This document shows positions 1-64,000 of a stretch of DNA of 64,000 bases, in pieces; positions within the stretch are counted from its first letter, which is position 1; the number at the start of each line of letters is the position of its first letter. A model generated the notes under the pieces. It had not been told where the DNA came from. It worked only from the letters and a program-made list of their open reading frames with translations, and made no database searches. The stretch is taken from contig NZ_CP011036.1 in the NCBI RefSeq assembly GCF_002221505.1, positions 3,162,001 to 3,226,000 on the forward strand. Direction: 5' to 3'. Source of the DNA: Pseudoalteromonas nigrifaciens. GTDB lineage: Bacteria > Pseudomonadota > Gammaproteobacteria > Enterobacterales > Alteromonadaceae. Both the position numbers and the translations under genes were made by a program.

Positions 1-2232
1 CATACTATAGAAGTAGTTGTAGACCGCTTTAAAGTAAAAGATGGCCAACAACAGCGTTTAGCTGAGTCATTTGAAGCTGCATTAGAAATGTCGGGTGGCG
101 TGGCTAACATAGCTTATATGGATGACAGCAGCGCAGAAGAAATGCTGTTTTCGGCTAATTTTGCCTGCCCTACTTGTGGCTATGCCATGACCGAGTTAGA
201 GCCAAGATTGTTTTCGTTTAACAATCCAGCCGGAGCATGCCAAAGCTGTGACGGCCTAGGCGTACGCCAATATTTTGATCCAAACCGCGTAGTACAAAAC
301 CCTGAACTAAGCTTGGCCGGTGGCGCAATTAAAGGCTGGGATAAACGCAGTTTTTATTATTACCAAATGCTACAAGCCGTTGCGCAGCATTATAGTTTTG
401 ATTTAGATGTGCCATATCAGGATTTAGATAAAGCCTCGCAAAAAATTATTTTAGAAGGCTCAGACACTACCAAAATAGCCTTTAGCTACCGTAACGACCG
501 CGGCGATTTAATTACCCGTAATCACGAGTTTGAAGGGGTACTTAATAATATGTACCGTCGCTACCGTGAAACTGAATCAAACTCGGTACGTGAAGAACTA
601 GCAAAGTATCAAACCAGCCAGGCCTGCCCTAGCTGTCATGGCTCGCGTTTACGCCAAGAGTCGCGCCATGTATTTATTGGCCAAACTAACTTACCCACTA
701 TTACTCATATGAGTATTGGTGAAGCAATGGACTTTTTTGAAGGGTTAAAACTAACCGGACAAAGAGGCCAAATAGCTGAAAAAATATTAAAAGAAATTCG
801 CGACCGTTTATCGTTTTTAATTAACGTGGGTTTAAATTACCTCTCACTCGATAGAAGTGCCGATACGCTTTCGGGCGGTGAAGCACAACGTATTCGCCTT
901 GCAAGCCAAATTGGCGCAGGCCTAGTGGGTGTTATGTACGTACTGGATGAGCCATCAATTGGTTTGCATCAGCGCGATAACGACCGATTATTAAAAACAT
1001 TGGTGCATTTACGCGATTTAGGTAACACGGTCATTGTGGTTGAGCACGACGAAGATGCCATTCGCGCAGCCGATCATATTATTGATATTGGCCCAGGTGC
1101 TGGTGTGCATGGCGGGCATATAATTGCCCAAGGTACTCGCGACGATATTTTAGCCTGTAAAGAGTCGGTTACTGGGCAGTTTTTATCCGGTGTACGTAGA
1201 ATAGAAATACCTAAATTACGCCACCCCACTAACGATAAATGGCTGGAGTTATTTGGCGCTACTGGTAACAACTTAAAAAATGTTGATTTAAAAATTCCAT
1301 TTGGCTTAATGACCTGTGTAACGGGTGTGTCTGGCTCGGGCAAGTCTACGCTCATAAACGACACCTTATTTAAGCTTGCGCATACTGAATTAAATGGCGC
1401 AACAACTGCCGAAGCTGCTGCGTATAAATCAATTACAGGGCTTGAGCATTTTGATAAAGTGATCGACATTGATCAGAGCCCCATTGGCCGCACACCACGC
1501 TCTAACCCGGCTACTTATACTGGTATTTTTACTGGTATTCGTGAATTATTTGCCGGTACGCAAGAGTCGCGCTCTCGTGGTTATAAAGTAGGTCGCTTTA
1601 GCTTTAACGTTAAAGGCGGACGCTGTGAAGCTTGCCAAGGCGATGGCGTAATTAAGGTAGAAATGCACTTTTTACCTGATGTGTACGTGCCGTGCGACGT
1701 ATGTAAGGGTAAACGATATAATCGCGAAACCCTTGAAGTACTGTATAAGGGTAAAAATATTCATCAAGTACTCGACATGACAGTGGAAGATGCCCACGAC
1801 TACTTTGATAAAATACCGGCCATTGCACGCAAACTTAAAACCCTGATGGACGTAGGTTTATCGTACATTCGTTTAGGCCAAGCAGCTACAACGCTTTCGG
1901 GCGGTGAAGCACAGCGAGTTAAATTAGCCCGCGAGCTGTCAAAACGCGATACCGGTAAAACGCTATACATACTTGATGAACCAACAACAGGCTTACACTT
2001 TGCCGATATTGAACAGCTGCTTGTTGTACTTCATCGCTTGCGCGATCACGGTAATACTATTGTTGTTATTGAGCATAACCTCGATGTTATTAAAACCGCA
2101 GATTGGGTTATCGATTTAGGCCCTGAAGGCGGAGCTGGCGGTGGTGAAGTACTCATTGCAGGTACACCTGAGCAAGTAGCCGAGTGTGAGCGCTCGCATA
2201 CTGGTCGTTATTTAAAAGAACTGCTTAAATAA
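1..2232 (+). CDS. uvrA: UvrABC excinuclease subunit A, 5'-truncated by window edge
   Basis: UvrA is the DNA-damage recognition ATPase of nucleotide excision repair. The reading frame is open from base 1, so only the last 743 codons are here; the family is about 940 residues, so roughly the first 200 are outside the window. Visible parts are a zinc-binding segment (CPTCGY and later CQSCDG), the first ABC signature [12 protein letters not shown] with Walker [12 protein letters not shown], the second Walker [10 protein letters not shown], the C-terminal zinc finger (CEACQGDG and [10 protein letters not shown]), and a second [12 protein letters not shown] with [10 protein letters not shown]. The internal ATG at base 88 is not the real start, because homology continues upstream of it. 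The gene converges on trpS. Confidence 0.97.
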
Positions 2233-2281
2233 CGAGTGCAGCTTAGCTGAGTAGCTGGGTAGCTATTCATTTTTTTGTGTA

Positions 2282-2314
2282 TTTGGTGGTTAACTTCTTT
2301 TATTAACCGCCAAA
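2282..2314 (+). terminator. Stem-loop after uvrA
   Basis: A 12-bp stem (TTTGGTGGTTAA pairing with TTAACCGCCAAA, one G-T pair) lies 50 bases after the uvrA stop. No T-run follows it, so alone it is a weak terminator. It probably protects the uvrA mRNA 3' end or works together with the next hairpin. Confidence 0.4.
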
Positions 2315-2330
2315 TATACTAATAAAACAA

Positions 2331-2360
2331 AAATGCCGCTTTATAAATAAAGCGGCATTT
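2331..2360. terminator. Bidirectional intrinsic terminator between uvrA and trpS
   Basis: A stem AAATGCCGCTTTAT / ATAAAGCGGCATTT is flanked by T-rich sequence on the plus strand and A-rich sequence on the other side, so it can end transcription from uvrA (plus) and from trpS (minus), which converge here. Confidence 0.8.
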
Positions 2361-2386
2361 TTATTGATCATTTTAACTAGCAAGGT

Positions 2387-3391
2387 TTAGCCGCGAGGAA
2401 TAAAACCGAGTGCATCGTACACAGCTTTTAACGTACCTTCGGCTTGGCTGCTGGCTTTTTCTGCGCCACGCTTCATAATGTTATTAAGGAGTGTTTGATC
2501 TTCTCTGATCTCTTTAAAACGCGCTTGAATTGGCTCAATCATTGCCACTACCGCATCTGCAGTGTCTTTTTTCAGATGGCCGTACATTTTGTCTTCGTAC
2601 TCTGGCACTAAATCCTCAATTGAACGTTTAGTTGCCACACTTAACAAGGTAAGTAAGTTTGACACTCCAGGCTTTTCAGCTCGGTCAAAGTAAATACGCG
2701 CTTGTTCGTCTGAATCGGTAACTGCTTTTTTCAGTTTTTTCTCAATCTTTTTTGGCTCATCTAACATCATAATAAAACCATTTAGATTTTCATCCGACTT
2801 AGACATTTTTTTCAGCGGATCTTGCAAACTCATTACTCGCGCACCAAACTCTGGAATATACGCTTGAGGTATTTTAAATACCTCGCCATACAGGTTGTTA
2901 AAACGTGTTGCGATATCGCGGGTTAGTTCAAGATGTTGCTTTTGATCTTCCCCTACCGGCACTTGCTCTGCTTGGTATAATAAAATATCGGCCGCTTGTA
3001 ATACTGGGTAAGCAAATAAGCCCACGTTAATATTGTGCGCGTGCGTTGCCGACTTATCTTTAAACTGGGTCATACGATTAAGTTCGCCCATTTGTGCATA
3101 ACAGTTTAATACCCAAGCAAGTTGTGCATGCTCTGGTACTTGCGATTGCACAAATAACGCGGCTTTTTCTGGGTTAATACCACAAGCAGTATAAAGCGCT
3201 ACACCATCTAAAACTCGCGAGCGAAGTAATTCAGGGTCTTGACGCACAGTTACTGCGTGAAGATCTGCAAGCATAAAGTAGCTATCATAGTCTTCCTGTA
3301 ACTTTAGCCACTGGTTAATAGCGCCAACATAGTTGCCTATTGTCATACCACCGGTTGGCTGCACGCCACTTAAAACTACTGGTTTACTCAT
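2387..3391 (-). CDS. trpS: Tryptophanyl-tRNA synthetase
   Basis: This class I aminoacyl-tRNA synthetase charges tRNA-Trp. At 334 residues it has the usual bacterial TrpRS length. The HIGH-like motif reads TIGN at residues 17-20 and the second signature KMSKS is at 195-199. The ATG is preceded by AGGA at a good distance. It is the last gene of a leftward dam/rpe/gph/trpS cluster, the order found in E. coli, and is followed by the bidirectional terminator at 2331-2360. Confidence 0.97.
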
Positions 3392-3423
3392 GATTTTCCT
3401 TTATTTTGCTTAATTAACAGCAC

Positions 3424-4089
3424 TTAGCGCTGTGTAAGAACAGGTATTATATCTAAGAAGTTATCGCATAGGTACTGTGGATTATAGTCCTTAAGGTTTT
3501 CACCTTGATTATAACCATAGCTCAGTGCAATAACGTCAATTTTAGCTGCATTGGCAGCTAGTATATCGCTTTTAGAGTCGCCAATCATAATCGCTTTACT
3601 GGGCTCAACATTTAGTTTATTACAGGCAAATAACAACGGCTCTGCTGATGGCTTTTTAGCCATGTCATCACCACAAATTATTAGCTCAAAATGACTCGTT
3701 AAGGCTAACTTATCCAGTAATTTTTCGGTAAATAAACGATCTTTATTAGTGATCAATGCCTTGGGCATACCACGTAGGGCAGCAAGCCCAGTTTCAACAT
3801 GTTGGTAAAGTACGCTATATTCACCTACTTGCTGTTCATAATGTTGGTAAAATAATGTAAATGCTTTATCGCTAAGTACTTTATCTAAATGCTCACTTAT
3901 TTGCATTTCGCCACTCAGTGCGCGTTTTACTAATACTTCTATACCATTACCAACCCAGCTTTCTACTAAGCGCTGGCTAACAATCGGAAATGCTAAGTCG
4001 CTCAAAGTAAGATTAAGTGCTATGTATAAATCGTATACACTATCTACTAAGGTGCCATCTAAATCAAACAGGGCTAGGTCGTACTTCAT
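3424..4089 (-). CDS. gph: Phosphoglycolate phosphatase (HAD family)
   Basis: Gph dephosphorylates 2-phosphoglycolate, which arises mainly from repair of oxidative DNA ends. At 221 residues it is a typical small HAD hydrolase. Motif I DLDGTLVDS lies near residues 9-17 (nucleophile Asp plus the second Asp), motif II is ALITNK, and motif III/IV ends in MIGDSKSDILAA. Its ATG overlaps the rpe stop codon by one base (TAATG), so translation is probably coupled. The assignment rests on the family plus the conserved rpe-gph-trpS order; HAD substrates cannot be read from sequence alone. Confidence 0.9.
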   Translation of the reverse strand: MKYDLALFDLDGTLVDSVYDLYIALNLTLSDLAFPIVSQRLVESWVGNGIEVLVKRALSGEMQISEHLDKVLSDKAFTLFYQHYEQQVGEYSVLYQHVETGLAALRGMPKALITNKDRLFTEKLLDKLALTSHFELIICGDDMAKKPSAEPLLFACNKLNVEPSKAIMIGDSKSDILAANAAKIDVIALSYGYNQGENLKDYNPQYLCDNFLDIIPVLTQR

Positions 4090-4772
4090 TATTTAACACT
4101 TCCTAATTGCTCACGCATTTGATCGATAACTTCTTGGTAATTTGGCTGGTTAAAAATGGCTGATCCCGCTACAAACATATCAGCTCCTGCCTCTGCAGCA
4201 GCGGCAATGTTATCGACTTTTATTCCGCCATCAACTTCTAAGCGTATATTGCGACCCGATTCTACAATACGTTGTTTTGCTTGGCGTAGTTTTTCTAAAG
4301 TATGCGCAATAAAGCTTTGCCCACCAAACCCTGGATTAACCGACATAATTAAAATAACATCAATTTTATCCATCACATGATCAAGAAAGCTCAAGCTAGT
4401 ACCTGGATTAAACACTAAACCAGCTTGGCAGCCATGATCTTTTATTAATTGTAATGTGCGGTCAATATGCTCACTGGCTTCTGGATGAAAGGTAATAATT
4501 GAAGCACCGGCCTCGGCAAACTGAGGAATAAGGCTATCAACCGGTTTAACCATTAAATGCACATCAATAGGCGCTTTAATGCCGTAATTTCTGAGCGCTT
4601 TACACACCATAGGGCCAATAGTTAAGTTAGGCACATAGTGATTATCCATCACGTCAAAGTGAACCACATCGGCACCCGCAGCAAGTACACTATCAACATC
4701 TTCACCTAGTTTAGCGAAATCAGCAGATAAAATAGAAGGGGCTATTAAGTATTTTTTTTCTGGGTTCAACAT
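4089..4772 (-). CDS. rpe: Ribulose-phosphate 3-epimerase
   Basis: Rpe interconverts ribulose 5-phosphate and xylulose 5-phosphate in the pentose phosphate pathway. The 227-residue TIM barrel shows the family segments [28 protein letters not shown] (metal-ligand Asp), [12 protein letters not shown] (phosphate loop) and LEVDGGI near the end. Its stop overlaps the gph start. In many gammaproteobacteria dam lies directly upstream; here two small genes on the opposite strand separate dam and rpe, so rpe must have its own promoter in 4773-4987. I could not locate that promoter convincingly. Confidence 0.96.
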
Positions 4773-4928
4773 AGTTAATCCGGCAATGAATAATATATTG
4801 CGTTAATGTAACTTAATTAATGATGTTACCCAAGTAATCGCGACAAATATAATGGCTTAATAAAAATAAAGATTATTGATAAGCCTTTATTTTCATTCGA
4901 CTTTAGAAGCTAATGATAAAATTTAAGT

Positions 4929-4956
4929 TTGTTATTTAAGCAATTTTTGTTATGCT
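4929..4956 (+). promoter_or_regulatory. Candidate sigma70 promoter for the 98-residue gene
   Basis: TTGTTA at 4929-4934 and TATGCT at 4951-4956 are 16 bp apart and lie about 30 bases before the ATG at 4988. The match is moderate in AT-rich DNA. Confidence 0.4.
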
Positions 4957-4987
4957 TAAAAAAGGATCAAATTATTAGGTTTAAATC

Positions 4988-5284
4988 ATGCGTGCTTTTA
5001 AAACGGGGATATTAATGGCGTCAGCACTTTTGTTTGTTGGAGCGTTAAATTTTATCTCAAGTTCTGAGCAAGATTTAACAGCAATTAACAATTGCCAGCA
5101 AAAACAAACAACCACTACAGATACAGCTGTAAGTGCTTGCCTTAAAGTAACAGATGAGTCGTCTTGGTCTTCATGGATAACAGGCGACAGCCGCAGTGCA
5201 CAGTTTCATTATTTAGATTTATTAGAGTTGCTTACAAGCTCTGGTGATTCTAAAAAGCTTCCCTCTTTAAAACCATCATTTTAA
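4988..5284 (+). CDS. Small exported or membrane-anchored protein of unknown function
   Basis: I do not recognise this 98-residue protein. Its N-terminus has one basic stretch and a hydrophobic segment at about residues 7-24, fitting a signal peptide or a single membrane anchor. The rest is polar and Thr/Ser-rich, with two cysteines (C36 and C51) that could form a disulfide outside the cytoplasm. It is followed two bases later by a DUF2970 gene on the same strand, so the two are probably co-transcribed. Both are wedged between dam and rpe, which run the other way. It could be lineage-specific. Confidence 0.6.
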   Translation: MRAFKTGILMASALLFVGALNFISSSEQDLTAINNCQQKQTTTTDTAVSACLKVTDESSWSSWITGDSRSAQFHYLDLLELLTSSGDSKKLPSLKPSF

Positions 5285-5286
5285 AT

Positions 5287-5472
5287 ATGCGACAGTTTTT
5301 TAGCGCCTTACAAAGTGTACTTGCTGCATTTTTTGGGGTGCAATCTAACCATAAACGCCACGCAGACTTTAAACACCACTCGCCAGTTAGCATTATCATA
5401 ATAGCTATTTTGCTTTTTATTGTTTTTATTATTTCGATTTACGCGATTGTTGTTTCGGTGCTAAGTACATAG
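5287..5472 (+). CDS. DUF2970 small membrane protein
   Basis: This 61-residue protein has the DUF2970 layout: an N-terminal amphipathic segment with SVLAAFFGVQS, a basic linker, then one long hydrophobic helix at about residues 34-58. Function is unknown. The start two bases after the preceding stop suggests translational coupling. The last 44 bases (5429-5472) overlap the 3' end of dam on the other strand, so both C-termini are encoded by the same DNA. Family recognition is from memory of the DUF2970 pattern. Confidence 0.7.
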   Translation: MRQFFSALQSVLAAFFGVQSNHKRHADFKHHSPVSIIIIAILLFIVFIISIYAIVVSVLST

Positions 5473-6286
5473 CCATTAGCTCGCTCACTTTATTACGCGA
5501 TCCGCCTTTTGGGCTAATAGTACGCTTTACCTGAATTTGATCTAATGTGGCTTGGCTATAAATTTTACGCGTCCATACCGTATCATGGTTAGAGATAAGC
5601 ACTGGAGTATCGTTTTCAAACGCCGCTTGCTCGGCTAAATTTGCTAGATTTGCTTGATCATCTAAATTAAAACCGCCCTTCGCATACGAGGTAAACGAGG
5701 CTGTTTTACTTAAAGGCACATACGGTGGATCACAATAAATAACTGCATTTTTAGGTACTAGTTTAAAAATATCATCGTAATCAAGGCAGGTAAACGTAGC
5801 CTGTTGCGCTTTTTTAGCAAAAAAGTACATTTCTTTTTCGGGAAAATAAGGCTTTTTGTATTTACCAAAAGGTACATTAAAAATACCCTTTAAGTTATAC
5901 CTACAAAGCCCGTTATAACCGTGTCTATTCATATATAAAAACAGCATTGCGCGTTCGTATATATCGCTACTTTGATTAAATTGCACGCGGTATTCGTAGT
6001 AAGCATCGGGATGATTATTTAAATCCACAAACAGCTTTTTAGCATCACTTATAAACTCATCGGGCGAGTTTTTAAGTTCTTTGTATAAATTAATTAAATC
6101 GGCATTAATATCATTAAGAATGTAGTGTTTAAAATCGCTATTTAAAAACACTGAGCCGGCACCAACAAAAGGTTCAACCAAAGTATCAGCCTGCTGGCTA
6201 GCTTGCTTTAGTCGCGCGTTAATATCTTCAACTAGACTGTATTTTCCGCCAGCCCATTTAAGGAAGGCTCTACTCTTTTGCTGCAT
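5429..6286 (-). CDS. dam: DNA adenine methyltransferase
   Basis: Dam methylates the adenine of GATC and serves mismatch repair and replication timing. The 285-residue protein has the alpha-class N6-adenine methyltransferase motifs: AdoMet-binding FLKWAGGKYSLV near residues 8-19 and catalytic YCDPPY near 185. Its position between damX and rpe matches the conserved aroK-aroB-damX-dam-rpe-gph-trpS cluster. Its final 44 bases overlap the convergent DUF2970 gene. It starts 53 bases after the damX stop, so it is probably in the same transcript. Confidence 0.95.
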   Translation of the reverse strand: MQQKSRAFLKWAGGKYSLVEDINARLKQASQQADTLVEPFVGAGSVFLNSDFKHYILNDINADLINLYKELKNSPDEFISDAKKLFVDLNNHPDAYYEYRVQFNQSSDIYERAMLFLYMNRHGYNGLCRYNLKGIFNVPFGKYKKPYFPEKEMYFFAKKAQQATFTCLDYDDIFKLVPKNAVIYCDPPYVPLSKTASFTSYAKGGFNLDDQANLANLAEQAAFENDTPVLISNHDTVWTRKIYSQATLDQIQVKRTISPKGGSRNKVSELMAMYLAPKQQSRKSK

Positions 6287-6339
6287 TGGCTCTTTACTTC
6301 AATCTGGTGTTGCGCGATTTTACACTAAAGTTGCTTAGT

Positions 6340-7659
6340 TTACTGATCAACTAATACAATTTCTTGTTTTATTTTGCTTATTTTTTTATAGAAAGGCTTA
6401 TTTATTTTAGCCTCTGCAGGCAAAGCGCTCATAGCTAACTTTGCAGCATCCATATTAGTAAAACTACCTACAGTTACCACCCACCAAGTTTTATTATTTC
6501 TTTTAGTTTGATAGGTATGCGCTACTTTTTGTAGTTTATGCTGGCTAATAAATTCAGCACTGACTTGTTGCTGAGTAATCGCTAATAATTGAATAACTGT
6601 ATTTGTGTCGGGCTGTTGTAAGTACCATGCATTACCTGTGAGTATTTTGCTCTCAACCTGAGCTGAAATATTACTGTGTGGCTGCGTTGCTAATATCTTT
6701 GGCTCTACCGATGGTGTATTTTTAGAGCTGGGAGTTGTTTGCTTCGCAGTCAGACTTTGCATAATTGCAGGCACATCATTATGCGGTGTTTGTAGCTCAA
6801 CTGTGCTTGCAGGTAAGTTAGGTGACGCTGCAATAGCGCTATTGTCGCTAGCTATCGCTAATGGCTGCTGTATTTGCTTAACCGAAATTGCCGTTGTGAG
6901 CACTTCAGGCTCAGCTTGCTGATAATATTGTTGCCACCATTGGGTCATGTCTGATTTATATAACAAGCCAATTATTAAAAACAGAATAATTAACATCAAA
7001 ATTAATAAATGCAAACGCCAAGATACTTTATCTTTTACAACAACATCCGCTATGTGTTCTGTTGCTTGCCAGCTCAGTAATAAATTGGGATTACCCTGTG
7101 CCGCGGCTATAAAAGCTTGGTAAACTGGGTCTTCATCATAAGGCAGGTCGCTAAAATACCAACGCATTAACTGCTTACTTTCACTTTGGTTTAATGGCTC
7201 TAAGTGAATGTTTATTGCCGCTGCAAAGGCCAGTTTTGACTGCGCAGCAAGCATAATATAAAGCGTACTGGGGGAGTTTTTAGCCAGTAGTTCTAACTCT
7301 ACCTGTAATTCTTCTGATAAGTGCCTGGCGTTATCTAGCACCCATAAACAAGGGCCACAAGCTTGCTGTTGTAATAATTGATAAAAGTTTTCGGATAGGC
7401 TCAAGCTATGATCAATTAAAGGTGCATTAAAGCTTTGCTCTAATAGCTCGCTCATTAATTGAATGTCTGTCATTTGCGCTGTTACTTGCACAAATGCTTT
7501 ATTAAAATCGTTATATTTATCAGTAATAAAAGTTTCGAGTAGGTAGCTTTTACCTAGGCCAGAGGTGCCTAGTAAAACAATCAGGTTTTGTCCGTACTCA
7601 AATTGCAGTGCGATTCTATCCACCAATGCCGCACGGCTTGGTAAAATTTGTGGCTGCAT
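6340..7659 (-). CDS. damX: DamX-type protein: AAA ATPase, membrane segment and C-terminal SPOR domain
   Basis: DamX is a septal-ring protein whose SPOR domain binds denuded peptidoglycan glycan at the division site. Here the N-terminal cytoplasmic part is a recognisable AAA/ExeA-like ATPase with Walker A GTSGLGKS at residues 31-38 and LWVLDNAR as a Walker B-like stretch. One transmembrane helix (about 217-238) is followed by a low-complexity Gln/Ser/Pro linker, then a SPOR domain over roughly the last 80 residues (NAWYLQQPDTNTVIQLLA onward). The start overlaps the aroB stop by one base (TAATG), indicating coupling. ATPase activity is inferred from the intact P-loop. Confidence 0.88.
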   Translation of the reverse strand: MQPQILPSRAALVDRIALQFEYGQNLIVLLGTSGLGKSYLLETFITDKYNDFNKAFVQVTAQMTDIQLMSELLEQSFNAPLIDHSLSLSENFYQLLQQQACGPCLWVLDNARHLSEELQVELELLAKNSPSTLYIMLAAQSKLAFAAAINIHLEPLNQSESKQLMRWYFSDLPYDEDPVYQAFIAAAQGNPNLLLSWQATEHIADVVVKDKVSWRLHLLILMLIILFLIIGLLYKSDMTQWWQQYYQQAEPEVLTTAISVKQIQQPLAIASDNSAIAASPNLPASTVELQTPHNDVPAIMQSLTAKQTTPSSKNTPSVEPKILATQPHSNISAQVESKILTGNAWYLQQPDTNTVIQLLAITQQQVSAEFISQHKLQKVAHTYQTKRNNKTWWVVTVGSFTNMDAAKLAMSALPAEAKINKPFYKKISKIKQEIVLVDQ

Positions 7660-8729
7660 TATTGCTCGATTAACGCTCGAACTTGGTCATCTGAAACATC
7701 ATCCACTAATGCACATTGTCCAAATTGGGTGGGCAGAATAAAGCGGATAGTACCCTTTTTATTCTTTTTGTCTTTACGCATATGCTGCAAAAAATGCTCG
7801 CTGGTCATTACCGGCGGGATCTGCGTGGGTAAGCTATATTGCGCAATTAAACCAGAGATACGAGTAACGTCCTCAGCGGTTAAATCTTGGCGTGTATATG
7901 CTAGTTTTGCAGCAAGTACCATACCTGTTGCTACTGCTTCGCCATGTAGCCAAACACCGTACCCCATTTGCGCTTCAATTGCGTGCGCAAAGGTATGACC
8001 TAAGTTTAATAGTGCTCTTAGGCCTTGCTCTTTTTCGTCTTGAGCTACAATTAGCGCTTTAATTTCACAGCACCTATAAATTATATGCTGTAAACAGGCT
8101 TCATCTAATTGCTGTAAACGCTCAACATTTTGCTCTAAGTAAGCAAATAGCTCAGTATCGTAAATCAAACCGTATTTAATCACTTCAGCCATACCGGCTG
8201 CAAACTCGCGCGCAGGTAAAGTATGTAATGATTGTGTGTCGATAAAAACAGCTTGTGGCTGATAAAATGCCCCAATCATATTTTTACCTAGTGGATGATT
8301 TACCGCTGTTTTTCCACCTACCGACGAATCAACTTGTGATAATAGTGTCGTTGGCATTTGAATAAAGGGAATGCCACGCTGATAACATGCAGCAACAAAA
8401 CCAGTTAAATCACCAACAACGCCGCCACCTAATGCAATTAAGCAGGTGTCACGACCACAGTTATTTTCGAGTAAGAATGCCGATATTTTTTCAAACCAGG
8501 TAAGCGATTTATATTGCTCGCCATCAGGAATAATAAAGTGCAGTGGATTCAATGTTGCTAACTGCGCTAATAAGCCCTGTAAATACAAAGGCGCAATAGT
8601 GTCGTTAGTAATGATGATAGGCCGACAATCACCAATGTGATGAACTAGGCGGCCATTATCTTGAAGTGTAGATTGACCAATATAAATAGGGTAACTTCGC
8701 TCGTCTAAATTAACAGATAATTCAAGCAT
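7659..8729 (-). CDS. aroB: 3-dehydroquinate synthase
   Basis: AroB converts DAHP to 3-dehydroquinate, step two of the shikimate pathway. The 356-residue protein carries the NAD-binding GGGVVGDLTGFVA, the IPTTLLS-like segment MPTTLLSQVDSSVGGKTAVNHPLGKN, and metal-ligand stretches including NLGHTFAHAIE and HGEAVATGM. It lies 28 bases after aroK and is translationally coupled to damX. The pairing of aroK and aroB places two shikimate enzymes in one leftward operon. Confidence 0.97.
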   Translation of the reverse strand: MLELSVNLDERSYPIYIGQSTLQDNGRLVHHIGDCRPIIITNDTIAPLYLQGLLAQLATLNPLHFIIPDGEQYKSLTWFEKISAFLLENNCGRDTCLIALGGGVVGDLTGFVAACYQRGIPFIQMPTTLLSQVDSSVGGKTAVNHPLGKNMIGAFYQPQAVFIDTQSLHTLPAREFAAGMAEVIKYGLIYDTELFAYLEQNVERLQQLDEACLQHIIYRCCEIKALIVAQDEKEQGLRALLNLGHTFAHAIEAQMGYGVWLHGEAVATGMVLAAKLAYTRQDLTAEDVTRISGLIAQYSLPTQIPPVMTSEHFLQHMRKDKKNKKGTIRFILPTQFGQCALVDDVSDDQVRALIEQ

Positions 8730-8757
8730 GCTTAGCTATTTCCTTTAATATTAGTAA

Positions 8758-9276
8758 TTAAAAATCCAATTTCTCGATGATTTGGTTAGCAACAACTTTA
8801 GCGCTTTGCTCATCAGTGCGTACAACAAAATCAGCCACTTCTTTATATAACGGTTCGCGTTCTTCTGCTAAACGTTCTAATACATCACGAGGTGCTTCTT
8901 CTGTTTGCAGTAATGGGCGACGCTTGTCGCGTTGTGTGCGTGCAACTTGTTTTTCAATCGGTGTCTCTAGGTATACTACAATACCGCGAGCCGAAAGCTT
9001 GTTTCTAACTTCTTTACTCATTACTGAACCACCACCGGTTGCAAGTACAATACCCTGCATTTCGGTTAGATCGCCAATAACAGATTCTTCACGAAGTCTA
9101 AAGCCTTCTTCACCTTCAAGATCAAACACCCAGGCAATATCTGCACCGGTACGGCGTTCGATTTCTTGATCAGAATCAACAAATTCAAGGTGTAATTGGT
9201 CAGCGATGTGACGACCAATCGTACTTTTGCCAGCCCCCATGGGGCCAACTAGAAATATATTACGTTTCTCAGCCAT
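8758..9276 (-). CDS. aroK: Shikimate kinase
   Basis: AroK phosphorylates shikimate at the 3-hydroxyl. The 172-residue P-loop kinase has Walker A GPMGAGKS at 11-18, the shikimate-binding DSDQEIERR and the GGG motif in LATGGGSV. It is the first gene of the leftward aroK-aroB-damX-dam run; a candidate promoter lies at 9353-9382. In many relatives pilQ is directly upstream; here 442 non-coding bases separate them. Confidence 0.96.
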
Positions 9277-9352
9277 ATCTTTTAGTACAAACGAACTCTA
9301 AAATTTGAAATAAAACCCCGCCTAACGACCTGGCCCCAAAATTAAGGAGAGG

Positions 9353-9382
9353 ATTATCTCAGTAATCGGTTGGGTATTTCAA
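9353..9382 (-). promoter_or_regulatory. Candidate sigma70 promoter for aroK-aroB-damX
   Basis: On the minus strand TTGAAA (9382-9377) and GATAAT (9358-9353) are separated by 18 bp and lie about 75 bases upstream of the aroK start. This would let aroK be expressed independently of the pil operon. Confidence 0.45.
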
Positions 9383-9589
9383 GTCAATTAGCATAAAAAG
9401 CCATATAACGAGCAATTAATCTAAATAATCATCCATTAGTTAACAAAACATTAGCTTATTTTAGGGAGTATTTATTTTTCATGGTTAAAATTTGTGCAAC
9501 CCAAAGTTATATTTATCAAATTACTGATAACTTTACTACGTAATGTTATGTAAAACTCACACAGTAAAGCGCAAAATAACACTAGAGTG

Positions 9590-9684
9590 CACCCGAAGGG
9601 CAGCGCATGTTGGTTTTATGCTGCTATCGCATATTTTGGGAAGTAACCACACTGCATATTCTCTACTTAGTAAACTAAGTAGAG
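9590..9684. repeat. Palindrome-rich intergenic element between pilQ and aroK
   Basis: The 442-base gap 9277-9718 holds no gene. Its pilQ-proximal part has clustered inverted repeats: a CCC-GAA-GGG mini-hairpin near 9592-9600, a GCAGC/GCTGC pair around 9600-9623, and a perfect 10-bp stem CTCTACTTAG / CTAAGTAGAG with a TAAA loop at 9661-9684. The last stem is not followed by a T-run on either strand, so it is not a standard terminator. It resembles a REP-type extragenic palindrome; whether it recurs elsewhere in the genome cannot be seen here. Confidence 0.4.
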
Positions 9685-9718
9685 TGCTGCAAAATCAATA
9701 TTCAAATATAATCACGCC

Positions 9719-11773
9719 CTAATCAACTTGTATCTTAGGAGTGACGAAAATCAGTAGTTCACGCTTTTCGTTAAACTCACTGGTACTTTTAAACAGTCTT
9801 CCAATGTATGGAATGTCGCCCAATAAAGGAACTTTTTTGGTCGAATTAATAATTTGCTGTTGAAAAATACCACCCAAAACAACTGTTTGGCCATTTTCTA
9901 CCAGTACCTGCGTTTCAATTTGTTGCGTATCAATTGCAACCGCAGGACCTGTTCCGGTCTGTACTGTATCACCTCGGGTATCTTGAGTGATAATTAAATT
10001 CAAAATAACTTTGTTATCAGGTGTTATATGCGGTGTTACTTCTAAGCTAAGTACTGCTTTTTTAAAGCTTACTGTTGTCGCACCACTAGAGGCTGATTCA
10101 ACATAAGGTATTTCGGTACCTTGTTCAATCCTCGCCTTTTGCTGGTTAGCCGCAGTAATTCGCGGACTAGCAATAATTTCACCTTTATTTTCTTCTTCAA
10201 GCGCAGTTAGCTCTAAATCAATTAACGTACCATTAGCTAGTTTAGCAATATGCATACCTATGCTAGCTGAAGGATTGGCAACCGGCAGGTTTACATTTAA
10301 TCTATCAGACAAGCTTGGAATATTACCATTAGAGATGTTTTCAGCCCCCTCTAGGGTGCCTGAAATACCATCGGTTCCCTGCTGATCACTAAAGCCCCAA
10401 CGTACCCCTAAATCTTCTGTAACGTTGTCGCGTACGGTTACCATGCGCGCTTCAATTACAACCTGCTTTACAGGTATATCTAGCGTTTCGACCATGCGGC
10501 GTACGCTTTCGATACTTTTTGCCGTATCTTTCATTAATAATGTATTGGTACGCTGATCAACCGACACACTCCCTCTTGGGGTTATAATGCTGTTAGTGTC
10601 CGTTTTTAGTAAATCTGCAAAATCTTCGGCCTTTGCATAATTTAAGCGAATGTACTCGCTGTACAAAGGCTCTAAATCTTCTACTTGTTGCTTTGCTTTT
10701 AAGTCTTTTGCTTCACGTGCTGCAAGCTCTTCTGATGGGGCTACCATTAAAATAGAGCCATCCATACGCTTATCAAGACCTTTTATTCTGAGTACCACAT
10801 CAAGCGCTTGATCCCATGGCACGCCATCTAAACGTAGCGTTATATTGCCCGTTACAGAATCACTGGTTACTAAGTTAAAGTCGTTGTATCCGGCTATAAT
10901 TTGCAAGACTGCACGTACCGAAATGTCTTGAAAGTTCAGGGTCATTGGTCGACCTTGATATTCTTTACCACCATCAAGGTAAGCATTTTGGGTTTCGTCT
11001 TTCTCAACATTTAAGGTAAAAATATTATCTATTTGCTGATAAGTAAACGTAAATGCTGCGTTTGGCTCAATAACAATTCGGCTCAGGTTATCTTCTTTAA
11101 AGGTTTCTATATTGCTTACGATAGTACCAAAATCAAGTACATCTAATTCGTATAATAAATCATCTAAAATATCAGTGTGATGAAACTCTGCAATAATTTT
11201 ACCGCCACTTTCATGTACTTCTATTGCGGCTTGAGTATCTTGCAAAAATACCAATACTTTAGCTTCGCCCTTTTCACCACGGCGAAAATCAATAGATTGA
11301 ATACGATTAATGTAACTACCGCCAATGCTATCTGCAGCATCATCAGTCGTTAGCGCTTGCTCGGTTAATGGATTATCAGAGATACGCAGCGAGACCAGAT
11401 TATTATTAACCTGGGTTTCATAAATTTTCAAACGCTCAAGATGTACCGTTACTTTTAAACCGTTACTTGTCATTACGCTGGTTACATTATTTATTCCAGC
11501 CAAATTAACAGCAACATCGGCTAACCCTTGATCTAACTGTGCATTGGTAAACAGCATTTCTATACGCGCTGGGCTATTGAACACTTGAATACTTGGTTGC
11601 TGGGTTAATTCTTCATCAAATACCAGCTGTAGTTCGGTTTCGCCTTTTAATAATGGATTATAGCGCACGTCATAAAGTAGCGGCTCAGCTACCGCAGTTT
11701 TAGCTATTAATAGTGCAAAAATCACTAATAAAGCTGACAATACACGATGAAGCGAACCTACATCCTTATACAT
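9719..11773 (-). CDS. pilQ: Type IV pilus secretin PilQ
   Basis: PilQ forms the outer-membrane channel through which the type IV pilus passes. The order is a signal peptide (hydrophobic LLVIFALLIAKTAVA), AMIN domains in the N-terminal third, a secretin/TonB short N-terminal domain (MTLNFQDISVRAVLQIIAGY), an N1 repeat with DQRTNTLLMKD, and the C-terminal secretin with VPLLGDIPYIGRLFK. I chose the ATG at 11773 because it gives a normal-length signal peptide and has AAAGGT upstream. An ATG at 11809 with GAGG, inside pilP, and a TTG at 11812 are alternatives. It is the last gene of pilMNOPQ. Confidence 0.93.
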   Translation of the reverse strand: MYKDVGSLHRVLSALLVIFALLIAKTAVAEPLLYDVRYNPLLKGETELQLVFDEELTQQPSIQVFNSPARIEMLFTNAQLDQGLADVAVNLAGINNVTSVMTSNGLKVTVHLERLKIYETQVNNNLVSLRISDNPLTEQALTTDDAADSIGGSYINRIQSIDFRRGEKGEAKVLVFLQDTQAAIEVHESGGKIIAEFHHTDILDDLLYELDVLDFGTIVSNIETFKEDNLSRIVIEPNAAFTFTYQQIDNIFTLNVEKDETQNAYLDGGKEYQGRPMTLNFQDISVRAVLQIIAGYNDFNLVTSDSVTGNITLRLDGVPWDQALDVVLRIKGLDKRMDGSILMVAPSEELAAREAKDLKAKQQVEDLEPLYSEYIRLNYAKAEDFADLLKTDTNSIITPRGSVSVDQRTNTLLMKDTAKSIESVRRMVETLDIPVKQVVIEARMVTVRDNVTEDLGVRWGFSDQQGTDGISGTLEGAENISNGNIPSLSDRLNVNLPVANPSASIGMHIAKLANGTLIDLELTALEEENKGEIIASPRITAANQQKARIEQGTEIPYVESASSGATTVSFKKAVLSLEVTPHITPDNKVILNLIITQDTRGDTVQTGTGPAVAIDTQQIETQVLVENGQTVVLGGIFQQQIINSTKKVPLLGDIPYIGRLFKSTSEFNEKRELLIFVTPKIQVD

Positions 11774-11795
11774 ATTTGTATGACCTTTTTTGTTA

Positions 11796-12332
11796 TTAAT
11801 TTGCGCCATCAATTGTCGCCTCTAACATTTCTAATTTAGTCTGACGCTCTTTCCAACAGCCAGATCCATCAGGGATTAATTCTATTAACTCAATATAGTC
11901 ACTACTCACTTTTTTTACTTTTCCGTCGTAAGTGCCCAAGTAACTCCCTACGGTTACTCTATGCAGCGTTGCATCAGCAGCAGTAATAAGTGCCCATGTT
12001 TGGCTATTAGAACCTAGCGTGCCTTTCATCGCTAGGTTATCTAGCGGATATTTTTCTAATGGCTCACGAACTCTATCTGGATCTGGGTGCAAACAATTTT
12101 TAATTTGCGTTAACTTATTTTGTATAATTTCAGGTTGTGGAGCTACAAATGGGCTGCGCAATTGACCTGCATTGTATTCAAAATACTCAAACTGAATGAG
12201 CTCTGGTATTTTTTCCACTCTGGGGGTAGTACTTGCTTTTACCTGATCAATAAATTCTTTTTGTTCAGAAGTGTCACTATTACAGCCACTCAATAACATT
12301 GTAAAAATAGCCACTAAAGGGAGTTTATTCAT
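11796..12332 (-). CDS. pilP: Type IV pilus assembly lipoprotein PilP
   Basis: PilP is an inner-membrane lipoprotein that links the PilMNO alignment complex to the secretin. The 178-residue protein has a lipoprotein signal ending in LLSGC, so Cys17 would be lipidated. A Pro-rich linker (SPFVAPQPE) precedes the beta-rich HR domain with PLEKYPLDNLAMKGTL and VGSYLGTYDGKV, typical of PilP. Its start overlaps the pilO stop by one base. Coupling along the operon is tight. Confidence 0.92.
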   Translation of the reverse strand: MNKLPLVAIFTMLLSGCNSDTSEQKEFIDQVKASTTPRVEKIPELIQFEYFEYNAGQLRSPFVAPQPEIIQNKLTQIKNCLHPDPDRVREPLEKYPLDNLAMKGTLGSNSQTWALITAADATLHRVTVGSYLGTYDGKVKKVSSDYIELIELIPDGSGCWKERQTKLEMLEATIDGAN

Positions 12333-12937
12333 TATTTAGTCCCCTCTTCGTAGCGATAAGTTTTTGCAACCACACTAAATGTTAACTGCTTTTCTCCAGA
12401 TGATAAAATAGAAAAGTCATGTAAACTAACAATTCGCGGTAATTGAGCCACTTTACCTACAAACTGACCAAATTCATGATAGGTACCCACCACTTCTATT
12501 TTTATTGGCAGCTCGGTATAAAATTCTTTTTTAACTTCAGGTAGCCAACCAACTTTTAAAAAGGTTAAGCCACTGGTAGTGCCTACATAAGATAAGTCAT
12601 CTAACAAGCCGGGGGTTTCATTAGAGGTTGGTAGGCGCTTTAATAGCTGAGAAAACTTATCTTCCATTTCAATCATTTGCAGTCGATAAATATCTAGTTT
12701 ACTGGCTACCGCATATTTGGTGCGATAAGTAGTGCGCAGCTCCACCTCTGTGGCTACCGCGTTGTGATAACTGTCTATTTCATCTGAAACTAATAAGCTA
12801 TAGCTAAAAAACAACACTAAACCCGCAATAAAAGCACCGCAAATAACCTTAACAATAACCGGCCATTCACCTATATTATCAAGTTCTATTTCATTCCAAT
12901 CTACATCTTTAAATGCTTTAAAATCAAGGTTCATCAT
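12332..12937 (-). CDS. pilO: Type IV pilus assembly protein PilO
   Basis: PilO is a bitopic inner-membrane protein that pairs with PilN in the alignment subcomplex. One membrane helix (VICGAFIAGLVLFFSYSLLV) is followed by a coiled coil and a ferredoxin-like periplasmic domain. The frame is open to a TTG at 12949, but ATG codons at 12937 and 12934 follow GAGGT, and the protein then begins MMNLDFKAFKDVDW or MNLDFKAFKDVDW, so I start at 12937; the exact one of the two is uncertain. The start overlaps the end of pilN. Confidence 0.9.
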   Translation of the reverse strand: MMNLDFKAFKDVDWNEIELDNIGEWPVIVKVICGAFIAGLVLFFSYSLLVSDEIDSYHNAVATEVELRTTYRTKYAVASKLDIYRLQMIEMEDKFSQLLKRLPTSNETPGLLDDLSYVGTTSGLTFLKVGWLPEVKKEFYTELPIKIEVVGTYHEFGQFVGKVAQLPRIVSLHDFSILSSGEKQLTFSVVAKTYRYEEGTK

Positions 12938-13496
12938 GTACCTCGCCAATTTTATCGAATGGTTTTACATAAAATTCCATATTAAAATCACTCAACAAAC
13001 GCGAAGATTTATCGCCAGCAACAATACCTTGCATTACTGGGCGCTCTAATAAATAAGAACCTTGCACTTCACGTAACAAGGTTGAAAGGCGATTATTCGA
13101 TTCGCTTTTTCCAAGTACATGAATTTGATTACCGCGTCGCTCTAGCTTAGTTAAATAAACCCCTGCAGGTACTATTTTTGCGACTTCATCCATAATTTGC
13201 GTGCCTAAATTACGACTCCTTTGCAGGTTTTCAATTAAGCGCATACGCTGCTGCAGGTTTTCTTTTTTCTTATCTAGCTCTCTAATGTCTCTTATTTCTT
13301 TATCTAGCATACTTATTTCTGCACTAAGGTAATTGTTTTTTAGATTTTGACCCTCTTTTAAAGCGCCATAAAATGAGCTCAATAAATACATACTCAAAAA
13401 ACACAAAACAACAACTGCAATTAATGAAGTAATAAACTTCTTTTTTGAGTCTTCACGCTGTTGTTCACGCCAAGGCAGTAAATTTATATGTGGCAT
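12924..13496 (-). CDS. pilN: Type IV pilus assembly protein PilN
   Basis: PilN anchors cytoplasmic PilM to the membrane through its first residues. The sequence begins MPHINLLPWREQQ, the conserved PilM-binding INLLPWR motif at residues 4-10. A single transmembrane helix (about 22-43) and a coiled coil (KKKENLQQRMRLIENLQ) lead into the periplasmic domain. At 190 residues it has the usual length. It overlaps pilM by 13 bases and pilO by 14 bases. Confidence 0.95.
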   Translation of the reverse strand: MPHINLLPWREQQREDSKKKFITSLIAVVVLCFLSMYLLSSFYGALKEGQNLKNNYLSAEISMLDKEIRDIRELDKKKENLQQRMRLIENLQRSRNLGTQIMDEVAKIVPAGVYLTKLERRGNQIHVLGKSESNNRLSTLLREVQGSYLLERPVMQGIVAGDKSSRLLSDFNMEFYVKPFDKIGEVHDEP

Positions 13497-14563
13497 GATG
13501 AAAAGCTCCTCAAAGCGAGTCCTGTTGCAATAGCAAATTGCGTGCGATGACGCTGTAATACATTACGGTCAACTCTAGGAGATATTTCCATATTTACAAA
13601 TGGCTCGGCTACAATTGTGTGTATACCTAACTCTTCGACTAATAAGCGCTCAAAACCGCTAATCATAGCTGTACCACCGGTTAATACAATATAATCTAGC
13701 TGATCTTTACCCGTGGTGGTTAAAAACATTTGCACCGCGCGGCGCACTTGTTGTAGCAAGGCTGTTTGAAAAGGTGCAAGTACTTCAAAGGTATAATTTG
13801 GCGGTAAGTCGCCGGTTGCTTTACCAATTTCAGCTTCATCAAAGCCTTTATTATAATAAGTAACAATACTATTAGTGTATTGATCGCCACCAAACACTTG
13901 GTCGCGGGTATAAATTGTATCACCCGCTTGCACTACACTTACGAGTGTTAATACCGCGCCAATATCGACAATTGCAACGCACTTATTAAATGCATCACTT
14001 GGTAACTGTTGATAGTACACATCCATTGCTCGGCTTAATGCGTAGCTTTCTACGTCAACCACTTTAGCAACTAAGTTAGCCGCTTCTAACGCGCCAACAC
14101 GTGCTTCAACGCTTTCAGTACGCGCAGCCGAAAGCAATACATTCATTTTACTAGGATCGGCGGCATTGGTTGATAGCTTTTCAAAATCAAGATTAACTTC
14201 ATCTAATGGATAAGGAATTAAGCTGTCTGCTTCAATTTCAATTTGCGATTCTAATTCAGCGTCACTTAAGGTGACATCCATGAAAATCACCTTGGTGATC
14301 ACGGTCTGGCCTGAAACAGCCACCGCAGCTTCTTTTAGTGATTTAGGTAATTTTCGTTTTAATTTAGTTATTACATTACCAATTGCTTCAATATCTTGAA
14401 TAGTACGCTCACTCATGGCGCCTTTTGGCATAGGTTCAATTGCAAGTGCTTCTAATCGAAGCCCAGTGTCTGTTTCACTTAACAGTACAGCTTTGATAGA
14501 GTGCGATCCTATATCAATGCCTACCATCATCGGCGATGGCTTTTTAAATAGTTGACTTAGCAT
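13484..14563 (-). CDS. pilM: Type IV pilus assembly ATPase-like protein PilM
   Basis: PilM is an actin-like cytoplasmic protein that binds nucleotide and the PilN N-terminus. The 359-residue sequence shows VGIDIGSHSIKAVLL (phosphate 1), VAIVDIGAVLTLVSV (phosphate 2) and IVLTGGTAMISGF (adenosine motif). It is the first gene of pilMNOPQ. It diverges from mrcA across 131 bases that must hold both promoters. This pilM/mrcA divergence is conserved in gammaproteobacteria. Confidence 0.96.
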   Translation of the reverse strand: MLSQLFKKPSPMMVGIDIGSHSIKAVLLSETDTGLRLEALAIEPMPKGAMSERTIQDIEAIGNVITKLKRKLPKSLKEAAVAVSGQTVITKVIFMDVTLSDAELESQIEIEADSLIPYPLDEVNLDFEKLSTNAADPSKMNVLLSAARTESVEARVGALEAANLVAKVVDVESYALSRAMDVYYQQLPSDAFNKCVAIVDIGAVLTLVSVVQAGDTIYTRDQVFGGDQYTNSIVTYYNKGFDEAEIGKATGDLPPNYTFEVLAPFQTALLQQVRRAVQMFLTTTGKDQLDYIVLTGGTAMISGFERLLVEELGIHTIVAEPFVNMEISPRVDRNVLQRHRTQFAIATGLALRSFSSCHI

Positions 14564-14694
14564 GTTTGCAACTTTGCCTTTGTTTTAATAATAAACAAGT
14601 TATAATTCTTATCTGAAAAAATACTATTCATTTTTTAATCAATATATACTAGCAGCCTCAACTTGTAATTGGGAGTCCATTTAGGGAAATATCA

Positions 14695-17205
14695 GTGATT
14701 TTATTAAAAAGAACTTTACAATTTTTTATCATTTGCACATTATTTGGACTGATCACTTTGTTCAGCCTTTATTATTACGTTAAACCTGATATCCCAAGTG
14801 TGCAAGTTTTAAAAGACGTGCAATTACAAACTCCTATGCAAGTATTCACTAAAGATGGTCTGTTGATCAATCAATTTGGTGAAAAACGACGAATTCCGGT
14901 CACAATAGACCAAATACCACAACCCCTCATTAATGCATTTTTAGCCACCGAAGACAGCCGCTTTTATGATCACCTTGGTATTGACCCAATAGGTATAGTG
15001 CGCTCTGCGCTTGTACTTATATCTACCGGAGAGAAAAAACAAGGCGCTAGTACTATTACTATGCAGCTAGCACGTAATTTTTTCTTAACCCGCGAAAAAG
15101 CCTACATTCGTAAAGTAAAAGAAATTTTTATCGCGATACATATTGAAAACTTATTAAGCAAAAACGAAATTCTTGAGCTGTATTTAAATAAAATTGAATT
15201 AGGTAATAGGGCGTTTGGTATTGGTGCAGCAGCGCAAGTTTATTACGGTAAAGAACTAAAAGACTTAACCCTTGCGCAAATGGCAATGATTGCCGGCCTG
15301 CCAAAAGCACCTTCAGCGCTTAATCCTATTCGCAATCCAGTGCGTGCTAAAGCGCGTCGTAATGTCGTACTTGGTAGAATGTTGTCTGAACGTTATATAA
15401 CCCAAAGCGAATATGAAGAGACTATTAATCAACCTATAACGGCCGTTTTTCATGGCGCTGAAATAGATTTATACGCACCTTATATATCTGAAATGGTGCG
15501 TGCAGAAATGGTTGCTAAATACGGTATTGATAAAGCGTACAACTCTGGCTTTAAAATATTTACCTCGGTAGAGTCCCACGTTCAACAAGCTGCGCAAACG
15601 GCTTTAGTAAATAACTTACATAATTACGATATGCGCCACGGTTTTAGAGGTCCAGAGCGTTTATTATGGGATGCGCAAACACAACCAGCATTAAGCCAAG
15701 CGCAAATTCTTAACCAGCTAAAAGACGTAAAACAGCTTGGCGACTTACAAGCCGCGGTAGTATTGGCGGTTAACGAAAAAACAGCCGACGTTTTACTAAA
15801 AAATGGTGAGCTGGCAACACTTACATGGGATAACTTAAAGTGGGCACGTAAATATATTACGCGTTACCGCCAAAGTTTTGCTCCTAAAGCTGCAACTGAA
15901 ATATTAGTCCCAGGTGCACAAATATGGCTACGTAAAAACGACGATAATAATTATTTATTGAGTCAAATTCCTGAAGCCTCTAGTGCCATTGTGTCTTTAG
16001 ACCCTCAAGATGGCCGTATTAAAGCAATTGTTGGTGGTTATAGTTTTGAGCAAAGCCAGTACAACCGTGCAGTGCAAGCTAAACGCCAAGTTGGCTCAAA
16101 CATTAAACCCTTTATTTACTCTGCAGCTCTGGAAAAAGGCTACACTTTAGCATCCATTTTAAACGACGCTCCAATTAATCAATGGGATAAAAGCCAAGGT
16201 ATTGCATGGCGCCCAAAAAACAGCCCTGCAGTTTATAATGGCCCAATTCGTATTCGCCGCGCATTGGCGCAATCTAAAAACGTTATTTCGGTTCGTCTTC
16301 TACGTGGTGTAGGCTTGCAACGTACTGCCGATCATTTACTTAAATTTGGTTTTGATAATAAAGACATTAACCGCAGTGAATCTTTAGCGCTTGGTAGTGC
16401 TTCCATTTCTCCATTAGAACTTGCTCGTGGTATGAGCGCGTTTGCTAATGGCGGGCATTTAATAGAACCGTATTTTATATCTGAAATTCAAGATGCCTTT
16501 GGCACAGTGTTATTTAAAGCAAACCCAGCCCTAGCCTGCGATGAGAACACGCAGCCCCTCGCTATCGAAAATAACAGCAGCCTAACGATAGAAAATACTG
16601 AGCAAGGTGAAAAAGCGCAGCAAACAGTGCAATGTGCCCCACGTATTATTTCTAAACAAAATGCTTTTTTAATTGCAGACGCTATGAACAGCGCAATTTG
16701 GGGCGGCGGAAGCTGGAGCAATAAAACAGGCTGGACGGGGACTGCATGGCGAGCACAGCGTTTAGGGCGTCGTGATTTATCGGGTAAAACAGGTACCACA
16801 AACGACTCTGTTGACACTTGGTTTAGTGGTTTTAACCGCAATGTACTCACCTCAGTATGGGTTGGCTTTGACAACCCTGGCAATACTCTAGGTCGCTCTG
16901 CTTATAACAACAACCTTGATAGTGGTCAAATAACAGGGGCTGAATCGGGCGCAAAAACAGCTCAACCGGCATGGAATGAATTTATGAGGGCAGCTCTTGA
17001 TGGGCAACCAGAAGCGCCAATTGAACCACCTGAAGGATTAGTTTCTATTCGTATTGATTTAGCGACTGGCTTATTAAGCCACAAAAATGATTATACTAGC
17101 CGCTTTGAATACTTTGAAAAAGGCACTACCCCAACTAGTTATGTGCTTTCGCAGCCAAGCGATATTTTTGAAGAAGACACCAAAACAGAAGAAGAGCTAT
17201 TTTAA
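14695..17205 (+). CDS. mrcA: Penicillin-binding protein 1A
   Basis: PBP1A is a bifunctional peptidoglycan glycosyltransferase/transpeptidase. A membrane anchor (about residues 9-28) precedes the GT51 domain with EDSRFYDHLGID (catalytic Glu) and QGASTITMQLARN. The transpeptidase has the nucleophile Ser468 in GSNIKPF, SKN in AQSKNVISVRLL, and KTGTT beginning at Lys698. At 836 residues it is close to E. coli PBP1A (850). The start is GTG with AGGGA upstream. The segment between SKN and KTG contains a Ser/Gln-rich insertion flanked by two cysteines (around CDENTQ and VQCAPR) that could form a disulfide. A possible -10 TATACT lies at 14645-14650. Confidence 0.96.
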   Translation: MILLKRTLQFFIICTLFGLITLFSLYYYVKPDIPSVQVLKDVQLQTPMQVFTKDGLLINQFGEKRRIPVTIDQIPQPLINAFLATEDSRFYDHLGIDPIGIVRSALVLISTGEKKQGASTITMQLARNFFLTREKAYIRKVKEIFIAIHIENLLSKNEILELYLNKIELGNRAFGIGAAAQVYYGKELKDLTLAQMAMIAGLPKAPSALNPIRNPVRAKARRNVVLGRMLSERYITQSEYEETINQPITAVFHGAEIDLYAPYISEMVRAEMVAKYGIDKAYNSGFKIFTSVESHVQQAAQTALVNNLHNYDMRHGFRGPERLLWDAQTQPALSQAQILNQLKDVKQLGDLQAAVVLAVNEKTADVLLKNGELATLTWDNLKWARKYITRYRQSFAPKAATEILVPGAQIWLRKNDDNNYLLSQIPEASSAIVSLDPQDGRIKAIVGGYSFEQSQYNRAVQAKRQVGSNIKPFIYSAALEKGYTLASILNDAPINQWDKSQGIAWRPKNSPAVYNGPIRIRRALAQSKNVISVRLLRGVGLQRTADHLLKFGFDNKDINRSESLALGSASISPLELARGMSAFANGGHLIEPYFISEIQDAFGTVLFKANPALACDENTQPLAIENNSSLTIENTEQGEKAQQTVQCAPRIISKQNAFLIADAMNSAIWGGGSWSNKTGWTGTAWRAQRLGRRDLSGKTGTTNDSVDTWFSGFNRNVLTSVWVGFDNPGNTLGRSAYNNNLDSGQITGAESGAKTAQPAWNEFMRAALDGQPEAPIEPPEGLVSIRIDLATGLLSHKNDYTSRFEYFEKGTTPTSYVLSQPSDIFEEDTKTEEELF

Positions 17206-17248
17206 CCATAAGCACATCTCTCATTAGCTAAATGGTTAATTACGCTAA

Positions 17249-17280
17249 AAAAACGGCAACCTCTTTAGGTTGCCGTTTTT
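17249..17280. terminator. Bidirectional terminator between mrcA and metL
   Basis: A 14-bp stem AAAAACGGCAACCT / AGGTTGCCGTTTTT with a CTTT loop has A-rich and T-rich arms that allow termination from both convergent genes. Confidence 0.9.
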
Positions 17281-17295
17281 TGTTTTATTTAATTA

Positions 17296-19641
17296 TTACT
17301 TTAAGTTTTTTATCAGCCAATATAAGTCAGAATGAACGCCTGCTGCAGTCACTTCCTTACCAGCACCTGGGCCTTGTATAATCAAGGCATTATTGCTGTA
17401 CCACTGGCTGTTAATAACAAAAATATTATCACCCGGGGTTAAGTTTGCTAATGCGTCATTGGGCGTAACATACGCTAACCCTACTTTGGCCGTTACGCTA
17501 TCGGGCTCAATACTCAGTAAACCTGTATAACGAAGTACCGCGTTTTGTAATTTTGCATTGCGTGCATGCTCTTCAATAAAAGTGTCGAGCTTATGTTTAT
17601 TAGCTAAAAAGTCATCCCAGCTACCTAGTGCTAGCTCATCGGGCATTAACGGCGCTAAGGCAATGTCGTTAAGGTCTAATTCAACCCCTAACTCTCGCGC
17701 TAAAATAAGTAGCTTACGCTGCATATCTCGCCCCGATAAATCTTCGCGCGGATCGGGTTCAGTAAAACCCATTTGTTGCGCTTCAAGTAATAACTCAGAA
17801 AATGCAGTTGCGCCATTATACATACTACATAACCACGATAACGTACCCGAAAAAACACCTTCTATACGTGTTATTTTATCGCCACTGTTTTGTAAATCTG
17901 CAAGGGCAAAATTAATTGGTAAACCGGCACCCACACTAGCGTTATAGCGCCAATATAAATTGCGCTGCGCAATATTGTGCTGCAACGCTTTATACCAAGG
18001 AGTTGGCGCGGTACCAGCATACTTATTAGCACTAATTAAATGACAATCAAGCGCAACAAAATCTGGGTATAACTGACTAAATTGCTCGCTGGCGGTTATG
18101 TCTATAACCACTTTATGCTCGTAATCAAGCTGGCCAATAGCGGTTAATAAATCTTGGCTGCTATAGTCAACAGCCTCTAACTGCCATTGGTTCTTCCAGT
18201 GCTGTACATTTATGCCGCTGGGATTAAATAGCAGTTTTTGCGAACGTGCTAATCCCACTAACTTAATATTAAAGTCGGTTGATAAGCGTGCTAGCTGCGC
18301 CGATAGTTGGCTAACAAATACATCCCCTACGTTACCAAGCCCTGCCACTATTAAGGCAATTTCTTGGCCTTTAGTGATCAGTTTATCGTGCAGCACATTA
18401 AGCACATCACTATCAATAAGCTGATCCGTCAGTAGCAATACATAACCACTATCTTGATGCACAAAGCGAGGTTCAATATTATGCAAATTGAGCAACTCGC
18501 GTGCCTGAGTACTCAATGAGTTTATATCTTGCTCAGGAGCAACTAGCGCGCAACCATGTAGGTTAGACTCGCTAATATTGGCTCTTCCTGCAAAGTAACT
18601 AACTACTTGATGGGTCGCTACTGCCGGTACTATTAGGTAAGTTTCACCCGCGCTACTAAAATGATGCAAGCTATGTTGAATAAGCTGGCTAACCTGAGTT
18701 ACCTCACCCTCAACTAGCCCTTCAACACTAAGTAAATCTATATTTTCTAATGTAGTAATAAAACGTTTTTGTTTTACACAGCCCTCTTTCACTACATTTG
18801 TTGAGCTTGCTTGCACGTCAAAACTACTGCGCACCGCAAGCTTTATATCGGTATTTTTAAGTGGCGATAATGTTTTAGCGTGTAAAACGGGGTTACCTAA
18901 TCTTGCCAATAAGTTAGCTTGCGCTCTACATACCTTAGCGTATTTAATGGCCTTGTTAACTTTACGTGGGTCGGTACTAAATATCCCTTGTGTATCGGTC
19001 CAAATATATACTTGTTTAGCATTGCAATAACTTGCCAATAAGGTTGCACTGTAATCACTACCATTGCGACCAAGAGTGACCGTATCGCCTTGGGTATTAG
19101 CCGCAATAAACCCTGTTACCACGTTAATTTTGTGCTGGCTAATAAGCTCACTACACTGCTGCGTATTTTGGCTATGCAATAATTGTCCATCACTTAGCGT
19201 AAACAAGCCTCTTGCGTCTTGCATGCATGCAGCAACATTAAGTTGCTGTAAATACGCAGCGAGCAAACGAGCTGACCACAACTCACCATGGGCGAGTAGC
19301 GCCGCTTCTTGCAACTGCTCAGTACTCGCTAATTTAGCAACTAAACTTAGCTCTTCATTTAGAGTGGTTAAAGCGCTGCGCTTTAAATCGCCCTGCAGTA
19401 GCTGCGTTATTAAATCACTTTGATGATTGTTTAATTGCAATACAATATCAGCGAGCGCTTGAGTATCGTGCTGCTGATAACTTTGCCACAGTTTTACTAA
19501 TGTATCTGTGGTTTTTCCTGCAGCCGATACCACTACACAATCACCGGGCTGAGCTTGCCCTATAATTATTTTTGCAACGCTTTTATAGCGCTCGGCTGAG
19601 CTTAAACTCGAACCACCAAACTTATGAATATTATTAGTCAT
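17296..19641 (-). CDS. metL: Bifunctional aspartate kinase II / homoserine dehydrogenase II
   Basis: MetL carries out the first and third steps from aspartate to homoserine for methionine. The kinase domain begins with HKFGGSSL and has the VTGFIA and GRNGSDYSATLLA segments. A degenerate ACT-type middle region follows. The C-terminal dehydrogenase has the Rossmann motif VAGLGNVGDVF, then SANKYAG, NASVGAGLPI and SGTLSW. I chose the ATG at 19641, seven bases beyond the metB stop; an in-frame GTG at 19653 would overlap metB. The metB-metL order matches E. coli and implies a MetJ-controlled operon. Confidence 0.95.
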   Translation of the reverse strand: MTNNIHKFGGSSLSSAERYKSVAKIIIGQAQPGDCVVVSAAGKTTDTLVKLWQSYQQHDTQALADIVLQLNNHQSDLITQLLQGDLKRSALTTLNEELSLVAKLASTEQLQEAALLAHGELWSARLLAAYLQQLNVAACMQDARGLFTLSDGQLLHSQNTQQCSELISQHKINVVTGFIAANTQGDTVTLGRNGSDYSATLLASYCNAKQVYIWTDTQGIFSTDPRKVNKAIKYAKVCRAQANLLARLGNPVLHAKTLSPLKNTDIKLAVRSSFDVQASSTNVVKEGCVKQKRFITTLENIDLLSVEGLVEGEVTQVSQLIQHSLHHFSSAGETYLIVPAVATHQVVSYFAGRANISESNLHGCALVAPEQDINSLSTQARELLNLHNIEPRFVHQDSGYVLLLTDQLIDSDVLNVLHDKLITKGQEIALIVAGLGNVGDVFVSQLSAQLARLSTDFNIKLVGLARSQKLLFNPSGINVQHWKNQWQLEAVDYSSQDLLTAIGQLDYEHKVVIDITASEQFSQLYPDFVALDCHLISANKYAGTAPTPWYKALQHNIAQRNLYWRYNASVGAGLPINFALADLQNSGDKITRIEGVFSGTLSWLCSMYNGATAFSELLLEAQQMGFTEPDPREDLSGRDMQRKLLILARELGVELDLNDIALAPLMPDELALGSWDDFLANKHKLDTFIEEHARNAKLQNAVLRYTGLLSIEPDSVTAKVGLAYVTPNDALANLTPGDNIFVINSQWYSNNALIIQGPGAGKEVTAAGVHSDLYWLIKNLK

Positions 19642-19646
19642 ATTAA

Positions 19647-20885
19647 TTACCACAACGCCGGGTGAGCAGCGCTCAATTTAACATTACTACTTGCGCTAGC
19701 GCCTGCTTTACCTGCGTTATTGTGCTGACCTGGTTGCACTAAATTAAATACCCGATCAAAGTCTGCTAATAAATCTGCTACATCTTCAATACCTACCGAC
19801 ACACGAATAAGCGTATCGCCAACGCCAGCGGCTAAACGAGCCTCGGCTTCCATTCCTGCATGCGTCATTGTTGCTGGGTGGCATATTAAGCTCTCTACGC
19901 CACCTAAAGATTCAGCTAAGCTAAATGTTTTAAGGTTTGTTAAAAATGCAGCTGCGTCATTCACACCGCCTTTAATGTCAAAACTAACCATGCCACCAAA
20001 ACCAAGTTGCTGTGCTTTAGCCAATTCATGTTGTGGATGCGACTCTAGCCCCGGGTAATATACTTGGCTAACAAATTTTGAGCTTTCAAGGTACTTAGCA
20101 ATAGCTAAGGCATTTTCTTGATGCTGCCGTAAGCGTACATTTAAAGTACGCAAGCCACGCAAAGTTAAGTAACTATCAAACGGTGCCCCCGTTATACCAA
20201 TATTATTTGCCCACCAAGCCAGTTCTTCACCTAGTTCGTCAGTTGCAGCAATAACCGCACCGCCAACCACGTCTGAGTGGCCATTTATGTACTTAGTGGT
20301 TGAGTGCACCACAATATCAACGCCAAATTTAATCGGGTTTTGTAATGCAGGCGATAAAAAAGTATTATCTGCGGCTACCAAAGCACCGCATTGTTTCGCA
20401 ATATCGGTTACTGCTTTAATATCAGTTAAACGTAAAATAGGGTTACTAGGGGTTTCTATCCAAATTAACTTAGGTTTGATTACTAAAATTTGCTGCAAAC
20501 TTTCTGGTTTAGTTAAATCTAACACTTCGAGTTTTAATAGGCCGCGCTTTTGTAATGAGGTAAATAAGCGATAGCTGCCGCCATAACAATCATGGGGGAT
20601 CACCAACGTATCGTCACTATTAAGCAGCTGAGTGGCTAAATGTACGGCAGCCATTCCTGTTGCAGTAATAATGCCGCGAGCACCACCTTCGAGTTCGCTG
20701 AGTGCTTGGGCTAAAGTATCACGATTTGGATTACCACTGCGGCCATAGTCATATTGACGTTTTGTATCAAAGTCGGCAAACGAATAAGTGGTTGATAAAT
20801 ACAGCGGAGGCACAACCGCGCCATGGTGCTTATCAGCATCGACACCACTGCGAACTGCAATTGTCGCTTTATTTTTTTCACTCAT
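19647..20885 (-). CDS. metB: Cystathionine gamma-synthase
   Basis: MetB joins an O-acylated homoserine to cysteine to give cystathionine. It is a 412-residue fold-type I PLP enzyme with ATGMAAVHLA in the cofactor-binding region, VAADNTFLSPALQNP and the Schiff-base lysine in HSTTKYINGHSD. SLGGVESLICHPATMTH is typical of the Cys/Met family. A C-terminal tail of about 20 residues rich in Ala/Ser/Gly extends beyond the family core. Divergence from metJ across MetJ-type boxes supports metB over a gamma-lyase. Confidence 0.94.
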   Translation of the reverse strand: MSEKNKATIAVRSGVDADKHHGAVVPPLYLSTTYSFADFDTKRQYDYGRSGNPNRDTLAQALSELEGGARGIITATGMAAVHLATQLLNSDDTLVIPHDCYGGSYRLFTSLQKRGLLKLEVLDLTKPESLQQILVIKPKLIWIETPSNPILRLTDIKAVTDIAKQCGALVAADNTFLSPALQNPIKFGVDIVVHSTTKYINGHSDVVGGAVIAATDELGEELAWWANNIGITGAPFDSYLTLRGLRTLNVRLRQHQENALAIAKYLESSKFVSQVYYPGLESHPQHELAKAQQLGFGGMVSFDIKGGVNDAAAFLTNLKTFSLAESLGGVESLICHPATMTHAGMEAEARLAAGVGDTLIRVSVGIEDVADLLADFDRVFNLVQPGQHNNAGKAGASASSNVKLSAAHPALW

Positions 20886-20905
20886 ATTTATTACCTGCTT
20901 TATTT

Positions 20906-20929
20906 AGATGTTTAGACGTCTAAAACAGT
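20906..20929. promoter_or_regulatory. MetJ operator array 1 (three met boxes)
   Basis: Three consecutive 8-mers lie in register just upstream of metB: AGATGTTT at 20906, the exact consensus AGACGTCT at 20914, and a weak AAAACAGT at 20922. MetJ with S-adenosylmethionine binds tandem 8-bp boxes cooperatively, so a perfect box next to a 5/8-or-better neighbour is a convincing operator for metB-metL. Confidence 0.8.
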
Positions 20930-20944
20930 AATTCATTCAACTTA

Positions 20945-20976
20945 AGAAGTCAAAACATTTAAACACCTAGCCATCT
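20945..20976. promoter_or_regulatory. MetJ operator array 2 (four weaker met boxes)
   Basis: Four 8-mers in exact register start at 20945, 20953, 20961 and 20969. Against AGACGTCT, AGAAGTCA and AGCCATCT match 6 of 8, and AAACATTT and AAACACCT match 5 of 8. Their position between array 1 and metJ suggests autoregulation of metJ or extension of the metB operator. Confidence 0.55.
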
Positions 20977-21084
20977 GTGCAACAAGTATTTGACTAATTT
21001 GTTTAAATCGATAGAATTTCACGCATATTCGCGCTATTTTTTAGTAGGGTGAGCAATTAATAATCTGAGGCAACGATACATCTT

Positions 21085-21405
21085 ATGGCAAAATGGAATG
21101 GCGAGTATATTCACCCATACGCAGAACACGGGAAAAAATCAGAGCAAGTTAAAAAGATCACCGTTTCGATCCCGCTAAATGTATTAAAAGTACTAACCGA
21201 TGAACGCACCCGTAGGCAAATTAATAACTTACGCCATGCAACTAATAGCGAGCTATTATGTGAAGCATTTTTGCATGCGTTTACTGGGCAACCGTTACCT
21301 AACGATGATGATTTACGTAAAGATAACGCCGAAAAAGTGCCTGAAGAAGTAAAAAAAATAATGCAAGAAATGGGCTTAGAAGTTCCTGTTTTAAACGAAG
21401 ACTAA
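21085..21405 (+). CDS. metJ: Methionine repressor MetJ
   Basis: MetJ is a ribbon-helix-helix repressor that uses S-adenosylmethionine as corepressor. The 106-residue protein is nearly collinear with the E. coli protein: [21 protein letters not shown], the DNA-contacting strand [12 protein letters not shown], then [33 protein letters not shown]. The C-terminal tail is slightly divergent. It faces metB-metL across the two box arrays and is followed by its own terminator. Confidence 0.98.
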
Positions 21406-21421
21406 ACAGCGGCTTTTAAAC

Positions 21422-21452
21422 AAAAAAACCTCAGCCATGCTGAGGTTTTTTT
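21422..21452. terminator. Terminator after metJ
   Basis: A 14-bp stem AAAAAAACCTCAGC / GCTGAGGTTTTTTT with a CAT loop starts 17 bases after the metJ stop. It can also serve the convergent malic enzyme gene. Confidence 0.9.
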
Positions 21453-21503
21453 ATGGCTATAAATTACACTGAAGTAACTTAATACCGAGCAACATAATGC
21501 TGC

Positions 21504-22745
21504 TTATTCCATATAGTTTGCTGGCAGCTCTATTTGCGCTACGCCTGAAGCAATGGCTGCTAATGCAACTGCTTTAGCAATACGCGGCAATAAACGCGGG
21601 TCCATAGGCTTAGGAATAATATACTCTGCACCAAACGCTAGCTTATCTACACCGGCAGCTTTTAGTACTTCTGGCGGAACCGGCTCTTTGGCAATACTAC
21701 GAATAGCTTCAACTGCTGCAATTTTCATTTCATCGTTAATTTCACTAGCACGCACATCAAGTGCACCACGGAAAATAAACGGAAAACACAACACGTTATT
21801 AACTTGGTTAGGGTAATCTGAGCGCCCTGTTGCCATAATTAAATCGCTTCGTGCGCCGTGTGCCAGTGCCGGATCAATCTCAGGGTCTGGGTTCGAACAA
21901 GCAAATACGACTGGCTTTGCTGCCATTAATTTTAAATCATCGGCCGATAATAAGTTAGGGCCCGATACACCAACAAATACGTCAGCATCTTCAATTACAT
22001 CTTGTAATGTACGCTTATCGGTATTGTTAGCAAATAACTGTTTGTACTCGTTTAAATCATCACGGCGAGTGTGAATAACACCTTTACGATCAAGCATATA
22101 AATATGTTCACGCAGTGCACCACACTTAATTAATAACTCCATACAAGCAATCGCTGCAGCGCCGGCACCTAAACATACAATAACTGCATCTTCAATATCT
22201 TTGCCTTGCACTTCCAGCGCATTTATCATGCCTGCAGCCGTTACAATAGCCGTGCCGTGCTGATCATCATGAAAAACAGGAATACTACAGCGTTCAATAA
22301 GCGCCTTTTCAATTTCAAAACACTCTGGTGCTTTAATATCTTCAAGGTTAATACCGCCAAAAGTATCAGCAATATTAGCCACAGTATTTATAAAGTCTTC
22401 GGTGGTGCGGTGTTTTACTTCAATATCAATTGAGTCAATGCCTGCAAAACGTTTAAACAACAACGCCTTGCCTTCCATTACCGGTTTTGACGCTAAAGGC
22501 CCTAAATTTCCTAAACCTAAAATAGCAGTACCATTGGTGATCACTGCAACCAAATTACCTTTACCTGTGTACTTATAGGCATTTACAGGGTCAGCAGCAA
22601 TTTCACGCACCGGCTCAGCTACACCGGGGCTATAAGCTAAAGCGAGATCATGAGCCGTTTCTGCAGGCTTGGTTAGCTCAATGCTGATTTTACCTGGAAC
22701 GGGGTGAGAGTGATAATGTAGTGCTTGTTCACGAAAGTCCGACAT
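21504..22745 (-). CDS. Malic enzyme, short form without phosphotransacetylase domain
   Basis: The enzyme oxidatively decarboxylates malate to pyruvate, usually with NADP. The 413-residue protein begins MSDFREQALHYHSHPVPGKI and has LAYSPGVAEPV, the metal and substrate region FHDDQHGTAIV and the Rossmann loop CLGAGAAAIACMELL. It matches the N-terminal half of MaeB but ends where the phosphotransacetylase-like domain would begin, as in many marine bacteria. Cofactor preference is not certain from sequence. It stands alone between metJ and a long intergenic stretch. Confidence 0.9.
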   Translation of the reverse strand: MSDFREQALHYHSHPVPGKISIELTKPAETAHDLALAYSPGVAEPVREIAADPVNAYKYTGKGNLVAVITNGTAILGLGNLGPLASKPVMEGKALLFKRFAGIDSIDIEVKHRTTEDFINTVANIADTFGGINLEDIKAPECFEIEKALIERCSIPVFHDDQHGTAIVTAAGMINALEVQGKDIEDAVIVCLGAGAAAIACMELLIKCGALREHIYMLDRKGVIHTRRDDLNEYKQLFANNTDKRTLQDVIEDADVFVGVSGPNLLSADDLKLMAAKPVVFACSNPDPEIDPALAHGARSDLIMATGRSDYPNQVNNVLCFPFIFRGALDVRASEINDEMKIAAVEAIRSIAKEPVPPEVLKAAGVDKLAFGAEYIIPKPMDPRLLPRIAKAVALAAIASGVAQIELPANYME

Positions 22746-23245
22746 AACGCGATTATATCCTGCAATTTAAGTTAAAGTGAGAGGGAGTAAAGCGACACTT
22801 AACATGCCTTAAAGTACGATACCCTTATTATTTTTAAATTCCAAGCAATATCAGGTCTATCCTGTTATATGCTAGATCTGTTAATTTTAAGCGAATTTTC
22901 AGCAACTTCGATAAAAACATCGCTACTTTTCATAAATATAAATTGTGCTAAAAGGCACTTTTCAAGCTTATTTTAGTTAAAAGTATTATTCACAAAACAG
23001 CGTTTTTAAAATGTGAATAAAATCAGCTAAAAGCGATTATTTATTCTGCTTTAACAACACATAGCTTCATGTTGGCTACTTTTAGAAACCGAGTTTAAAA
23101 TTAAGCTATTAAAAATATAGAGAATATTAGGTCATTTGTCTGCAAAGGTTTATGCATACCGAGAATAAGAACAGGAAATAGTTATGCAAAAGCAATAAAC
23201 TTAAAACTAGCGAGGTTAGGGGGAAGTTAGAGGATTTTTAGGCAT
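22746..23245. other. Gene-free AT-rich stretch upstream of malic enzyme
   Basis: This region has no coding frame of note. It contains a weak hairpin GTGC/GCAC followed by TTTT at 22945-22962 and several short AT-rich inverted repeats, but I see no promoter-plus-terminator pair that would argue for an RNA gene. It must hold the malic enzyme promoter near 22750-22850. Confidence 0.4.
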
Positions 23246-23273
23246 AAAAAAAGCATCCTAAGATGCTTTTTTT
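23246..23273. terminator. rpmE: Terminator after rpmE
   Basis: A 12-bp stem AAAAAAAGCATC / GATGCTTTTTTT with a CTAA loop lies 17 bases beyond the rpmE stop on the minus strand. Confidence 0.9.
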
Positions 23274-23289
23274 AACTAAATAGCAATAA

Positions 23290-23505
23290 TTACTTTTTGC
23301 TACCAAGTGCACCGAAACGCTTGTTGAAACGATCAACACGTCCGCCAGTGTCTAAAATCTTTTGCTTACCAGTGTAAAACGGGTGACACGCAGAACAAAC
23401 GTCTAGGTGAATATTTTTACACAGAGTAGAGCTAGTTTCGAATTCGTTTCCACATGAACAAGTTGCAGAAATTACTTCGTACTTAGGGTGAATACCTTCT
23501 TTCAT
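23290..23505 (-). CDS. rpmE: Ribosomal protein bL31, zinc-binding form
   Basis: bL31 bridges the two ribosomal subunits. At 71 residues it has the zinc-ligand cysteines of the C+ form: the CSC pair in [10 protein letters not shown] and the CSAC pair in [15 protein letters not shown]. The ending [14 protein letters not shown] is typical. A 77-base leader with a hairpin precedes it, consistent with the autogenous control known for gammaproteobacterial rpmE. Confidence 0.97.
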
Positions 23506-23582
23506 AGAAACCTCTAGTTAAGGCCGCATCGCTCTCCAAACCCGGAGTCTGGCACCATACGTCGTTAAAACAAATTTATTGG
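23506..23582 (-). promoter_or_regulatory. rpmE: Candidate structured leader of rpmE mRNA
   Basis: Between the predicted start point near 23582 and the ATG, the minus-strand leader contains CTCC-GGGTTT-GGAG (about 23535-23548) nested between GGTGCC and GCGGCC segments. Gammaproteobacterial rpmE leaders form a known class of L31-responsive structures. Membership here is inferred from position and the hairpin only. Confidence 0.4.
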
Positions 23583-23588
23583 TGGCGG

Positions 23589-23617
23589 ATTTTATCCAAC
23601 AACCATCAAGCACACAA
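23589..23617 (-). promoter_or_regulatory. rpmE: Candidate sigma70 promoter for rpmE
   Basis: On the minus strand TTGTGT (23617-23612) and TAAAAT (23594-23589) are separated by 17 bp, with a predicted start near 23582. Confidence 0.5.
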
Positions 23618-23642
23618 GCATTAATTAGTATTTTTGCTAAAA

Positions 23643-23673
23643 AAATAACCATTTTGAGTAAACAAGGTTATTT
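23643..23673 (-). terminator. Minus-strand hairpin with T-tract upstream of priA
   Basis: AAATAACC and GGTTATTT pair across a 15-base loop. Read on the minus strand the stem is followed by a run of T residues. It would stop antisense transcription leaving priA before it enters the rpmE promoter. Confidence 0.4.
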
Positions 23674-23761
23674 GGTAGTAGGTTTTTAGCTGTATTTTTA
23701 GTACATTAGGGCCAAGTATTAGCACGCCCTCCCCCATTATTTTTTTAACAGTTGAGTTACT

Positions 23762-25948
23762 ATGTATTTTGTTGAAGTTGCTATAAAAGTTCCACTACCG
23801 CGCACCTTTGATTATAAAGTAGATAGCCAGCTTGGTGAAGCTTCTGCGCCATTAAAACCCGGAATGCGGGTGTTAGTACCCTTTGGTAATCAACGTAAAG
23901 TAGCCGTGGTTTTAGCGCTTAAAACAACAACCGAAGTGCCTGAAAACAAAATAAAGGCAATTTTTGAAATTATCGACGATACGCCAATTTTATCTGCAGA
24001 GCACATAGAGTTACTGCGCTTTACTGCCCGTTATTATTGCTACCCGCTGGGTGAAACCATTCATATTGCATTGCCAAGCGCACTACGCCAAGGCGAATCG
24101 CCTGATAAAACCAGCATTAATATGGTAGCCCTAACGGAAAAAGGCGCGCTGCTGCCGTCATTAAAAGCTAAGACTCAACTTAATTTACTAAAGCAGCTAT
24201 CGCAATCAGGCAAGTCGTCATTAACCGAGTTAAAAGCTTTGGGCTTTAGTAAAAAAACCATTGATAGCTTAATAGATAAGGCACTCATAACGCAGTCAAT
24301 TGAGCATGATAACCACTGGCAAAGTGTAGCCCCAACAGTGGGTAGCAAACCAACACTTAACAAAGAGCAAGCGGTTGCCTGCACCACAATTAATCAAAGC
24401 AGCGGTTTTAGCAGCTTTTTATTAGAAGGTGTAACCGGTAGCGGCAAAACAGAAGTGTACTTACAATGTTTAGAAGAAGTACTAAAGCGCGGCGAACAAG
24501 CACTAGTATTAGTGCCCGAAATAGGCTTAACCCCGCAAACCGTTAACCGCTTTCGCCGCCGCTTTCCCGACACCCCCATTATGCTTTGGCATTCAGCTTT
24601 AACCGATAATGAACGCTTACAAACCTGGCGTTTTTGCGAAAAAGCCAGCTGCGCCATAGTAATAGGCACACGTTCGAGTATTTTTCTGCCATTTTTAAAG
24701 CTCGGCATGATAGTGGTTGATGAAGAACATGACTCGTCTTTTAAACAGCAAGACACGCTGCGCTACCATGCCCGTGATTTAGCTGCGTATCGTGCATATC
24801 AGCATAAAATTCCGCTTATATTAGGCAGTGCAACACCGGCACTCGAAACCCTGCACAAAGCAATTAATAATAAATACCAACTACTGAGCCTTACTGAGCG
24901 CGCGCAAACCGCTACCGATAACCAATTTAAATTACTCGATATGAAAGGCCAGCCCGACCAAGCAGGCATTGCCCATGCCAGCCTTGCTACCATGCGCCAA
25001 CATTTAAAACGTGGCAAACAAGTGATGGTGTTTTTAAATCGTCGTGGATTTTCGCCCACGTTAATTTGCCATGAATGTGGCTGGTTAAGCGAATGCAAGC
25101 GTTGCAGCACCAGTGCCACTTTTCATAAAGCTATTGGGCAAATGATTTGCCATCACTGTGGCGAGCAATATCATGTTCCACACCAATGCCCCGACTGCGG
25201 TAGCACGCAAATTTTTCCTAATGGTAAAGGCACTGAGCAAATAGAAGAGTTTTTATCGAGTGAATTTCCACAAACCCCTGTTACACGTATCGACCGCGAC
25301 TCTACTCGTCGTAAAGGCAGCCTTGAAAAAGCACTGGATGAAATAAACCTAGGCGGCGCGCGCATTTTAGTGGGCACGCAAATGTTGGCTAAAGGGCATC
25401 ACTTTGCCGATGTAAGTTTAGTGGTTATTTTAGACGTAGACAGCGGCTTATACTCCTGTGATTTTAGAGCAACTGAGCATTTAGCCCAACTTGTTACGCA
25501 AGTGGCCGGGCGTGCTGGGCGCTCAGGTGAGGCAGGCCAAGTGTTATTGCAAACACATTTTCCTGAGCACCCACTATTACAAGATTTGGTTAATAATGGT
25601 TATCAGGATTTTGCTCGCTTTGCACTGCGTGAACGTGAAGATGCAGACCTACCACCAATCACAAATATGGCCATTGTTCGCGCCCAAGGACACAATATAA
25701 AACAAGTCGTCGATTTTTTGACAGATTTGGTTCCAGTAAGCGGGGTAACTGGTATACAATTGCTCGGTCCAATACCTGCTCCTCTTGAAAAAGTAGCAGG
25801 TATGTATCGTTTTCAATTACACATTCAAGCGCAAGATCGCCGCGTATTGCACCAATATCTTGCGCAAATGGTTGATTATCTAAGCACTAGCAAACTTGCA
25901 CAAAAAGTACGCTGGAGCCTAGACGTAGACCCTATAGACATGATTTAG
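23762..25948 (+). CDS. priA: Primosomal replication restart helicase PriA
   Basis: PriA recognises stalled forks and reloads the replisome. The 728-residue protein has the 3'-end-binding N-terminal domain (VEVAIKVPLPRTFDYKV), helicase Walker A GVTGSGKTEVY, a Walker B region VVDEEHDSSFKQQ, the cysteine-rich zinc region (CHECGWLSECKRC, CHHCGEQY, CPDCGS), and motif V/VI including GTQMLAKGHHF and QVAGRAGRSG. It is followed 20 bases later by ftsN, as in the E. coli priA-ftsN-hslVU region (cytR is absent here). Confidence 0.97.
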   Translation: MYFVEVAIKVPLPRTFDYKVDSQLGEASAPLKPGMRVLVPFGNQRKVAVVLALKTTTEVPENKIKAIFEIIDDTPILSAEHIELLRFTARYYCYPLGETIHIALPSALRQGESPDKTSINMVALTEKGALLPSLKAKTQLNLLKQLSQSGKSSLTELKALGFSKKTIDSLIDKALITQSIEHDNHWQSVAPTVGSKPTLNKEQAVACTTINQSSGFSSFLLEGVTGSGKTEVYLQCLEEVLKRGEQALVLVPEIGLTPQTVNRFRRRFPDTPIMLWHSALTDNERLQTWRFCEKASCAIVIGTRSSIFLPFLKLGMIVVDEEHDSSFKQQDTLRYHARDLAAYRAYQHKIPLILGSATPALETLHKAINNKYQLLSLTERAQTATDNQFKLLDMKGQPDQAGIAHASLATMRQHLKRGKQVMVFLNRRGFSPTLICHECGWLSECKRCSTSATFHKAIGQMICHHCGEQYHVPHQCPDCGSTQIFPNGKGTEQIEEFLSSEFPQTPVTRIDRDSTRRKGSLEKALDEINLGGARILVGTQMLAKGHHFADVSLVVILDVDSGLYSCDFRATEHLAQLVTQVAGRAGRSGEAGQVLLQTHFPEHPLLQDLVNNGYQDFARFALREREDADLPPITNMAIVRAQGHNIKQVVDFLTDLVPVSGVTGIQLLGPIPAPLEKVAGMYRFQLHIQAQDRRVLHQYLAQMVDYLSTSKLAQKVRWSLDVDPIDMI

Positions 25949-25968
25949 GTTAAGGCCAAAATAAAGCT

Positions 25969-26496
25969 ATGGCACAGCACGATTACATTAACAAAAAACC
26001 AGCAAACCGCAAAAAAGCGAAATCAGCGCCCGCTAAAAAACCCTTTCCAATACTGTTAGTTTTAATTGTTACTTTATTGGTGGCAGGTTTTGCTTATGGC
26101 TTATGGTTTATTAAAAATAACGCCGATCCTGAGCTAGTTGAAAAACAAGCTAACCCTGTACCTACAACTCCTGTAGAAGTTGTTGTACCACGTACGCCTG
26201 CGTTTATTAAAGAAATTAGAAACCACGAAATTCAGGTTGAAGTAAAAGAACTTGAACAAAAAGGCCCTTACGTTATGCAATGCGGTTCGTTTAGAACCTA
26301 CCTGCAGGCTGAATCGCTAAAAGCTAAAATAGCCTTTGCAGGGCTTATTTCTGAAATAAAAGAGACCACAGGCAGCAGTGGCATTTGGTATAAAGTACGC
26401 TTAGGCCCCTATAAAACCAAGCGCCAAGCTGAGAGCGATAAAAATAAACTTAAACGTGTAAAAATAGTCGGCTGCGGAATTTGGGGCTGGACTTGA
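25969..26496 (+). CDS. ftsN: Cell division protein FtsN
   Basis: FtsN activates septal peptidoglycan synthesis and is the last essential divisome protein to arrive. The 175-residue protein begins MAQHDYINKKPANRKKAK, a basic cytoplasmic tail like that of E. coli FtsN. A membrane helix spans about residues 26-47, a short linker follows, and a C-terminal SPOR domain begins near residue 97 (GPYVMQCGSFRTYLQAESL to VGCGIWGW). The periplasmic linker is much shorter than in E. coli (319 residues). Its TGA overlaps the candidate sigma32 -35 element of hslVU. Position between priA and hslV supports the name. Confidence 0.88.
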   Translation: MAQHDYINKKPANRKKAKSAPAKKPFPILLVLIVTLLVAGFAYGLWFIKNNADPELVEKQANPVPTTPVEVVVPRTPAFIKEIRNHEIQVEVKELEQKGPYVMQCGSFRTYLQAESLKAKIAFAGLISEIKETTGSSGIWYKVRLGPYKTKRQAESDKNKLKRVKIVGCGIWGWT

Positions 26497-26517
26497 AAAT
26501 AAACCATTCACCCATAT
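26492..26517 (+). promoter_or_regulatory. Candidate sigma32 heat-shock promoter for hslVU
   Basis: CTTGAAA at 26492-26498 is an exact -35 element and ACCCATAT at 26510-26517 matches 7 of 8 bases of CCCCATNT. The spacer is 11 bases after CTTGAAA, at the short end of the known range. The TGA inside CTTGAAA is the ftsN stop codon. hslVU is sigma32-dependent in E. coli. Confidence 0.65.
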
Positions 26518-26540
26518 AACCTCTTCATAATCGTTTTTTA

Positions 26541-26560
26541 CGAGTTGCCCCTGCAGCTCG
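26541..26560 (+). promoter_or_regulatory. Stem-loop in the hslVU leader
   Basis: CGAGTTGC and GCAGCTCG form an 8-bp stem (one G-U pair) with a CCCT loop that ends just before the AGGA ribosome-binding site of hslV. A leader stem-loop at this position is also reported for E. coli hslVU, where it affects mRNA stability. Confidence 0.55.
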
Positions 26561-26575
26561 ATGATGAGGAATAAT

Positions 26576-27094
26576 ATGACTACTATCGTAAGTGTACGCC
26601 GCGGCAACAATGTTGTAATTGGCGGCGACGGCCAAGTTTCGCTTGGTAATACAGTAATGAAGGGCAATGCCCGTAAAGTTCGACGCCTCTATAATGGCAA
26701 AGTAATTGCTGGCTTTGCCGGCGGTACTGCTGATGCCTTCACCCTTTTCGAACGCTTTGAAAGCAAACTAGAAATGCACCAAGGTAACCTCACTAAAGCC
26801 GCGGTTGAAATGGCCAAAGACTGGCGCAGCGATCGCGCTTTGCGCAAGCTCGAAGCACTGCTTGCTGTAGCCGACGAAACAGCCTCTTTAATCATTACCG
26901 GTAATGGTGATGTAGTACAGCCAGAAAATGACTTAATTGCCATTGGCAGTGGCGGTAACTTTGCCCAATCGGCAGCAACTGCCTTACTGGAAAACACCGA
27001 TTTAAGTGCTCGCGAAATAGTAGAAAAAAGCCTAACCATTGCAGGCAATATCTGCGTATTCACTAACGACTTTCAAACTATCGAAGAATTGTAA
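26576..27094 (+). CDS. hslV: ATP-dependent protease subunit HslV
   Basis: HslV is the proteasome-like peptidase of the HslUV complex. The frame opens at 26561, but the correct ATG is at 26576: it has AGGA upstream and places the catalytic Thr directly after the initiator Met ([22 protein letters not shown]). The resulting 172 residues match the family. [33 protein letters not shown] and [18 protein letters not shown] are family signatures. hslU starts 11 bases downstream. Confidence 0.97.
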
Positions 27095-27105
27095 CAGGAA
27101 CCTCT

Positions 27106-28434
27106 ATGTCTGCTATGACCCCAAGAGAAATTGTTCACGAGCTAGATCAGCACATTATTGGTCAAGCAAAAGCTAAAAAAGCCGTTGCTATTGCACTGCG
27201 TAACCGCTGGCGCCGGATGCAGCTAAGTGATGATTTACGTAATGAAGTAACACCTAAAAATATTTTAATGATTGGCCCAACGGGTGTTGGTAAAACCGAA
27301 ATTGCGCGCCGTTTAGCTAAGCTTGCTAACGCGCCATTTATTAAAGTAGAAGCAACTAAATTCACCGAAATTGGCTATGTTGGTAAGGAAGTTGAAACCA
27401 TCATCCGCGATTTAGTCGATGTTGCGATTAAAATGACGCGTGAGCAACAAACTAAAAAGTTTAAGCATCGCGCTGAAGAAGCAGCCGAAGAGCGTATTTT
27501 AGATGCGCTTTTACCACCAGCTAAAGATCAATATGGCGAAAGCCAACGCGATGACAGCTCTTCAACTCGTCAAACGTTTCGTAAAAAGCTACGTGAAGGC
27601 CAATTAGATGACAAAGAAATCGAAATTGATTTAGCTCAAGCACAACCAAACGTAGAAATTATGGCCCCCCCTGGTATGGAAGATATGACCAACCAGTTGC
27701 AAAGCATGTTTCAAAACATGGGTGGCGATAAGCGCACTAAGCGGAAGTTAAAAATTAAAGAAGCATTTAAATTATTAAGTGAAGAAGAAGCCGCTAAGCT
27801 AGTTAATCCTGAAGAACTAAAAGAGCAGGCTATTTTTGCAGTTGAGCAAAATGGTATTGTGTTTATTGATGAAATAGACAAAATTTGTAAACGAGGTGAC
27901 TCATCAGGTCCAGACGTTAGTCGTGAAGGCGTACAGCGCGACTTACTACCATTAATTGAAGGTTGTACGGTTAGCACTAAGCACGGCATGGTTAAAACTG
28001 ACCATATGCTATTTATTGCTTCGGGCGCATTTCAAATGGCTAAGCCATCAGACATGATCCCTGAGCTACAAGGTCGCCTTCCTATTCGTGTAGAGCTTGA
28101 AGCACTTACTGCTGATGACTTTAAACGTATTTTAACAGAGCCGCATGCATCGCTTACCGAGCAGCAGCGTGAACTGCTTAAAACTGAGCAAGTTACTATT
28201 GAATTTAGTGATGATGCAATTGAGCGCATTGCTAAAGCCGCTTGGCAAGTTAACGAAAAAACCGAAAACATCGGTGCTCGTCGCTTACATACGGTAATGG
28301 AAAAGCTAATGGAAGAAATTTCATATGACGCTTCAGAGCAAGCCGGAACATCACTGGTAGTTGACGCCGCTTATGTTGAAAAACACTTAGGTGCGCTGGT
28401 TGAAGATGAAGATTTAAGCCGCTACATTCTTTAA
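27106..28434 (+). CDS. hslU: HslU unfoldase ATPase
   Basis: HslU is the AAA+ unfoldase that feeds substrates to HslV. The 442-residue protein starts [20 protein letters not shown], has Walker [10 protein letters not shown], the pore loop GYVGKE, the inserted I-domain (about 110-240), Walker [10 protein letters not shown] and the sensor-2 region [12 protein letters not shown]. The C-terminus ends SRYIL, the tail that docks into HslV and activates it. A terminator follows at 28464-28488. Confidence 0.98.
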
Positions 28435-28463
28435 TTAAAATTAGCTGCATAAACAGTTATACT

Positions 28464-28488
28464 AAAAGCCTCCGCACTGGGGGCTTTT
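28464..28488 (+). terminator. Terminator after hslU
   Basis: AAAAGCCTCC / GGGGGCTTTT pair (one G-T) around a GCACT loop, followed by T residues. The DUF971 gene starts only 14 bases later, so some read-through may supply it. Confidence 0.75.
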
Positions 28489-28501
28489 TAATGAGATAAA
28501 A

Positions 28502-28876
28502 ATGAAACACGTAACAAAAGTACATTACCACAGCGTTAGCAAAAATTTAGATGTTTACTTTGATGATGACAGCCAAGCCGTATTTAGTTGTGAATTTTTA
28601 CGTGTGCACTCTCCTTCTGCAGAAGTGCAAGGACATGGCTCAGGGCCAATGAAATTAGTATTCAATAAACAATCCGTTGGTATTAAAAACATTGCTCATG
28701 TTGGTCATTACGCACTGCGTTTAGATTTTGACGATGGCCACAATAGCGGGTTATTTAGCTGGCAATATTTTGCAAAACTACAGGCGCAGCAAGCGACTCT
28801 ATGGGATGAGTATTTAAAGCGGGTTAGTGAGCACAATAACTCTAAAGACAGCGTACCCATAAAGTTTATTCCTTAA
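28502..28876 (+). CDS. DUF971 protein (gamma-butyrobetaine hydroxylase N-terminal-like)
   Basis: This 124-residue protein is a stand-alone DUF971 domain, the small fold that forms the N-terminus of gamma-butyrobetaine hydroxylases. Segments VYFDDDSQAVFSCEFLRVHSPSAEVQGHG and VGHYALRLDFDDGHNSGLFSWQYF are characteristic. Function of stand-alone members is not established. It is commonly found directly after hslU in gammaproteobacteria. Confidence 0.85.
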   Translation: MKHVTKVHYHSVSKNLDVYFDDDSQAVFSCEFLRVHSPSAEVQGHGSGPMKLVFNKQSVGIKNIAHVGHYALRLDFDDGHNSGLFSWQYFAKLQAQQATLWDEYLKRVSEHNNSKDSVPIKFIP

Positions 28877-28903
28877 ACTATACGGGTACTTTATTGCTAA
28901 GTT

Positions 28904-30784
28904 TTAAACCTTAAATTTGTCAATTGCAGCAAAAAGCACTCGTGCTTGCGCTGATACTTCTTCGCTTGTTTGCGCATTGTTAGCAGCGTGCCCTGAGGTG
29001 TTTCTGGCAATATCACGAATACTCACCACATTTTTATTTACTTCAGATGCTACTTGGCTTTGTTGATCAATTGCCACAGCAATTTGTGTGCTCATTTCCA
29101 TAATCGTTTGCACATCTTCGGTTATTGCTCCGAGTAACTCACCAGCTCTATTTGCTTGCAATGCACTTTCATCACCTTGTGAGCGGCACTGATGCATAAT
29201 ACTCACCACTTCTTGAGTGCGCTGTTGTAGAGTATTTATTATACCTTCTATTTCACTTGTAGATTCTTGTGTTCGTTGAGCCAATGAGCGCACTTCATCT
29301 GCAACCACAGCAAACCCTCTGCCTTGCTCACCCGCTCTAGCGGCTTCAATAGCAGCGTTTAACGCTAACAAGTTAGTTTGATCGGCAATCGCACGAATAA
29401 CATCAAGCACAGAGCCTATTGTTTCACCGTCTTTTTCTAATAAAGAAACGACACTTGACGCATGCTCTAAAGAGTCAGACAACCCTCTAATATGCGCGAC
29501 GGTTGACTCAACCTCACTACGACCTTGTTGCGCACTTAAATTAGTTGATTCTGCTTTTTTAGCAGCAGCTTCGGTATTATGTGAAATATCTTGAATGGTC
29601 GCCTGCATTTCGGTCGCCGCAGTGGCCACCATATCGGCTTCATGTAATTGATCTTGCATACCCGAGCTGGTTGCGGCGGTACTTTCTGATAAATTTTCAG
29701 TCGCGATATTTAACGCATTTAAAGCCCCATTCACCTCATTTATAAGGTTATTAAAGTCACCAATTAAACTATTAAAATCTTTCGACATAATCGTAATTTC
29801 GTCATTGCCAATTTGCTCAATGGTTACTGTTAAATCATTATTGCGTCGAATCTTGTTTATAGATTGGTAAATACGCTCTACAGGTACAATGATAGAGCGA
29901 CTGGTTAAGTAAACCAGGGTTAAAACTATAATACCCGATATAATAAACACCATAATAGCGACCGACTGTGCTTTAGCTATACTGGCTTCAACTTGCAATT
30001 TAGTATCTGCTACTAGCTGCATTACCAACTGATCACTTTGCTCTACACTTTGTTGCATGCGCCCAAGTGCGCCAGAGTCTAGATCAACACCTAATTCAAG
30101 CTGCGCTTTTACCAAAGTTTGAAAAGCACTTTGATAATTAGACAGTAGGTTTTTTAAATTACTTTTAATGTTTTGACTTAGTGATGAGCTCGTTATTTTT
30201 TGCTGTAACGTATCAACATGATCTTGAAAGTTTGCTAAATATTTTTCATCCAAACGTAACATAAAGTCTTTTTCGGCACGTCTTAACTGTAGCATTAGGG
30301 TCAATAGCTGGTATTCATCTTGTTGATTGAGCAAACTTTCTACTTCGTGCACAGCACTTCGCAGCTGCCCATAAAGCCCATCGTCTTGATGTAAGCCAAT
30401 ACTTTTTTGCAGTCGCACAACCTCATTAAAATCACTATAAAAGCTTTTTATTAAACGCGTATAGAGGGTTATCTGTTGTGTATCAATCTCTGAATCTTGC
30501 ATTTGCGATTGTAATTGAATTATTTGTTTATTTAACTGTGCGTATTCTTGTTCAAATAATGAGAGTGCTTGTGGCTGTTTATAAAACAAAAAGGTTTTTT
30601 CATGTGCACTTAACTGCAACTGATGAATGTTTAACTGCTCGGCCTGTTGCGTGATGTTCGTTAACTTTAACGTGGTTTGTGAGCCTGTGATAATTACATA
30701 TAAAAAAGCCAGCATGGCCAAAGCAACAGTTAAAGCATTTAGCTGCAAACGCCGCTTAATGGTCAAGTTTTGTAAAACAATCAT
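28904..30784 (-). CDS. Methyl-accepting chemotaxis protein with HBM-like all-helical sensor
   Basis: This 626-residue chemoreceptor has TM1 (about residues 14-33), a periplasmic region of about 240 residues, TM2 (about 276-297), HAMP and a signalling domain with the hairpin tip [26 protein letters not shown]. The periplasmic part is entirely helical, and segments such as [19 protein letters not shown] and [16 protein letters not shown] fit the helical bimodular (HBM) sensor fold that binds organic acids in characterised receptors. The ligand here is unknown. The C-terminus lacks an NWETF-type CheR tether. Confidence 0.88.
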
Positions 30785-31066
30785 TGTTACACCTTTAAAA
30801 ATTTAATGAGCAACTTTGTTACTTACACTTAAATAACTTAAGCTTTTAACAAAGAATAAATACCAAAATACCTGCGCTGTTTACGTTATTTAAATTACGT
30901 AATTAACATTACTTGCAATTGCCTTTATTTAGCTTACTTAACCGCGCAATTATTTAGTCGCGGATTATATGCCAGCATTAACTTAAGGCCTATACATTGT
31001 TTAGACCAATGATTAGTAAATACTTATTTACTGCCTATTTTGCCTAAATTTACTGCGATTAAGTCG
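30785..31066. other. Gene-free AT-rich gap between the chemoreceptor and rraA
   Basis: I find no coding frame and no strong hairpin here. It must contain the chemoreceptor promoter on the minus strand; I did not find a clear sigma28 (TAAA-N15-GCCGATAA) match. Confidence 0.4.
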
Positions 31067-31094
31067 TTGTTATTGCATATAAGGAGGGTATACT
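31067..31094 (+). promoter_or_regulatory. Candidate sigma70 promoter for rraA-hutG
   Basis: TTGTTA at 31067-31072 and TATACT at 31089-31094 are 16 bp apart, 37 bases before the rraA ATG. No HutC-type palindrome is seen near it. Confidence 0.55.
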
Positions 31095-31130
31095 GAAGCA
31101 TAAACTAATGTATCTTTTGAGGATAAAATA

Positions 31131-31628
31131 ATGGATTACAGCACTTCTGATTTATGTGACCACTTTGCCGATGTGGTTGACGTGCTTGAACCTATGTTCA
31201 TCAACTTTGGTGGCCGACACAGCTTTGGTGGCCGCATTAAAACGGTTAAATGTTTTGAAAATAATGAACTTATCCGTGAATTACTTTCTCAAGATGGTAC
31301 AGACCTAGTGCTACTTATTGACGGTGGCGGCTCTACTCGTCGTGCACTTATCGATATTGAACTGGCCGAACTTGCACTTGAAAATAACTGGCAAGGTATT
31401 ATTGTTTACGGAGCCGTACGCCACGTAGACGAAATTGAAGAGCTTGATTTAGGCATTCAAGCTATTGCCTCTATTCCGGTTGCAGCAGATAGCCAAGGTG
31501 CAGGCGAAGACGGCATTGGGGTTAACTTTGCTGGTGTATCATTTTTTGATGATGACTTTATTTATGCCGACAGCACCGGCATTGTATTATCGGCAGAAGA
31601 GCTAGAACTGGAAATCGTAGAAATATAA
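31131..31628 (+). CDS. rraA: Regulator of ribonuclease activity RraA
   Basis: RraA is a ring-shaped trimer that binds RNase E and dampens RNA decay. The 165-residue protein is collinear with the E. coli protein: [68 protein letters not shown] and [10 protein letters not shown]. The fold resembles methyltransferase MenG, an old misannotation. hutG begins one base after its stop, so the two are almost certainly one transcript. Confidence 0.96.
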
Positions 31629-31629
31629 C

Positions 31630-32679
31630 GTGGCGCACTATTTAAACGTTTACGATGAAAGCGCGGTTAAGTCGTTTTGCACTAGTCGCGCTAACGAAAC
31701 CAAAGTATGGCAGTCAATGTCATTACTCGATACCGACGTAAATATACAACAAGCGCTTAGCGATGCCGCACAATTTGGCATGCGCTACGTGTTACTGGGT
31801 ATTTGTGAAGATATTGGCCCAAAAGCAAACTTAGGAGCTGGGGGTGCAGAGCAAGCATGGCCGGCTTTTTTACAACGTTTTTTAAACCAGCCTTATAATC
31901 AATTTATTGCCACGCAAAAAGTACTGTTACTTGGCGAAGTGCACACAGCTGATTTAATGGCGCAAAGCGCTCTACTCGACAACCAAAACCCTGCCCATTT
32001 AACACAGTTGCGTGAGTTATGTGAGCAACTTGATCAACGCGTAGAAGCTATATTAAGTTTTATATTTAAAGCGGGGCTTGAACCCATTGTTATTGGTGGT
32101 GGCCATAATAATTGCTTAGGTATTATAAAAGCGTTAGCTAAGTATAAAAACACCGCTATTAACGCTATAAATTTTGATCCCCACGCCGACTTTCGAGAAT
32201 GCGAAGGCCGCCACAGTGGTAATGGCTTTAGCTATGCGTACAGCGCGCAGTGTTTAAAAAGTTACCATGTTATTGGCTTGCACGAGCTAAAAAACAATCA
32301 AGCTATTATAGATGCGTTAGCCGCTGCTAATTTTACTTTTAATAGCTATCAGTCAATCGCCGTTAAACGTGAAATTAATCTAACTCAAGCAGTGAGCAAT
32401 GCGCTGAAGAGTTTTGATGCAGCGCCTCTAGGTGTTGAGGTTGATTTAGATAGCATTGCATTTATGCCTGTAAGTGCTTATACCTGTAGTGGTTTTAGCG
32501 TAAGTGACGCTGAGCACTTTGTACATTTAGCTGCAAGCAACCGCCACTCTCACTACTTACACTTATGCGAAGCAGCTCCCATTCAACATCCCAGCGGGAT
32601 TAAAGCCGGTAAAGTGCATTGCGGACAAGTTATTAGCGCACTAGTGAATAGTTACCTGCAAGCCAAAGAGTGTGCTTAA
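31630..32679 (+). CDS. hutG: Formimidoylglutamase
   Basis: HutG hydrolyses N-formimidoyl-glutamate to glutamate and formamide, the last step of histidine catabolism. It is a 349-residue arginase-family enzyme with the Mn-ligand motifs GGGHNN, NFDPHADFRE and EVDLDSIAF. The arginase fold also includes agmatinases, but the nearby hut genes and the variant DPHAD motif favour HutG. Start is GTG, one base after the rraA stop. It is separated from the other hut genes by a GGDEF/EAL gene on the opposite strand, with which it shares stop-codon bases. Confidence 0.9.
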   Translation: MAHYLNVYDESAVKSFCTSRANETKVWQSMSLLDTDVNIQQALSDAAQFGMRYVLLGICEDIGPKANLGAGGAEQAWPAFLQRFLNQPYNQFIATQKVLLLGEVHTADLMAQSALLDNQNPAHLTQLRELCEQLDQRVEAILSFIFKAGLEPIVIGGGHNNCLGIIKALAKYKNTAINAINFDPHADFRECEGRHSGNGFSYAYSAQCLKSYHVIGLHELKNNQAIIDALAAANFTFNSYQSIAVKREINLTQAVSNALKSFDAAPLGVEVDLDSIAFMPVSAYTCSGFSVSDAEHFVHLAASNRHSHYLHLCEAAPIQHPSGIKAGKVHCGQVISALVNSYLQAKECA

Positions 32680-34445
32680 TTACTTTGCTGCTGCGCTAAT
32701 TGCCACTGCTTTAACCAGCTCATTAAACCAACACTGCTTAATGGGTGGCCAAAATAATAGCCTTGTGCAGCATAGCCTTTTAGGCTTTTTACAAATTTAA
32801 GCTGATCTAGGGTTTCAACCCCTTCAAAAATAACCTTAGTACTTTGTTGATTATGCATTTGTACCATACCAACAACTAGGCTGCGAATATTGTTTTGATT
32901 ACTAAAATCAGCAGTTAATGCTGGCGCGACTTTAATGTATTCTACCGCTAAACTAGGTAACTTAGAGAGCGAAACGGGGTTATCGCCCAAACCATCAACA
33001 CACACTTTTAAGCCTATATTATTAAGCCGCGCAATCATGGCTCGCCCTTTGTCATCTAGGTTAGTAAAAATATGTAGCGGGCACTCAACAATTAAATCGC
33101 CAGGCCTTAAGTTATGCTCTTTCATAGCACTCGTTACAAATTCTACAAACTCTTCATTGAGCATTTCAGGGCCAAATACATTAATGCTCAATGGCACTGC
33201 AAAGCCCTCCATACGCAATGCCATTGCAAGTTCAGCAGCGCGCTCTATAACAAATATAGCCAGTGGGTAAGCAAGCCCTGCAATTCTAATATCATCAATA
33301 AAACGACTCGCTGAAAGTATGCCTTGCTTAGGATGCTGCCAACGCAGTAATAGTTCTAAAAATTCAATTTGGCCATTATCATTTACAATAACCGGCTGAA
33401 AATACAGCTCGAACTCATTGGTGAAATCAATTTCTGCAAGCTCTTTTAATCGTGCTTGCTGCTCTAACTGCTCGATCATCATTTGTTGATGATAAGCAAC
33501 CACCTGTTGTTTTGGCTGGCTATCAAGTGCTAAATAAGCCGACTTAATTAAATTATCAAAGTCTTCATCTTGCTCATTACAATGCACATAGCTTGCTCTT
33601 GCGGTCACTTCTATAGTGCAGTTAGCCACATTAAAAGGTTTAAGTGTAGCGCCAAATATTTCGGTAATTATTTTTTCATGCAAGTGTTTATGGCTGGCTA
33701 AGTTACAAATAAAGGCAAAATTAAGCCCTCCTAAATGGGCTAGTTTTTCATCGTCCTCTAACGATACAATGCCATCATTATTGAGTAATTCTTTTATTCT
33801 ATTCGCCGACTGAGCAAGCAGTAAATCACCAAAATCACGCCCAATATGCTGATTAACTTGCTCAAAACCTTCTAAACGAAGAATTACCAACGCCCCTAGT
33901 GACGGTGCTTTATTACGCCACGTATTATAACCTTGACGTAATTTTTGTTTATCGGCAAAAGAGGCCAGCGGAGAGCTTTCGATGTAATGTTCAGGTGCTG
34001 CTTGCTGCTGCTTCAAGGGCGCTTGATTAAGTGTCTCATTATTAGTAATAAACCCAGTTAATGATAATAACAACACCGCACTAACAATCCAAAACAGTGC
34101 AATGCCAAACGCTGCAATGGCTATAAGTAATGCTATAAACAACACCGCAGCAAGTGCACTTAATATAATTAACAGCTTGTTTTTATGTACAATTGCATGC
34201 CACAAATTAAAGCCAAAACCTAATGCGAGTAAAGCGCTAAGCCATGCAGCACCACTGCTTAAAATAGCCAACCCTATTAACCCTGTGCATAAGTAGCTTA
34301 ATCTAGATGCTGTATTTTTTACGCTCAGCAAGGTAGCGATCATCGCCATAAGTAAGGCGCCACTAAAAAAAACCGGCAAGCCACTGTCGCTAATCAAGCT
34401 CAAATTAGCACTACTGGTACTGGCTAAAAAATTAAATAAAAGCAT
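32676..34445 (-). CDS. Membrane protein with degenerate GGDEF and EAL domains
   Basis: The N-terminus has about five hydrophobic helices over residues 1-135. A GGDEF domain follows, whose signature reads GGLNF, so cyclase activity is unlikely. The EAL domain has ELLLRW where EALLRW is expected (catalytic Glu kept), retains Asn in SINVF, Glu in VECP, Lys in YIKVA and Glu in FEGVET, but DDFG is replaced by DGLG, losing the second metal-ligand Asp. This suggests a c-di-GMP binder or a protein-interaction module rather than an enzyme. It sits in the middle of the hut genes, sharing stop bases with hutG. Confidence 0.85.
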   Translation of the reverse strand: MLLFNFLASTSSANLSLISDSGLPVFFSGALLMAMIATLLSVKNTASRLSYLCTGLIGLAILSSGAAWLSALLALGFGFNLWHAIVHKNKLLIILSALAAVLFIALLIAIAAFGIALFWIVSAVLLLSLTGFITNNETLNQAPLKQQQAAPEHYIESSPLASFADKQKLRQGYNTWRNKAPSLGALVILRLEGFEQVNQHIGRDFGDLLLAQSANRIKELLNNDGIVSLEDDEKLAHLGGLNFAFICNLASHKHLHEKIITEIFGATLKPFNVANCTIEVTARASYVHCNEQDEDFDNLIKSAYLALDSQPKQQVVAYHQQMMIEQLEQQARLKELAEIDFTNEFELYFQPVIVNDNGQIEFLELLLRWQHPKQGILSASRFIDDIRIAGLAYPLAIFVIERAAELAMALRMEGFAVPLSINVFGPEMLNEEFVEFVTSAMKEHNLRPGDLIVECPLHIFTNLDDKGRAMIARLNNIGLKVCVDGLGDNPVSLSKLPSLAVEYIKVAPALTADFSNQNNIRSLVVGMVQMHNQQSTKVIFEGVETLDQLKFVKSLKGYAAQGYYFGHPLSSVGLMSWLKQWQLAQQQSN

Positions 34446-34486
34446 AAATATTAAGGCCTACTTATCGGTCTGGGGTAAAGGTGTGA

Positions 34487-35734
34487 CTAAATAAGTTTAC
34501 CCATAATCCATAAGTTTAACAGTTTATTTACCCCAAACTGGTAACTTAATTGTGCTGGATGGCTTATTTGCCAATGTGCAATGTCGGCCCTCGCACCTAC
34601 TTTTAAAACTCCGCGGTCTGTTAATCCTAAAGCTTTAGCAGCATTACGAGTTACTCCAGCAAGTGACTGCTCGGGTGTTAATCTAAATAATGTGCATGCC
34701 ATATTCATCATTAATTGTAGCGAACACAGCGGTGAGGTGCCCGGATTAAAGTCGCTAGCAATCGCTATAGGCACTTTATATTGATTAAGCAAAGCTATTG
34801 GCGGAAGTTGTGTTTCTCTTAAAAAGTAAAATGCGCCAGGCAACAATACTGCTACTGTGCCGGCCTGTGCCATCGCTTTTACGCCATCTTCATCTAGGTA
34901 TTCAATATGATCAGCCGATAGCCCGTTAAATTGCGCCACCAGCTCAGCACCGTGTTGATTAGAGAGCTGCTCGGCATGGCATTTTACTGGCAAGTTATGT
35001 TTTTTTGCCGCCTCGAACACCCGCTTAGTTTGGGTATAGCTAAAGCCTACATTCTCACAAAAAACATCAACCGCATCAGCAAGGTTATTAGCCACTACCT
35101 GATCAAGCATATCGTTACATACTAAATCAATATAGTCATCGCTACGCCCTTTGTACTCTGGTGGTAGCGCATGCGCCCCTAAAAAGGTGGTTTTAATATT
35201 AATAGGGTGATGCTCATCAAGTAAGCGCGCCACTTCTAATATTTTTACTTCGTTGGCAGTATCGAGTCCATAACCCGACTTTATTTCAACAGTTGTCACG
35301 CCCTCTGCCAGTAACGTATTTAACCTATCTTTGGCGGCTACAAATAACTGCTCATGATCGGCAGCGCGGGTGGCTTTAACTGTACTAGTTATACCGCCAC
35401 CTTGGGCAGCAATTTGCTCATAACTCACCCCTTGTAAGCGCTGCTCAAACTCCTCTGCTCTAGAGCCTGCAAACACTAAATGCGTGTGGCAATCTATTAA
35501 CCCTGGGGTTAACCATTGCCCTTTTATACTCAAGGTCGGCGTTGCAAACACATCAAAACTAGGTAAGTTTTTTTGCTCACCTAGCCACATAATTTTTCCA
35601 TTTTTGATTGCTAAGGCTGCATTTTCTATCGCGCCATAAGGCGCCTCTACAGCAGTATCCATAGTGGCAATGTTGGCATCGGTAAGCAGTAAATCAATAT
35701 CTTCTAATTCATAACCTGGTGTTGCACTTTGCAT
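34487..35734 (-). CDS. hutI: Imidazolonepropionase
   Basis: HutI hydrolyses 4-imidazolone-5-propanoate to formiminoglutamate, step three of histidine catabolism. The amidohydrolase motifs are [17 protein letters not shown] (metal-binding HxH), [23 protein letters not shown] and SDFNPGTSP. The frame is open back to 35800, but the ATG at 35734 has AAGGG eight bases upstream and starts [14 protein letters not shown], giving the family's length (415 residues). It is divergent from hutC across a HutC-type palindrome. Confidence 0.95.
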
Positions 35735-35787
35735 ATTGCGCGCCCTTGTGTTTTTTATAATGACTAAAATATAGTCTAACAACCCGT

Positions 35788-35801
35788 CTTGTATATACAA
35801 G
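35788..35801. promoter_or_regulatory. HutC operator
   Basis: The perfect palindrome CTTGTATATACAAG lies between the divergent hutI and hutC genes. HutC-family repressors bind TGTATATACA-type sites and release on urocanate. One operator here could control both directions, so HutC would repress hutI and its own hutC-hutU-hutH operon. Confidence 0.85.
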
Positions 35802-35854
35802 GCAATTATGCCATCTTAATCTTATAGTTTATTTTTAATACAATTAAATACACC

Positions 35855-36568
35855 ATGACAACGCCTAAATTTGCACAAATAAAACAGTTTATAGTTGATA
35901 AAATTAGCAGTGCTACATGGCAAGAAAACCAGCGTGTGCCTTCTGAAAACGAGCTAAGCAATCAATTTTCTGTAAGCCGTATGACCGCTCGACGCGCATT
36001 AAGCGAGCTAACCGAGGCGGGAATTTTAACTCGCAGCCAAGGGTTAGGCACCTTTGTTGCTAGCTTTAAATCGCAGTCGTCATTGCTTGAAATTAAAAAT
36101 ATTGCCGATGAAGTAAAAGAACGCAATGGTAATTATAGCTGTACGGTATTGGCCCTTGAGTCGCTACCCGCAATCACTAGTATTGCCATTGCACTGGGTA
36201 TTAAAGTTAACAGCACTGTGTATCGCAGTGCATTGCTGCATAACGAAAATACTAAACCACTGCAAATAGAGGAGCGCTTTGTAAATCCCACTTTTGCCAC
36301 GCAGTACTTACAACAAAATTTTACGCTACTTACTCCACATGAGTACTTATCGAATGTAGCCCCGCTTACCCAAGCAACGCATACGGTGGAAGCCATTATG
36401 CCCAATAAACAAATGTGCCAGTGGCTTAACTTATCGAGTCAAGAACCTTGCCTGCAACTCATTCGCCGTACTTGGTCAAGCAACGGCATTGTGAGTTATG
36501 CCCGACTTGTTTCACCAGGGAGTAAGTATCGTTTAGGTGGTCACTTAACTTTTAAAAATAATAATTAA
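35855..36568 (+). CDS. hutC: Histidine utilisation repressor HutC (GntR family)
   Basis: HutC is a GntR/HutC transcription repressor induced by urocanate. The 237-residue protein has a winged-helix DNA-binding domain ([41 protein letters not shown], about residues 28-70) and a UTRA effector domain with [13 protein letters not shown] and [19 protein letters not shown]. It begins 53 bases from the operator at 35788-35801 and is followed 20 bases later by hutU. Confidence 0.94.
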
Positions 36569-36588
36569 AAACTACAACAGGAGTAAAT

Positions 36589-38262
36589 ATGAACAATCGA
36601 CTCGACAACAACCGCACAATACGCGCCCCCCACGGCGATAAAATTAGCGCTAAAAGTTGGCAAACCGAAGCCGCTAAACGCATGTTAATGAATAACTTAG
36701 ACCCTGACGTTGCAGAGCATCCCCATGCATTAGTTGTTTATGGCGGCATTGGTCGCGCTGCACGTGACTGGCCCAGTTACGACAAAATTATAGCAACTCT
36801 CGATAGACTCGAAGATGACGAAACGCTACTCGTACAATCGGGTAAACCTGTAGGGGTATTTAAAACCCACAGTAATGCGCCGCGAGTACTCATAGCTAAT
36901 TCTAACTTAGTACCGCACTGGGCTAATTGGGAGCACTTTAACGAGCTCGATAAAAAGGGCTTGATGATGTACGGGCAAATGACCGCGGGATCTTGGATTT
37001 ACATTGGCTCACAAGGCATAGTGCAAGGCACTTACGAAACTTTTGTGGCCATGGCTAAACAACATTTTGCTGGCAGTGCTAAAGGTAAATGGGTATTAAC
37101 TGGCGGGCTTGGTGGCATGGGCGGCGCACAACCTCTTGCTGCAACTATGGCAGGCTTTTGTGCATTAGTGGTGGAATGCGATGAAACCCGTATCGATTTT
37201 AGAATAAAAACCGGTTACGTAGATATTAAAGCCAACAACCTTGAACACGCGCTACAACTTATAACTAATGCGTGCGTAAAAGGTGACGCCCTTTCGGTCG
37301 GGTTACTTGGTAATGCTGCCGATGTGTTTAGCACTTTAGTTAAAAGTGGCGTTACTCCCGATGTGGTCACCGATCAAACCTCAGCACACGATCCGCTAAA
37401 TGGCTATTTACCGCAAGGCTGGAGCATGGAACATGCAGCTAAAATGCGCGAACAAGACCCAAAAGCGGTTGTAACAGCAGCTAAGCAATCAATGGCGGTG
37501 CAAGTAAGAGCTATGCTCGCGCTGCAACAAGCGGGCGCTGCTACCACTGATTATGGCAACAATATTCGGCAAATGGCATTTGATGAAGGAGTAAGTAACG
37601 CATTTGATTTTCCGGGGTTTGTCCCTGCGTATATTCGTCCTTTATTTTGCGAAGGCATTGGCCCATTTAGATGGGTGGCACTGTCGGGCGACCCCGAAGA
37701 TATTTATAAAACCGATGCCAAAGTTAAAGAGTTAATCCCCGATGACGCACACTTACATAACTGGCTTGATATGGCGCGTGAACGTATTCAGTTTCAAGGC
37801 TTACCGGCGCGCATTTGCTGGGTAGGATTAAAAGACAGAGCCCGTCTTGCGCTCGCTTTTAACAACATGGTTAAAAATGGCGAGCTTAAAGCCCCGGTTG
37901 TTATTGGTCGCGACCACCTCGACTCTGGCTCGGTTGCTAGCCCTAACCGCGAAACCGAAGCTATGCTAGATGGCTCTGATGCGGTATCTGATTGGCCATT
38001 ACTCAATGCACTTCTTAACACAGCCAGTGGTGCAACTTGGGTATCGCTACACCATGGCGGTGGCGTAGGTATGGGCTTTAGCCAACATGCAGGCGTAGTT
38101 ATTGTGGCTGATGGCAGCGACGAAGCAAAACAGCGTATTGCCCGCGTACTGTGGAACGACCCTGCAACTGGAGTTATGCGCCACGCGGATGCAGGCTACG
38201 ATATAGCAAAAAATTGTGCAAAAGAGCAAAACCTAGACTTACCAATGTTAAACGAGGAATGA
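36589..38262 (+). CDS. hutU: Urocanate hydratase
   Basis: HutU hydrates urocanate to imidazolonepropionate, using tightly bound NAD as an electrophile. The 557-residue length is typical. Family stretches are [74 protein letters not shown] and [15 protein letters not shown]. The TGA stop lies inside the ribosome-binding region of hutH, so the two are translationally coupled. Confidence 0.97.
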
Positions 38263-38264
38263 TC

Positions 38265-39797
38265 ATGCTTGAACTAACTCTCACCCCCGGCTCGCTTGAT
38301 TTAAACACACTAAGAAAAATTAATAATTCACCGGTAAAATTGAGCCTTATAAAGCATGCCGAGTCGCAAATAGCTGCCAGCGCACAAACAGTGCAAAACG
38401 TAATTAACGAGCACCGCACTGTATATGGTATTAATACCGGTTTTGGCTTATTAGCTAACACCAAAATTGCCGATAACGAACTAGAGCTATTACAACGCTC
38501 TATTGTACTTTCGCATGCGGCAGGTATTGGCGAGTATATGGATGACAGTACCGTACGCTTAATGATCATCTTAAAAATTAATTCACTGTCGCGTGGTTAT
38601 TCTGGTATTCGTTTGCAGGTCATTGAATTTTTTATCCAGTTGCTTAATAGCCAAGTATACCCTTGCGTGCCTAAAAAAGGCTCGGTGGGTGCATCGGGCG
38701 ATTTAGCACCGCTTGCTCATATGTGCTTGCCGTTACTAGCCGAAGGCCACATGCGCCACCAAGGGCAAATAATCAGTGCCGAGCAAGGGCTTAAAATTGC
38801 GGGGCTAAAACCACTTACCTTAGCCGCTAAAGAAGGCTTAGCCCTTTTAAACGGCACCCAAGCCTCGACTGCTTTTGCATTACAAGGGCTATTTAGAGCA
38901 GAAGATTTATACGCACAAAGCTGCGTAATTGGCGCTATGAGTATTGAAGCGGCCATGGGCAGCCGAGCACCATTTGATGCGCGTATTCATGAAATTCGAG
39001 GCCAACAAGGGCAAATAGATACTGCAGCTATATTTAGAGCCTTGTTAGGTCCACAATCACAAATTAGTGAATCACACGTAAATTGCGAAAAAGTACAAGA
39101 CCCCTACTCTTTACGCTGTCAGCCACAAGTGCTTGGTGCTTGCTTAACCCAAATTCGCCAGGCGGCAGAAGTTTTATTATGTGAGTCTAACGGCGTAACC
39201 GACAACCCGCTGGTATTTGCTGATGTGGGTGATATTATTTCTGGCGGTAATTTTCATGCAGAGCCGGTGGCAATGGCCGCCGATAACTTAGCAATTGCCA
39301 TTGCTGAAATTGGCGCACTTGCCGAGCGCCGAATTGCTTTACTAATTGACTCTAGCCTATCTAAATTGCCGCCTTTTTTAGTTGAAAATGGCGGCGTAAA
39401 CTCAGGCTTTATGATCGCCCAAGTAACTGCCGCAGCCCTGGCATCTGAAAACAAATCACTTGCCCACCCAGCTTCTGTAGATAGTTTGCCAACCTCGGCG
39501 AATCAAGAAGATCATGTGTCTATGGCCACTTTTGCGGCAAGGCGCTTGAAGGAAATGGCCGATAACACCCAAGGCGTACTTGCTGTTGAATGGTTAGCGG
39601 CCGCGCAGGGGTTAGAGTTTAGAAAGCCGCTTACAGCTGCTGCTAAAGTAGAGCGTGCTAAAAGCTTACTGCGCGAGCATGTAAGCTACTACGATAAAGA
39701 CCGTTACTTTGCCCCCGATATTGAAGCTGCAAATGCGTTATTAAACGCAGGCAAGTTATGCAACTTTATTGAGGGTGACTGCTTAGTATCTTATTAA
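38265..39797 (+). CDS. hutH: Histidine ammonia-lyase
   Basis: HutH deaminates histidine to urocanate, the committing step of the pathway. The electrophilic MIO group forms from Ala143-Ser144-Gly145 in [12 protein letters not shown]. The open frame extends upstream to 38151 inside hutU, but the ATG at 38265 follows GAGG by seven bases and gives 510 residues, exactly the family length; an ATG at 38259 is the alternative. GVTDNPLVF and NQEDHVSMA are further signatures. Its stop overlaps that of the convergent SDR-like gene by four bases. Confidence 0.97.
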
Positions 39798-40564
39798 ATT
39801 GCGTATTGGTAACTAAACCCTAACGCCTCAATGGCTGAGCCAAGCACTTTGCGCTCAGCCGTATCTGTTCCCGTAAAGCGTGGCATTTCGCCGCCATGTT
39901 GTTGGCACTTTTGCGCATAGTAATCGCGCTTACAAGGATGCGACGGATTAACCACATTATAAATACTCTGCCCTTGATGCCAATGCTCAAGCACCGCAAA
40001 AATAGCGTTAATCACATCTTGCTGATGCACCATATTAACGACTTGCTCGGCAGAGGTATTTAGCTCTTTACCTGCAATAAAACGCCCCGGCTCTCTGTTG
40101 GGTCCAACTAAACCGGCTAAGCGCAGCACTTTACCGTTTTGCTCTAGTACTTGCTCTTCAGCTTCATATAGCTTTATTTGTCGCTCGTTTGTACACGAAA
40201 TATCGCTGCTTTCGCTATATACTCCTGGTTCTTGGTCGTACACTCCCGTTGATGAGCAAAGTAAAAAACCCTTAGCATTCAGTTTTTTTGCCAGTGTAAG
40301 TGATGCCGTTAATGTTTGCGCATAATTGTTTTCACTATGGCGACTACGTGGAGGAATAGCGCACACCCAGTAGGCATTTTGTAAATCAATTTGATGCGTT
40401 AACTGGCCATTTTCTAGCAAAAACTGACGTTCAAAATCATGCTCATGCACTGCTGAGCGGTGTGTACCCTGCACTTGCCAACCTGCTTGCTGCGCATTAA
40501 CGCATAAAGCACTGCCTAGCCAGCCCGCGCCTAGTACCACTAAGTTGTTACTCTGATGATTCAA
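39794..40564 (-). CDS. NAD-dependent epimerase/dehydratase-like (extended SDR) protein
   Basis: A Rossmann fold is indicated by [13 protein letters not shown] at residues 9-21. SSTGVYD near 105 resembles the active-site region of atypical extended SDRs related to E. coli YeeZ. The catalytic YxxxK is not obvious, so the reaction is unknown. At 256 residues it fits this subgroup. It stands alone, convergent with hutH, and I see no functional link to histidine use. Confidence 0.7.
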
Positions 40565-40674
40565 TTTATATGACCCCGTTTATTTAAATGTATAATTCTT
40601 AACTCATTTCATAGAGTTCTAAAATTAAATATGCTTAGATATCTGTTACAAAAACAATAACAACATGTGCACTT

Positions 40675-42702
40675 ATGCTAAATAACTTATCATTAAGAAA
40701 AAAAATATTATTATTGATTGGCGGAACAATTACTATTTTACTGCTCATCGCCTCTACTTTTTTTGTTAACCATATTGCCAAACTATCCAGAGTTAATATA
40801 GAGCGTGAGGCTCAAAGCTACTTACAAAGCGAGCAATTATCAATGCAAAGTTACTTTGCTACATACGGTAAAGTAGTTGCCACCTTTATTAATAATCCGC
40901 ATTTGGTGAATTTTTTTACCGCGTGGGATAAGCGCGATCAAGCCCTAGAAAATGCCAACGGCTACTTGGCTATAAATCAAGACTTTGTACGCATAAGTGC
41001 AAATGATGAAAATATTTTATCTGCTTTTTTTGCCTCAGCCACTACCGGCGAGTACTTTAAAGAAAACGAACGTACTGCATATTATAATGGCGAACCTTAC
41101 TACGCGTACAAACGAGGTTGGTGGCAAGAAGCAATGCAAATTAATAAGCTTTACGTAGGCCCTATTTCGGTAGACTTAACCACCGGCGATGCCTCAGCAG
41201 TTGTACAACAACCTGTTTATAACCCACAAGGCAAATTAATTGGTGTGGGCGGCGTTGACTTACAACTTAATAAAATTAACGACATGGTCGAAAACATTCG
41301 CTTTAACGGCCAAGGCTATGGCTTTTTATTAGATGATCAACAAAAAGTTGTGCACTTTTCAAAAGCATCTGGGCATAAACTCTCTGTCACCGACGAAGGC
41401 CCTAACGGTAAAGACGGACTCGATGCGCTTGAACAACAATTTAATAATACCTCAGGGTTTAAAACACTTAACAGTGCAATGCAAAATAACCTCGCGGGTA
41501 GCCAAACTGTTATGCTTAAAGGCGAGCAATTTTATGTGGTTTATAACCGCCTACAATTAGAGCAGCCTCATTTAGATTGGTATGTGGGTTTATTAATTCC
41601 AACCAGTATGATTGAAGCCCCGGTAAATGCTGCGGTTACAACCACTACAACCGCCGTTATCATTATTTTAGTGATTATTTTAGCAATGATTTTATGGGCC
41701 ACCCATATGATTTCAAAACCAATCACTACACTCACGCATATTATGCGCGACATTGCTTCTGGCGAGGGTGATTTAACCCAAAAAATTAATATTGATAGCC
41801 AAGACGAAGTAGGCCAACTGGCTAATCATATGAATACCTTTATTGATAAGTTGCGAGCGATGATGCTAGACACCGCAGCACAAGCTGAGCAATTAAGTGC
41901 CGCTGCCGATCAGCTTAAAACGGTATCGCAACAAACGAATTCAGAAATTCAGCAAGAAAAACAACAAGTAGATAGTGTTAGTGCCGCAGTGACAGAAATG
42001 GCCACTACCGTGCAAGAAATATCACGTAACGCACAGCAAACAAATACCGCGGCAGAAGAAGTACAAGCAATTACTGCCGATGGTGCAAGCCGCTCAAGCC
42101 AAGCACAAAGTGTAATGAGTGCGCTGGCTGAACATATTGGCGAAGCCTCTAAGGTGGTTGCCGGGCTTGAGCAAGAAAGTAATAACATAGGCGCATTGGT
42201 TGATGTAATTAACTCAATTGCCGATCAAACCAACTTACTCGCGCTTAATGCAGCCATAGAAGCGGCCCGCGCCGGAGAACATGGCCGCGGCTTTGCCGTT
42301 GTTGCCGATGAAGTTCGCTCGTTGGCGAGTCGTACACAAGAGTCAACCGACGATATTCGCAATATGATTACCCGTTTACAGCAAATTGCTCAGCAAGCCT
42401 CTAGTATGATGCTACAAGGGCAAAAACAAACCGAGGACTCTGTGTTGCAAACAAAAGAAGTACTTAGCTCACTACAAAGCATTGCCCTGTCGGTAACTAA
42501 AGTACAAGATCAAAGTCATCAAATTGCCACCTCTACCGAGCAACAAACGGTAGTAGCAGAAGATATTAATACCAGCCTTAGTGCTATTAATAGTTTAGTT
42601 AATAGTACCGCAGAGCATGCACACACACTTGCCAATGAAGCACATGATTTAAGTGACCTTGCAGGGGCATTAAATAAAACGGTAAACCAGTTTAAACTAT
42701 AA
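40675..42702 (+). CDS. Methyl-accepting chemotaxis protein with dCache sensor
   Basis: This 675-residue chemoreceptor has TM1 (about 13-32), a long periplasmic double-Cache domain ([21 protein letters not shown] and [15 protein letters not shown] repeat [13 protein letters not shown] are typical), TM2 (about 322-345), HAMP ([25 protein letters not shown]) and the signalling domain with [26 protein letters not shown]. The WxxA-type and Tyr residues in the distal Cache pocket hint at amino-acid-like ligands, but this is inference. It has no tethering pentapeptide at the C-terminus. Confidence 0.9.
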
Positions 42703-42720
42703 ACGCCGGCTACTTATATT

Positions 42721-42751
42721 TAAGCGCTTGAGGATAAACTTTAAGCGCTTA
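42721..42751. repeat. Inverted repeat downstream of the dCache chemoreceptor
   Basis: TAAGCGCTT at 42721 and AAGCGCTTA at 42743 form a 9-bp stem with a 13-base loop. Cs and only later a T-run follow, so it is an imperfect terminator candidate for the chemoreceptor gene. The rest of 42752-42937 shows nothing clear. Confidence 0.35.
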
Positions 42752-42937
42752 TTCCCCCCCTTGTTTTTAATTTATTCAGCACCATATCTTTGAGTGACTG
42801 TTGATATTTCAAAGTGGAAACTTACTTAATATCACTAGCTTTGCTAGCAGTTTTCACCTCGTATAAAAATATATAGCAATTTTATGTACTAGATTAAGTT
42901 TTTCTGTTTTTAATCCATATCTTTTTAGTGAGATGGT

Positions 42938-42964
42938 TTGTTGTTTAGCAGAGTCTGGTATAGT
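42938..42964 (+). promoter_or_regulatory. secA: Candidate extended -10 promoter for secA
   Basis: TGG followed by TATAGT (42956-42964) is an extended -10 element. TTGTTG at 42938-42943 lies 15 bp upstream of the hexamer. This predicts a secA leader of about 150 bases. Confidence 0.5.
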
Positions 42965-43121
42965 AGCACACGTAATAAACAGTGCTTTTTGAACGGTTTA
43001 ATACAAAATTGCTAATTAATGTGTCCTCGGTGTTACTTTAAAGAATACATTAATTATCAATTGTTAAAAATGGGTTAGCCGATGTACGGCTGGCAAAAAA
43101 ATACATTGTAACGGTTTTATC

Positions 43122-45830
43122 ATGATATCTAATTTATTTACCAAGATTTTTGGTAGTCGCAATGACCGCACTATTAAAAACCTAAGAAAGACGGTCGCAC
43201 TGATCAATGCACTTGAAACGCAATTAGAAGCGCTTTCTGATGACGACTTAAAAGCGAAAACAGCAGAGTTTAGAGAACGTTACGATAACGGACAAAGCCT
43301 TGACGACTTACTGCCTGAAGCATTTGCTGTGGTACGTGAAGCATCTAAACGTGTAAATGGCATGCGTCACTTTGACGTACAGCTACTCGGTGGCATGGTA
43401 CTGCACCAAGGCCGTATTGCAGAAATGCGTACCGGTGAAGGTAAAACTCTCACAGCTACATTACCTGCTTACTTAAATGGTTTAACTGGTAAGGGCGTAC
43501 ACGTAATTACCGTGAACGACTACCTAGCTAAACGCGATGCGGAAACTAACCGTCCGTTATTTGAGTTTTTAGGTTTAACAGTAGGCTGTAACGTACCGGG
43601 TATGATGCCACAGCAGAAAAAACAAGCTTATGTTGCCGATATTACGTACGGTACTAATAATGAGTTTGGTTTTGACTACCTGCGTGACAACATGGCATTT
43701 AGCATAGATGAGCGTGTACAACGTCCATTATTTTATGCTGTTGTCGATGAAGTGGATTCTATCTTAATTGATGAAGCCCGTACGCCCCTTATTATTTCAG
43801 GCCCTGCTGAGGACAGCTCAGAGCTATACACTGAAATTAATACCATGGTGCCTTTACTTGAACTACAAGAAAAAGAAGACGAAGAAGGTATTGAAGGCGA
43901 TGGCGATTTCACTATTGATGAAAAGTCTAAGCAAGTTCATTTAACTGAACGTGGCCAAATTAAAGTTGAAGAGCTACTTACTGAGCGCGGCTTAATTGCA
44001 GAAGGCGATTCGCTTTATTCTGCAGCCAGCATTACGCTACTAAGCCATGTTTATGCAGCGCTTCGTGCTCATAAGCTTTATCAAAGAGATGTTGATTACG
44101 TTGTAAAAGAAAACGAAGTTATCATTATTGATGAGCACACTGGTCGTTCAATGGAAGGTCGTCGTTGGTCAGAAGGTTTACACCAAGCTGTTGAAGCTAA
44201 AGAAGGCGTAAATATTCAAAACGAAAACCAAACGCTTGCATCTATTACCTTTCAAAACTATTTCCGCTTATACGAAACACTTGCGGGCATGACAGGTACA
44301 GCCGATACGGAAGCATTTGAGTTCCAGTCTATTTACGGCCTAGACACTGTTGTTATGCCAACTAATAAGCCGATGGTTCGTGATGATCGCGCCGACTTAG
44401 TGTACCTAACGCAAGAAGAAAAATACGAAGCTATTTTAGTTGATATTAAAGACTGCCAAGAACGCGGACAACCTGTACTTGTAGGTACTATTTCAATTGA
44501 AAGCTCTGAGTATTTATCGCAATTTTTACGCAAAGAAAAAATTAAGCACAACGTACTTAATGCTAAATTTCATGCGCAAGAGGCTGATATCGTATCAGAC
44601 GCTGGCCTACCAGGCACAGTAACGATTGCCACTAACATGGCTGGCCGTGGTACCGATATTGTACTTGGTGGTAACTGGCACAGCGAAGTTGAAAAGCTTG
44701 AAAACCCAACTGATGAACAAATTGCTGAAATTAAAGCTGCATGGAAAATACGCCATGACGCAGTAATTGATGCAGGTGGTTTACACATTATTGGTACTGA
44801 ACGCCATGAATCTCGTCGTATAGATAACCAATTACGTGGTCGTTCTGGTCGTCAAGGTGATGCCGGTTCAAGCCGTTTTTACTTATCGATGGACGATGCG
44901 TTAATGCGTATTTTTGCTGGCGAGCGCATGACTAACATGATGCGTAAACTAGGTATGCAACGCGGTGAAGCTATTGAACATCCATGGGTTAACCGTGCGA
45001 TTGAAAATGCACAGCGTAAAGTAGAAGCACGTAACTTTGATGTGCGTAAGCAATTACTTGAGTACGATGACGTAGCAAACGATCAACGCCGTGTGGTTTA
45101 CTCACAGCGTAACGAACTACTTGAAGAAGGCGATATTTCAGAAACTATCACGGTTATTCGTGGTGATGTGCTGAGTAATATTATTGATCAGTACATTGCA
45201 CCGCAAAGCTTGGCTGAAATGTGGGATGTACCTGGCCTTGAAGAGCGCTTAAAACAAGACTTCTTAATTGAATTGCCAATTACTCAGTGGCTAGCTGATG
45301 ACAATAAACTCTATGAAGAAAAACTTCGTGAGCGCATTGAAGAGTCGGTTGGGCAAGCATATAAGCAAAAAGAAGAGATGGTAGGCGATTCAGTACTACG
45401 TCAATTCGAAAAAGCGATTATGTTACAAAGCCTAGATCAGCATTGGAAAGATCACCTGGCAGCAATGGATCATTTACGCCAAGGTATTCATTTACGTGGT
45501 TATGCGCAAAAAAATCCAAAGCAAGAGTACAAGCGTGAATCGTTTGAGCTATTCGCTGAAATGCTAGAAAACTTAAAAATAGATGTAGTAAGTATTTTAA
45601 GCAAAGTACAAGTACGCGCCGAAGAGGATGTTGAAAAAGTAGAAGAGCAACACCGTAAAAGTGAAAACGCTCCTCGCGAATATCAGCATGAAGAAGTTGA
45701 GCATGTAGGCGGAGAAGCACCACAAAGCGCAACTGTAATGGCACGTAGCGAGCCAAAAGTAGGCCGTAACGATCCTTGTCCTTGTGGCTCAGGTCAAAAA
45801 TTTAAGCAATGTTGTGGTAAATTAAAATAA
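43122..45830 (+). CDS. secA: Preprotein translocase ATPase SecA
   Basis: SecA drives secretory proteins through SecYEG. The 902-residue protein has Walker [28 protein letters not shown], the preprotein cross-linking domain, and second-nucleotide-domain motifs [18 protein letters not shown] and [11 protein letters not shown]. The C-terminal SEC-C zinc motif is [15 protein letters not shown]. The E. coli-style secM gene is not seen upstream; instead there is a leader of about 150 bases with a small hairpin and a nine-codon frame. The ribosome-binding site is weak. Downstream is mutT, as in other gammaproteobacteria. Confidence 0.98.
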
Positions 45831-45853
45831 TCCAATAGTGTAATAAATTTCGT

Positions 45854-45881
45854 AAAAAGCGGCGCTTGCGTCGCTTTTTTT
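45854..45881 (+). terminator. Terminator after secA
   Basis: AAAAAGCGGCG and CGTCGCTTTTT arms (one G-T pair) form a stem followed by a T-run, ending just before the mutT ribosome-binding site AGGGAG. Confidence 0.8.
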
Positions 45882-45902
45882 ATGGTGTTTAAGGGAGATA
45901 AA

Positions 45903-46301
45903 ATGACTAGTATAATTGTAAATGTGGCTGTTGGCGTAATTAAAAAAAATAACGCTCTGTTTATTTGCAAGCGGGCAAATGATCAACATCAAGGAGGTTT
46001 GTGGGAGTTTCCTGGTGGTAAAATTGAAGCCGGTGAAAGTGTATTTAGAGCACTTAAGCGTGAACTTCAAGAAGAGATTGGCATCACTATTTTTAGTTCC
46101 AGTGAGTTGCTAACAATAAAACACGATTACGATGATAAAACGGTAAAGCTGAACGTACATGTGGTGAGTAACTTTAGTGGTGAAGCACATGGCGCAGAAG
46201 GGCAAGATAATGCTTGGGTAAGTATTGACGAGCTAGATAACTACGAGTTTCCAGCAGCTAACGTCGATATTATTAGCGCTATAAAAGCGAAATATATTTA
46301 A
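45903..46301 (+). CDS. mutT: 8-oxo-dGTP diphosphatase MutT
   Basis: MutT removes 8-oxo-dGTP from the nucleotide pool and prevents A-to-C transversions. The Nudix box GGKIEAGESVFRALKRELQEEIGI is intact, with the RELQEE core. The frame opens at 45882 but the ATG at 45903 has AGGGAG five bases upstream and starts MTSIIVNVAVGVIKK, giving 132 residues like E. coli MutT. No terminator is seen after it; the 3' exon side of group II intron 1 begins 70 bases later. Confidence 0.93.
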   Translation: MTSIIVNVAVGVIKKNNALFICKRANDQHQGGLWEFPGGKIEAGESVFRALKRELQEEIGITIFSSSELLTIKHDYDDKTVKLNVHVVSNFSGEAHGAEGQDNAWVSIDELDNYEFPAANVDIISAIKAKYI

Positions 46302-46408
46302 CGCTTAATATTTGGCTATACTCTTTTAGTAAAATAATAATAACAATAAACCGCCATTATTAGGCAGCTACATCGAGTAGGGTGAGGCTTTTGCCTCATC
46401 CCTCTCAC

Positions 46409-46440
46409 AGAACCGTACGTACGGGCCTCGTATACGGCTC
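46409..46440 (-). ncRNA. Group II intron domain V, copy 1
   Basis: On the minus strand the catalytic domain V starts GAGCCGTA and closes TACGGTTC with a two-base CG bulge, including the AGC triad. The distal stem-loop looks three bases shorter than the usual 34-nt domain V with its GAAA loop. Confidence 0.75.
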
Positions 46441-46463
46441 CTGTATTCTTCTATCCCTTCGGC

Positions 46464-47774
46464 TTATTTTCTAAACGCCGATTGAGCAAGCCATCCTGTA
46501 CTTACTTTTTCCATTGAATATAAACCTTGCTCCTCAAACCATTGGTTTGGCATCGCTACATTCGATAATGGACTTAGAGAGTTTCGCCATGAGTTCATTT
46601 TGATGAACTTAAATGGCGGCTTTTTCCCTAATTGTTTTAGTCGCTTATGCAACCTCGCTGGGTTTTTCCACAACCTTAACTGAATTGCCCTTAATCGTCG
46701 TCTCACCCACCTTGCCAACAAATTTAGCACTCGTTTACAATTGGCTATACTGAAATAATTTACAAAGCCGCGCACCACTGGATTGAGTCTTTTTATTACT
46801 TCAATTAAGTTCATGCCACTATTTCGCTTTGTTAATCGTTTAACTCTTTGTTTAAAGCCTTTGAGTTTTGTGGCTTGGATACGCGTCCAATTACTGCCTA
46901 TCTCCACTCCCAAAAATTTTACGCCTTCACTACTATGCGCTATGTGCGTTTTCTTTTCGTTGACTGTTAACTTTAAGCCTTTTTCGAGTATCTGAGTCGC
47001 TACTGTGAGTGCATTCTTGGCTGCTTTTTCTGTGCAGCATAAGATCAATATGTCGTCGGCGTACCTCACTATTCTGTGATTTCGCTTTTTCATTTCTTGA
47101 TCAAATGCATCTAGGTAGATATTCGCCAACAGTGGACTGATAACACCACCTTGTGGACTTCCTAGCTCACTCGCTTCCCAATTATTGCCTATCATTACTC
47201 CGCTTTTTAAAAACTGTTTGAGCAGTTTTAAGATGCTACCGTCTGTCACTTTGCTTTTGACGCTGCTTATGATCAAGTCGTGATCGAGTAGGTCAAAACA
47301 CTTCGACAGATCCATATCAACCACCCACTCACGGTGATATTTACGAATAAATACCGTGGCTTTGCTGATGGCGTCATGACAACTTCGTTTCGGCCTGTAC
47401 CCATAACTTGATGGGTGAAAGTCGATGTCGAAGAGCGGTTGGAGAATGTTCAATAGTGTTTGTTGTACTATGCGGTCGCGAACTGTTGGAATTCCCAGCA
47501 GTCTCACACCACCATCATCTTTCGGTATTTCTATCCGTTTGACTGGCTGTGCGCGATACTGCTTGCTTTGCAGTTCACCTTGCAGTTGTTTCAAGTTTTC
47601 TTCTAAATTCAAGGCGAACGCGGCTATGGACTGCCTATCTATTCCGGCCGCTCCTTTCGCTGCTTTCACTTTTTTGAATCCCTTGTACAGGTTATTAATA
47701 TCTAATAATTGCCCATACAAGCTGTAGTAAACTGTCATCAATTGCCTTTGCTTACGGTATGTCTGTCGTTTCAC
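46464..47774 (-). CDS. ltrA: Group II intron reverse transcriptase/maturase, copy 1
   Basis: The protein splices and mobilises its host intron. The 436-residue sequence has the reverse transcriptase fingers and palm (GIDRQSI, RLLGIPTVRDRIVQ, SYGYRPKRS), catalytic DMDLSKCFD at about 153-161, SPQGGVISPLLAN at 206-218 and YADD at 238-241, then the maturase X domain (about 300-420). No HNH endonuclease domain follows, so it would prime from nascent or lagging-strand DNA. The frame starts with GTG; an ATG at residue 13 is an alternative. It is identical to the copy at 56944-58254. Confidence 0.95.
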   Translation of the reverse strand: MKRQTYRKQRQLMTVYYSLYGQLLDINNLYKGFKKVKAAKGAAGIDRQSIAAFALNLEENLKQLQGELQSKQYRAQPVKRIEIPKDDGGVRLLGIPTVRDRIVQQTLLNILQPLFDIDFHPSSYGYRPKRSCHDAISKATVFIRKYHREWVVDMDLSKCFDLLDHDLIISSVKSKVTDGSILKLLKQFLKSGVMIGNNWEASELGSPQGGVISPLLANIYLDAFDQEMKKRNHRIVRYADDILILCCTEKAAKNALTVATQILEKGLKLTVNEKKTHIAHSSEGVKFLGVEIGSNWTRIQATKLKGFKQRVKRLTKRNSGMNLIEVIKRLNPVVRGFVNYFSIANCKRVLNLLARWVRRRLRAIQLRLWKNPARLHKRLKQLGKKPPFKFIKMNSWRNSLSPLSNVAMPNQWFEEQGLYSMEKVSTGWLAQSAFRK

Positions 47775-48473
47775 ATTGATGTATAGTGGTGTTCTTCATG
47801 AGGACATTAGGTGTGCTAGCCGAATGGCAATCTGCCTAAGTGGTCGCTCATTACTCCCATGCTCGGCCTTCAGTTCTCAGCGTCCACATTCCTGCTTAGC
47901 CGTCATCTCTTGCCTATTTCCGTCGAAATACATGTGAGCCTATACGTCGATACTCCTGATTTTCATACACTTAAAGAATACTTCCCCCCTTCGCAATCAA
48001 TTAAAACTTTTGATTAAAATTGACCCTATCAAACATTCTGTTGATAGTCGGCTTGGTTTTGTCCTCCACACCATTACTGGCTTTCATCGGCCTAGCCTTA
48101 CTCACTACTACGGGTTCATCTGCCACCTCACACCGACGTTAAACCTTGGGTTTCCCCTTGAGTTTAGGCCACTTATTTACACTAAGTTTAGATGCCAGGC
48201 TTCCCCAGTTACTGCACTGGCTCCCTGTTAGAAATCCCACCCTCAAGCACAGTATTGGTCTGACTAAGTATAGGGCGTTGCGCTATTTTGCACGCTGACC
48301 CACCAATACTGCCGAAACAGGTTACGGTTAGTTGTGTACCTCTAACTTCTTATGGCTTCCTTCAGACCCCACCGTTGGCCAGTGACGCCCTTGCCATTCA
48401 GATTATCTTCCCCTTAGTCAGGGTAATAAGGCATCTTTCAGCCTATCGGGTTTGCCAGCTTCGCTGGGCAAAC

Positions 48474-48509
48474 AAAAAGGCCAGCAAGTTAACACTTGCT
48501 GGCCTTTTT
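48474..48509 (-). terminator. Terminator of the M13 peptidase gene and intron 1 target
   Basis: A 16-bp stem AAAAAGGCCAGCAAGT / ACTTGCTGGCCTTTTT has a TAAC loop. Its minus-strand T-tract (48478-48474) abuts the first intron base at 48473. This is the 5' exon of group II intron copy 1. Confidence 0.9.
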
Positions 48510-48554
48510 AGTTAGATACTTTCTAGTTAGGTACTTTCTAGTTAGGTAATTAAA

Positions 48555-50627
48555 TTACCAAATTTTTACGCGGTCCTCTGGTTTAATATACATTTTGTCG
48601 CCTTCTTTAACGTCAAATGCTTTATAAAACTCAGGCATATTCGATAAAATACCAATTACGCGGTAATGACTAGGCGAATGCGGGTCGGTCATTAAGCGGT
48701 TACGCAGCGCTTCATCACGATACTTACGACGCCAAATTTGTGACCAGCCCATAAAGAAGCGCTGATCGCCAGTGTAGCCATCAATCACTGGAGCCTTAGA
48801 GTTACCTAAAGATAGCATATACGCTTTATGTGCAACCGTAAGGCCGCCTAAATCGCCAATATTTTCGCCTAACGTCAATTCACCATTTACGCCAGCATCA
48901 GTAAAAGGTTTGTATTCATTATACTGAGCAACTAAAGCCGCGGTTCGCTGTTCAAACTGTTTAAGGTCTGACTCGCTCCACCAGTTACGTAAATTACCGT
49001 CGCCGTCGTATTTAGCACCTTGGTCGTCAAAACCATGGCCTAACTCATGACCAATTACCGCGCCAATAGCACCGTAATTTACTGCATCATCTGCTTCTAA
49101 GTTAAAAAATGGCGGCTGTAAAATAGCTGCTGGAAACACAATTTCGTTATTTACTGGGTTGTAGTATGCATTCACAGTTTGTGGTGTCATGTGCCACTCT
49201 GAGCGGTCTACTGGTTTACCCAATTTGGCAATCATATCGCTGTAAGCCCATTCGCTATAACGAATGTAGTTACCGACTAATTCATCAGGGTTAATCTCTA
49301 GTGCTGAGTAGTCTTTCCACTTATCTGGGTAGCCAATTTTAGGTGTAAACTTGTCTAGCTTTTGTTGAGCGGCAATTTTAGTTTCCGGGCTCATCCACTC
49401 TAAATTTTCAATCGCAACACCGTAGCCTTTAATTACGTTATCAACCAACTCTTCCATACGCGCTTTCGCTTCTGGTGGAAAGTTCTCTTTAACGTACACT
49501 TTACCTAAAATCTCACCTAGCACACTGTTTGAAGCATCAACCGCTTGCTTCCAAAGTGGCGCTTGTTCTTCTACACCACGTAAAGTTGTACTGTAAAAGT
49601 TAAACTTAAGGTCCACTAACTCTTTATCGAGTAACTGCGCGTAGTTACTTACAAAGTGAAACTTAAGGTAATTTTGCCATGTTACTAAATCGGTGTTTTT
49701 ATAAATAGTCGCAAATTTTTCAAAGTAGCTCGGCTGGCTAATAATTAACTCTTCGGTGTTTATGCCTATCGCTTTAAAGTAACTAGCAAGATCAAAGTCA
49801 CCCATCAGTTTATTTGCTTGTGCAAGGCTCATTTTATTATAAGACTTGGTTGCATCACGGCTCTCTACTCGACTCCACTGCACCTCAGCAAGATTTTTTT
49901 CCAGCGCTAATACATTTTTAGCCACAGCCTCTGTATTTTCAACCCCTGACTTGGCTAATATTTTAGCAATGTAAGCTTGATAAGAAGCACGAATTTTAGT
50001 GAACTTTTCATCATCTTTTAAATAATAATCACGATCGGGTAAACCTAACCCAGCTTGATACGCATACAATGCATTTTCGCTGGAGTTTTTAGCGTCATTA
50101 TTTACATACCAACCAAATGGCAAGTCGCCGCCTTTAATCTGTAATTGCGCCATTAAAGTAACTAAATCTTTTTTACCTTTAACGGCGTCAATGCTTGCCA
50201 ATGATGGCTCAAGTGGCTGGATGCCAAGTTCTTCGCGCGCTTCTTCTGCCATGTAGCTATTATAAAATGCCGCCAACTTTGCTTCATCACTGCCTTTTTC
50301 AACATTGCTATTTGCTGCCGCACTTTCAAGTACTGTTTTCATCGCCTTTTGCGACTCGTCATATAATTGCGAAAACGAACCATAGTTAGATTTATCGCCA
50401 GGAATTTCGGTTTTAGCTAGCCATTGACCATTTACATGGTAATAAAAGTCATCTTGAGCGCGTACCGATTTATCCATATTTTCCAGCTCAATACCCAAGG
50501 TAAAAGGAGCTGGAACTGGAGCGCTAACCGCGGGAGTTTCGTTTACTTTAATTTCTTGTTGTTCACCACAACCAACCAACCCAAGTGCCAGCGCAATACC
50601 TGCGGCGGTCATTGTTATTTTAATCAT
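48555..50627 (-). CDS. M13-family zinc endopeptidase lipoprotein (PepO/neprilysin-like)
   Basis: This 690-residue protein starts with a lipoprotein signal (ALGLVGC, lipidated Cys20), so it acts in the periplasm or at the outer membrane. The M13 N-terminal domain begins DDFYYHVNGQWL. The catalytic C-terminal part has NAYYNPVNNEIVFPAAIL, the zinc motif in IGHELGHGFDDQGAKYD (HExxH) and the third ligand Glu in GENIGDLGG. RVIGILSNMPEFYKAFD and a C-terminus ending RVKIW are typical. It stands alone and is followed by the terminator invaded by intron 1. Confidence 0.93.
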   Translation of the reverse strand: MIKITMTAAGIALALGLVGCGEQQEIKVNETPAVSAPVPAPFTLGIELENMDKSVRAQDDFYYHVNGQWLAKTEIPGDKSNYGSFSQLYDESQKAMKTVLESAAANSNVEKGSDEAKLAAFYNSYMAEEAREELGIQPLEPSLASIDAVKGKKDLVTLMAQLQIKGGDLPFGWYVNNDAKNSSENALYAYQAGLGLPDRDYYLKDDEKFTKIRASYQAYIAKILAKSGVENTEAVAKNVLALEKNLAEVQWSRVESRDATKSYNKMSLAQANKLMGDFDLASYFKAIGINTEELIISQPSYFEKFATIYKNTDLVTWQNYLKFHFVSNYAQLLDKELVDLKFNFYSTTLRGVEEQAPLWKQAVDASNSVLGEILGKVYVKENFPPEAKARMEELVDNVIKGYGVAIENLEWMSPETKIAAQQKLDKFTPKIGYPDKWKDYSALEINPDELVGNYIRYSEWAYSDMIAKLGKPVDRSEWHMTPQTVNAYYNPVNNEIVFPAAILQPPFFNLEADDAVNYGAIGAVIGHELGHGFDDQGAKYDGDGNLRNWWSESDLKQFEQRTAALVAQYNEYKPFTDAGVNGELTLGENIGDLGGLTVAHKAYMLSLGNSKAPVIDGYTGDQRFFMGWSQIWRRKYRDEALRNRLMTDPHSPSHYRVIGILSNMPEFYKAFDVKEGDKMYIKPEDRVKIW

Positions 50628-50894
50628 AAGGATTCCGTTTGTTAGTTAAAATAAATACCTATTTCATTAATATTCAAATACCAGCAGCATAAAGCTGCGT
50701 AATGACATTTTATGTACTTTTACTTAATGAAATAAGCATTAACTGCAACCTAGTTAATAGGCGTATTAAGTAGCTATCATAAACCCCATTGGGGTAACAA
50801 TAAAATTGAATATGTAACAAAGTATTTTAATGCGATGAGTGACCCACATAGTGCTATCAATAACTATGTGAGCTTATAAACGAGTTATTAGCAG

Positions 50895-51374
50895 CTAGGT
50901 TTTACGCTTTGCGTGCAGCGCTAAACGCTCTAACTTTTCTTTTAGCGAAGGGGGGGCTGAGGCGGCTATGGCATTTAAATAATCGGCTGTTTGTTCGCTC
51001 ATTTTACGAGAATTAGTTATTGGGGTATTAATGGTTTTACTTACTGCGCCCAAGCGTTGTGTTGCTTGTGGATTAGCGGTAATTTTTATTTGCCCAAGCT
51101 CAGCCATGCCCGCGGCTCTAAAATGCGAGAGCATATCCATTTTTAAGTAATTTAGTCTAAGCGCAATAGGCGCAGATACCGCTTCGATCATTAAAGTACC
51201 ATCGCGGTAGTTACTCACGCGGCATTTATCACCCAGTTTGGGGCCTAAAAAGTCTTTAAGTAAGGTTTGCTGGGTATCGAGTGCTTGGCTTTTACCTGCA
51301 TAAGCCGACAAGCGGTTATTCAGTCCTGCCATAATGTCAGTTAATGGTTTTGGCGCATACCTGTCTTTAGCCAT
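50895..51374 (-). CDS. dciA: DUF721 protein, DciA-like replicative helicase loader
   Basis: DciA recruits and helps load DnaB in bacteria that lack phage-derived DnaC. The 159-residue protein has the DUF721 core (FLGPKLGDKCRVSNYRDGTLMIEAVSAPIALRLNYLKMDMLSHFR, roughly residues 43-90) and a Lys/Thr-rich tail. In related genomes this gene commonly sits next to secA; here it is about 5 kb from secA and inverted. Identity as DciA follows from the domain family. Confidence 0.8.
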   Translation of the reverse strand: MAKDRYAPKPLTDIMAGLNNRLSAYAGKSQALDTQQTLLKDFLGPKLGDKCRVSNYRDGTLMIEAVSAPIALRLNYLKMDMLSHFRAAGMAELGQIKITANPQATQRLGAVSKTINTPITNSRKMSEQTADYLNAIAASAPPSLKEKLERLALHAKRKT

Positions 51375-51454
51375 TTAACACCTCGTAAAAACTCAATAAT
51401 GCGGTTACTCAAATCGAAATAACCCTCGACTTGAGTATACACTGAGCGCAGTGA

Positions 51455-52804
51455 CTAAGCGCCCGCTATTTGCATTTGTTCAATTAACACAGAGCCAGTT
51501 TGAATGCCACCACGGCGCTCTATGTCGCCACCAATAGCTGATATTCCTTTAAACATATCTTTTAAGTTACCGGCAATGGTAATTTCGCTTACTGGATATT
51601 GGATTTCGCCATTTTCTACCCAAAAACCAGCCGCACCACGCGAGTAATCACCAGTTACTGTATTTACGCCCTGCCCCATTAGCTCTGTTACTAATAAGCC
51701 TGTACCCATGGTTTTAAGTAGCGCGGTTAAATCGCTATGTGTTTGCTCAACTAACCAGTTATGTATACCGCCAGCGTGCCCTGTTGGTGTCATATTCATT
51801 TTACGCGCAGCATAGCTTGCAAGTAGGTAAGTTTGTAACTCGCCACCTTGAATGATTTCTCTATCAAAGGTTTTAACACCTTCGCTGTCAAACGGCGACG
51901 ATGCGAGCCCTTTGAGTATATGCGGACGCTCGGCAATATTTACGCAATTGCTAAATACTTGTGTACCTAGGCTATCGAGTAAAAAACTCGATTTACGATA
52001 CAGCGCACCACCACCAATGGCCGACACTAAATGGCCAAATAATGAATTAGCAATGTCAGCTCTAAATATTACCGGTACTTTCATGGTGCCTAATTTTTGG
52101 CTATTTAATTTAGCTAAAGTTTCGGCTGCAGCTTCAAGCCCCACTGCTGCGGCATCATTTAAACCAGCTTGATCGCGTGCTACGGTGTAAGCAGAGTCGC
52201 GTTGCATTTGCTCGCCATCTTTACCAATTACCATAGTACTTATGCTGTGGCGAGTACGCGGAAAACCAGCAATTAAACCATGGCTATTGCCATAAACACG
52301 CAAACCTTGGTGCGATGAAAAACTTGCGCCGTCTGAGTTAACAATGCGCTCATCCGCATTTAACGCTGCTTGCTCTGCAGCATGACAAAACTCAATACCT
52401 TGCTCTGGGCTTACATCCCATGGATGGTATAAATCGAGATCTTTGGGTGAAAACTCAAGTAGCTCTTTATCTGCAACACCGTTAAAAGGGTCGTCTGAGG
52501 TGAATTTTGCAATATCAATGGCTTTTTCAACCACAGTGCGTAGCGTTTTAGGGCTTAAATCTGCGGTAGACGCAGAGCCTTTATTATTACCTACATACAC
52601 ACTAATGCCTAAACCGCCATCTTGGTTAAACTCAATGGTTTCTACTTCGCCCATGCGAGTGCTAACCGACAGCCCTGAAGTGCTAGACATAGCCGCTTCT
52701 GCCGCTGTGGCACCGAGTTTTTTCGCATGCTCGAGCACTGCTGCTACCGCATCTTTTACTTGAGATATTTGAGAATAAATTGGATCGTGTTGTTGGCTTT
52801 TCAT
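51455..52804 (-). CDS. pmbA: Metalloprotease PmbA (TldE)
   Basis: PmbA/TldE forms a heterodimeric zinc protease with TldD that degrades unfolded peptides and matures microcin and CcdA-type substrates. The 449-residue protein shows FNQDGGLGISVYVG, LNAAAVGLEAAAETL-like spacing, GGGALYRKSSFL and the C-terminal ETVTGDYSRGAAGFWVENGE-like segment (here NTVTGDYSRGAAGFWVENGE). PmbA lacks the HExxxH that TldD carries, and none is seen here. It diverges from darP, as in E. coli. Confidence 0.94.
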   Translation of the reverse strand: MKSQQHDPIYSQISQVKDAVAAVLEHAKKLGATAAEAAMSSTSGLSVSTRMGEVETIEFNQDGGLGISVYVGNNKGSASTADLSPKTLRTVVEKAIDIAKFTSDDPFNGVADKELLEFSPKDLDLYHPWDVSPEQGIEFCHAAEQAALNADERIVNSDGASFSSHQGLRVYGNSHGLIAGFPRTRHSISTMVIGKDGEQMQRDSAYTVARDQAGLNDAAAVGLEAAAETLAKLNSQKLGTMKVPVIFRADIANSLFGHLVSAIGGGALYRKSSFLLDSLGTQVFSNCVNIAERPHILKGLASSPFDSEGVKTFDREIIQGGELQTYLLASYAARKMNMTPTGHAGGIHNWLVEQTHSDLTALLKTMGTGLLVTELMGQGVNTVTGDYSRGAAGFWVENGEIQYPVSEITIAGNLKDMFKGISAIGGDIERRGGIQTGSVLIEQMQIAGA

Positions 52805-52949
52805 AAATTAAGTCCTGAGCCTTGAAGGCAATGTTGCACACATTTTTTATATTTAAATGCTAACACACTCAATGCATCACATCAGCTAATATTCCTCTGT
52901 ATGATAATCATGTATAATGGCAGAAGTTATTTTTATTTAAGAGCACCCC

Positions 52950-53483
52950 ATGGCGAAGAAAAAAAGCAAGCCTGCTGATATTGAAGAAGAAATTGAATAT
53001 GTCTCAAAAACCGAACTGAAGCGTGAAGCACAAGAATTTCATCAGTTAGGGACTGAAATTGCCAAAATGGGTAAAAAGCAGCGTGAGCGCTTGCCATTAA
53101 ATGATGATTTAAAAGCCGCAATGGTTGTTGCCGATAAAATTAGCAATAAAAGCGATGCTTATCGTCGTCATTTAAACTACATAGCTAAAACACTGCGCAC
53201 CGTAGAGAACATCGATGCTATAAGATCAATTATCGATGTTATGCTTAATAAAAATAACCAAGCTGAAGTGTTGGTCAAAAAAATTGAGCAATTACGTGCA
53301 GACCTAATTGAACAAGGTGATGACCTAATCAATGAGACTATAGAGCAGTTCCCATCGCTTGATCGTCAACAAATGCGCCAGCTAGTTCGTAATGCAGCTA
53401 AAGAAGCGAAAGATGAAAAACCTGGTAGAGGTTACAAAGAGCTATTTCAATATTTGAAAGATGCCCATCAAGTTACTTACTAA
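52950..53483 (+). CDS. darP: Ribosome-associated protein DarP (YjgA, DUF615)
   Basis: DarP binds late 50S assembly intermediates. The 177-residue protein is highly charged and helical: EEEIEYVSKTELKREAQEF, QRERLPLNDDLKAAM, RRHLNYIAKTLR and PSLDRQQMRQLVRNAAKE are family hallmarks. The arrangement opposite pmbA is conserved. A terminator follows 20 bases after its stop. Confidence 0.95.
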   Translation: MAKKKSKPADIEEEIEYVSKTELKREAQEFHQLGTEIAKMGKKQRERLPLNDDLKAAMVVADKISNKSDAYRRHLNYIAKTLRTVENIDAIRSIIDVMLNKNNQAEVLVKKIEQLRADLIEQGDDLINETIEQFPSLDRQQMRQLVRNAAKEAKDEKPGRGYKELFQYLKDAHQVTY

Positions 53484-53503
53484 CAGATTAAAAAATATAC
53501 TTT

Positions 53504-53529
53504 AAAAAGGTGCTACGGCACCTTTTTTT
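53504..53529 (+). terminator. Terminator after darP
   Basis: AAAAAGGTGC / GCACCTTTTT with a TACG loop and a continuing T-run. The last two Ts are shared with the candidate FNR box of hemN. Confidence 0.88.
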
Positions 53530-53569
53530 GTTGTAGATCAACCCGCCCTGCTAAACATTTTTTTATAAT
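53528..53569 (+). promoter_or_regulatory. hemN: Candidate class II FNR-dependent promoter of hemN
   Basis: TTGTT-GTAG-ATCAA at 53528-53541 matches the FNR consensus TTGAT-N4-ATCAA at nine of ten defined bases. A perfect -10 TATAAT lies at 53564-53569. With a start about 53576, the box centre is at -41.5, the exact class II activation position. No good -35 hexamer is needed in such promoters. Confidence 0.7.
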
Positions 53570-53601
53570 CAGCACCTAAATAATATACCAAGGTGCGCGT
53601 G

Positions 53602-54975
53602 ATGATTAAACTTCCAAAATGGGATCAAACCCTAATAAATAAATATAATGTGTCTGGCCCACGTTATACATCGTACCCCACGGCACTGTCGCTAACTGAG
53701 GGCTATCAACAGCAAGACTTACTCAGTGCGATTGAGTCATCAAACAGCCGTGCATTGTCTTTATATATACATATTCCGTTTTGTAGTCAGCTTTGTTATT
53801 ACTGTGGCTGCAATAAAATTATTACTCGCCATCAGTCAAAAGCCGACACCTACCTTGATTTTTTAGCCATAGAAATTGCAGCCCAAGCGCCTCTATTTAA
53901 AGACTACACCCTAGAGCAACTACATTTAGGCGGTGGTACACCTACCTTTTTAACTACGCAGCAAATGAGCCGTTTAGTTAAACTTTTGGAGCTGCACTTT
54001 AATTTTACCGACGCCACTGAGCGTGGTATTGAAATTGACCCTCGATCGCTTGCCGATAACATGTTGGTTGATTTAAGTAACTTAGGTTTTAACCGCGTAT
54101 CATTTGGTATTCAAGACTTTAATGATGAAGTGCAGCTAGCAGTAAACCGTCCGCAAAATGCCGATACAGTAAAGCAGTTAATCACCCAAGCCCGTGAATT
54201 AGGGTTTAAATCGATTAATGCCGACATGATTTACGGCCTCCCATTGCAAACGCCACAAAGCTTTAAACAAACCATAGAGCAGTTGCTTGAGCTTAGCCCT
54301 GATCGTGTTTCGGTATTTAATTACGCTCACCTTCCAGAGCGTTTTGCAGCACAACGTAAAATTAAAGATGCCGACTTACCCAGTGCACACAACAAGCTAA
54401 CTATGTTTAAAAACACCTTAGAGCAAATGACTCAAGCCGGTTATCAATTTATTGGTATGGACCATTTTGCTAAAGTTAATAACGAACTCGCTGTGGCACA
54501 AAATGCGGGGCAATTACACCGTAACTTTCAAGGGTATACTACCCACGGAAACTGCGATTTATTAGGTTTAGGGGTTTCATCTATATCACAAATTGGCACT
54601 GCCATTTTACAAAATCAAAAAGAGTTAAAGCATTATTATCATAGTGTAGAAACGCAAAGCGGCTGTGCCATCACCAAAGGCATGCACTTAAGTGCCGATG
54701 ATGTAATACGCGCTGATGCAATTAAACAGCTTATATGCCAGTTTGAGTTAGATATGGAGGCATTTAGTGCCAAACATGCACTTAACTTTAACCACTACTT
54801 TGCTGATGCACTAACGGCAATTGAGCCTTTAATTGCTGATGGGATGGTCACTATTGAAAATAATATGATTAGTGTCACTGCTAGAGGTAATTTATTTATT
54901 CGTATTATTTGTATGTGCTTTGACGCTCACTTACAAAAACAGCTAAATGCAACGCGTTTTTCTCGGGTTATTTAA
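53602..54975 (+). CDS. hemN: Oxygen-independent coproporphyrinogen III oxidase
   Basis: HemN is the radical-SAM enzyme that makes protoporphyrinogen IX in haem synthesis without oxygen. With the ATG at 53602 (AAGGT seven bases upstream) the protein is 457 residues; the frame also opens at a GTG at 53593. Cys61, Cys65 and Cys68 form the CxxxCxxC cluster, followed by Cys70. LHLGGGTPTFL, IEIDPRS, RVSFGIQDF and ADMIYGLPLQT are family motifs. An FNR-type promoter upstream fits anaerobic induction. Confidence 0.96.
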   Translation: MIKLPKWDQTLINKYNVSGPRYTSYPTALSLTEGYQQQDLLSAIESSNSRALSLYIHIPFCSQLCYYCGCNKIITRHQSKADTYLDFLAIEIAAQAPLFKDYTLEQLHLGGGTPTFLTTQQMSRLVKLLELHFNFTDATERGIEIDPRSLADNMLVDLSNLGFNRVSFGIQDFNDEVQLAVNRPQNADTVKQLITQARELGFKSINADMIYGLPLQTPQSFKQTIEQLLELSPDRVSVFNYAHLPERFAAQRKIKDADLPSAHNKLTMFKNTLEQMTQAGYQFIGMDHFAKVNNELAVAQNAGQLHRNFQGYTTHGNCDLLGLGVSSISQIGTAILQNQKELKHYYHSVETQSGCAITKGMHLSADDVIRADAIKQLICQFELDMEAFSAKHALNFNHYFADALTAIEPLIADGMVTIENNMISVTARGNLFIRIICMCFDAHLQKQLNATRFSRVI

Positions 54976-55005
54976 CCCTCAGCCCGAGTAGTAAATTTAA
55001 AACGA

Positions 55006-55030
55006 AAAAGCAGACCTGAGGTCTGCTTTT
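55006..55030. terminator. Bidirectional terminator between hemN and the DUF2489 gene
   Basis: An 11-bp stem AAAAGCAGACC / GGTCTGCTTTT with a TGA loop lies between convergent genes. An additional hairpin CTCGGG/CCCGAG overlaps the hemN stop. Confidence 0.88.
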
Positions 55031-55062
55031 GTATTTTGTGCTTTAAATTATTTAAACGCTGA

Positions 55063-55578
55063 TTAATTAAATACCACGTTTTCGCTGCCAGGGGCGGCTT
55101 TAAACTCAATAATAATTTTAGCACAGTCAGCTATAATCTCATCTTTATGTGTCTCTTCGGCACGCCAGCGAGCTGTATCTAACTTAAATATTTCTTTTTT
55201 GGTATATTTTTTACGCGCATCATGAGTCGGCATTTCTTTAACTACTTGGTACATTTTATAAATGCCCGAGTATTTTGTCGTTAAATCTTGCTCGTCTTCA
55301 AAACCATATTGCGACATAAGTACCCAAATACGTAAACAGCCTTCTGAAAACTCACACTGCTGTTCATGCATTGCACGCGCGATTAAATGAATGCTGTCGG
55401 CTAATTTGGCGTTACGCTTTAAACGCGACTGCTTAAGCTTTTGCTGTTGCTCAGCCTGCTTTTTAACAATCAGTTTTTTTTGCGCGCTTAACTTATAAAG
55501 CAACTGACCCGCATAAAATGCTAAGCCCACTATAATAGCAGCACCTACAAATAAGGCTAAGATCACCGCTGTACTCAT
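55063..55578 (-). CDS. DUF2489 membrane protein
   Basis: This 171-residue protein has one N-terminal membrane helix (about residues 5-27), a basic coiled-coil linker (KKQAEQQQKLKQSRLKRN), and a cytoplasmic domain with HLIARAMHEQQCEFSEGCLRIWVLM and MPTHDARKKYTKKEIFKLD. This matches DUF2489, which often sits next to yihI and hemN in marine gammaproteobacteria. Function is unknown. It starts 13 bases after the yihI stop, so the two are one operon. Confidence 0.8.
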   Translation of the reverse strand: MSTAVILALFVGAAIIVGLAFYAGQLLYKLSAQKKLIVKKQAEQQQKLKQSRLKRNAKLADSIHLIARAMHEQQCEFSEGCLRIWVLMSQYGFEDEQDLTTKYSGIYKMYQVVKEMPTHDARKKYTKKEIFKLDTARWRAEETHKDEIIADCAKIIIEFKAAPGSENVVFN

Positions 55579-55591
55579 TTAATAACCCTTA

Positions 55592-56176
55592 TTACTTGTC
55601 TTCTTCGTCTAACCATTCGTTAGCAAGATCGTTCGATAAATACTGATCGAAGTCTGAATTACTTTCTTCGCTAAAGTCATCTTCAAACTCTTCTTCATCT
55701 TCATCCTCGATACCAAGCAATTTACACAATGCTTGATGACGAGCAATACGACTATTAAAGTACTTAGCATCTTTACCCGTTAGCATTTCGCCATTTTCAT
55801 GACGCTCTACTAATTTAAGTAAGCGCTCATCATTTTCAAGTGCTTCTAGCTCTTGCTCAGGCGTAAACTCTGGCTCTGCTGACTTTTTAAGCTCAACAGT
55901 TGGCTTTAAGTTACGTTTTATTTCTACTTTAGGTGCAGCTGCAACAGCTATTAATGGCACAGGTTTTTTACTGCCAATGCGTTTATCTTTAGTTCCCGTG
56001 TTACTTTTTTGGCTATCATCATTTAATAGCTCAGGGGTATTACGAGATCCAGGCTTAGCACCTTTGGTTTTTTTAACACGTTGCTCTTTTAATGCACGCA
56101 TTTCTTTAAGCTTATCTTGGCTTAAACGTACTGGTCCATTTGCTGGGCTTTTGCGTGACTTTTTAGTTCTACTCAT
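55592..56176 (-). CDS. yihI: Der GTPase-activating protein YihI
   Basis: YihI stimulates the GTPase Der (EngA) and so tunes 50S subunit assembly. The 194-residue protein has a basic, disordered N-terminus (SRTKKSRKSP, PGSRN), the conserved block DKRIGSKKPVPL, the helical EQELEALENDERLLKLVERHENGEMLT and a very acidic tail (DEDEEEFEDDFSEE). It lies between hemN and engB, as in E. coli. Confidence 0.92.
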   Translation of the reverse strand: MSRTKKSRKSPANGPVRLSQDKLKEMRALKEQRVKKTKGAKPGSRNTPELLNDDSQKSNTGTKDKRIGSKKPVPLIAVAAAPKVEIKRNLKPTVELKKSAEPEFTPEQELEALENDERLLKLVERHENGEMLTGKDAKYFNSRIARHQALCKLLGIEDEDEEEFEDDFSEESNSDFDQYLSNDLANEWLDEEDK

Positions 56177-56348
56177 ATCTTGATCATCTCACTTAAGAGG
56201 TTTTGGGCGAGGCGCAAATCAATGGGCATCGCAATGCTGGCCTAGCCAGAAGAATTCAGTTTGCGCTTTAGAGGCTGGGTTTCTCTATTTAGCGCTTAAA
56301 ACAGCTTACTGCTCGTTTTTAAACGGTGGCTATTGTAACAGGACAAAT

Positions 56349-56709
56349 AAAAAGGCGGTAGAGAAAACATCTCTACCGCCTACTAATCTGAGCGCCATTA
56401 TCTGGACACTTCTCCCTTCGACTTTTTAGTCTTTATTATTGTTATTATTTTTACCTATCCCTATTATTATTATTTTTACCTTCCGTGTAGCATTCCATTT
56501 TGTTTTTATTATTAAACTTCCATGAGTTTTTATTATTTTCGGTCTTCCTAACGCTTTTTTGTTATTTCCTTTGCTAGCACCAATTTGTGCTATGTAGTCG
56601 TGTCGCGCTACTGTCCTTATAGCTTATTCCATTTTGTTATTGTTTTTTGCGACAGGGGTTAATGTACCTGTTAATAATTTTGTTACAACTAATTTATATA
56701 TCTTTTATT
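56349..56709 (-). ncRNA. csrC: CsrB/CsrC-family regulatory RNA candidate (CsrA sponge)
   Basis: A predicted 361-nt minus-strand RNA runs from about 56709 to the T-tract at 56349. It carries nine GGA motifs in A-rich context (plus-strand TCC at 56413, 56458, 56482, 56494, 56519, 56546, 56567, 56614, 56628), against one GGA on the opposite strand within it. One GGA lies in a GCTA/TAGC hairpin loop, and ACAAAATGGAAT occurs twice. Such RNAs sequester CsrA/RsmA. The locus, upstream of yihI and facing engB, is the csrC position in E. coli. There is no coding frame. The name is by analogy; sequence identity with E. coli CsrC is not apparent. Confidence 0.8.
56354..56380 (-). terminator. Terminator of the CsrC-like RNA
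   Basis: A perfect 10-bp stem GGCGGTAGAG / CTCTACCGCC is followed, on the minus strand only, by TTTTTATTTG. No gene other than the proposed RNA would use it. Confidence 0.9.
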
Positions 56710-56715
56710 AAAAGG

Positions 56716-56721
56716 ATTATA
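56716..56721 (-). promoter_or_regulatory. -10 element of the CsrC-like RNA
   Basis: A perfect TATAAT on the minus strand places the start near 56709. No good -35 hexamer lies 16-18 bp upstream (GTAATG), which is what an activator-dependent promoter would show. Confidence 0.6.
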
Positions 56722-56777
56722 ACAAAAAACACAAAAACCATTACATTACATCAAGTTAACAATTTAATGGTTTTTAA

Positions 56778-56795
56778 AATAAGACTTATCTCACA
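56778..56795 (-). promoter_or_regulatory. GacA/UvrY-like upstream activating site
   Basis: On the minus strand TGTGAG-ATAAGT-CTTATT matches TGTAAG-N6-CTTACA at nine of twelve defined bases, centred about -78 from the predicted start. A further perfect half-site TGTAAG lies at 56819-56814. Csr/Rsm RNAs are normally activated from such sites. Confidence 0.5.
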
Positions 56796-56851
56796 GCTAT
56801 GCATGGTCAATGTCTTACATGAATAAAGACTATAAAAGTAATTTTAAGCAC

Positions 56852-58953
56852 ATCGAGTAGGGTGAGGCTTTTGCCTCATCCCTCTCACAGAACCGTACGT
56901 ACGGGCCTCGTATACGGCTCCTGTATTCTTCTATCCCTTCGGCTTATTTTCTAAACGCCGATTGAGCAAGCCATCCTGTACTTACTTTTTCCATTGAATA
57001 TAAACCTTGCTCCTCAAACCATTGGTTTGGCATCGCTACATTCGATAATGGACTTAGAGAGTTTCGCCATGAGTTCATTTTGATGAACTTAAATGGCGGC
57101 TTTTTCCCTAATTGTTTTAGTCGCTTATGCAACCTCGCTGGGTTTTTCCACAACCTTAACTGAATTGCCCTTAATCGTCGTCTCACCCACCTTGCCAACA
57201 AATTTAGCACTCGTTTACAATTGGCTATACTGAAATAATTTACAAAGCCGCGCACCACTGGATTGAGTCTTTTTATTACTTCAATTAAGTTCATGCCACT
57301 ATTTCGCTTTGTTAATCGTTTAACTCTTTGTTTAAAGCCTTTGAGTTTTGTGGCTTGGATACGCGTCCAATTACTGCCTATCTCCACTCCCAAAAATTTT
57401 ACGCCTTCACTACTATGCGCTATGTGCGTTTTCTTTTCGTTGACTGTTAACTTTAAGCCTTTTTCGAGTATCTGAGTCGCTACTGTGAGTGCATTCTTGG
57501 CTGCTTTTTCTGTGCAGCATAAGATCAATATGTCGTCGGCGTACCTCACTATTCTGTGATTTCGCTTTTTCATTTCTTGATCAAATGCATCTAGGTAGAT
57601 ATTCGCCAACAGTGGACTGATAACACCACCTTGTGGACTTCCTAGCTCACTCGCTTCCCAATTATTGCCTATCATTACTCCGCTTTTTAAAAACTGTTTG
57701 AGCAGTTTTAAGATGCTACCGTCTGTCACTTTGCTTTTGACGCTGCTTATGATCAAGTCGTGATCGAGTAGGTCAAAACACTTCGACAGATCCATATCAA
57801 CCACCCACTCACGGTGATATTTACGAATAAATACCGTGGCTTTGCTGATGGCGTCATGACAACTTCGTTTCGGCCTGTACCCATAACTTGATGGGTGAAA
57901 GTCGATGTCGAAGAGCGGTTGGAGAATGTTCAATAGTGTTTGTTGTACTATGCGGTCGCGAACTGTTGGAATTCCCAGCAGTCTCACACCACCATCATCT
58001 TTCGGTATTTCTATCCGTTTGACTGGCTGTGCGCGATACTGCTTGCTTTGCAGTTCACCTTGCAGTTGTTTCAAGTTTTCTTCTAAATTCAAGGCGAACG
58101 CGGCTATGGACTGCCTATCTATTCCGGCCGCTCCTTTCGCTGCTTTCACTTTTTTGAATCCCTTGTACAGGTTATTAATATCTAATAATTGCCCATACAA
58201 GCTGTAGTAAACTGTCATCAATTGCCTTTGCTTACGGTATGTCTGTCGTTTCACATTGATGTATAGTGGTGTTCTTCATGAGGACATTAGGTGTGCTAGC
58301 CGAATGGCAATCTGCCTAAGTGGTCGCTCATTACTCCCATGCTCGGCCTTCAGTTCTCAGCGTCCACATTCCTGCTTAGCCGTCATCTCTTGCCTATTTC
58401 CGTCGAAATACATGTGAGCCTATACGTCGATACTCCTGATTTTCATACACTTAAAGAATACTTCCCCCCTTCGCAATCAATTAAAACTTTTGATTAAAAT
58501 TGACCCTATCAAACATTCTGTTGATAGTCGGCTTGGTTTTGTCCTCCACACCATTACTGGCTTTCATCGGCCTAGCCTTACTCACTACTACGGGTTCATC
58601 TGCCACCTCACACCGACGTTAAACCTTGGGTTTCCCCTTGAGTTTAGGCCACTTATTTACACTAAGTTTAGATGCCAGGCTTCCCCAGTTACTGCACTGG
58701 CTCCCTGTTAGAAATCCCACCCTCAAGCACAGTATTGGTCTGACTAAGTATAGGGCGTTGCGCTATTTTGCACGCTGACCCACCAATACTGCCGAAACAG
58801 GTTACGGTTAGTTGTGTACCTCTAACTTCTTATGGCTTCCTTCAGACCCCACCGTTGGCCAGTGACGCCCTTGCCATTCAGATTATCTTCCCCTTAGTCA
58901 GGGTAATAAGGCATCTTTCAGCCTATCGGGTTTGCCAGCTTCGCTGGGCAAAC
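56852..58953 (-). mobile_element. Group II intron, copy 2
   Basis: This copy is offset by 10,480 bases from copy 1, in the same orientation, with the same 2102-base length. The ends shared by both copies are 56850 and 58958. It is inserted directly after the T-tract of the cytochrome c terminator, again in the sense direction. The base pair GT follows the 3' end in both copies. Its 3' end lies only about 60 bases upstream of the GacA-like site of the CsrC-like RNA. Confidence 0.88.
56944..58254 (-). CDS. ltrA: Group II intron reverse transcriptase/maturase, copy 2
   Basis: The 436 residues are identical to those of copy 1 at 46464-47774, including YADD, SPQGG and the X domain. No frameshift is present, so this copy should also be functional. 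Exact identity points to recent movement or gene conversion. Confidence 0.95.
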   Translation of the reverse strand: MKRQTYRKQRQLMTVYYSLYGQLLDINNLYKGFKKVKAAKGAAGIDRQSIAAFALNLEENLKQLQGELQSKQYRAQPVKRIEIPKDDGGVRLLGIPTVRDRIVQQTLLNILQPLFDIDFHPSSYGYRPKRSCHDAISKATVFIRKYHREWVVDMDLSKCFDLLDHDLIISSVKSKVTDGSILKLLKQFLKSGVMIGNNWEASELGSPQGGVISPLLANIYLDAFDQEMKKRNHRIVRYADDILILCCTEKAAKNALTVATQILEKGLKLTVNEKKTHIAHSSEGVKFLGVEIGSNWTRIQATKLKGFKQRVKRLTKRNSGMNLIEVIKRLNPVVRGFVNYFSIANCKRVLNLLARWVRRRLRAIQLRLWKNPARLHKRLKQLGKKPPFKFIKMNSWRNSLSPLSNVAMPNQWFEEQGLYSMEKVSTGWLAQSAFRK

Positions 58954-58980
58954 AAAAAAAGCAGCCTAAGCTGCTTTTTT
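58954..58980 (-). terminator. Terminator of cytochrome c4 gene and intron 2 target
   Basis: An 11-bp stem AAAAAAGCAGC / GCTGCTTTTTT with a CTAA loop. Its minus-strand T-tract ends at 58954, next to the first intron base at 58953. Confidence 0.9.
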
Positions 58981-59032
58981 GTACATATTGTAGTTTATTA
59001 CATTAATAATAATTAAATAAATAAATACAACT

Positions 59033-59665
59033 TTAGTGTAAGCCACCTAAGTACTGCGAAAGTACTTCAATGTCTTTATCTGTTAATTTCTTTGCAATAT
59101 CTTGCATCACACCATTTAAATCATTTTGGCGTGTGCCATCACGAAATTTTTCAAGTTGCGCTTTAACGTAACCTGGATGCTGAAAAGAAACTTTTGGAAA
59201 TTTTGCAAGTGACGAGCCATTACCACGAGGGCCATGACATGCAGCACATCCTGGAATACCACGATCTGCATCACCTGCTTTGTAAAGTATTTTACCGGTT
59301 TCAACTACGTCTTTAGGCGTAGCTTCTTCGCTCATGTTTAGTGATGCAAAATAAGCCGACAAATCTTTCATATCCTGTTCGCTTAATGGCATAGCCATTG
59401 CGCTCATAACCGGATCCATACGACCTTTTTTGCCACCTGAGGTCATACCTAGTTTTAAGTCTTGAAGTTGCTTATAAATATAATCGGCATGTTGACCCGC
59501 AAGCTTAGGATAGATATTAATCGGTGCATTACCGTCTGGGCCGTGACAAGCCGCACACGTTACTGATTTTTCTTTACCTGCGTTTACATCGCCTTCAAAT
59601 GCTGTTGCGTTGCTTGCTGACAACGCACCAAGCAATATAGTTAAAGATAGTGCTATTTTTTTCAT
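59033..59665 (-). CDS. Dihaem cytochrome c4
   Basis: Cytochrome c4 is a periplasmic dihaem electron carrier that feeds terminal oxidases. The 210-residue protein has a signal peptide (about residues 1-22) and two haem-binding CxxCH motifs, Cys37-Cys40-His41 and Cys140-Cys143-His144, in duplicated class I domains. Axial Met candidates lie in MSAMAMPLSEQD and the matching C-terminal region NGVMQDIAKKLTD. Its place beside engB and polA is conserved in Pseudomonas and Vibrio relatives. Confidence 0.93.
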   Translation of the reverse strand: MKKIALSLTILLGALSASNATAFEGDVNAGKEKSVTCAACHGPDGNAPINIYPKLAGQHADYIYKQLQDLKLGMTSGGKKGRMDPVMSAMAMPLSEQDMKDLSAYFASLNMSEEATPKDVVETGKILYKAGDADRGIPGCAACHGPRGNGSSLAKFPKVSFQHPGYVKAQLEKFRDGTRQNDLNGVMQDIAKKLTDKDIEVLSQYLGGLH

Positions 59666-59932
59666 GGTGAATTCTCTGTTTCCGACCCTGTATCATCTAC
59701 AATATGGATGTTGTGATTTTTATATTCTACACGATAATAAATTCTCTGGCACGTTTTCTACTCATATTAAACTTATAATTTATAGGGTTTTGCCTTAGGT
59801 TAAGCTTTAACTTGGTTTAAATGTGCTGTATATGGTGGTTTAACAGCTTTTTAATAACTCCTTTATAGTATAAAATACGCCCCATGAGCGAATTTAGCTC
59901 AATGTGATCATTTTTAAGTTTTAGGAGAGCCC

Positions 59933-60601
59933 GTGCTCAAATCTCGTATCAAATATAATACCGCGTCTTTCGTTACAAGCGCTCCAGACATTACTAAATT
60001 ACCTGCTGATACGGGAATTGAAGTTGCGTTTGCCGGTCGCTCCAATGCAGGTAAATCAAGTGCTCTTAATGCACTTACCGACCAAAAATTAGCGCGTACC
60101 AGTAAAACTCCTGGACGTACTCAGCTAATAAATACCTTTGAACTTGCTGATGTTGATGACATGCGCCTTATCGATTTACCAGGCTATGGCTTTGCTAAAG
60201 TACCAATTGAAATGAAAAAGAAATGGCAGAAGTCGCTAGGCGAATATTTACAAAAGCGTCAGAGTTTAAAAGGTATTGTAATTTTAATGGATATTCGTCA
60301 TCCATTAAAAGATTTAGACCGTGATTTAATTAATTGGGCTATTAGCAGTGAAATTCCTGTTTTAGCGCTATTAACTAAAGCAGACAAATTTAAACAAGGT
60401 CCGCGTCAATCACAAGTACTTAAAGTTCGCCGTGAATTAAGCGCCCTTGATGGTGATATTACGGTACATGCATTTTCATCACTAAAAGGTACTGGCTTGC
60501 CAGACGTTGCCAAAAAACTTGATGAATGGTTTTTAGGCCCAGTTGTAGCGGTACCACCTGCTGAAAAAATACTTAACGATGACACTAACCCAGCAAGCTA
60601 A
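59933..60601 (+). CDS. engB: Ribosome biogenesis GTPase EngB (YihA/YsxC)
   Basis: EngB is a GTPase needed for late 50S assembly. The 222-residue protein has G1 GRSNAGKSS (residues 35-43), G2 TPGRTQ, G3 [12 protein letters not shown]4 LTKADK and G5 FSSLKGTG. The GTG start at 59933 has AGGAGAG upstream. A hairpin GAGC/GCTC lies in its leader near 59885-59900. It is divergent from cytochrome c4. Confidence 0.96.
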
Positions 60602-60649
60602 TTTATTCTGCAAGGCTTAAAAGCTTACACATTCGATAAATAGCCGAGC

Positions 60650-60900
60650 TTATCTGTCTCGGCTATTTCAGCCTATTGCATTAATAGCATACACTTTTTG
60701 CCACGCACGCATTACAAACCTAAGCCATTATTATCCGCTATTACTCGAGTTTAGGATAAATAAAACGGCTCCCCGGCAGATGTTATAAAATAACCCTGTT
60801 TATCAGTATTGGCTATTTTAGCCCATTGCATTAATAGCATACACTTCTTGCCACGCACGCATTACAAACCTAAGCCATTATTATCCGCTATTACTCGAGT
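60650..60900 (-). repeat. Tandem partial copies of the DUF1285 gene 3' end
   Basis: A 150-base unit at 60751-60900 repeats the last about 37 codons of the DUF1285 gene plus spacer. The first 51 bases from 60751 are identical to those from 60901. A further partial copy lies at about 60650-60750, with 60675-60750 differing from 60825-60900 at one position. The copies have in-frame stops and no start, so they are pseudogene fragments produced by tandem duplication. Confidence 0.85.
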
Positions 60901-61419
60901 TTAGGATAAATAAAACGGCTCCCCGGCAGATGTTATAAAATAACCCTGTTTGTCTGTCTGGGCTATTTCTGCCCATTGATAAAATACACTTCTTGCCACG
61001 CGTGCACAGCACCCATAAGGGAGTTGTATATAAGGCACGGCTGCATCTTTGTAGTCTTGTATATATATAGGTTGCTCAGCACTGATGAGCCATTGTCTGT
61101 CTAGGTTATCTATACAACAAAGCACTTGTCCTTGCTCGGTATTTTCAAATCGCCAGGCAACAATAATAAAGGGGGCGTCTTCAACCGTGATGGCTATTTT
61201 TTCGACCGGCGTTTTTAAATAAAACTGCTCACCCTCTTTACACAATACCGAGGCAAACAGCTTTACCATAGCCGGGCGTGTTATTTCACTGCCAGCATAA
61301 AACCATTGCCCTTGGTCGTTAATAACCATTGGCAATGATCCACAGTGAGTTGGTTGCCAACTATCAAAGGGTTTACTTGGCTCGCTTAATTGCTTGCTTA
61401 GTTGGCTAAGGGAAATCAC
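60901..61419 (-). CDS. DUF1285 protein
   Basis: This 172-residue protein matches DUF1285: HCGSLPMVINDQGQWFYAGSEITRPAMVKLFASVL, FYLKTPVEKIAITVEDAPFIIVAW and the ending VARSVFYQWAEIA are characteristic. Function is not established. The start is GTG, overlapping the yceI stop (GTGA), so the two are coupled. Its 3' end has been tandemly duplicated downstream. Confidence 0.85.
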   Translation of the reverse strand: MISLSQLSKQLSEPSKPFDSWQPTHCGSLPMVINDQGQWFYAGSEITRPAMVKLFASVLCKEGEQFYLKTPVEKIAITVEDAPFIIVAWRFENTEQGQVLCCIDNLDRQWLISAEQPIYIQDYKDAAVPYIQLPYGCCARVARSVFYQWAEIAQTDKQGYFITSAGEPFYLS

Positions 61420-62003
61420 TGCTTTTTAAATGTCAGTGCAAAAGTAACAGGTACGGCAGTCGCAATTGACGGTAAACCCGCTAATTTTTGTAATTCCATA
61501 ATGCCCTCTGTAATTGCAAAATCATTACTATTAATAATAATAGGACTGAAAGAAGACACACTTAAATCACCATTTTCTGCACTGCTAACCAGCACATCTA
61601 TAGTAAGCGGCTTTTTATTACCATGAAAATCAAGTTCCGCATTAATCCCTTTAAGCACATACTGGCCAGGTTTTTTAATACTGCTGAGCTGCGATGCTAG
61701 ATCTGCGGTTAATATGGCATTTGCAAATGTATCGGCTTCAAATAATAATTTTGTTAAACGCTCATTACGAATGGGGATCAGTGTTTCTGCCGAGGTTAAG
61801 TCTACATTTACACTAAACTCACCTTTATCTGATAACTTGCCTTCAATATTAGTAAAGTGATTTGCTTCAGCAATACTATTTTTTTTGATAGAAACAAAGC
61901 TTAATTGGCTTTTATCGTTTACTAACTGCCAATCGGCCTGAGCGATATTAGAAATAACTAAACTTGATAACGACAAACCTGCAATAGCTAATGCTTTAAA
62001 CAT
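61416..62003 (-). CDS. YceI-family periplasmic protein
   Basis: YceI-like proteins are beta-barrel carriers that bind isoprenoid or amide lipids in the periplasm. The 195-residue protein has a signal peptide ending about SNIAQA-D, then WQLVNDKSQLSFVSIKKN, ANHFTNIEGKLS, VNVDLTSAETLIPIRNERL, FADTFANAILTADL-like stretch (FEADTFANAILTADL) and the C-terminal VPVTFALTFKK. It lies directly upstream of and is coupled to the DUF1285 gene. The ligand is unknown. Confidence 0.9.
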   Translation of the reverse strand: MFKALAIAGLSLSSLVISNIAQADWQLVNDKSQLSFVSIKKNSIAEANHFTNIEGKLSDKGEFSVNVDLTSAETLIPIRNERLTKLLFEADTFANAILTADLASQLSSIKKPGQYVLKGINAELDFHGNKKPLTIDVLVSSAENGDLSVSSFSPIIINSNDFAITEGIMELQKLAGLPSIATAVPVTFALTFKKQ

Positions 62004-62148
62004 GACGAATTCCTTCTATAAATGAACAATACCCCATTCATTAGAACCACAAATGAATAGAAAGTACTTTTTATGAGCTTATATGGTATCACCTAAAGGA
62101 TTAAGTGTAATTATAGAATAATAAATGGGGAATAATTAAGGTTAGGAA

Positions 62149-62296
62149 TAAAAAACGGCCCATCAAATATATGATAGGCCGGTATAGCAAACTGGGGAGA
62201 AGCTATGAATAATTGCATCTTCGCAGATGCATCATCAACAGGATGTCCTACAGGATGAGGACGGCGCGACTTTAACAAAAGCCAGCGCACTAGTAC
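62149..62296 (-). ncRNA. Candidate small RNA in the spf position, with anti-Shine-Dalgarno loop
   Basis: A predicted 148-nt minus-strand RNA has its own promoter and terminator between polA and yceI. It has three hairpins: GCATCT-GCGA-AGATGC (62230-62215), ATAGC/GCTAT (62206-62184) with CUCCCC in the 13-base loop, and the terminator CGGCCTATCA / TGATGGGCCG followed by TTTTTTATT. A C-rich loop is a common seed for blocking ribosome-binding sites. E. coli has spf (Spot 42) at this position, but I see no primary-sequence match to Spot 42. Confidence 0.72.
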
Positions 62297-62302
62297 AATA
62301 AA

Positions 62303-62331
62303 ATTCTAGATAATTTGTGTATATTTGCCAA
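62303..62331 (-). promoter_or_regulatory. Near-consensus sigma70 promoter of the small RNA
   Basis: TTGGCA (62331-62326) and TAGAAT (62308-62303) are each one base from consensus and exactly 17 bp apart on the minus strand. The predicted start is G at 62296. Confidence 0.75.
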
Positions 62332-62426
62332 CACCTTATGATTTAACATGGGTCTTTTCTTTGGTTAACTTTTATGTAACTAAAGCGGCTATTTATTTAA
62401 GTAATTAATATTTTTATACTGACATA

Positions 62427-62452
62427 AAAAAAGTGCCCTTAGGCACTTTTTT
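62427..62452 (-). terminator. Terminator after polA
   Basis: AAAAAAGTGCC / GGCACTTTTTT with a CTTA loop lies 20 bases beyond the polA stop. It separates polA from the small-RNA promoter. Confidence 0.9.
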
Positions 62453-62471
62453 GTCATTTTATTATATAAAC

Positions 62472-64000
62472 TTAGTGAGCCTGTTCCCAGTTGTCGCCTT
62501 CATCAGCTTCAACTATAAGTGGTACATCAAGAGTAGCCGCTTGCGACATTAGTTCGCAAATATGCTTTGTGTAAGCATCAACACAGTCTGTTTTAATTTC
62601 AAATACCAACTCATCGTGTACTTGCATTAATAGCTTAACGGTATTGGGAGCTTGCTCGTATACCCAACTGTGTACACTTAACATTGCCTTTTTAATGATA
62701 TCGGCAGCAGTGCCTTGCATTGGCGCATTGATTGCTGCGCGCTCAGCTCCTTTTCTTCGTGCACCATTTTGGGCTTTTATTTCTGGTAAATATAAACGGC
62801 GTCCAAAAATAGTCTCTACATAACCGCTTTCAGCGGCCTTTTCACGCGTTGTTTCCATATATTCTAAAACACCTGGGAAACGCTCAAAATATTTATCAAT
62901 ATAATGCTGCGCTTCATGGCGTGGCACATCCAGCTGGCGTGCTAAACCAAATGCCGACATGCCATAAATTAAGCCAAAGTTAACCGCTTTAGCTTTACGA
63001 CGCATATCGCTGGTCACTTCTTCTAAACTTACACCAAATACTTCTGCTGCAGTGGCACTGTGCACGTCTAAACCATTAGCGAACGCACTTAATAAACCTT
63101 TATCTTGTGAAAGATGCGCCATTATACGTAGCTCAATTTGGCTATAATCGGCAGCGACAATTTTATAGCCATCGGCCGCTATAAACGCTTCACGAATACG
63201 ACGCCCTTCTTCTGAGCGAATTGGAATATTTTGTAAATTAGGATCGGTTGAACTTAAACGCCCAGTTGCCGTTACGGCTTGATGATACGAGGTATGCACA
63301 CGCTGCGTTTTCTCGTTAACCATTAACGGTAATTTGTCGGTATAGGTTGATTTAAGCTTTGATAAACCACGGTGCTCAATAATTACTTTAGGCAGTGGAT
63401 AGTCGTGCGCTAATTCTTGTAATACTTCTTCTGCGGTAGAAGGCGCGCCTTTAGGCGTTTTTTTAATTATTGGCAGTTCCAGTCTTTCAAACAACAATAC
63501 TTGTAGTTGTTTTGGAGAACTTAAATTAAATGGTTCACCCGCTATTTCATACGCTTCTTTTTCCAGCTCCAATAAACGCTCGCCTAAGCGTTGGCTGTGC
63601 GCAGCAAGCATTTTGCTGTCTATTGCTACACCAGTGCGTTCAATATCAGAAATAACATTAACCAGTGGCATTTCTATATCTTCGAATACTGATTTTAGTT
63701 TTTCGTCAGCGGCTAATTTTGGCCATAAAACTTGGTGTAAACGCAGCGTAATATCTGCATCTTCAGCGGCATAGGGGCCGGCTTTATCTAGCTCTACTTG
63801 ATTAAAAGTAAGTTGCTTTTTACCTTTACCAGCAATATCTTCAAAGCTGATATTTTTATGGCCTAAAAATTTAAGTGCCAGTGAATCCATATCATGGCGC
63901 GTACCCACACTGTTAAGCACATACGATTCAAGCATGGTATCAAACTTAATACCGTTTAATTCATAACCCGCATTTGCTAATACGCTTTTATCGTATTTAA
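62472..64000 (-). CDS. polA: DNA polymerase I, 5' part outside the window
   Basis: PolA fills gaps in repair and removes RNA primers. The reading frame is open to base 64000, so about the last 509 codons are present out of a usual 910-930; the ATG at 63935 is internal because homology ([24 protein letters not shown]) continues upstream. The end of the 3'-5' exonuclease-like domain and the whole polymerase domain are here, with [14 protein letters not shown] (motif A), [16 protein letters not shown] (motif B, O-helix) and [11 protein letters not shown] (motif C). Confidence 0.97.

Follow-up and report, generated by a model that had tools for sequence, protein, structure and literature searches.

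A probable csrC-type CsrA sponge RNA gene upstream of yihI in Pseudoalteromonas nigrifaciens

Genes and features of the yihI locus

The window (i.e. the whole 64,000-nucleotide stretch of P. nigrifaciens DNA that was analysed) contains the gene order engB, cytochrome c gene, group II intron, RNA gene, yihI, DUF2489 gene and hemN. The RNA gene, a candidate Csr-type sRNA gene that is probably orthologous to csrC and Pf3, lies on the minus strand at 56346..56654 (about 309 nt, with the 5' end placed from a conserved promoter). On the same strand, about 170 nt beyond the RNA terminator, is yihI, encoding the Der GTPase activator (55592..56176, minus; PF04220, 112.7 bits); further on, and on the opposite strand, is hemN (53593..54975, plus; matches to Radical_SAM and HemN_C). 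On the other side of the RNA gene we found a group II intron with its maturase (56847..58958, minus, ends approximate to a few bases; maturase ORF 56944-58254), a cytochrome c gene (59033..59665, minus; "c4" is our own naming) and the engB/yihA GTPase gene (59933..60601, plus; PF01926, named from its position next to yihI and our own reading). The initial annotation had placed the RNA gene between yihI and engB. While yihI is indeed its immediate neighbour, the other neighbour is the intron and then the cytochrome c gene, with engB starting only at 59933. In many relatives, the cytochrome c gene is the upstream neighbour of the RNA gene.

Downstream of the cytochrome c gene is a terminator hairpin, and the intron is inserted just after it; the sibling genome G101 has no intron at this site. 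This 2.1-kb intron is present in two copies in the window, with 99.95% identity. The second copy is at about 46370-48480 on the minus strand, and each copy lies just after a terminator-like hairpin. A ribosomal protein L31 leader (RF03157, 59.5 bits) was also seen in the window, at 23510-23561 on the minus strand.

We observed nine GGA motifs, which are probable CsrA sites, on the minus strand of the RNA gene (56413..56630; at 56630, 56616, 56569, 56548, 56521, 56496, 56484, 56460 and 56415). They fall within 216 nt, in agreement with the initial annotation, which had counted nine over about 220 bases, and the opposite strand has 2 GGA over 56716-56346. The number of motifs was only mildly above chance for an A-rich sequence (9 vs 5.5 in dinucleotide shuffles, P 0.04; 9 vs 5.8 in base shuffles, P 0.09). 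The case therefore rests on comparison between genomes, and it is conservation that makes the motifs convincing. The initial annotation had also seen no coding frame. The longest sense ORF in the RNA varied from 14 to 52 aa among the 54 aligned sequences, which speaks against a conserved frame.

The genome of P. nigrifaciens has the partners that such an RNA would need, with one csrA (a single PF02599 match, 89.6 bits) and a uvrY (391.9 bits, cut-off 280). The RNA was also compared with the Rfam models for Csr-type RNAs, a check that the initial annotation had proposed; this check did not favour its assignment, as no Csr family reached threshold on the window RNA. The CsrC model (RF00084) gave 10.9 bits against a gathering cut-off of 61, and membership was rejected; with a score under the cut-off, the window RNA is not filed as RF00084. 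RF00018 had no match anywhere in the whole genome in the Rfam model search. A few CrcZ matches were seen (E 0.007-0.98), far under the CrcZ cut-off, and these were attributed to the A-rich sequence.

Conservation, structure and control elements in Pseudoalteromonas

A DNA search found a homologue of the RNA in all 108 Pseudoalteromonas species genomes searched. Many distant genomes matched in parts only, the weakest over about 72-90 bases, and the plasmid collection had no match to the RNA. Columns were compared in an alignment of 55 rows, which leaves out L001 (from the own genome), L003-L030 (several of them duplicating other loci), L044 (where the contig ends at yihI) and L084 (where the RNA is split by an insertion). 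The counts out of 54 are without L066, which is truncated, and the alignment A1 consists of 37 of the 55 rows.

The initial annotation had asked for the GGA motifs and the terminator to be compared across the genus, and both were found to be conserved. All 54 aligned RNAs had 8, 9 or 10 GGA, with 1 or 2 on the other strand. When exact-column conservation was scored, the GGA triplets of the window were kept in a mean of 49.6 of 55 sequences, against 31.2 for other trinucleotides (P 0.0006). The intrinsic terminator (56346..56381, minus) paired in 99.5% of aligned cells. It has the T-tract that had been noted earlier, but its stem is 12 bp (56381-56353) and not the 10 bp given before.

At two loci, L084 (P. 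denitrificans) and L234 (genome G060), an insertion of hundreds of bases interrupts the RNA; in L084 it is made of repeated units, as judged by eye. In L074, which belongs to a second clade within the genus, the RNA and yihI are separated by a methyltransferase gene (4323-4976; PF13489, 78.6 bits). Coding-like stretches similar to that of L074 were seen by eye in L070, L076, L078, L081, L083 and L086; in other families, L203, L214 and L223 also have such stretches after the GGA cluster.

The window RNA is predicted to fold more stably than its shuffled versions (z -3.0 against 100 shuffles). Its 5' part would form a closing stem, UGUCGC (56654-56649) with GCGACA (56606-56601), spanning 56601..56654 on the minus strand and enclosing a hairpin, GCUAU-AAGGACA-GUAGC (56623-56607, minus), with a GGA in the loop. 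A closing stem of at least 6 bp could be formed in 52 of the 54 sequences, as compared to 138 of 1080 shuffled controls. All 5 pairs of the inner GGA hairpin had changes on both sides. Pairing held in only 77.5% of the hairpin's cells, however, and for stems of at least 5 bp in the GGA-hairpin region there was little excess over the shuffled sequences (44/54 vs 325/540). A variable hairpin, UAGCAC with GUGCUA (56575..56592, minus), precedes the GGA at 56569; a stem of at least 6 bp was present in 50 of 54 sequences vs 264 of 540 shuffled ones, a moderate excess, and 25 distinct stems were found.

RNAalifold on alignment A1 gave a poor consensus, with a covariation term of -0.87. In our view this is due to misalignment of the 5' hairpins. 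We then counted pairs in five named helices, which were chosen by hand, leaning on the window fold. In these helices 95.0% of the cells pair, and the covariation score was 0.210 as compared to 0.129 for shuffled and at most 0.074 for slid controls. In the predicted fold, the GGA motifs of the window have unpaired probabilities of 0.56-0.99, and GGA was only slightly less paired than other triplets (0.66 vs 0.59 unpaired).

The predicted promoter is well conserved. The -35 element TTGTAA (56683..56688, minus) was identical in 55 of 55 sequences. It is followed, after a 16-bp spacer, by a -10 element of the form TAnATT (56661..56666, minus), which reads TACATT in the window and in the alignment is TAAATT in 35, TAGATT in 18 and TACATT in 2 of the 55. 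The TGTCGC at the inferred start of the RNA was kept in 54 of 55 sequences. The perfect TATAAT of the initial annotation is present (56716..56721, minus), but it is probably not the promoter: just 2 of 55 sequences (the window and the near-identical sibling L002) have it exactly at this position of the alignment, and it was therefore rejected. A TATAAT within about 36 columns of the site occurred in 7 of 55.

Upstream of the promoter are two sites resembling those bound by UvrY/SirA. The proximal one, TGTGAGATAAGTCTTATT (TGTGAG-N6-CTTATT; 56778..56795, minus), had been likened to a UvrY/GacA box, and it matches a UvrY consensus at 13 of 16 informative positions (P 0.0085 against shuffles). A better site had been missed. 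This distal site, TGTAAGACATTGACCATG (56802..56819, minus), lies 165 nt before the inferred start and begins about 30 nt beyond the intron end, intact. The UvrY/SirA sites upstream of csrC are known from ChIP-exo in Salmonella (TGTGAGACATTGACCATT; PMC4682653) and from ChIP-exo and a DNase I footprint in E. coli (TGTGAGACATTGCCGATA; PMC4682653). The distal site of the window is identical to the Salmonella site at 16 of 18 positions and to the E. coli site at 14 of 18. In E. coli, the site is about 168 nt before the annotated csrC start, and the 165 nt seen in the window was kept in 53 of 54 aligned sequences. Compared with the Salmonella site, 41 of 54 genus sequences matched at 15 or more of the 18 positions, and 6 of 54 at 11 or fewer.

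When the 4.27-Mb genome of P. nigrifaciens was searched with the Salmonella site, allowing up to 3 mismatches, the only match was the one at window 56819-56802, just upstream of the RNA. The same pattern read backwards had 8 matches in this genome, so matches of that quality do arise by chance; that the sole forward match should fall at this very place is not expected by chance. The site is also found at this locus in P. fuliginea and in the sibling G101, each of which has one further match, with 3 mismatches, elsewhere in its genome. A near-perfect palindromic UvrY-type box was not found at the window locus at up to 1 mismatch. Such boxes were seen in nine relatives (G018, G031, G043, G044, G045, G072, G075, G098 and G099), where they precede the RNA segment that matched by roughly 150-290 nt.

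The earlier proposal of a Csr-type sponge RNA thus gained from genus-wide conservation, structure, the terminator, UvrY-like sites and the presence of csrA and uvrY in the same genome. With multiple conserved GGA, a csrA, a UvrY-type site together with uvrY, and a predicted promoter and terminator of its own, the RNA has the sequence features of the Csr/Rsm sponge class, and the minus-strand RNA very probably soaks up the global regulator CsrA.

Relationship to csrC

In E. coli the gene order is yihA (engB), csrC, yihI and hemN, with csrC on the strand of yihI, and Salmonella csrC is reported to be flanked by yihA and yihI too, with its orientation unchanged (PMC2515195). The window RNA has the csrC location: it is between engB/yihA and yihI on the strand of yihI, with hemN beyond. 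The engB gene, the RNA and yihI keep their E. coli orientations, whereas hemN is reversed. A predicted UvrY/SirA inverted repeat of the csrC type is also present, at about -165.

We examined how far this arrangement extends. A search for YihI found a match in only 3 of 274 genomes at class level, and the order was used instead, where 152 of 197 genomes had a match. Of the regions upstream of yihI in these 152, 79 were examined (the window's own genome not among them), and the 51 in which engB or the cytochrome c gene could be located were tested for GGA clusters, with candidates not filtered for coding frames. A cluster at P <=0.01 (base shuffles) was found in 16 of the 51 loci, from families f5, f6, f187, f190 and f194. 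Between engB or the cytochrome c gene and yihI, the other 35 had no significant cluster, including all 7 tested loci of other genera in the window's own family, all 3 of f2, all 4 of f180 and all 5 of f9. Either the GGA test is insensitive, or the RNA has been lost or has moved in several lineages.

A DNA search with the single sequence had a match in only 7 of 59 family genomes, two of them of the window's genus with its own included. A profile from the genus alignment reached further: 24 of 107 targets (which include one duplicate pair, L097 and L186) had a hit at E <=0.001, on yihI's strand and upstream of yihI. These hits were in Rheinheimera, Alkalimonas, Alishewanella, two unclassified bacteria and other genera of families f1 and f6; the reversed-sequence controls yielded a single hit apiece, at E 0.15 and E 0.61. 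After iteration there were 48 hits at E <=0.001, all on the strand of yihI and including f184, f185, f190 and f187, and no hit at E 1 on the reversed sequences. The third-round profile was without E. coli; it held one f187 sequence (L159), which had entered at round 2. With this profile, E. coli csrC was recovered from the UvrY site to the terminator (E 7.7e-6; locus 4359-4777), but E. coli csrB reached only E 0.26 and the Pf1-like locus of P. nigrifaciens E 1. Five other f187 loci were at E 0.001-0.04 with the same profile, and Rfam scores them as CsrC or near it. Descent of the sequence can thus be followed through intermediates by the iterated profile.

The proposal of a csrC orthologue by position was therefore borne out, and it is strengthened by the UvrY/SirA site at a nearly equal distance and by the appearance of E. 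coli csrC among the profile hits. Place and control switch together suggest that the window RNA and the csrC of E. coli and Salmonella are one and the same gene. Position and switch offer a way to trace Csr sponge RNAs that have diverged beyond the Rfam models, and such RNAs can be missed when single-sequence similarity alone is used.

A real Csr sponge RNA need not descend from csrC. A copy might have arrived at this locus, or replaced the gene there, with the UvrY site convergent or transferred along with it. The RNA bodies are too diverged for the Rfam CsrC model, Csr sRNAs are reported to duplicate and relocate in vibrios (PMC6262261), and many of the order-wide loci had no significant GGA cluster here. 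We nevertheless consider such an origin unlikely, given that engB, the RNA and yihI have the same neighbours and orientation as in E. coli, that the UvrY site has 16/18 identity to that of Salmonella at a distance like that of E. coli, and that profile hits at this position extend step by step across intermediate families as far as E. coli csrC but not csrB. It is still less probable that the locus yields no free sRNA but mostly an extended 5' leader for yihI, or read-through of the group II intron, which is transcribed in the same direction. The RNA and yihI do share a strand, but the 12-bp terminator with its T-tract would end the RNA about 170 nt before yihI, L074 has the methyltransferase gene in between, and the sibling genome is without the intron. 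That the region is a functionless A-rich spacer whose GGA motifs arose by chance, though in keeping with the number of motifs alone (P 0.04-0.09), can hardly be reconciled with presence throughout the genus sample, covariation, and a conserved promoter and UvrY site.

Computation shows the RNA to be conserved and structured, with control elements and a syntenic location, and it shows csrA and uvrY in the same genome. We are highly confident that the locus is csrC/Pf3, a gene for a UvrY-activated CsrA sponge RNA of about 309 nt sharing common ancestry with csrC of E. coli and Salmonella. In the mechanism that we propose, UvrY, activated by BarA and phosphorylated, would bind at 56819-56802, perhaps with assistance from the site at 56795-56778, and activate the conserved promoter at 56688-56661. 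The RNA would run from near 56654 to the intrinsic terminator. Several CsrA dimers would bind to its GGA motifs, part of which are presented in hairpin loops and the rest in single-stranded, A-rich spacers, and titration of CsrA would free its mRNA targets in this strain. In relatives, such binding and control have been demonstrated by others.

Pf3, Pf1 and other Csr RNAs

Three verified Csr sRNAs, Pf1-Pf3, have been described in P. fuliginea (PMC11882849; PMC9927453). Pf3 of strain BSW20308 is an intergenic RNA with nine GGA and a working promoter (PMC11882849, 2025). It was reported to bind CsrA in gel shifts (EMSA), to be enriched with CsrA in RIP-seq and to raise glycogen in E. coli (PMC11882849). 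The window-type locus of P. fuliginea KMM 216 (L042) also has nine GGA and is 91% identical to the window over aligned columns. It is distinct from the Pf1 and Pf2 loci of P. fuliginea. The published Pf1 box was found at another locus (L118, 22 GGA in 350 nt), and a Pf2-like locus has 24 GGA in 650 nt, as compared to the 21 published for Pf2. The P. nigrifaciens genome has a Pf1-like locus of its own (L125, 18 GGA in 350 nt) and a Pf2-like one (18 GGA in 650 nt). Since the KMM 216 locus has nine GGA and Pf1 and Pf2 lie elsewhere, we infer that the window RNA is very probably the Pf3 orthologue. The RNA itself is therefore very probably not new, its orthologue having been published (PMC11882849). 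The portions of PMC11882849 covered here do not link Pf3 to csrC orthology or synteny, and in the portions covered of the open-licence literature on csrC/csrB loci and Pseudoalteromonas Csr sRNAs we recognised no work making this link. With the present comparison, a verified marine sRNA, Pf3, can be tied by inference to E. coli csrC.

The Pf1 locus (L152 in P. fuliginea; L125 in P. nigrifaciens) reads queF-syd-..-GNAT-Pf1-DUF3301-DUF3549-yqcC-truC-yqcA, where queF, syd, yqcC, truC and yqcA are our own reading of the translations; the E. coli counterpart is queF-syd-csrB-yqcC-truC-yqcA. As its neighbours are like those of E. coli csrB, Pf1 may be csrB, and not a de novo gene as published. We think it likely that the window RNA (Pf3) and Pf1 are csrC and csrB, respectively, each handed down at its E. 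coli locus, with the UvrY-binding DNA kept better than the RNA body. If true, not every Csr sRNA of Pseudoalteromonas is an invention of the genus, and the published suggestion of a de novo origin for Pf1 would have to be revised.

Among marine gammaproteobacteria, CsrB1 and CsrB2 of Shewanella, the csrB copies of Vibrio (csrB/C/D in V. cholerae) and Aln1a-c of Alteromonas have been reported as Csr sponge sRNAs, as we propose for the window RNA; those of Shewanella and Alteromonas are at other loci, and in the sources covered they are given by locus tag only. Pf1, described as CsrB-like, is likewise a Csr sponge in P. fuliginea with a UvrY-type box and many GGA, but it lies at another locus, with neighbours that match those of E. 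coli csrB. Pf3 is from the same genus as the window RNA and, as published, is also intergenic with nine GGA. The likeness was drawn through the KMM 216 locus and the published description of the BSW20308 RNA. Matches to Pf3 were reported in 470 of 672 genomes (PMC11882849), as compared to the homologue of the window RNA in 108 of 108 species genomes here. CsrC of E. coli is reported to have 14 GGA (PMC11882849) vs 9 in the window RNA, which is under the Rfam cut-off for CsrC, is separated from engB by a cytochrome c gene and has hemN reversed. It resembles CsrC (RF00084) in being a GGA-rich RNA with an intrinsic terminator, encoded between yihA/engB and yihI on the strand of yihI, with a UvrY/SirA site that has 14-16 of 18 positions identical and lies at a similar distance.
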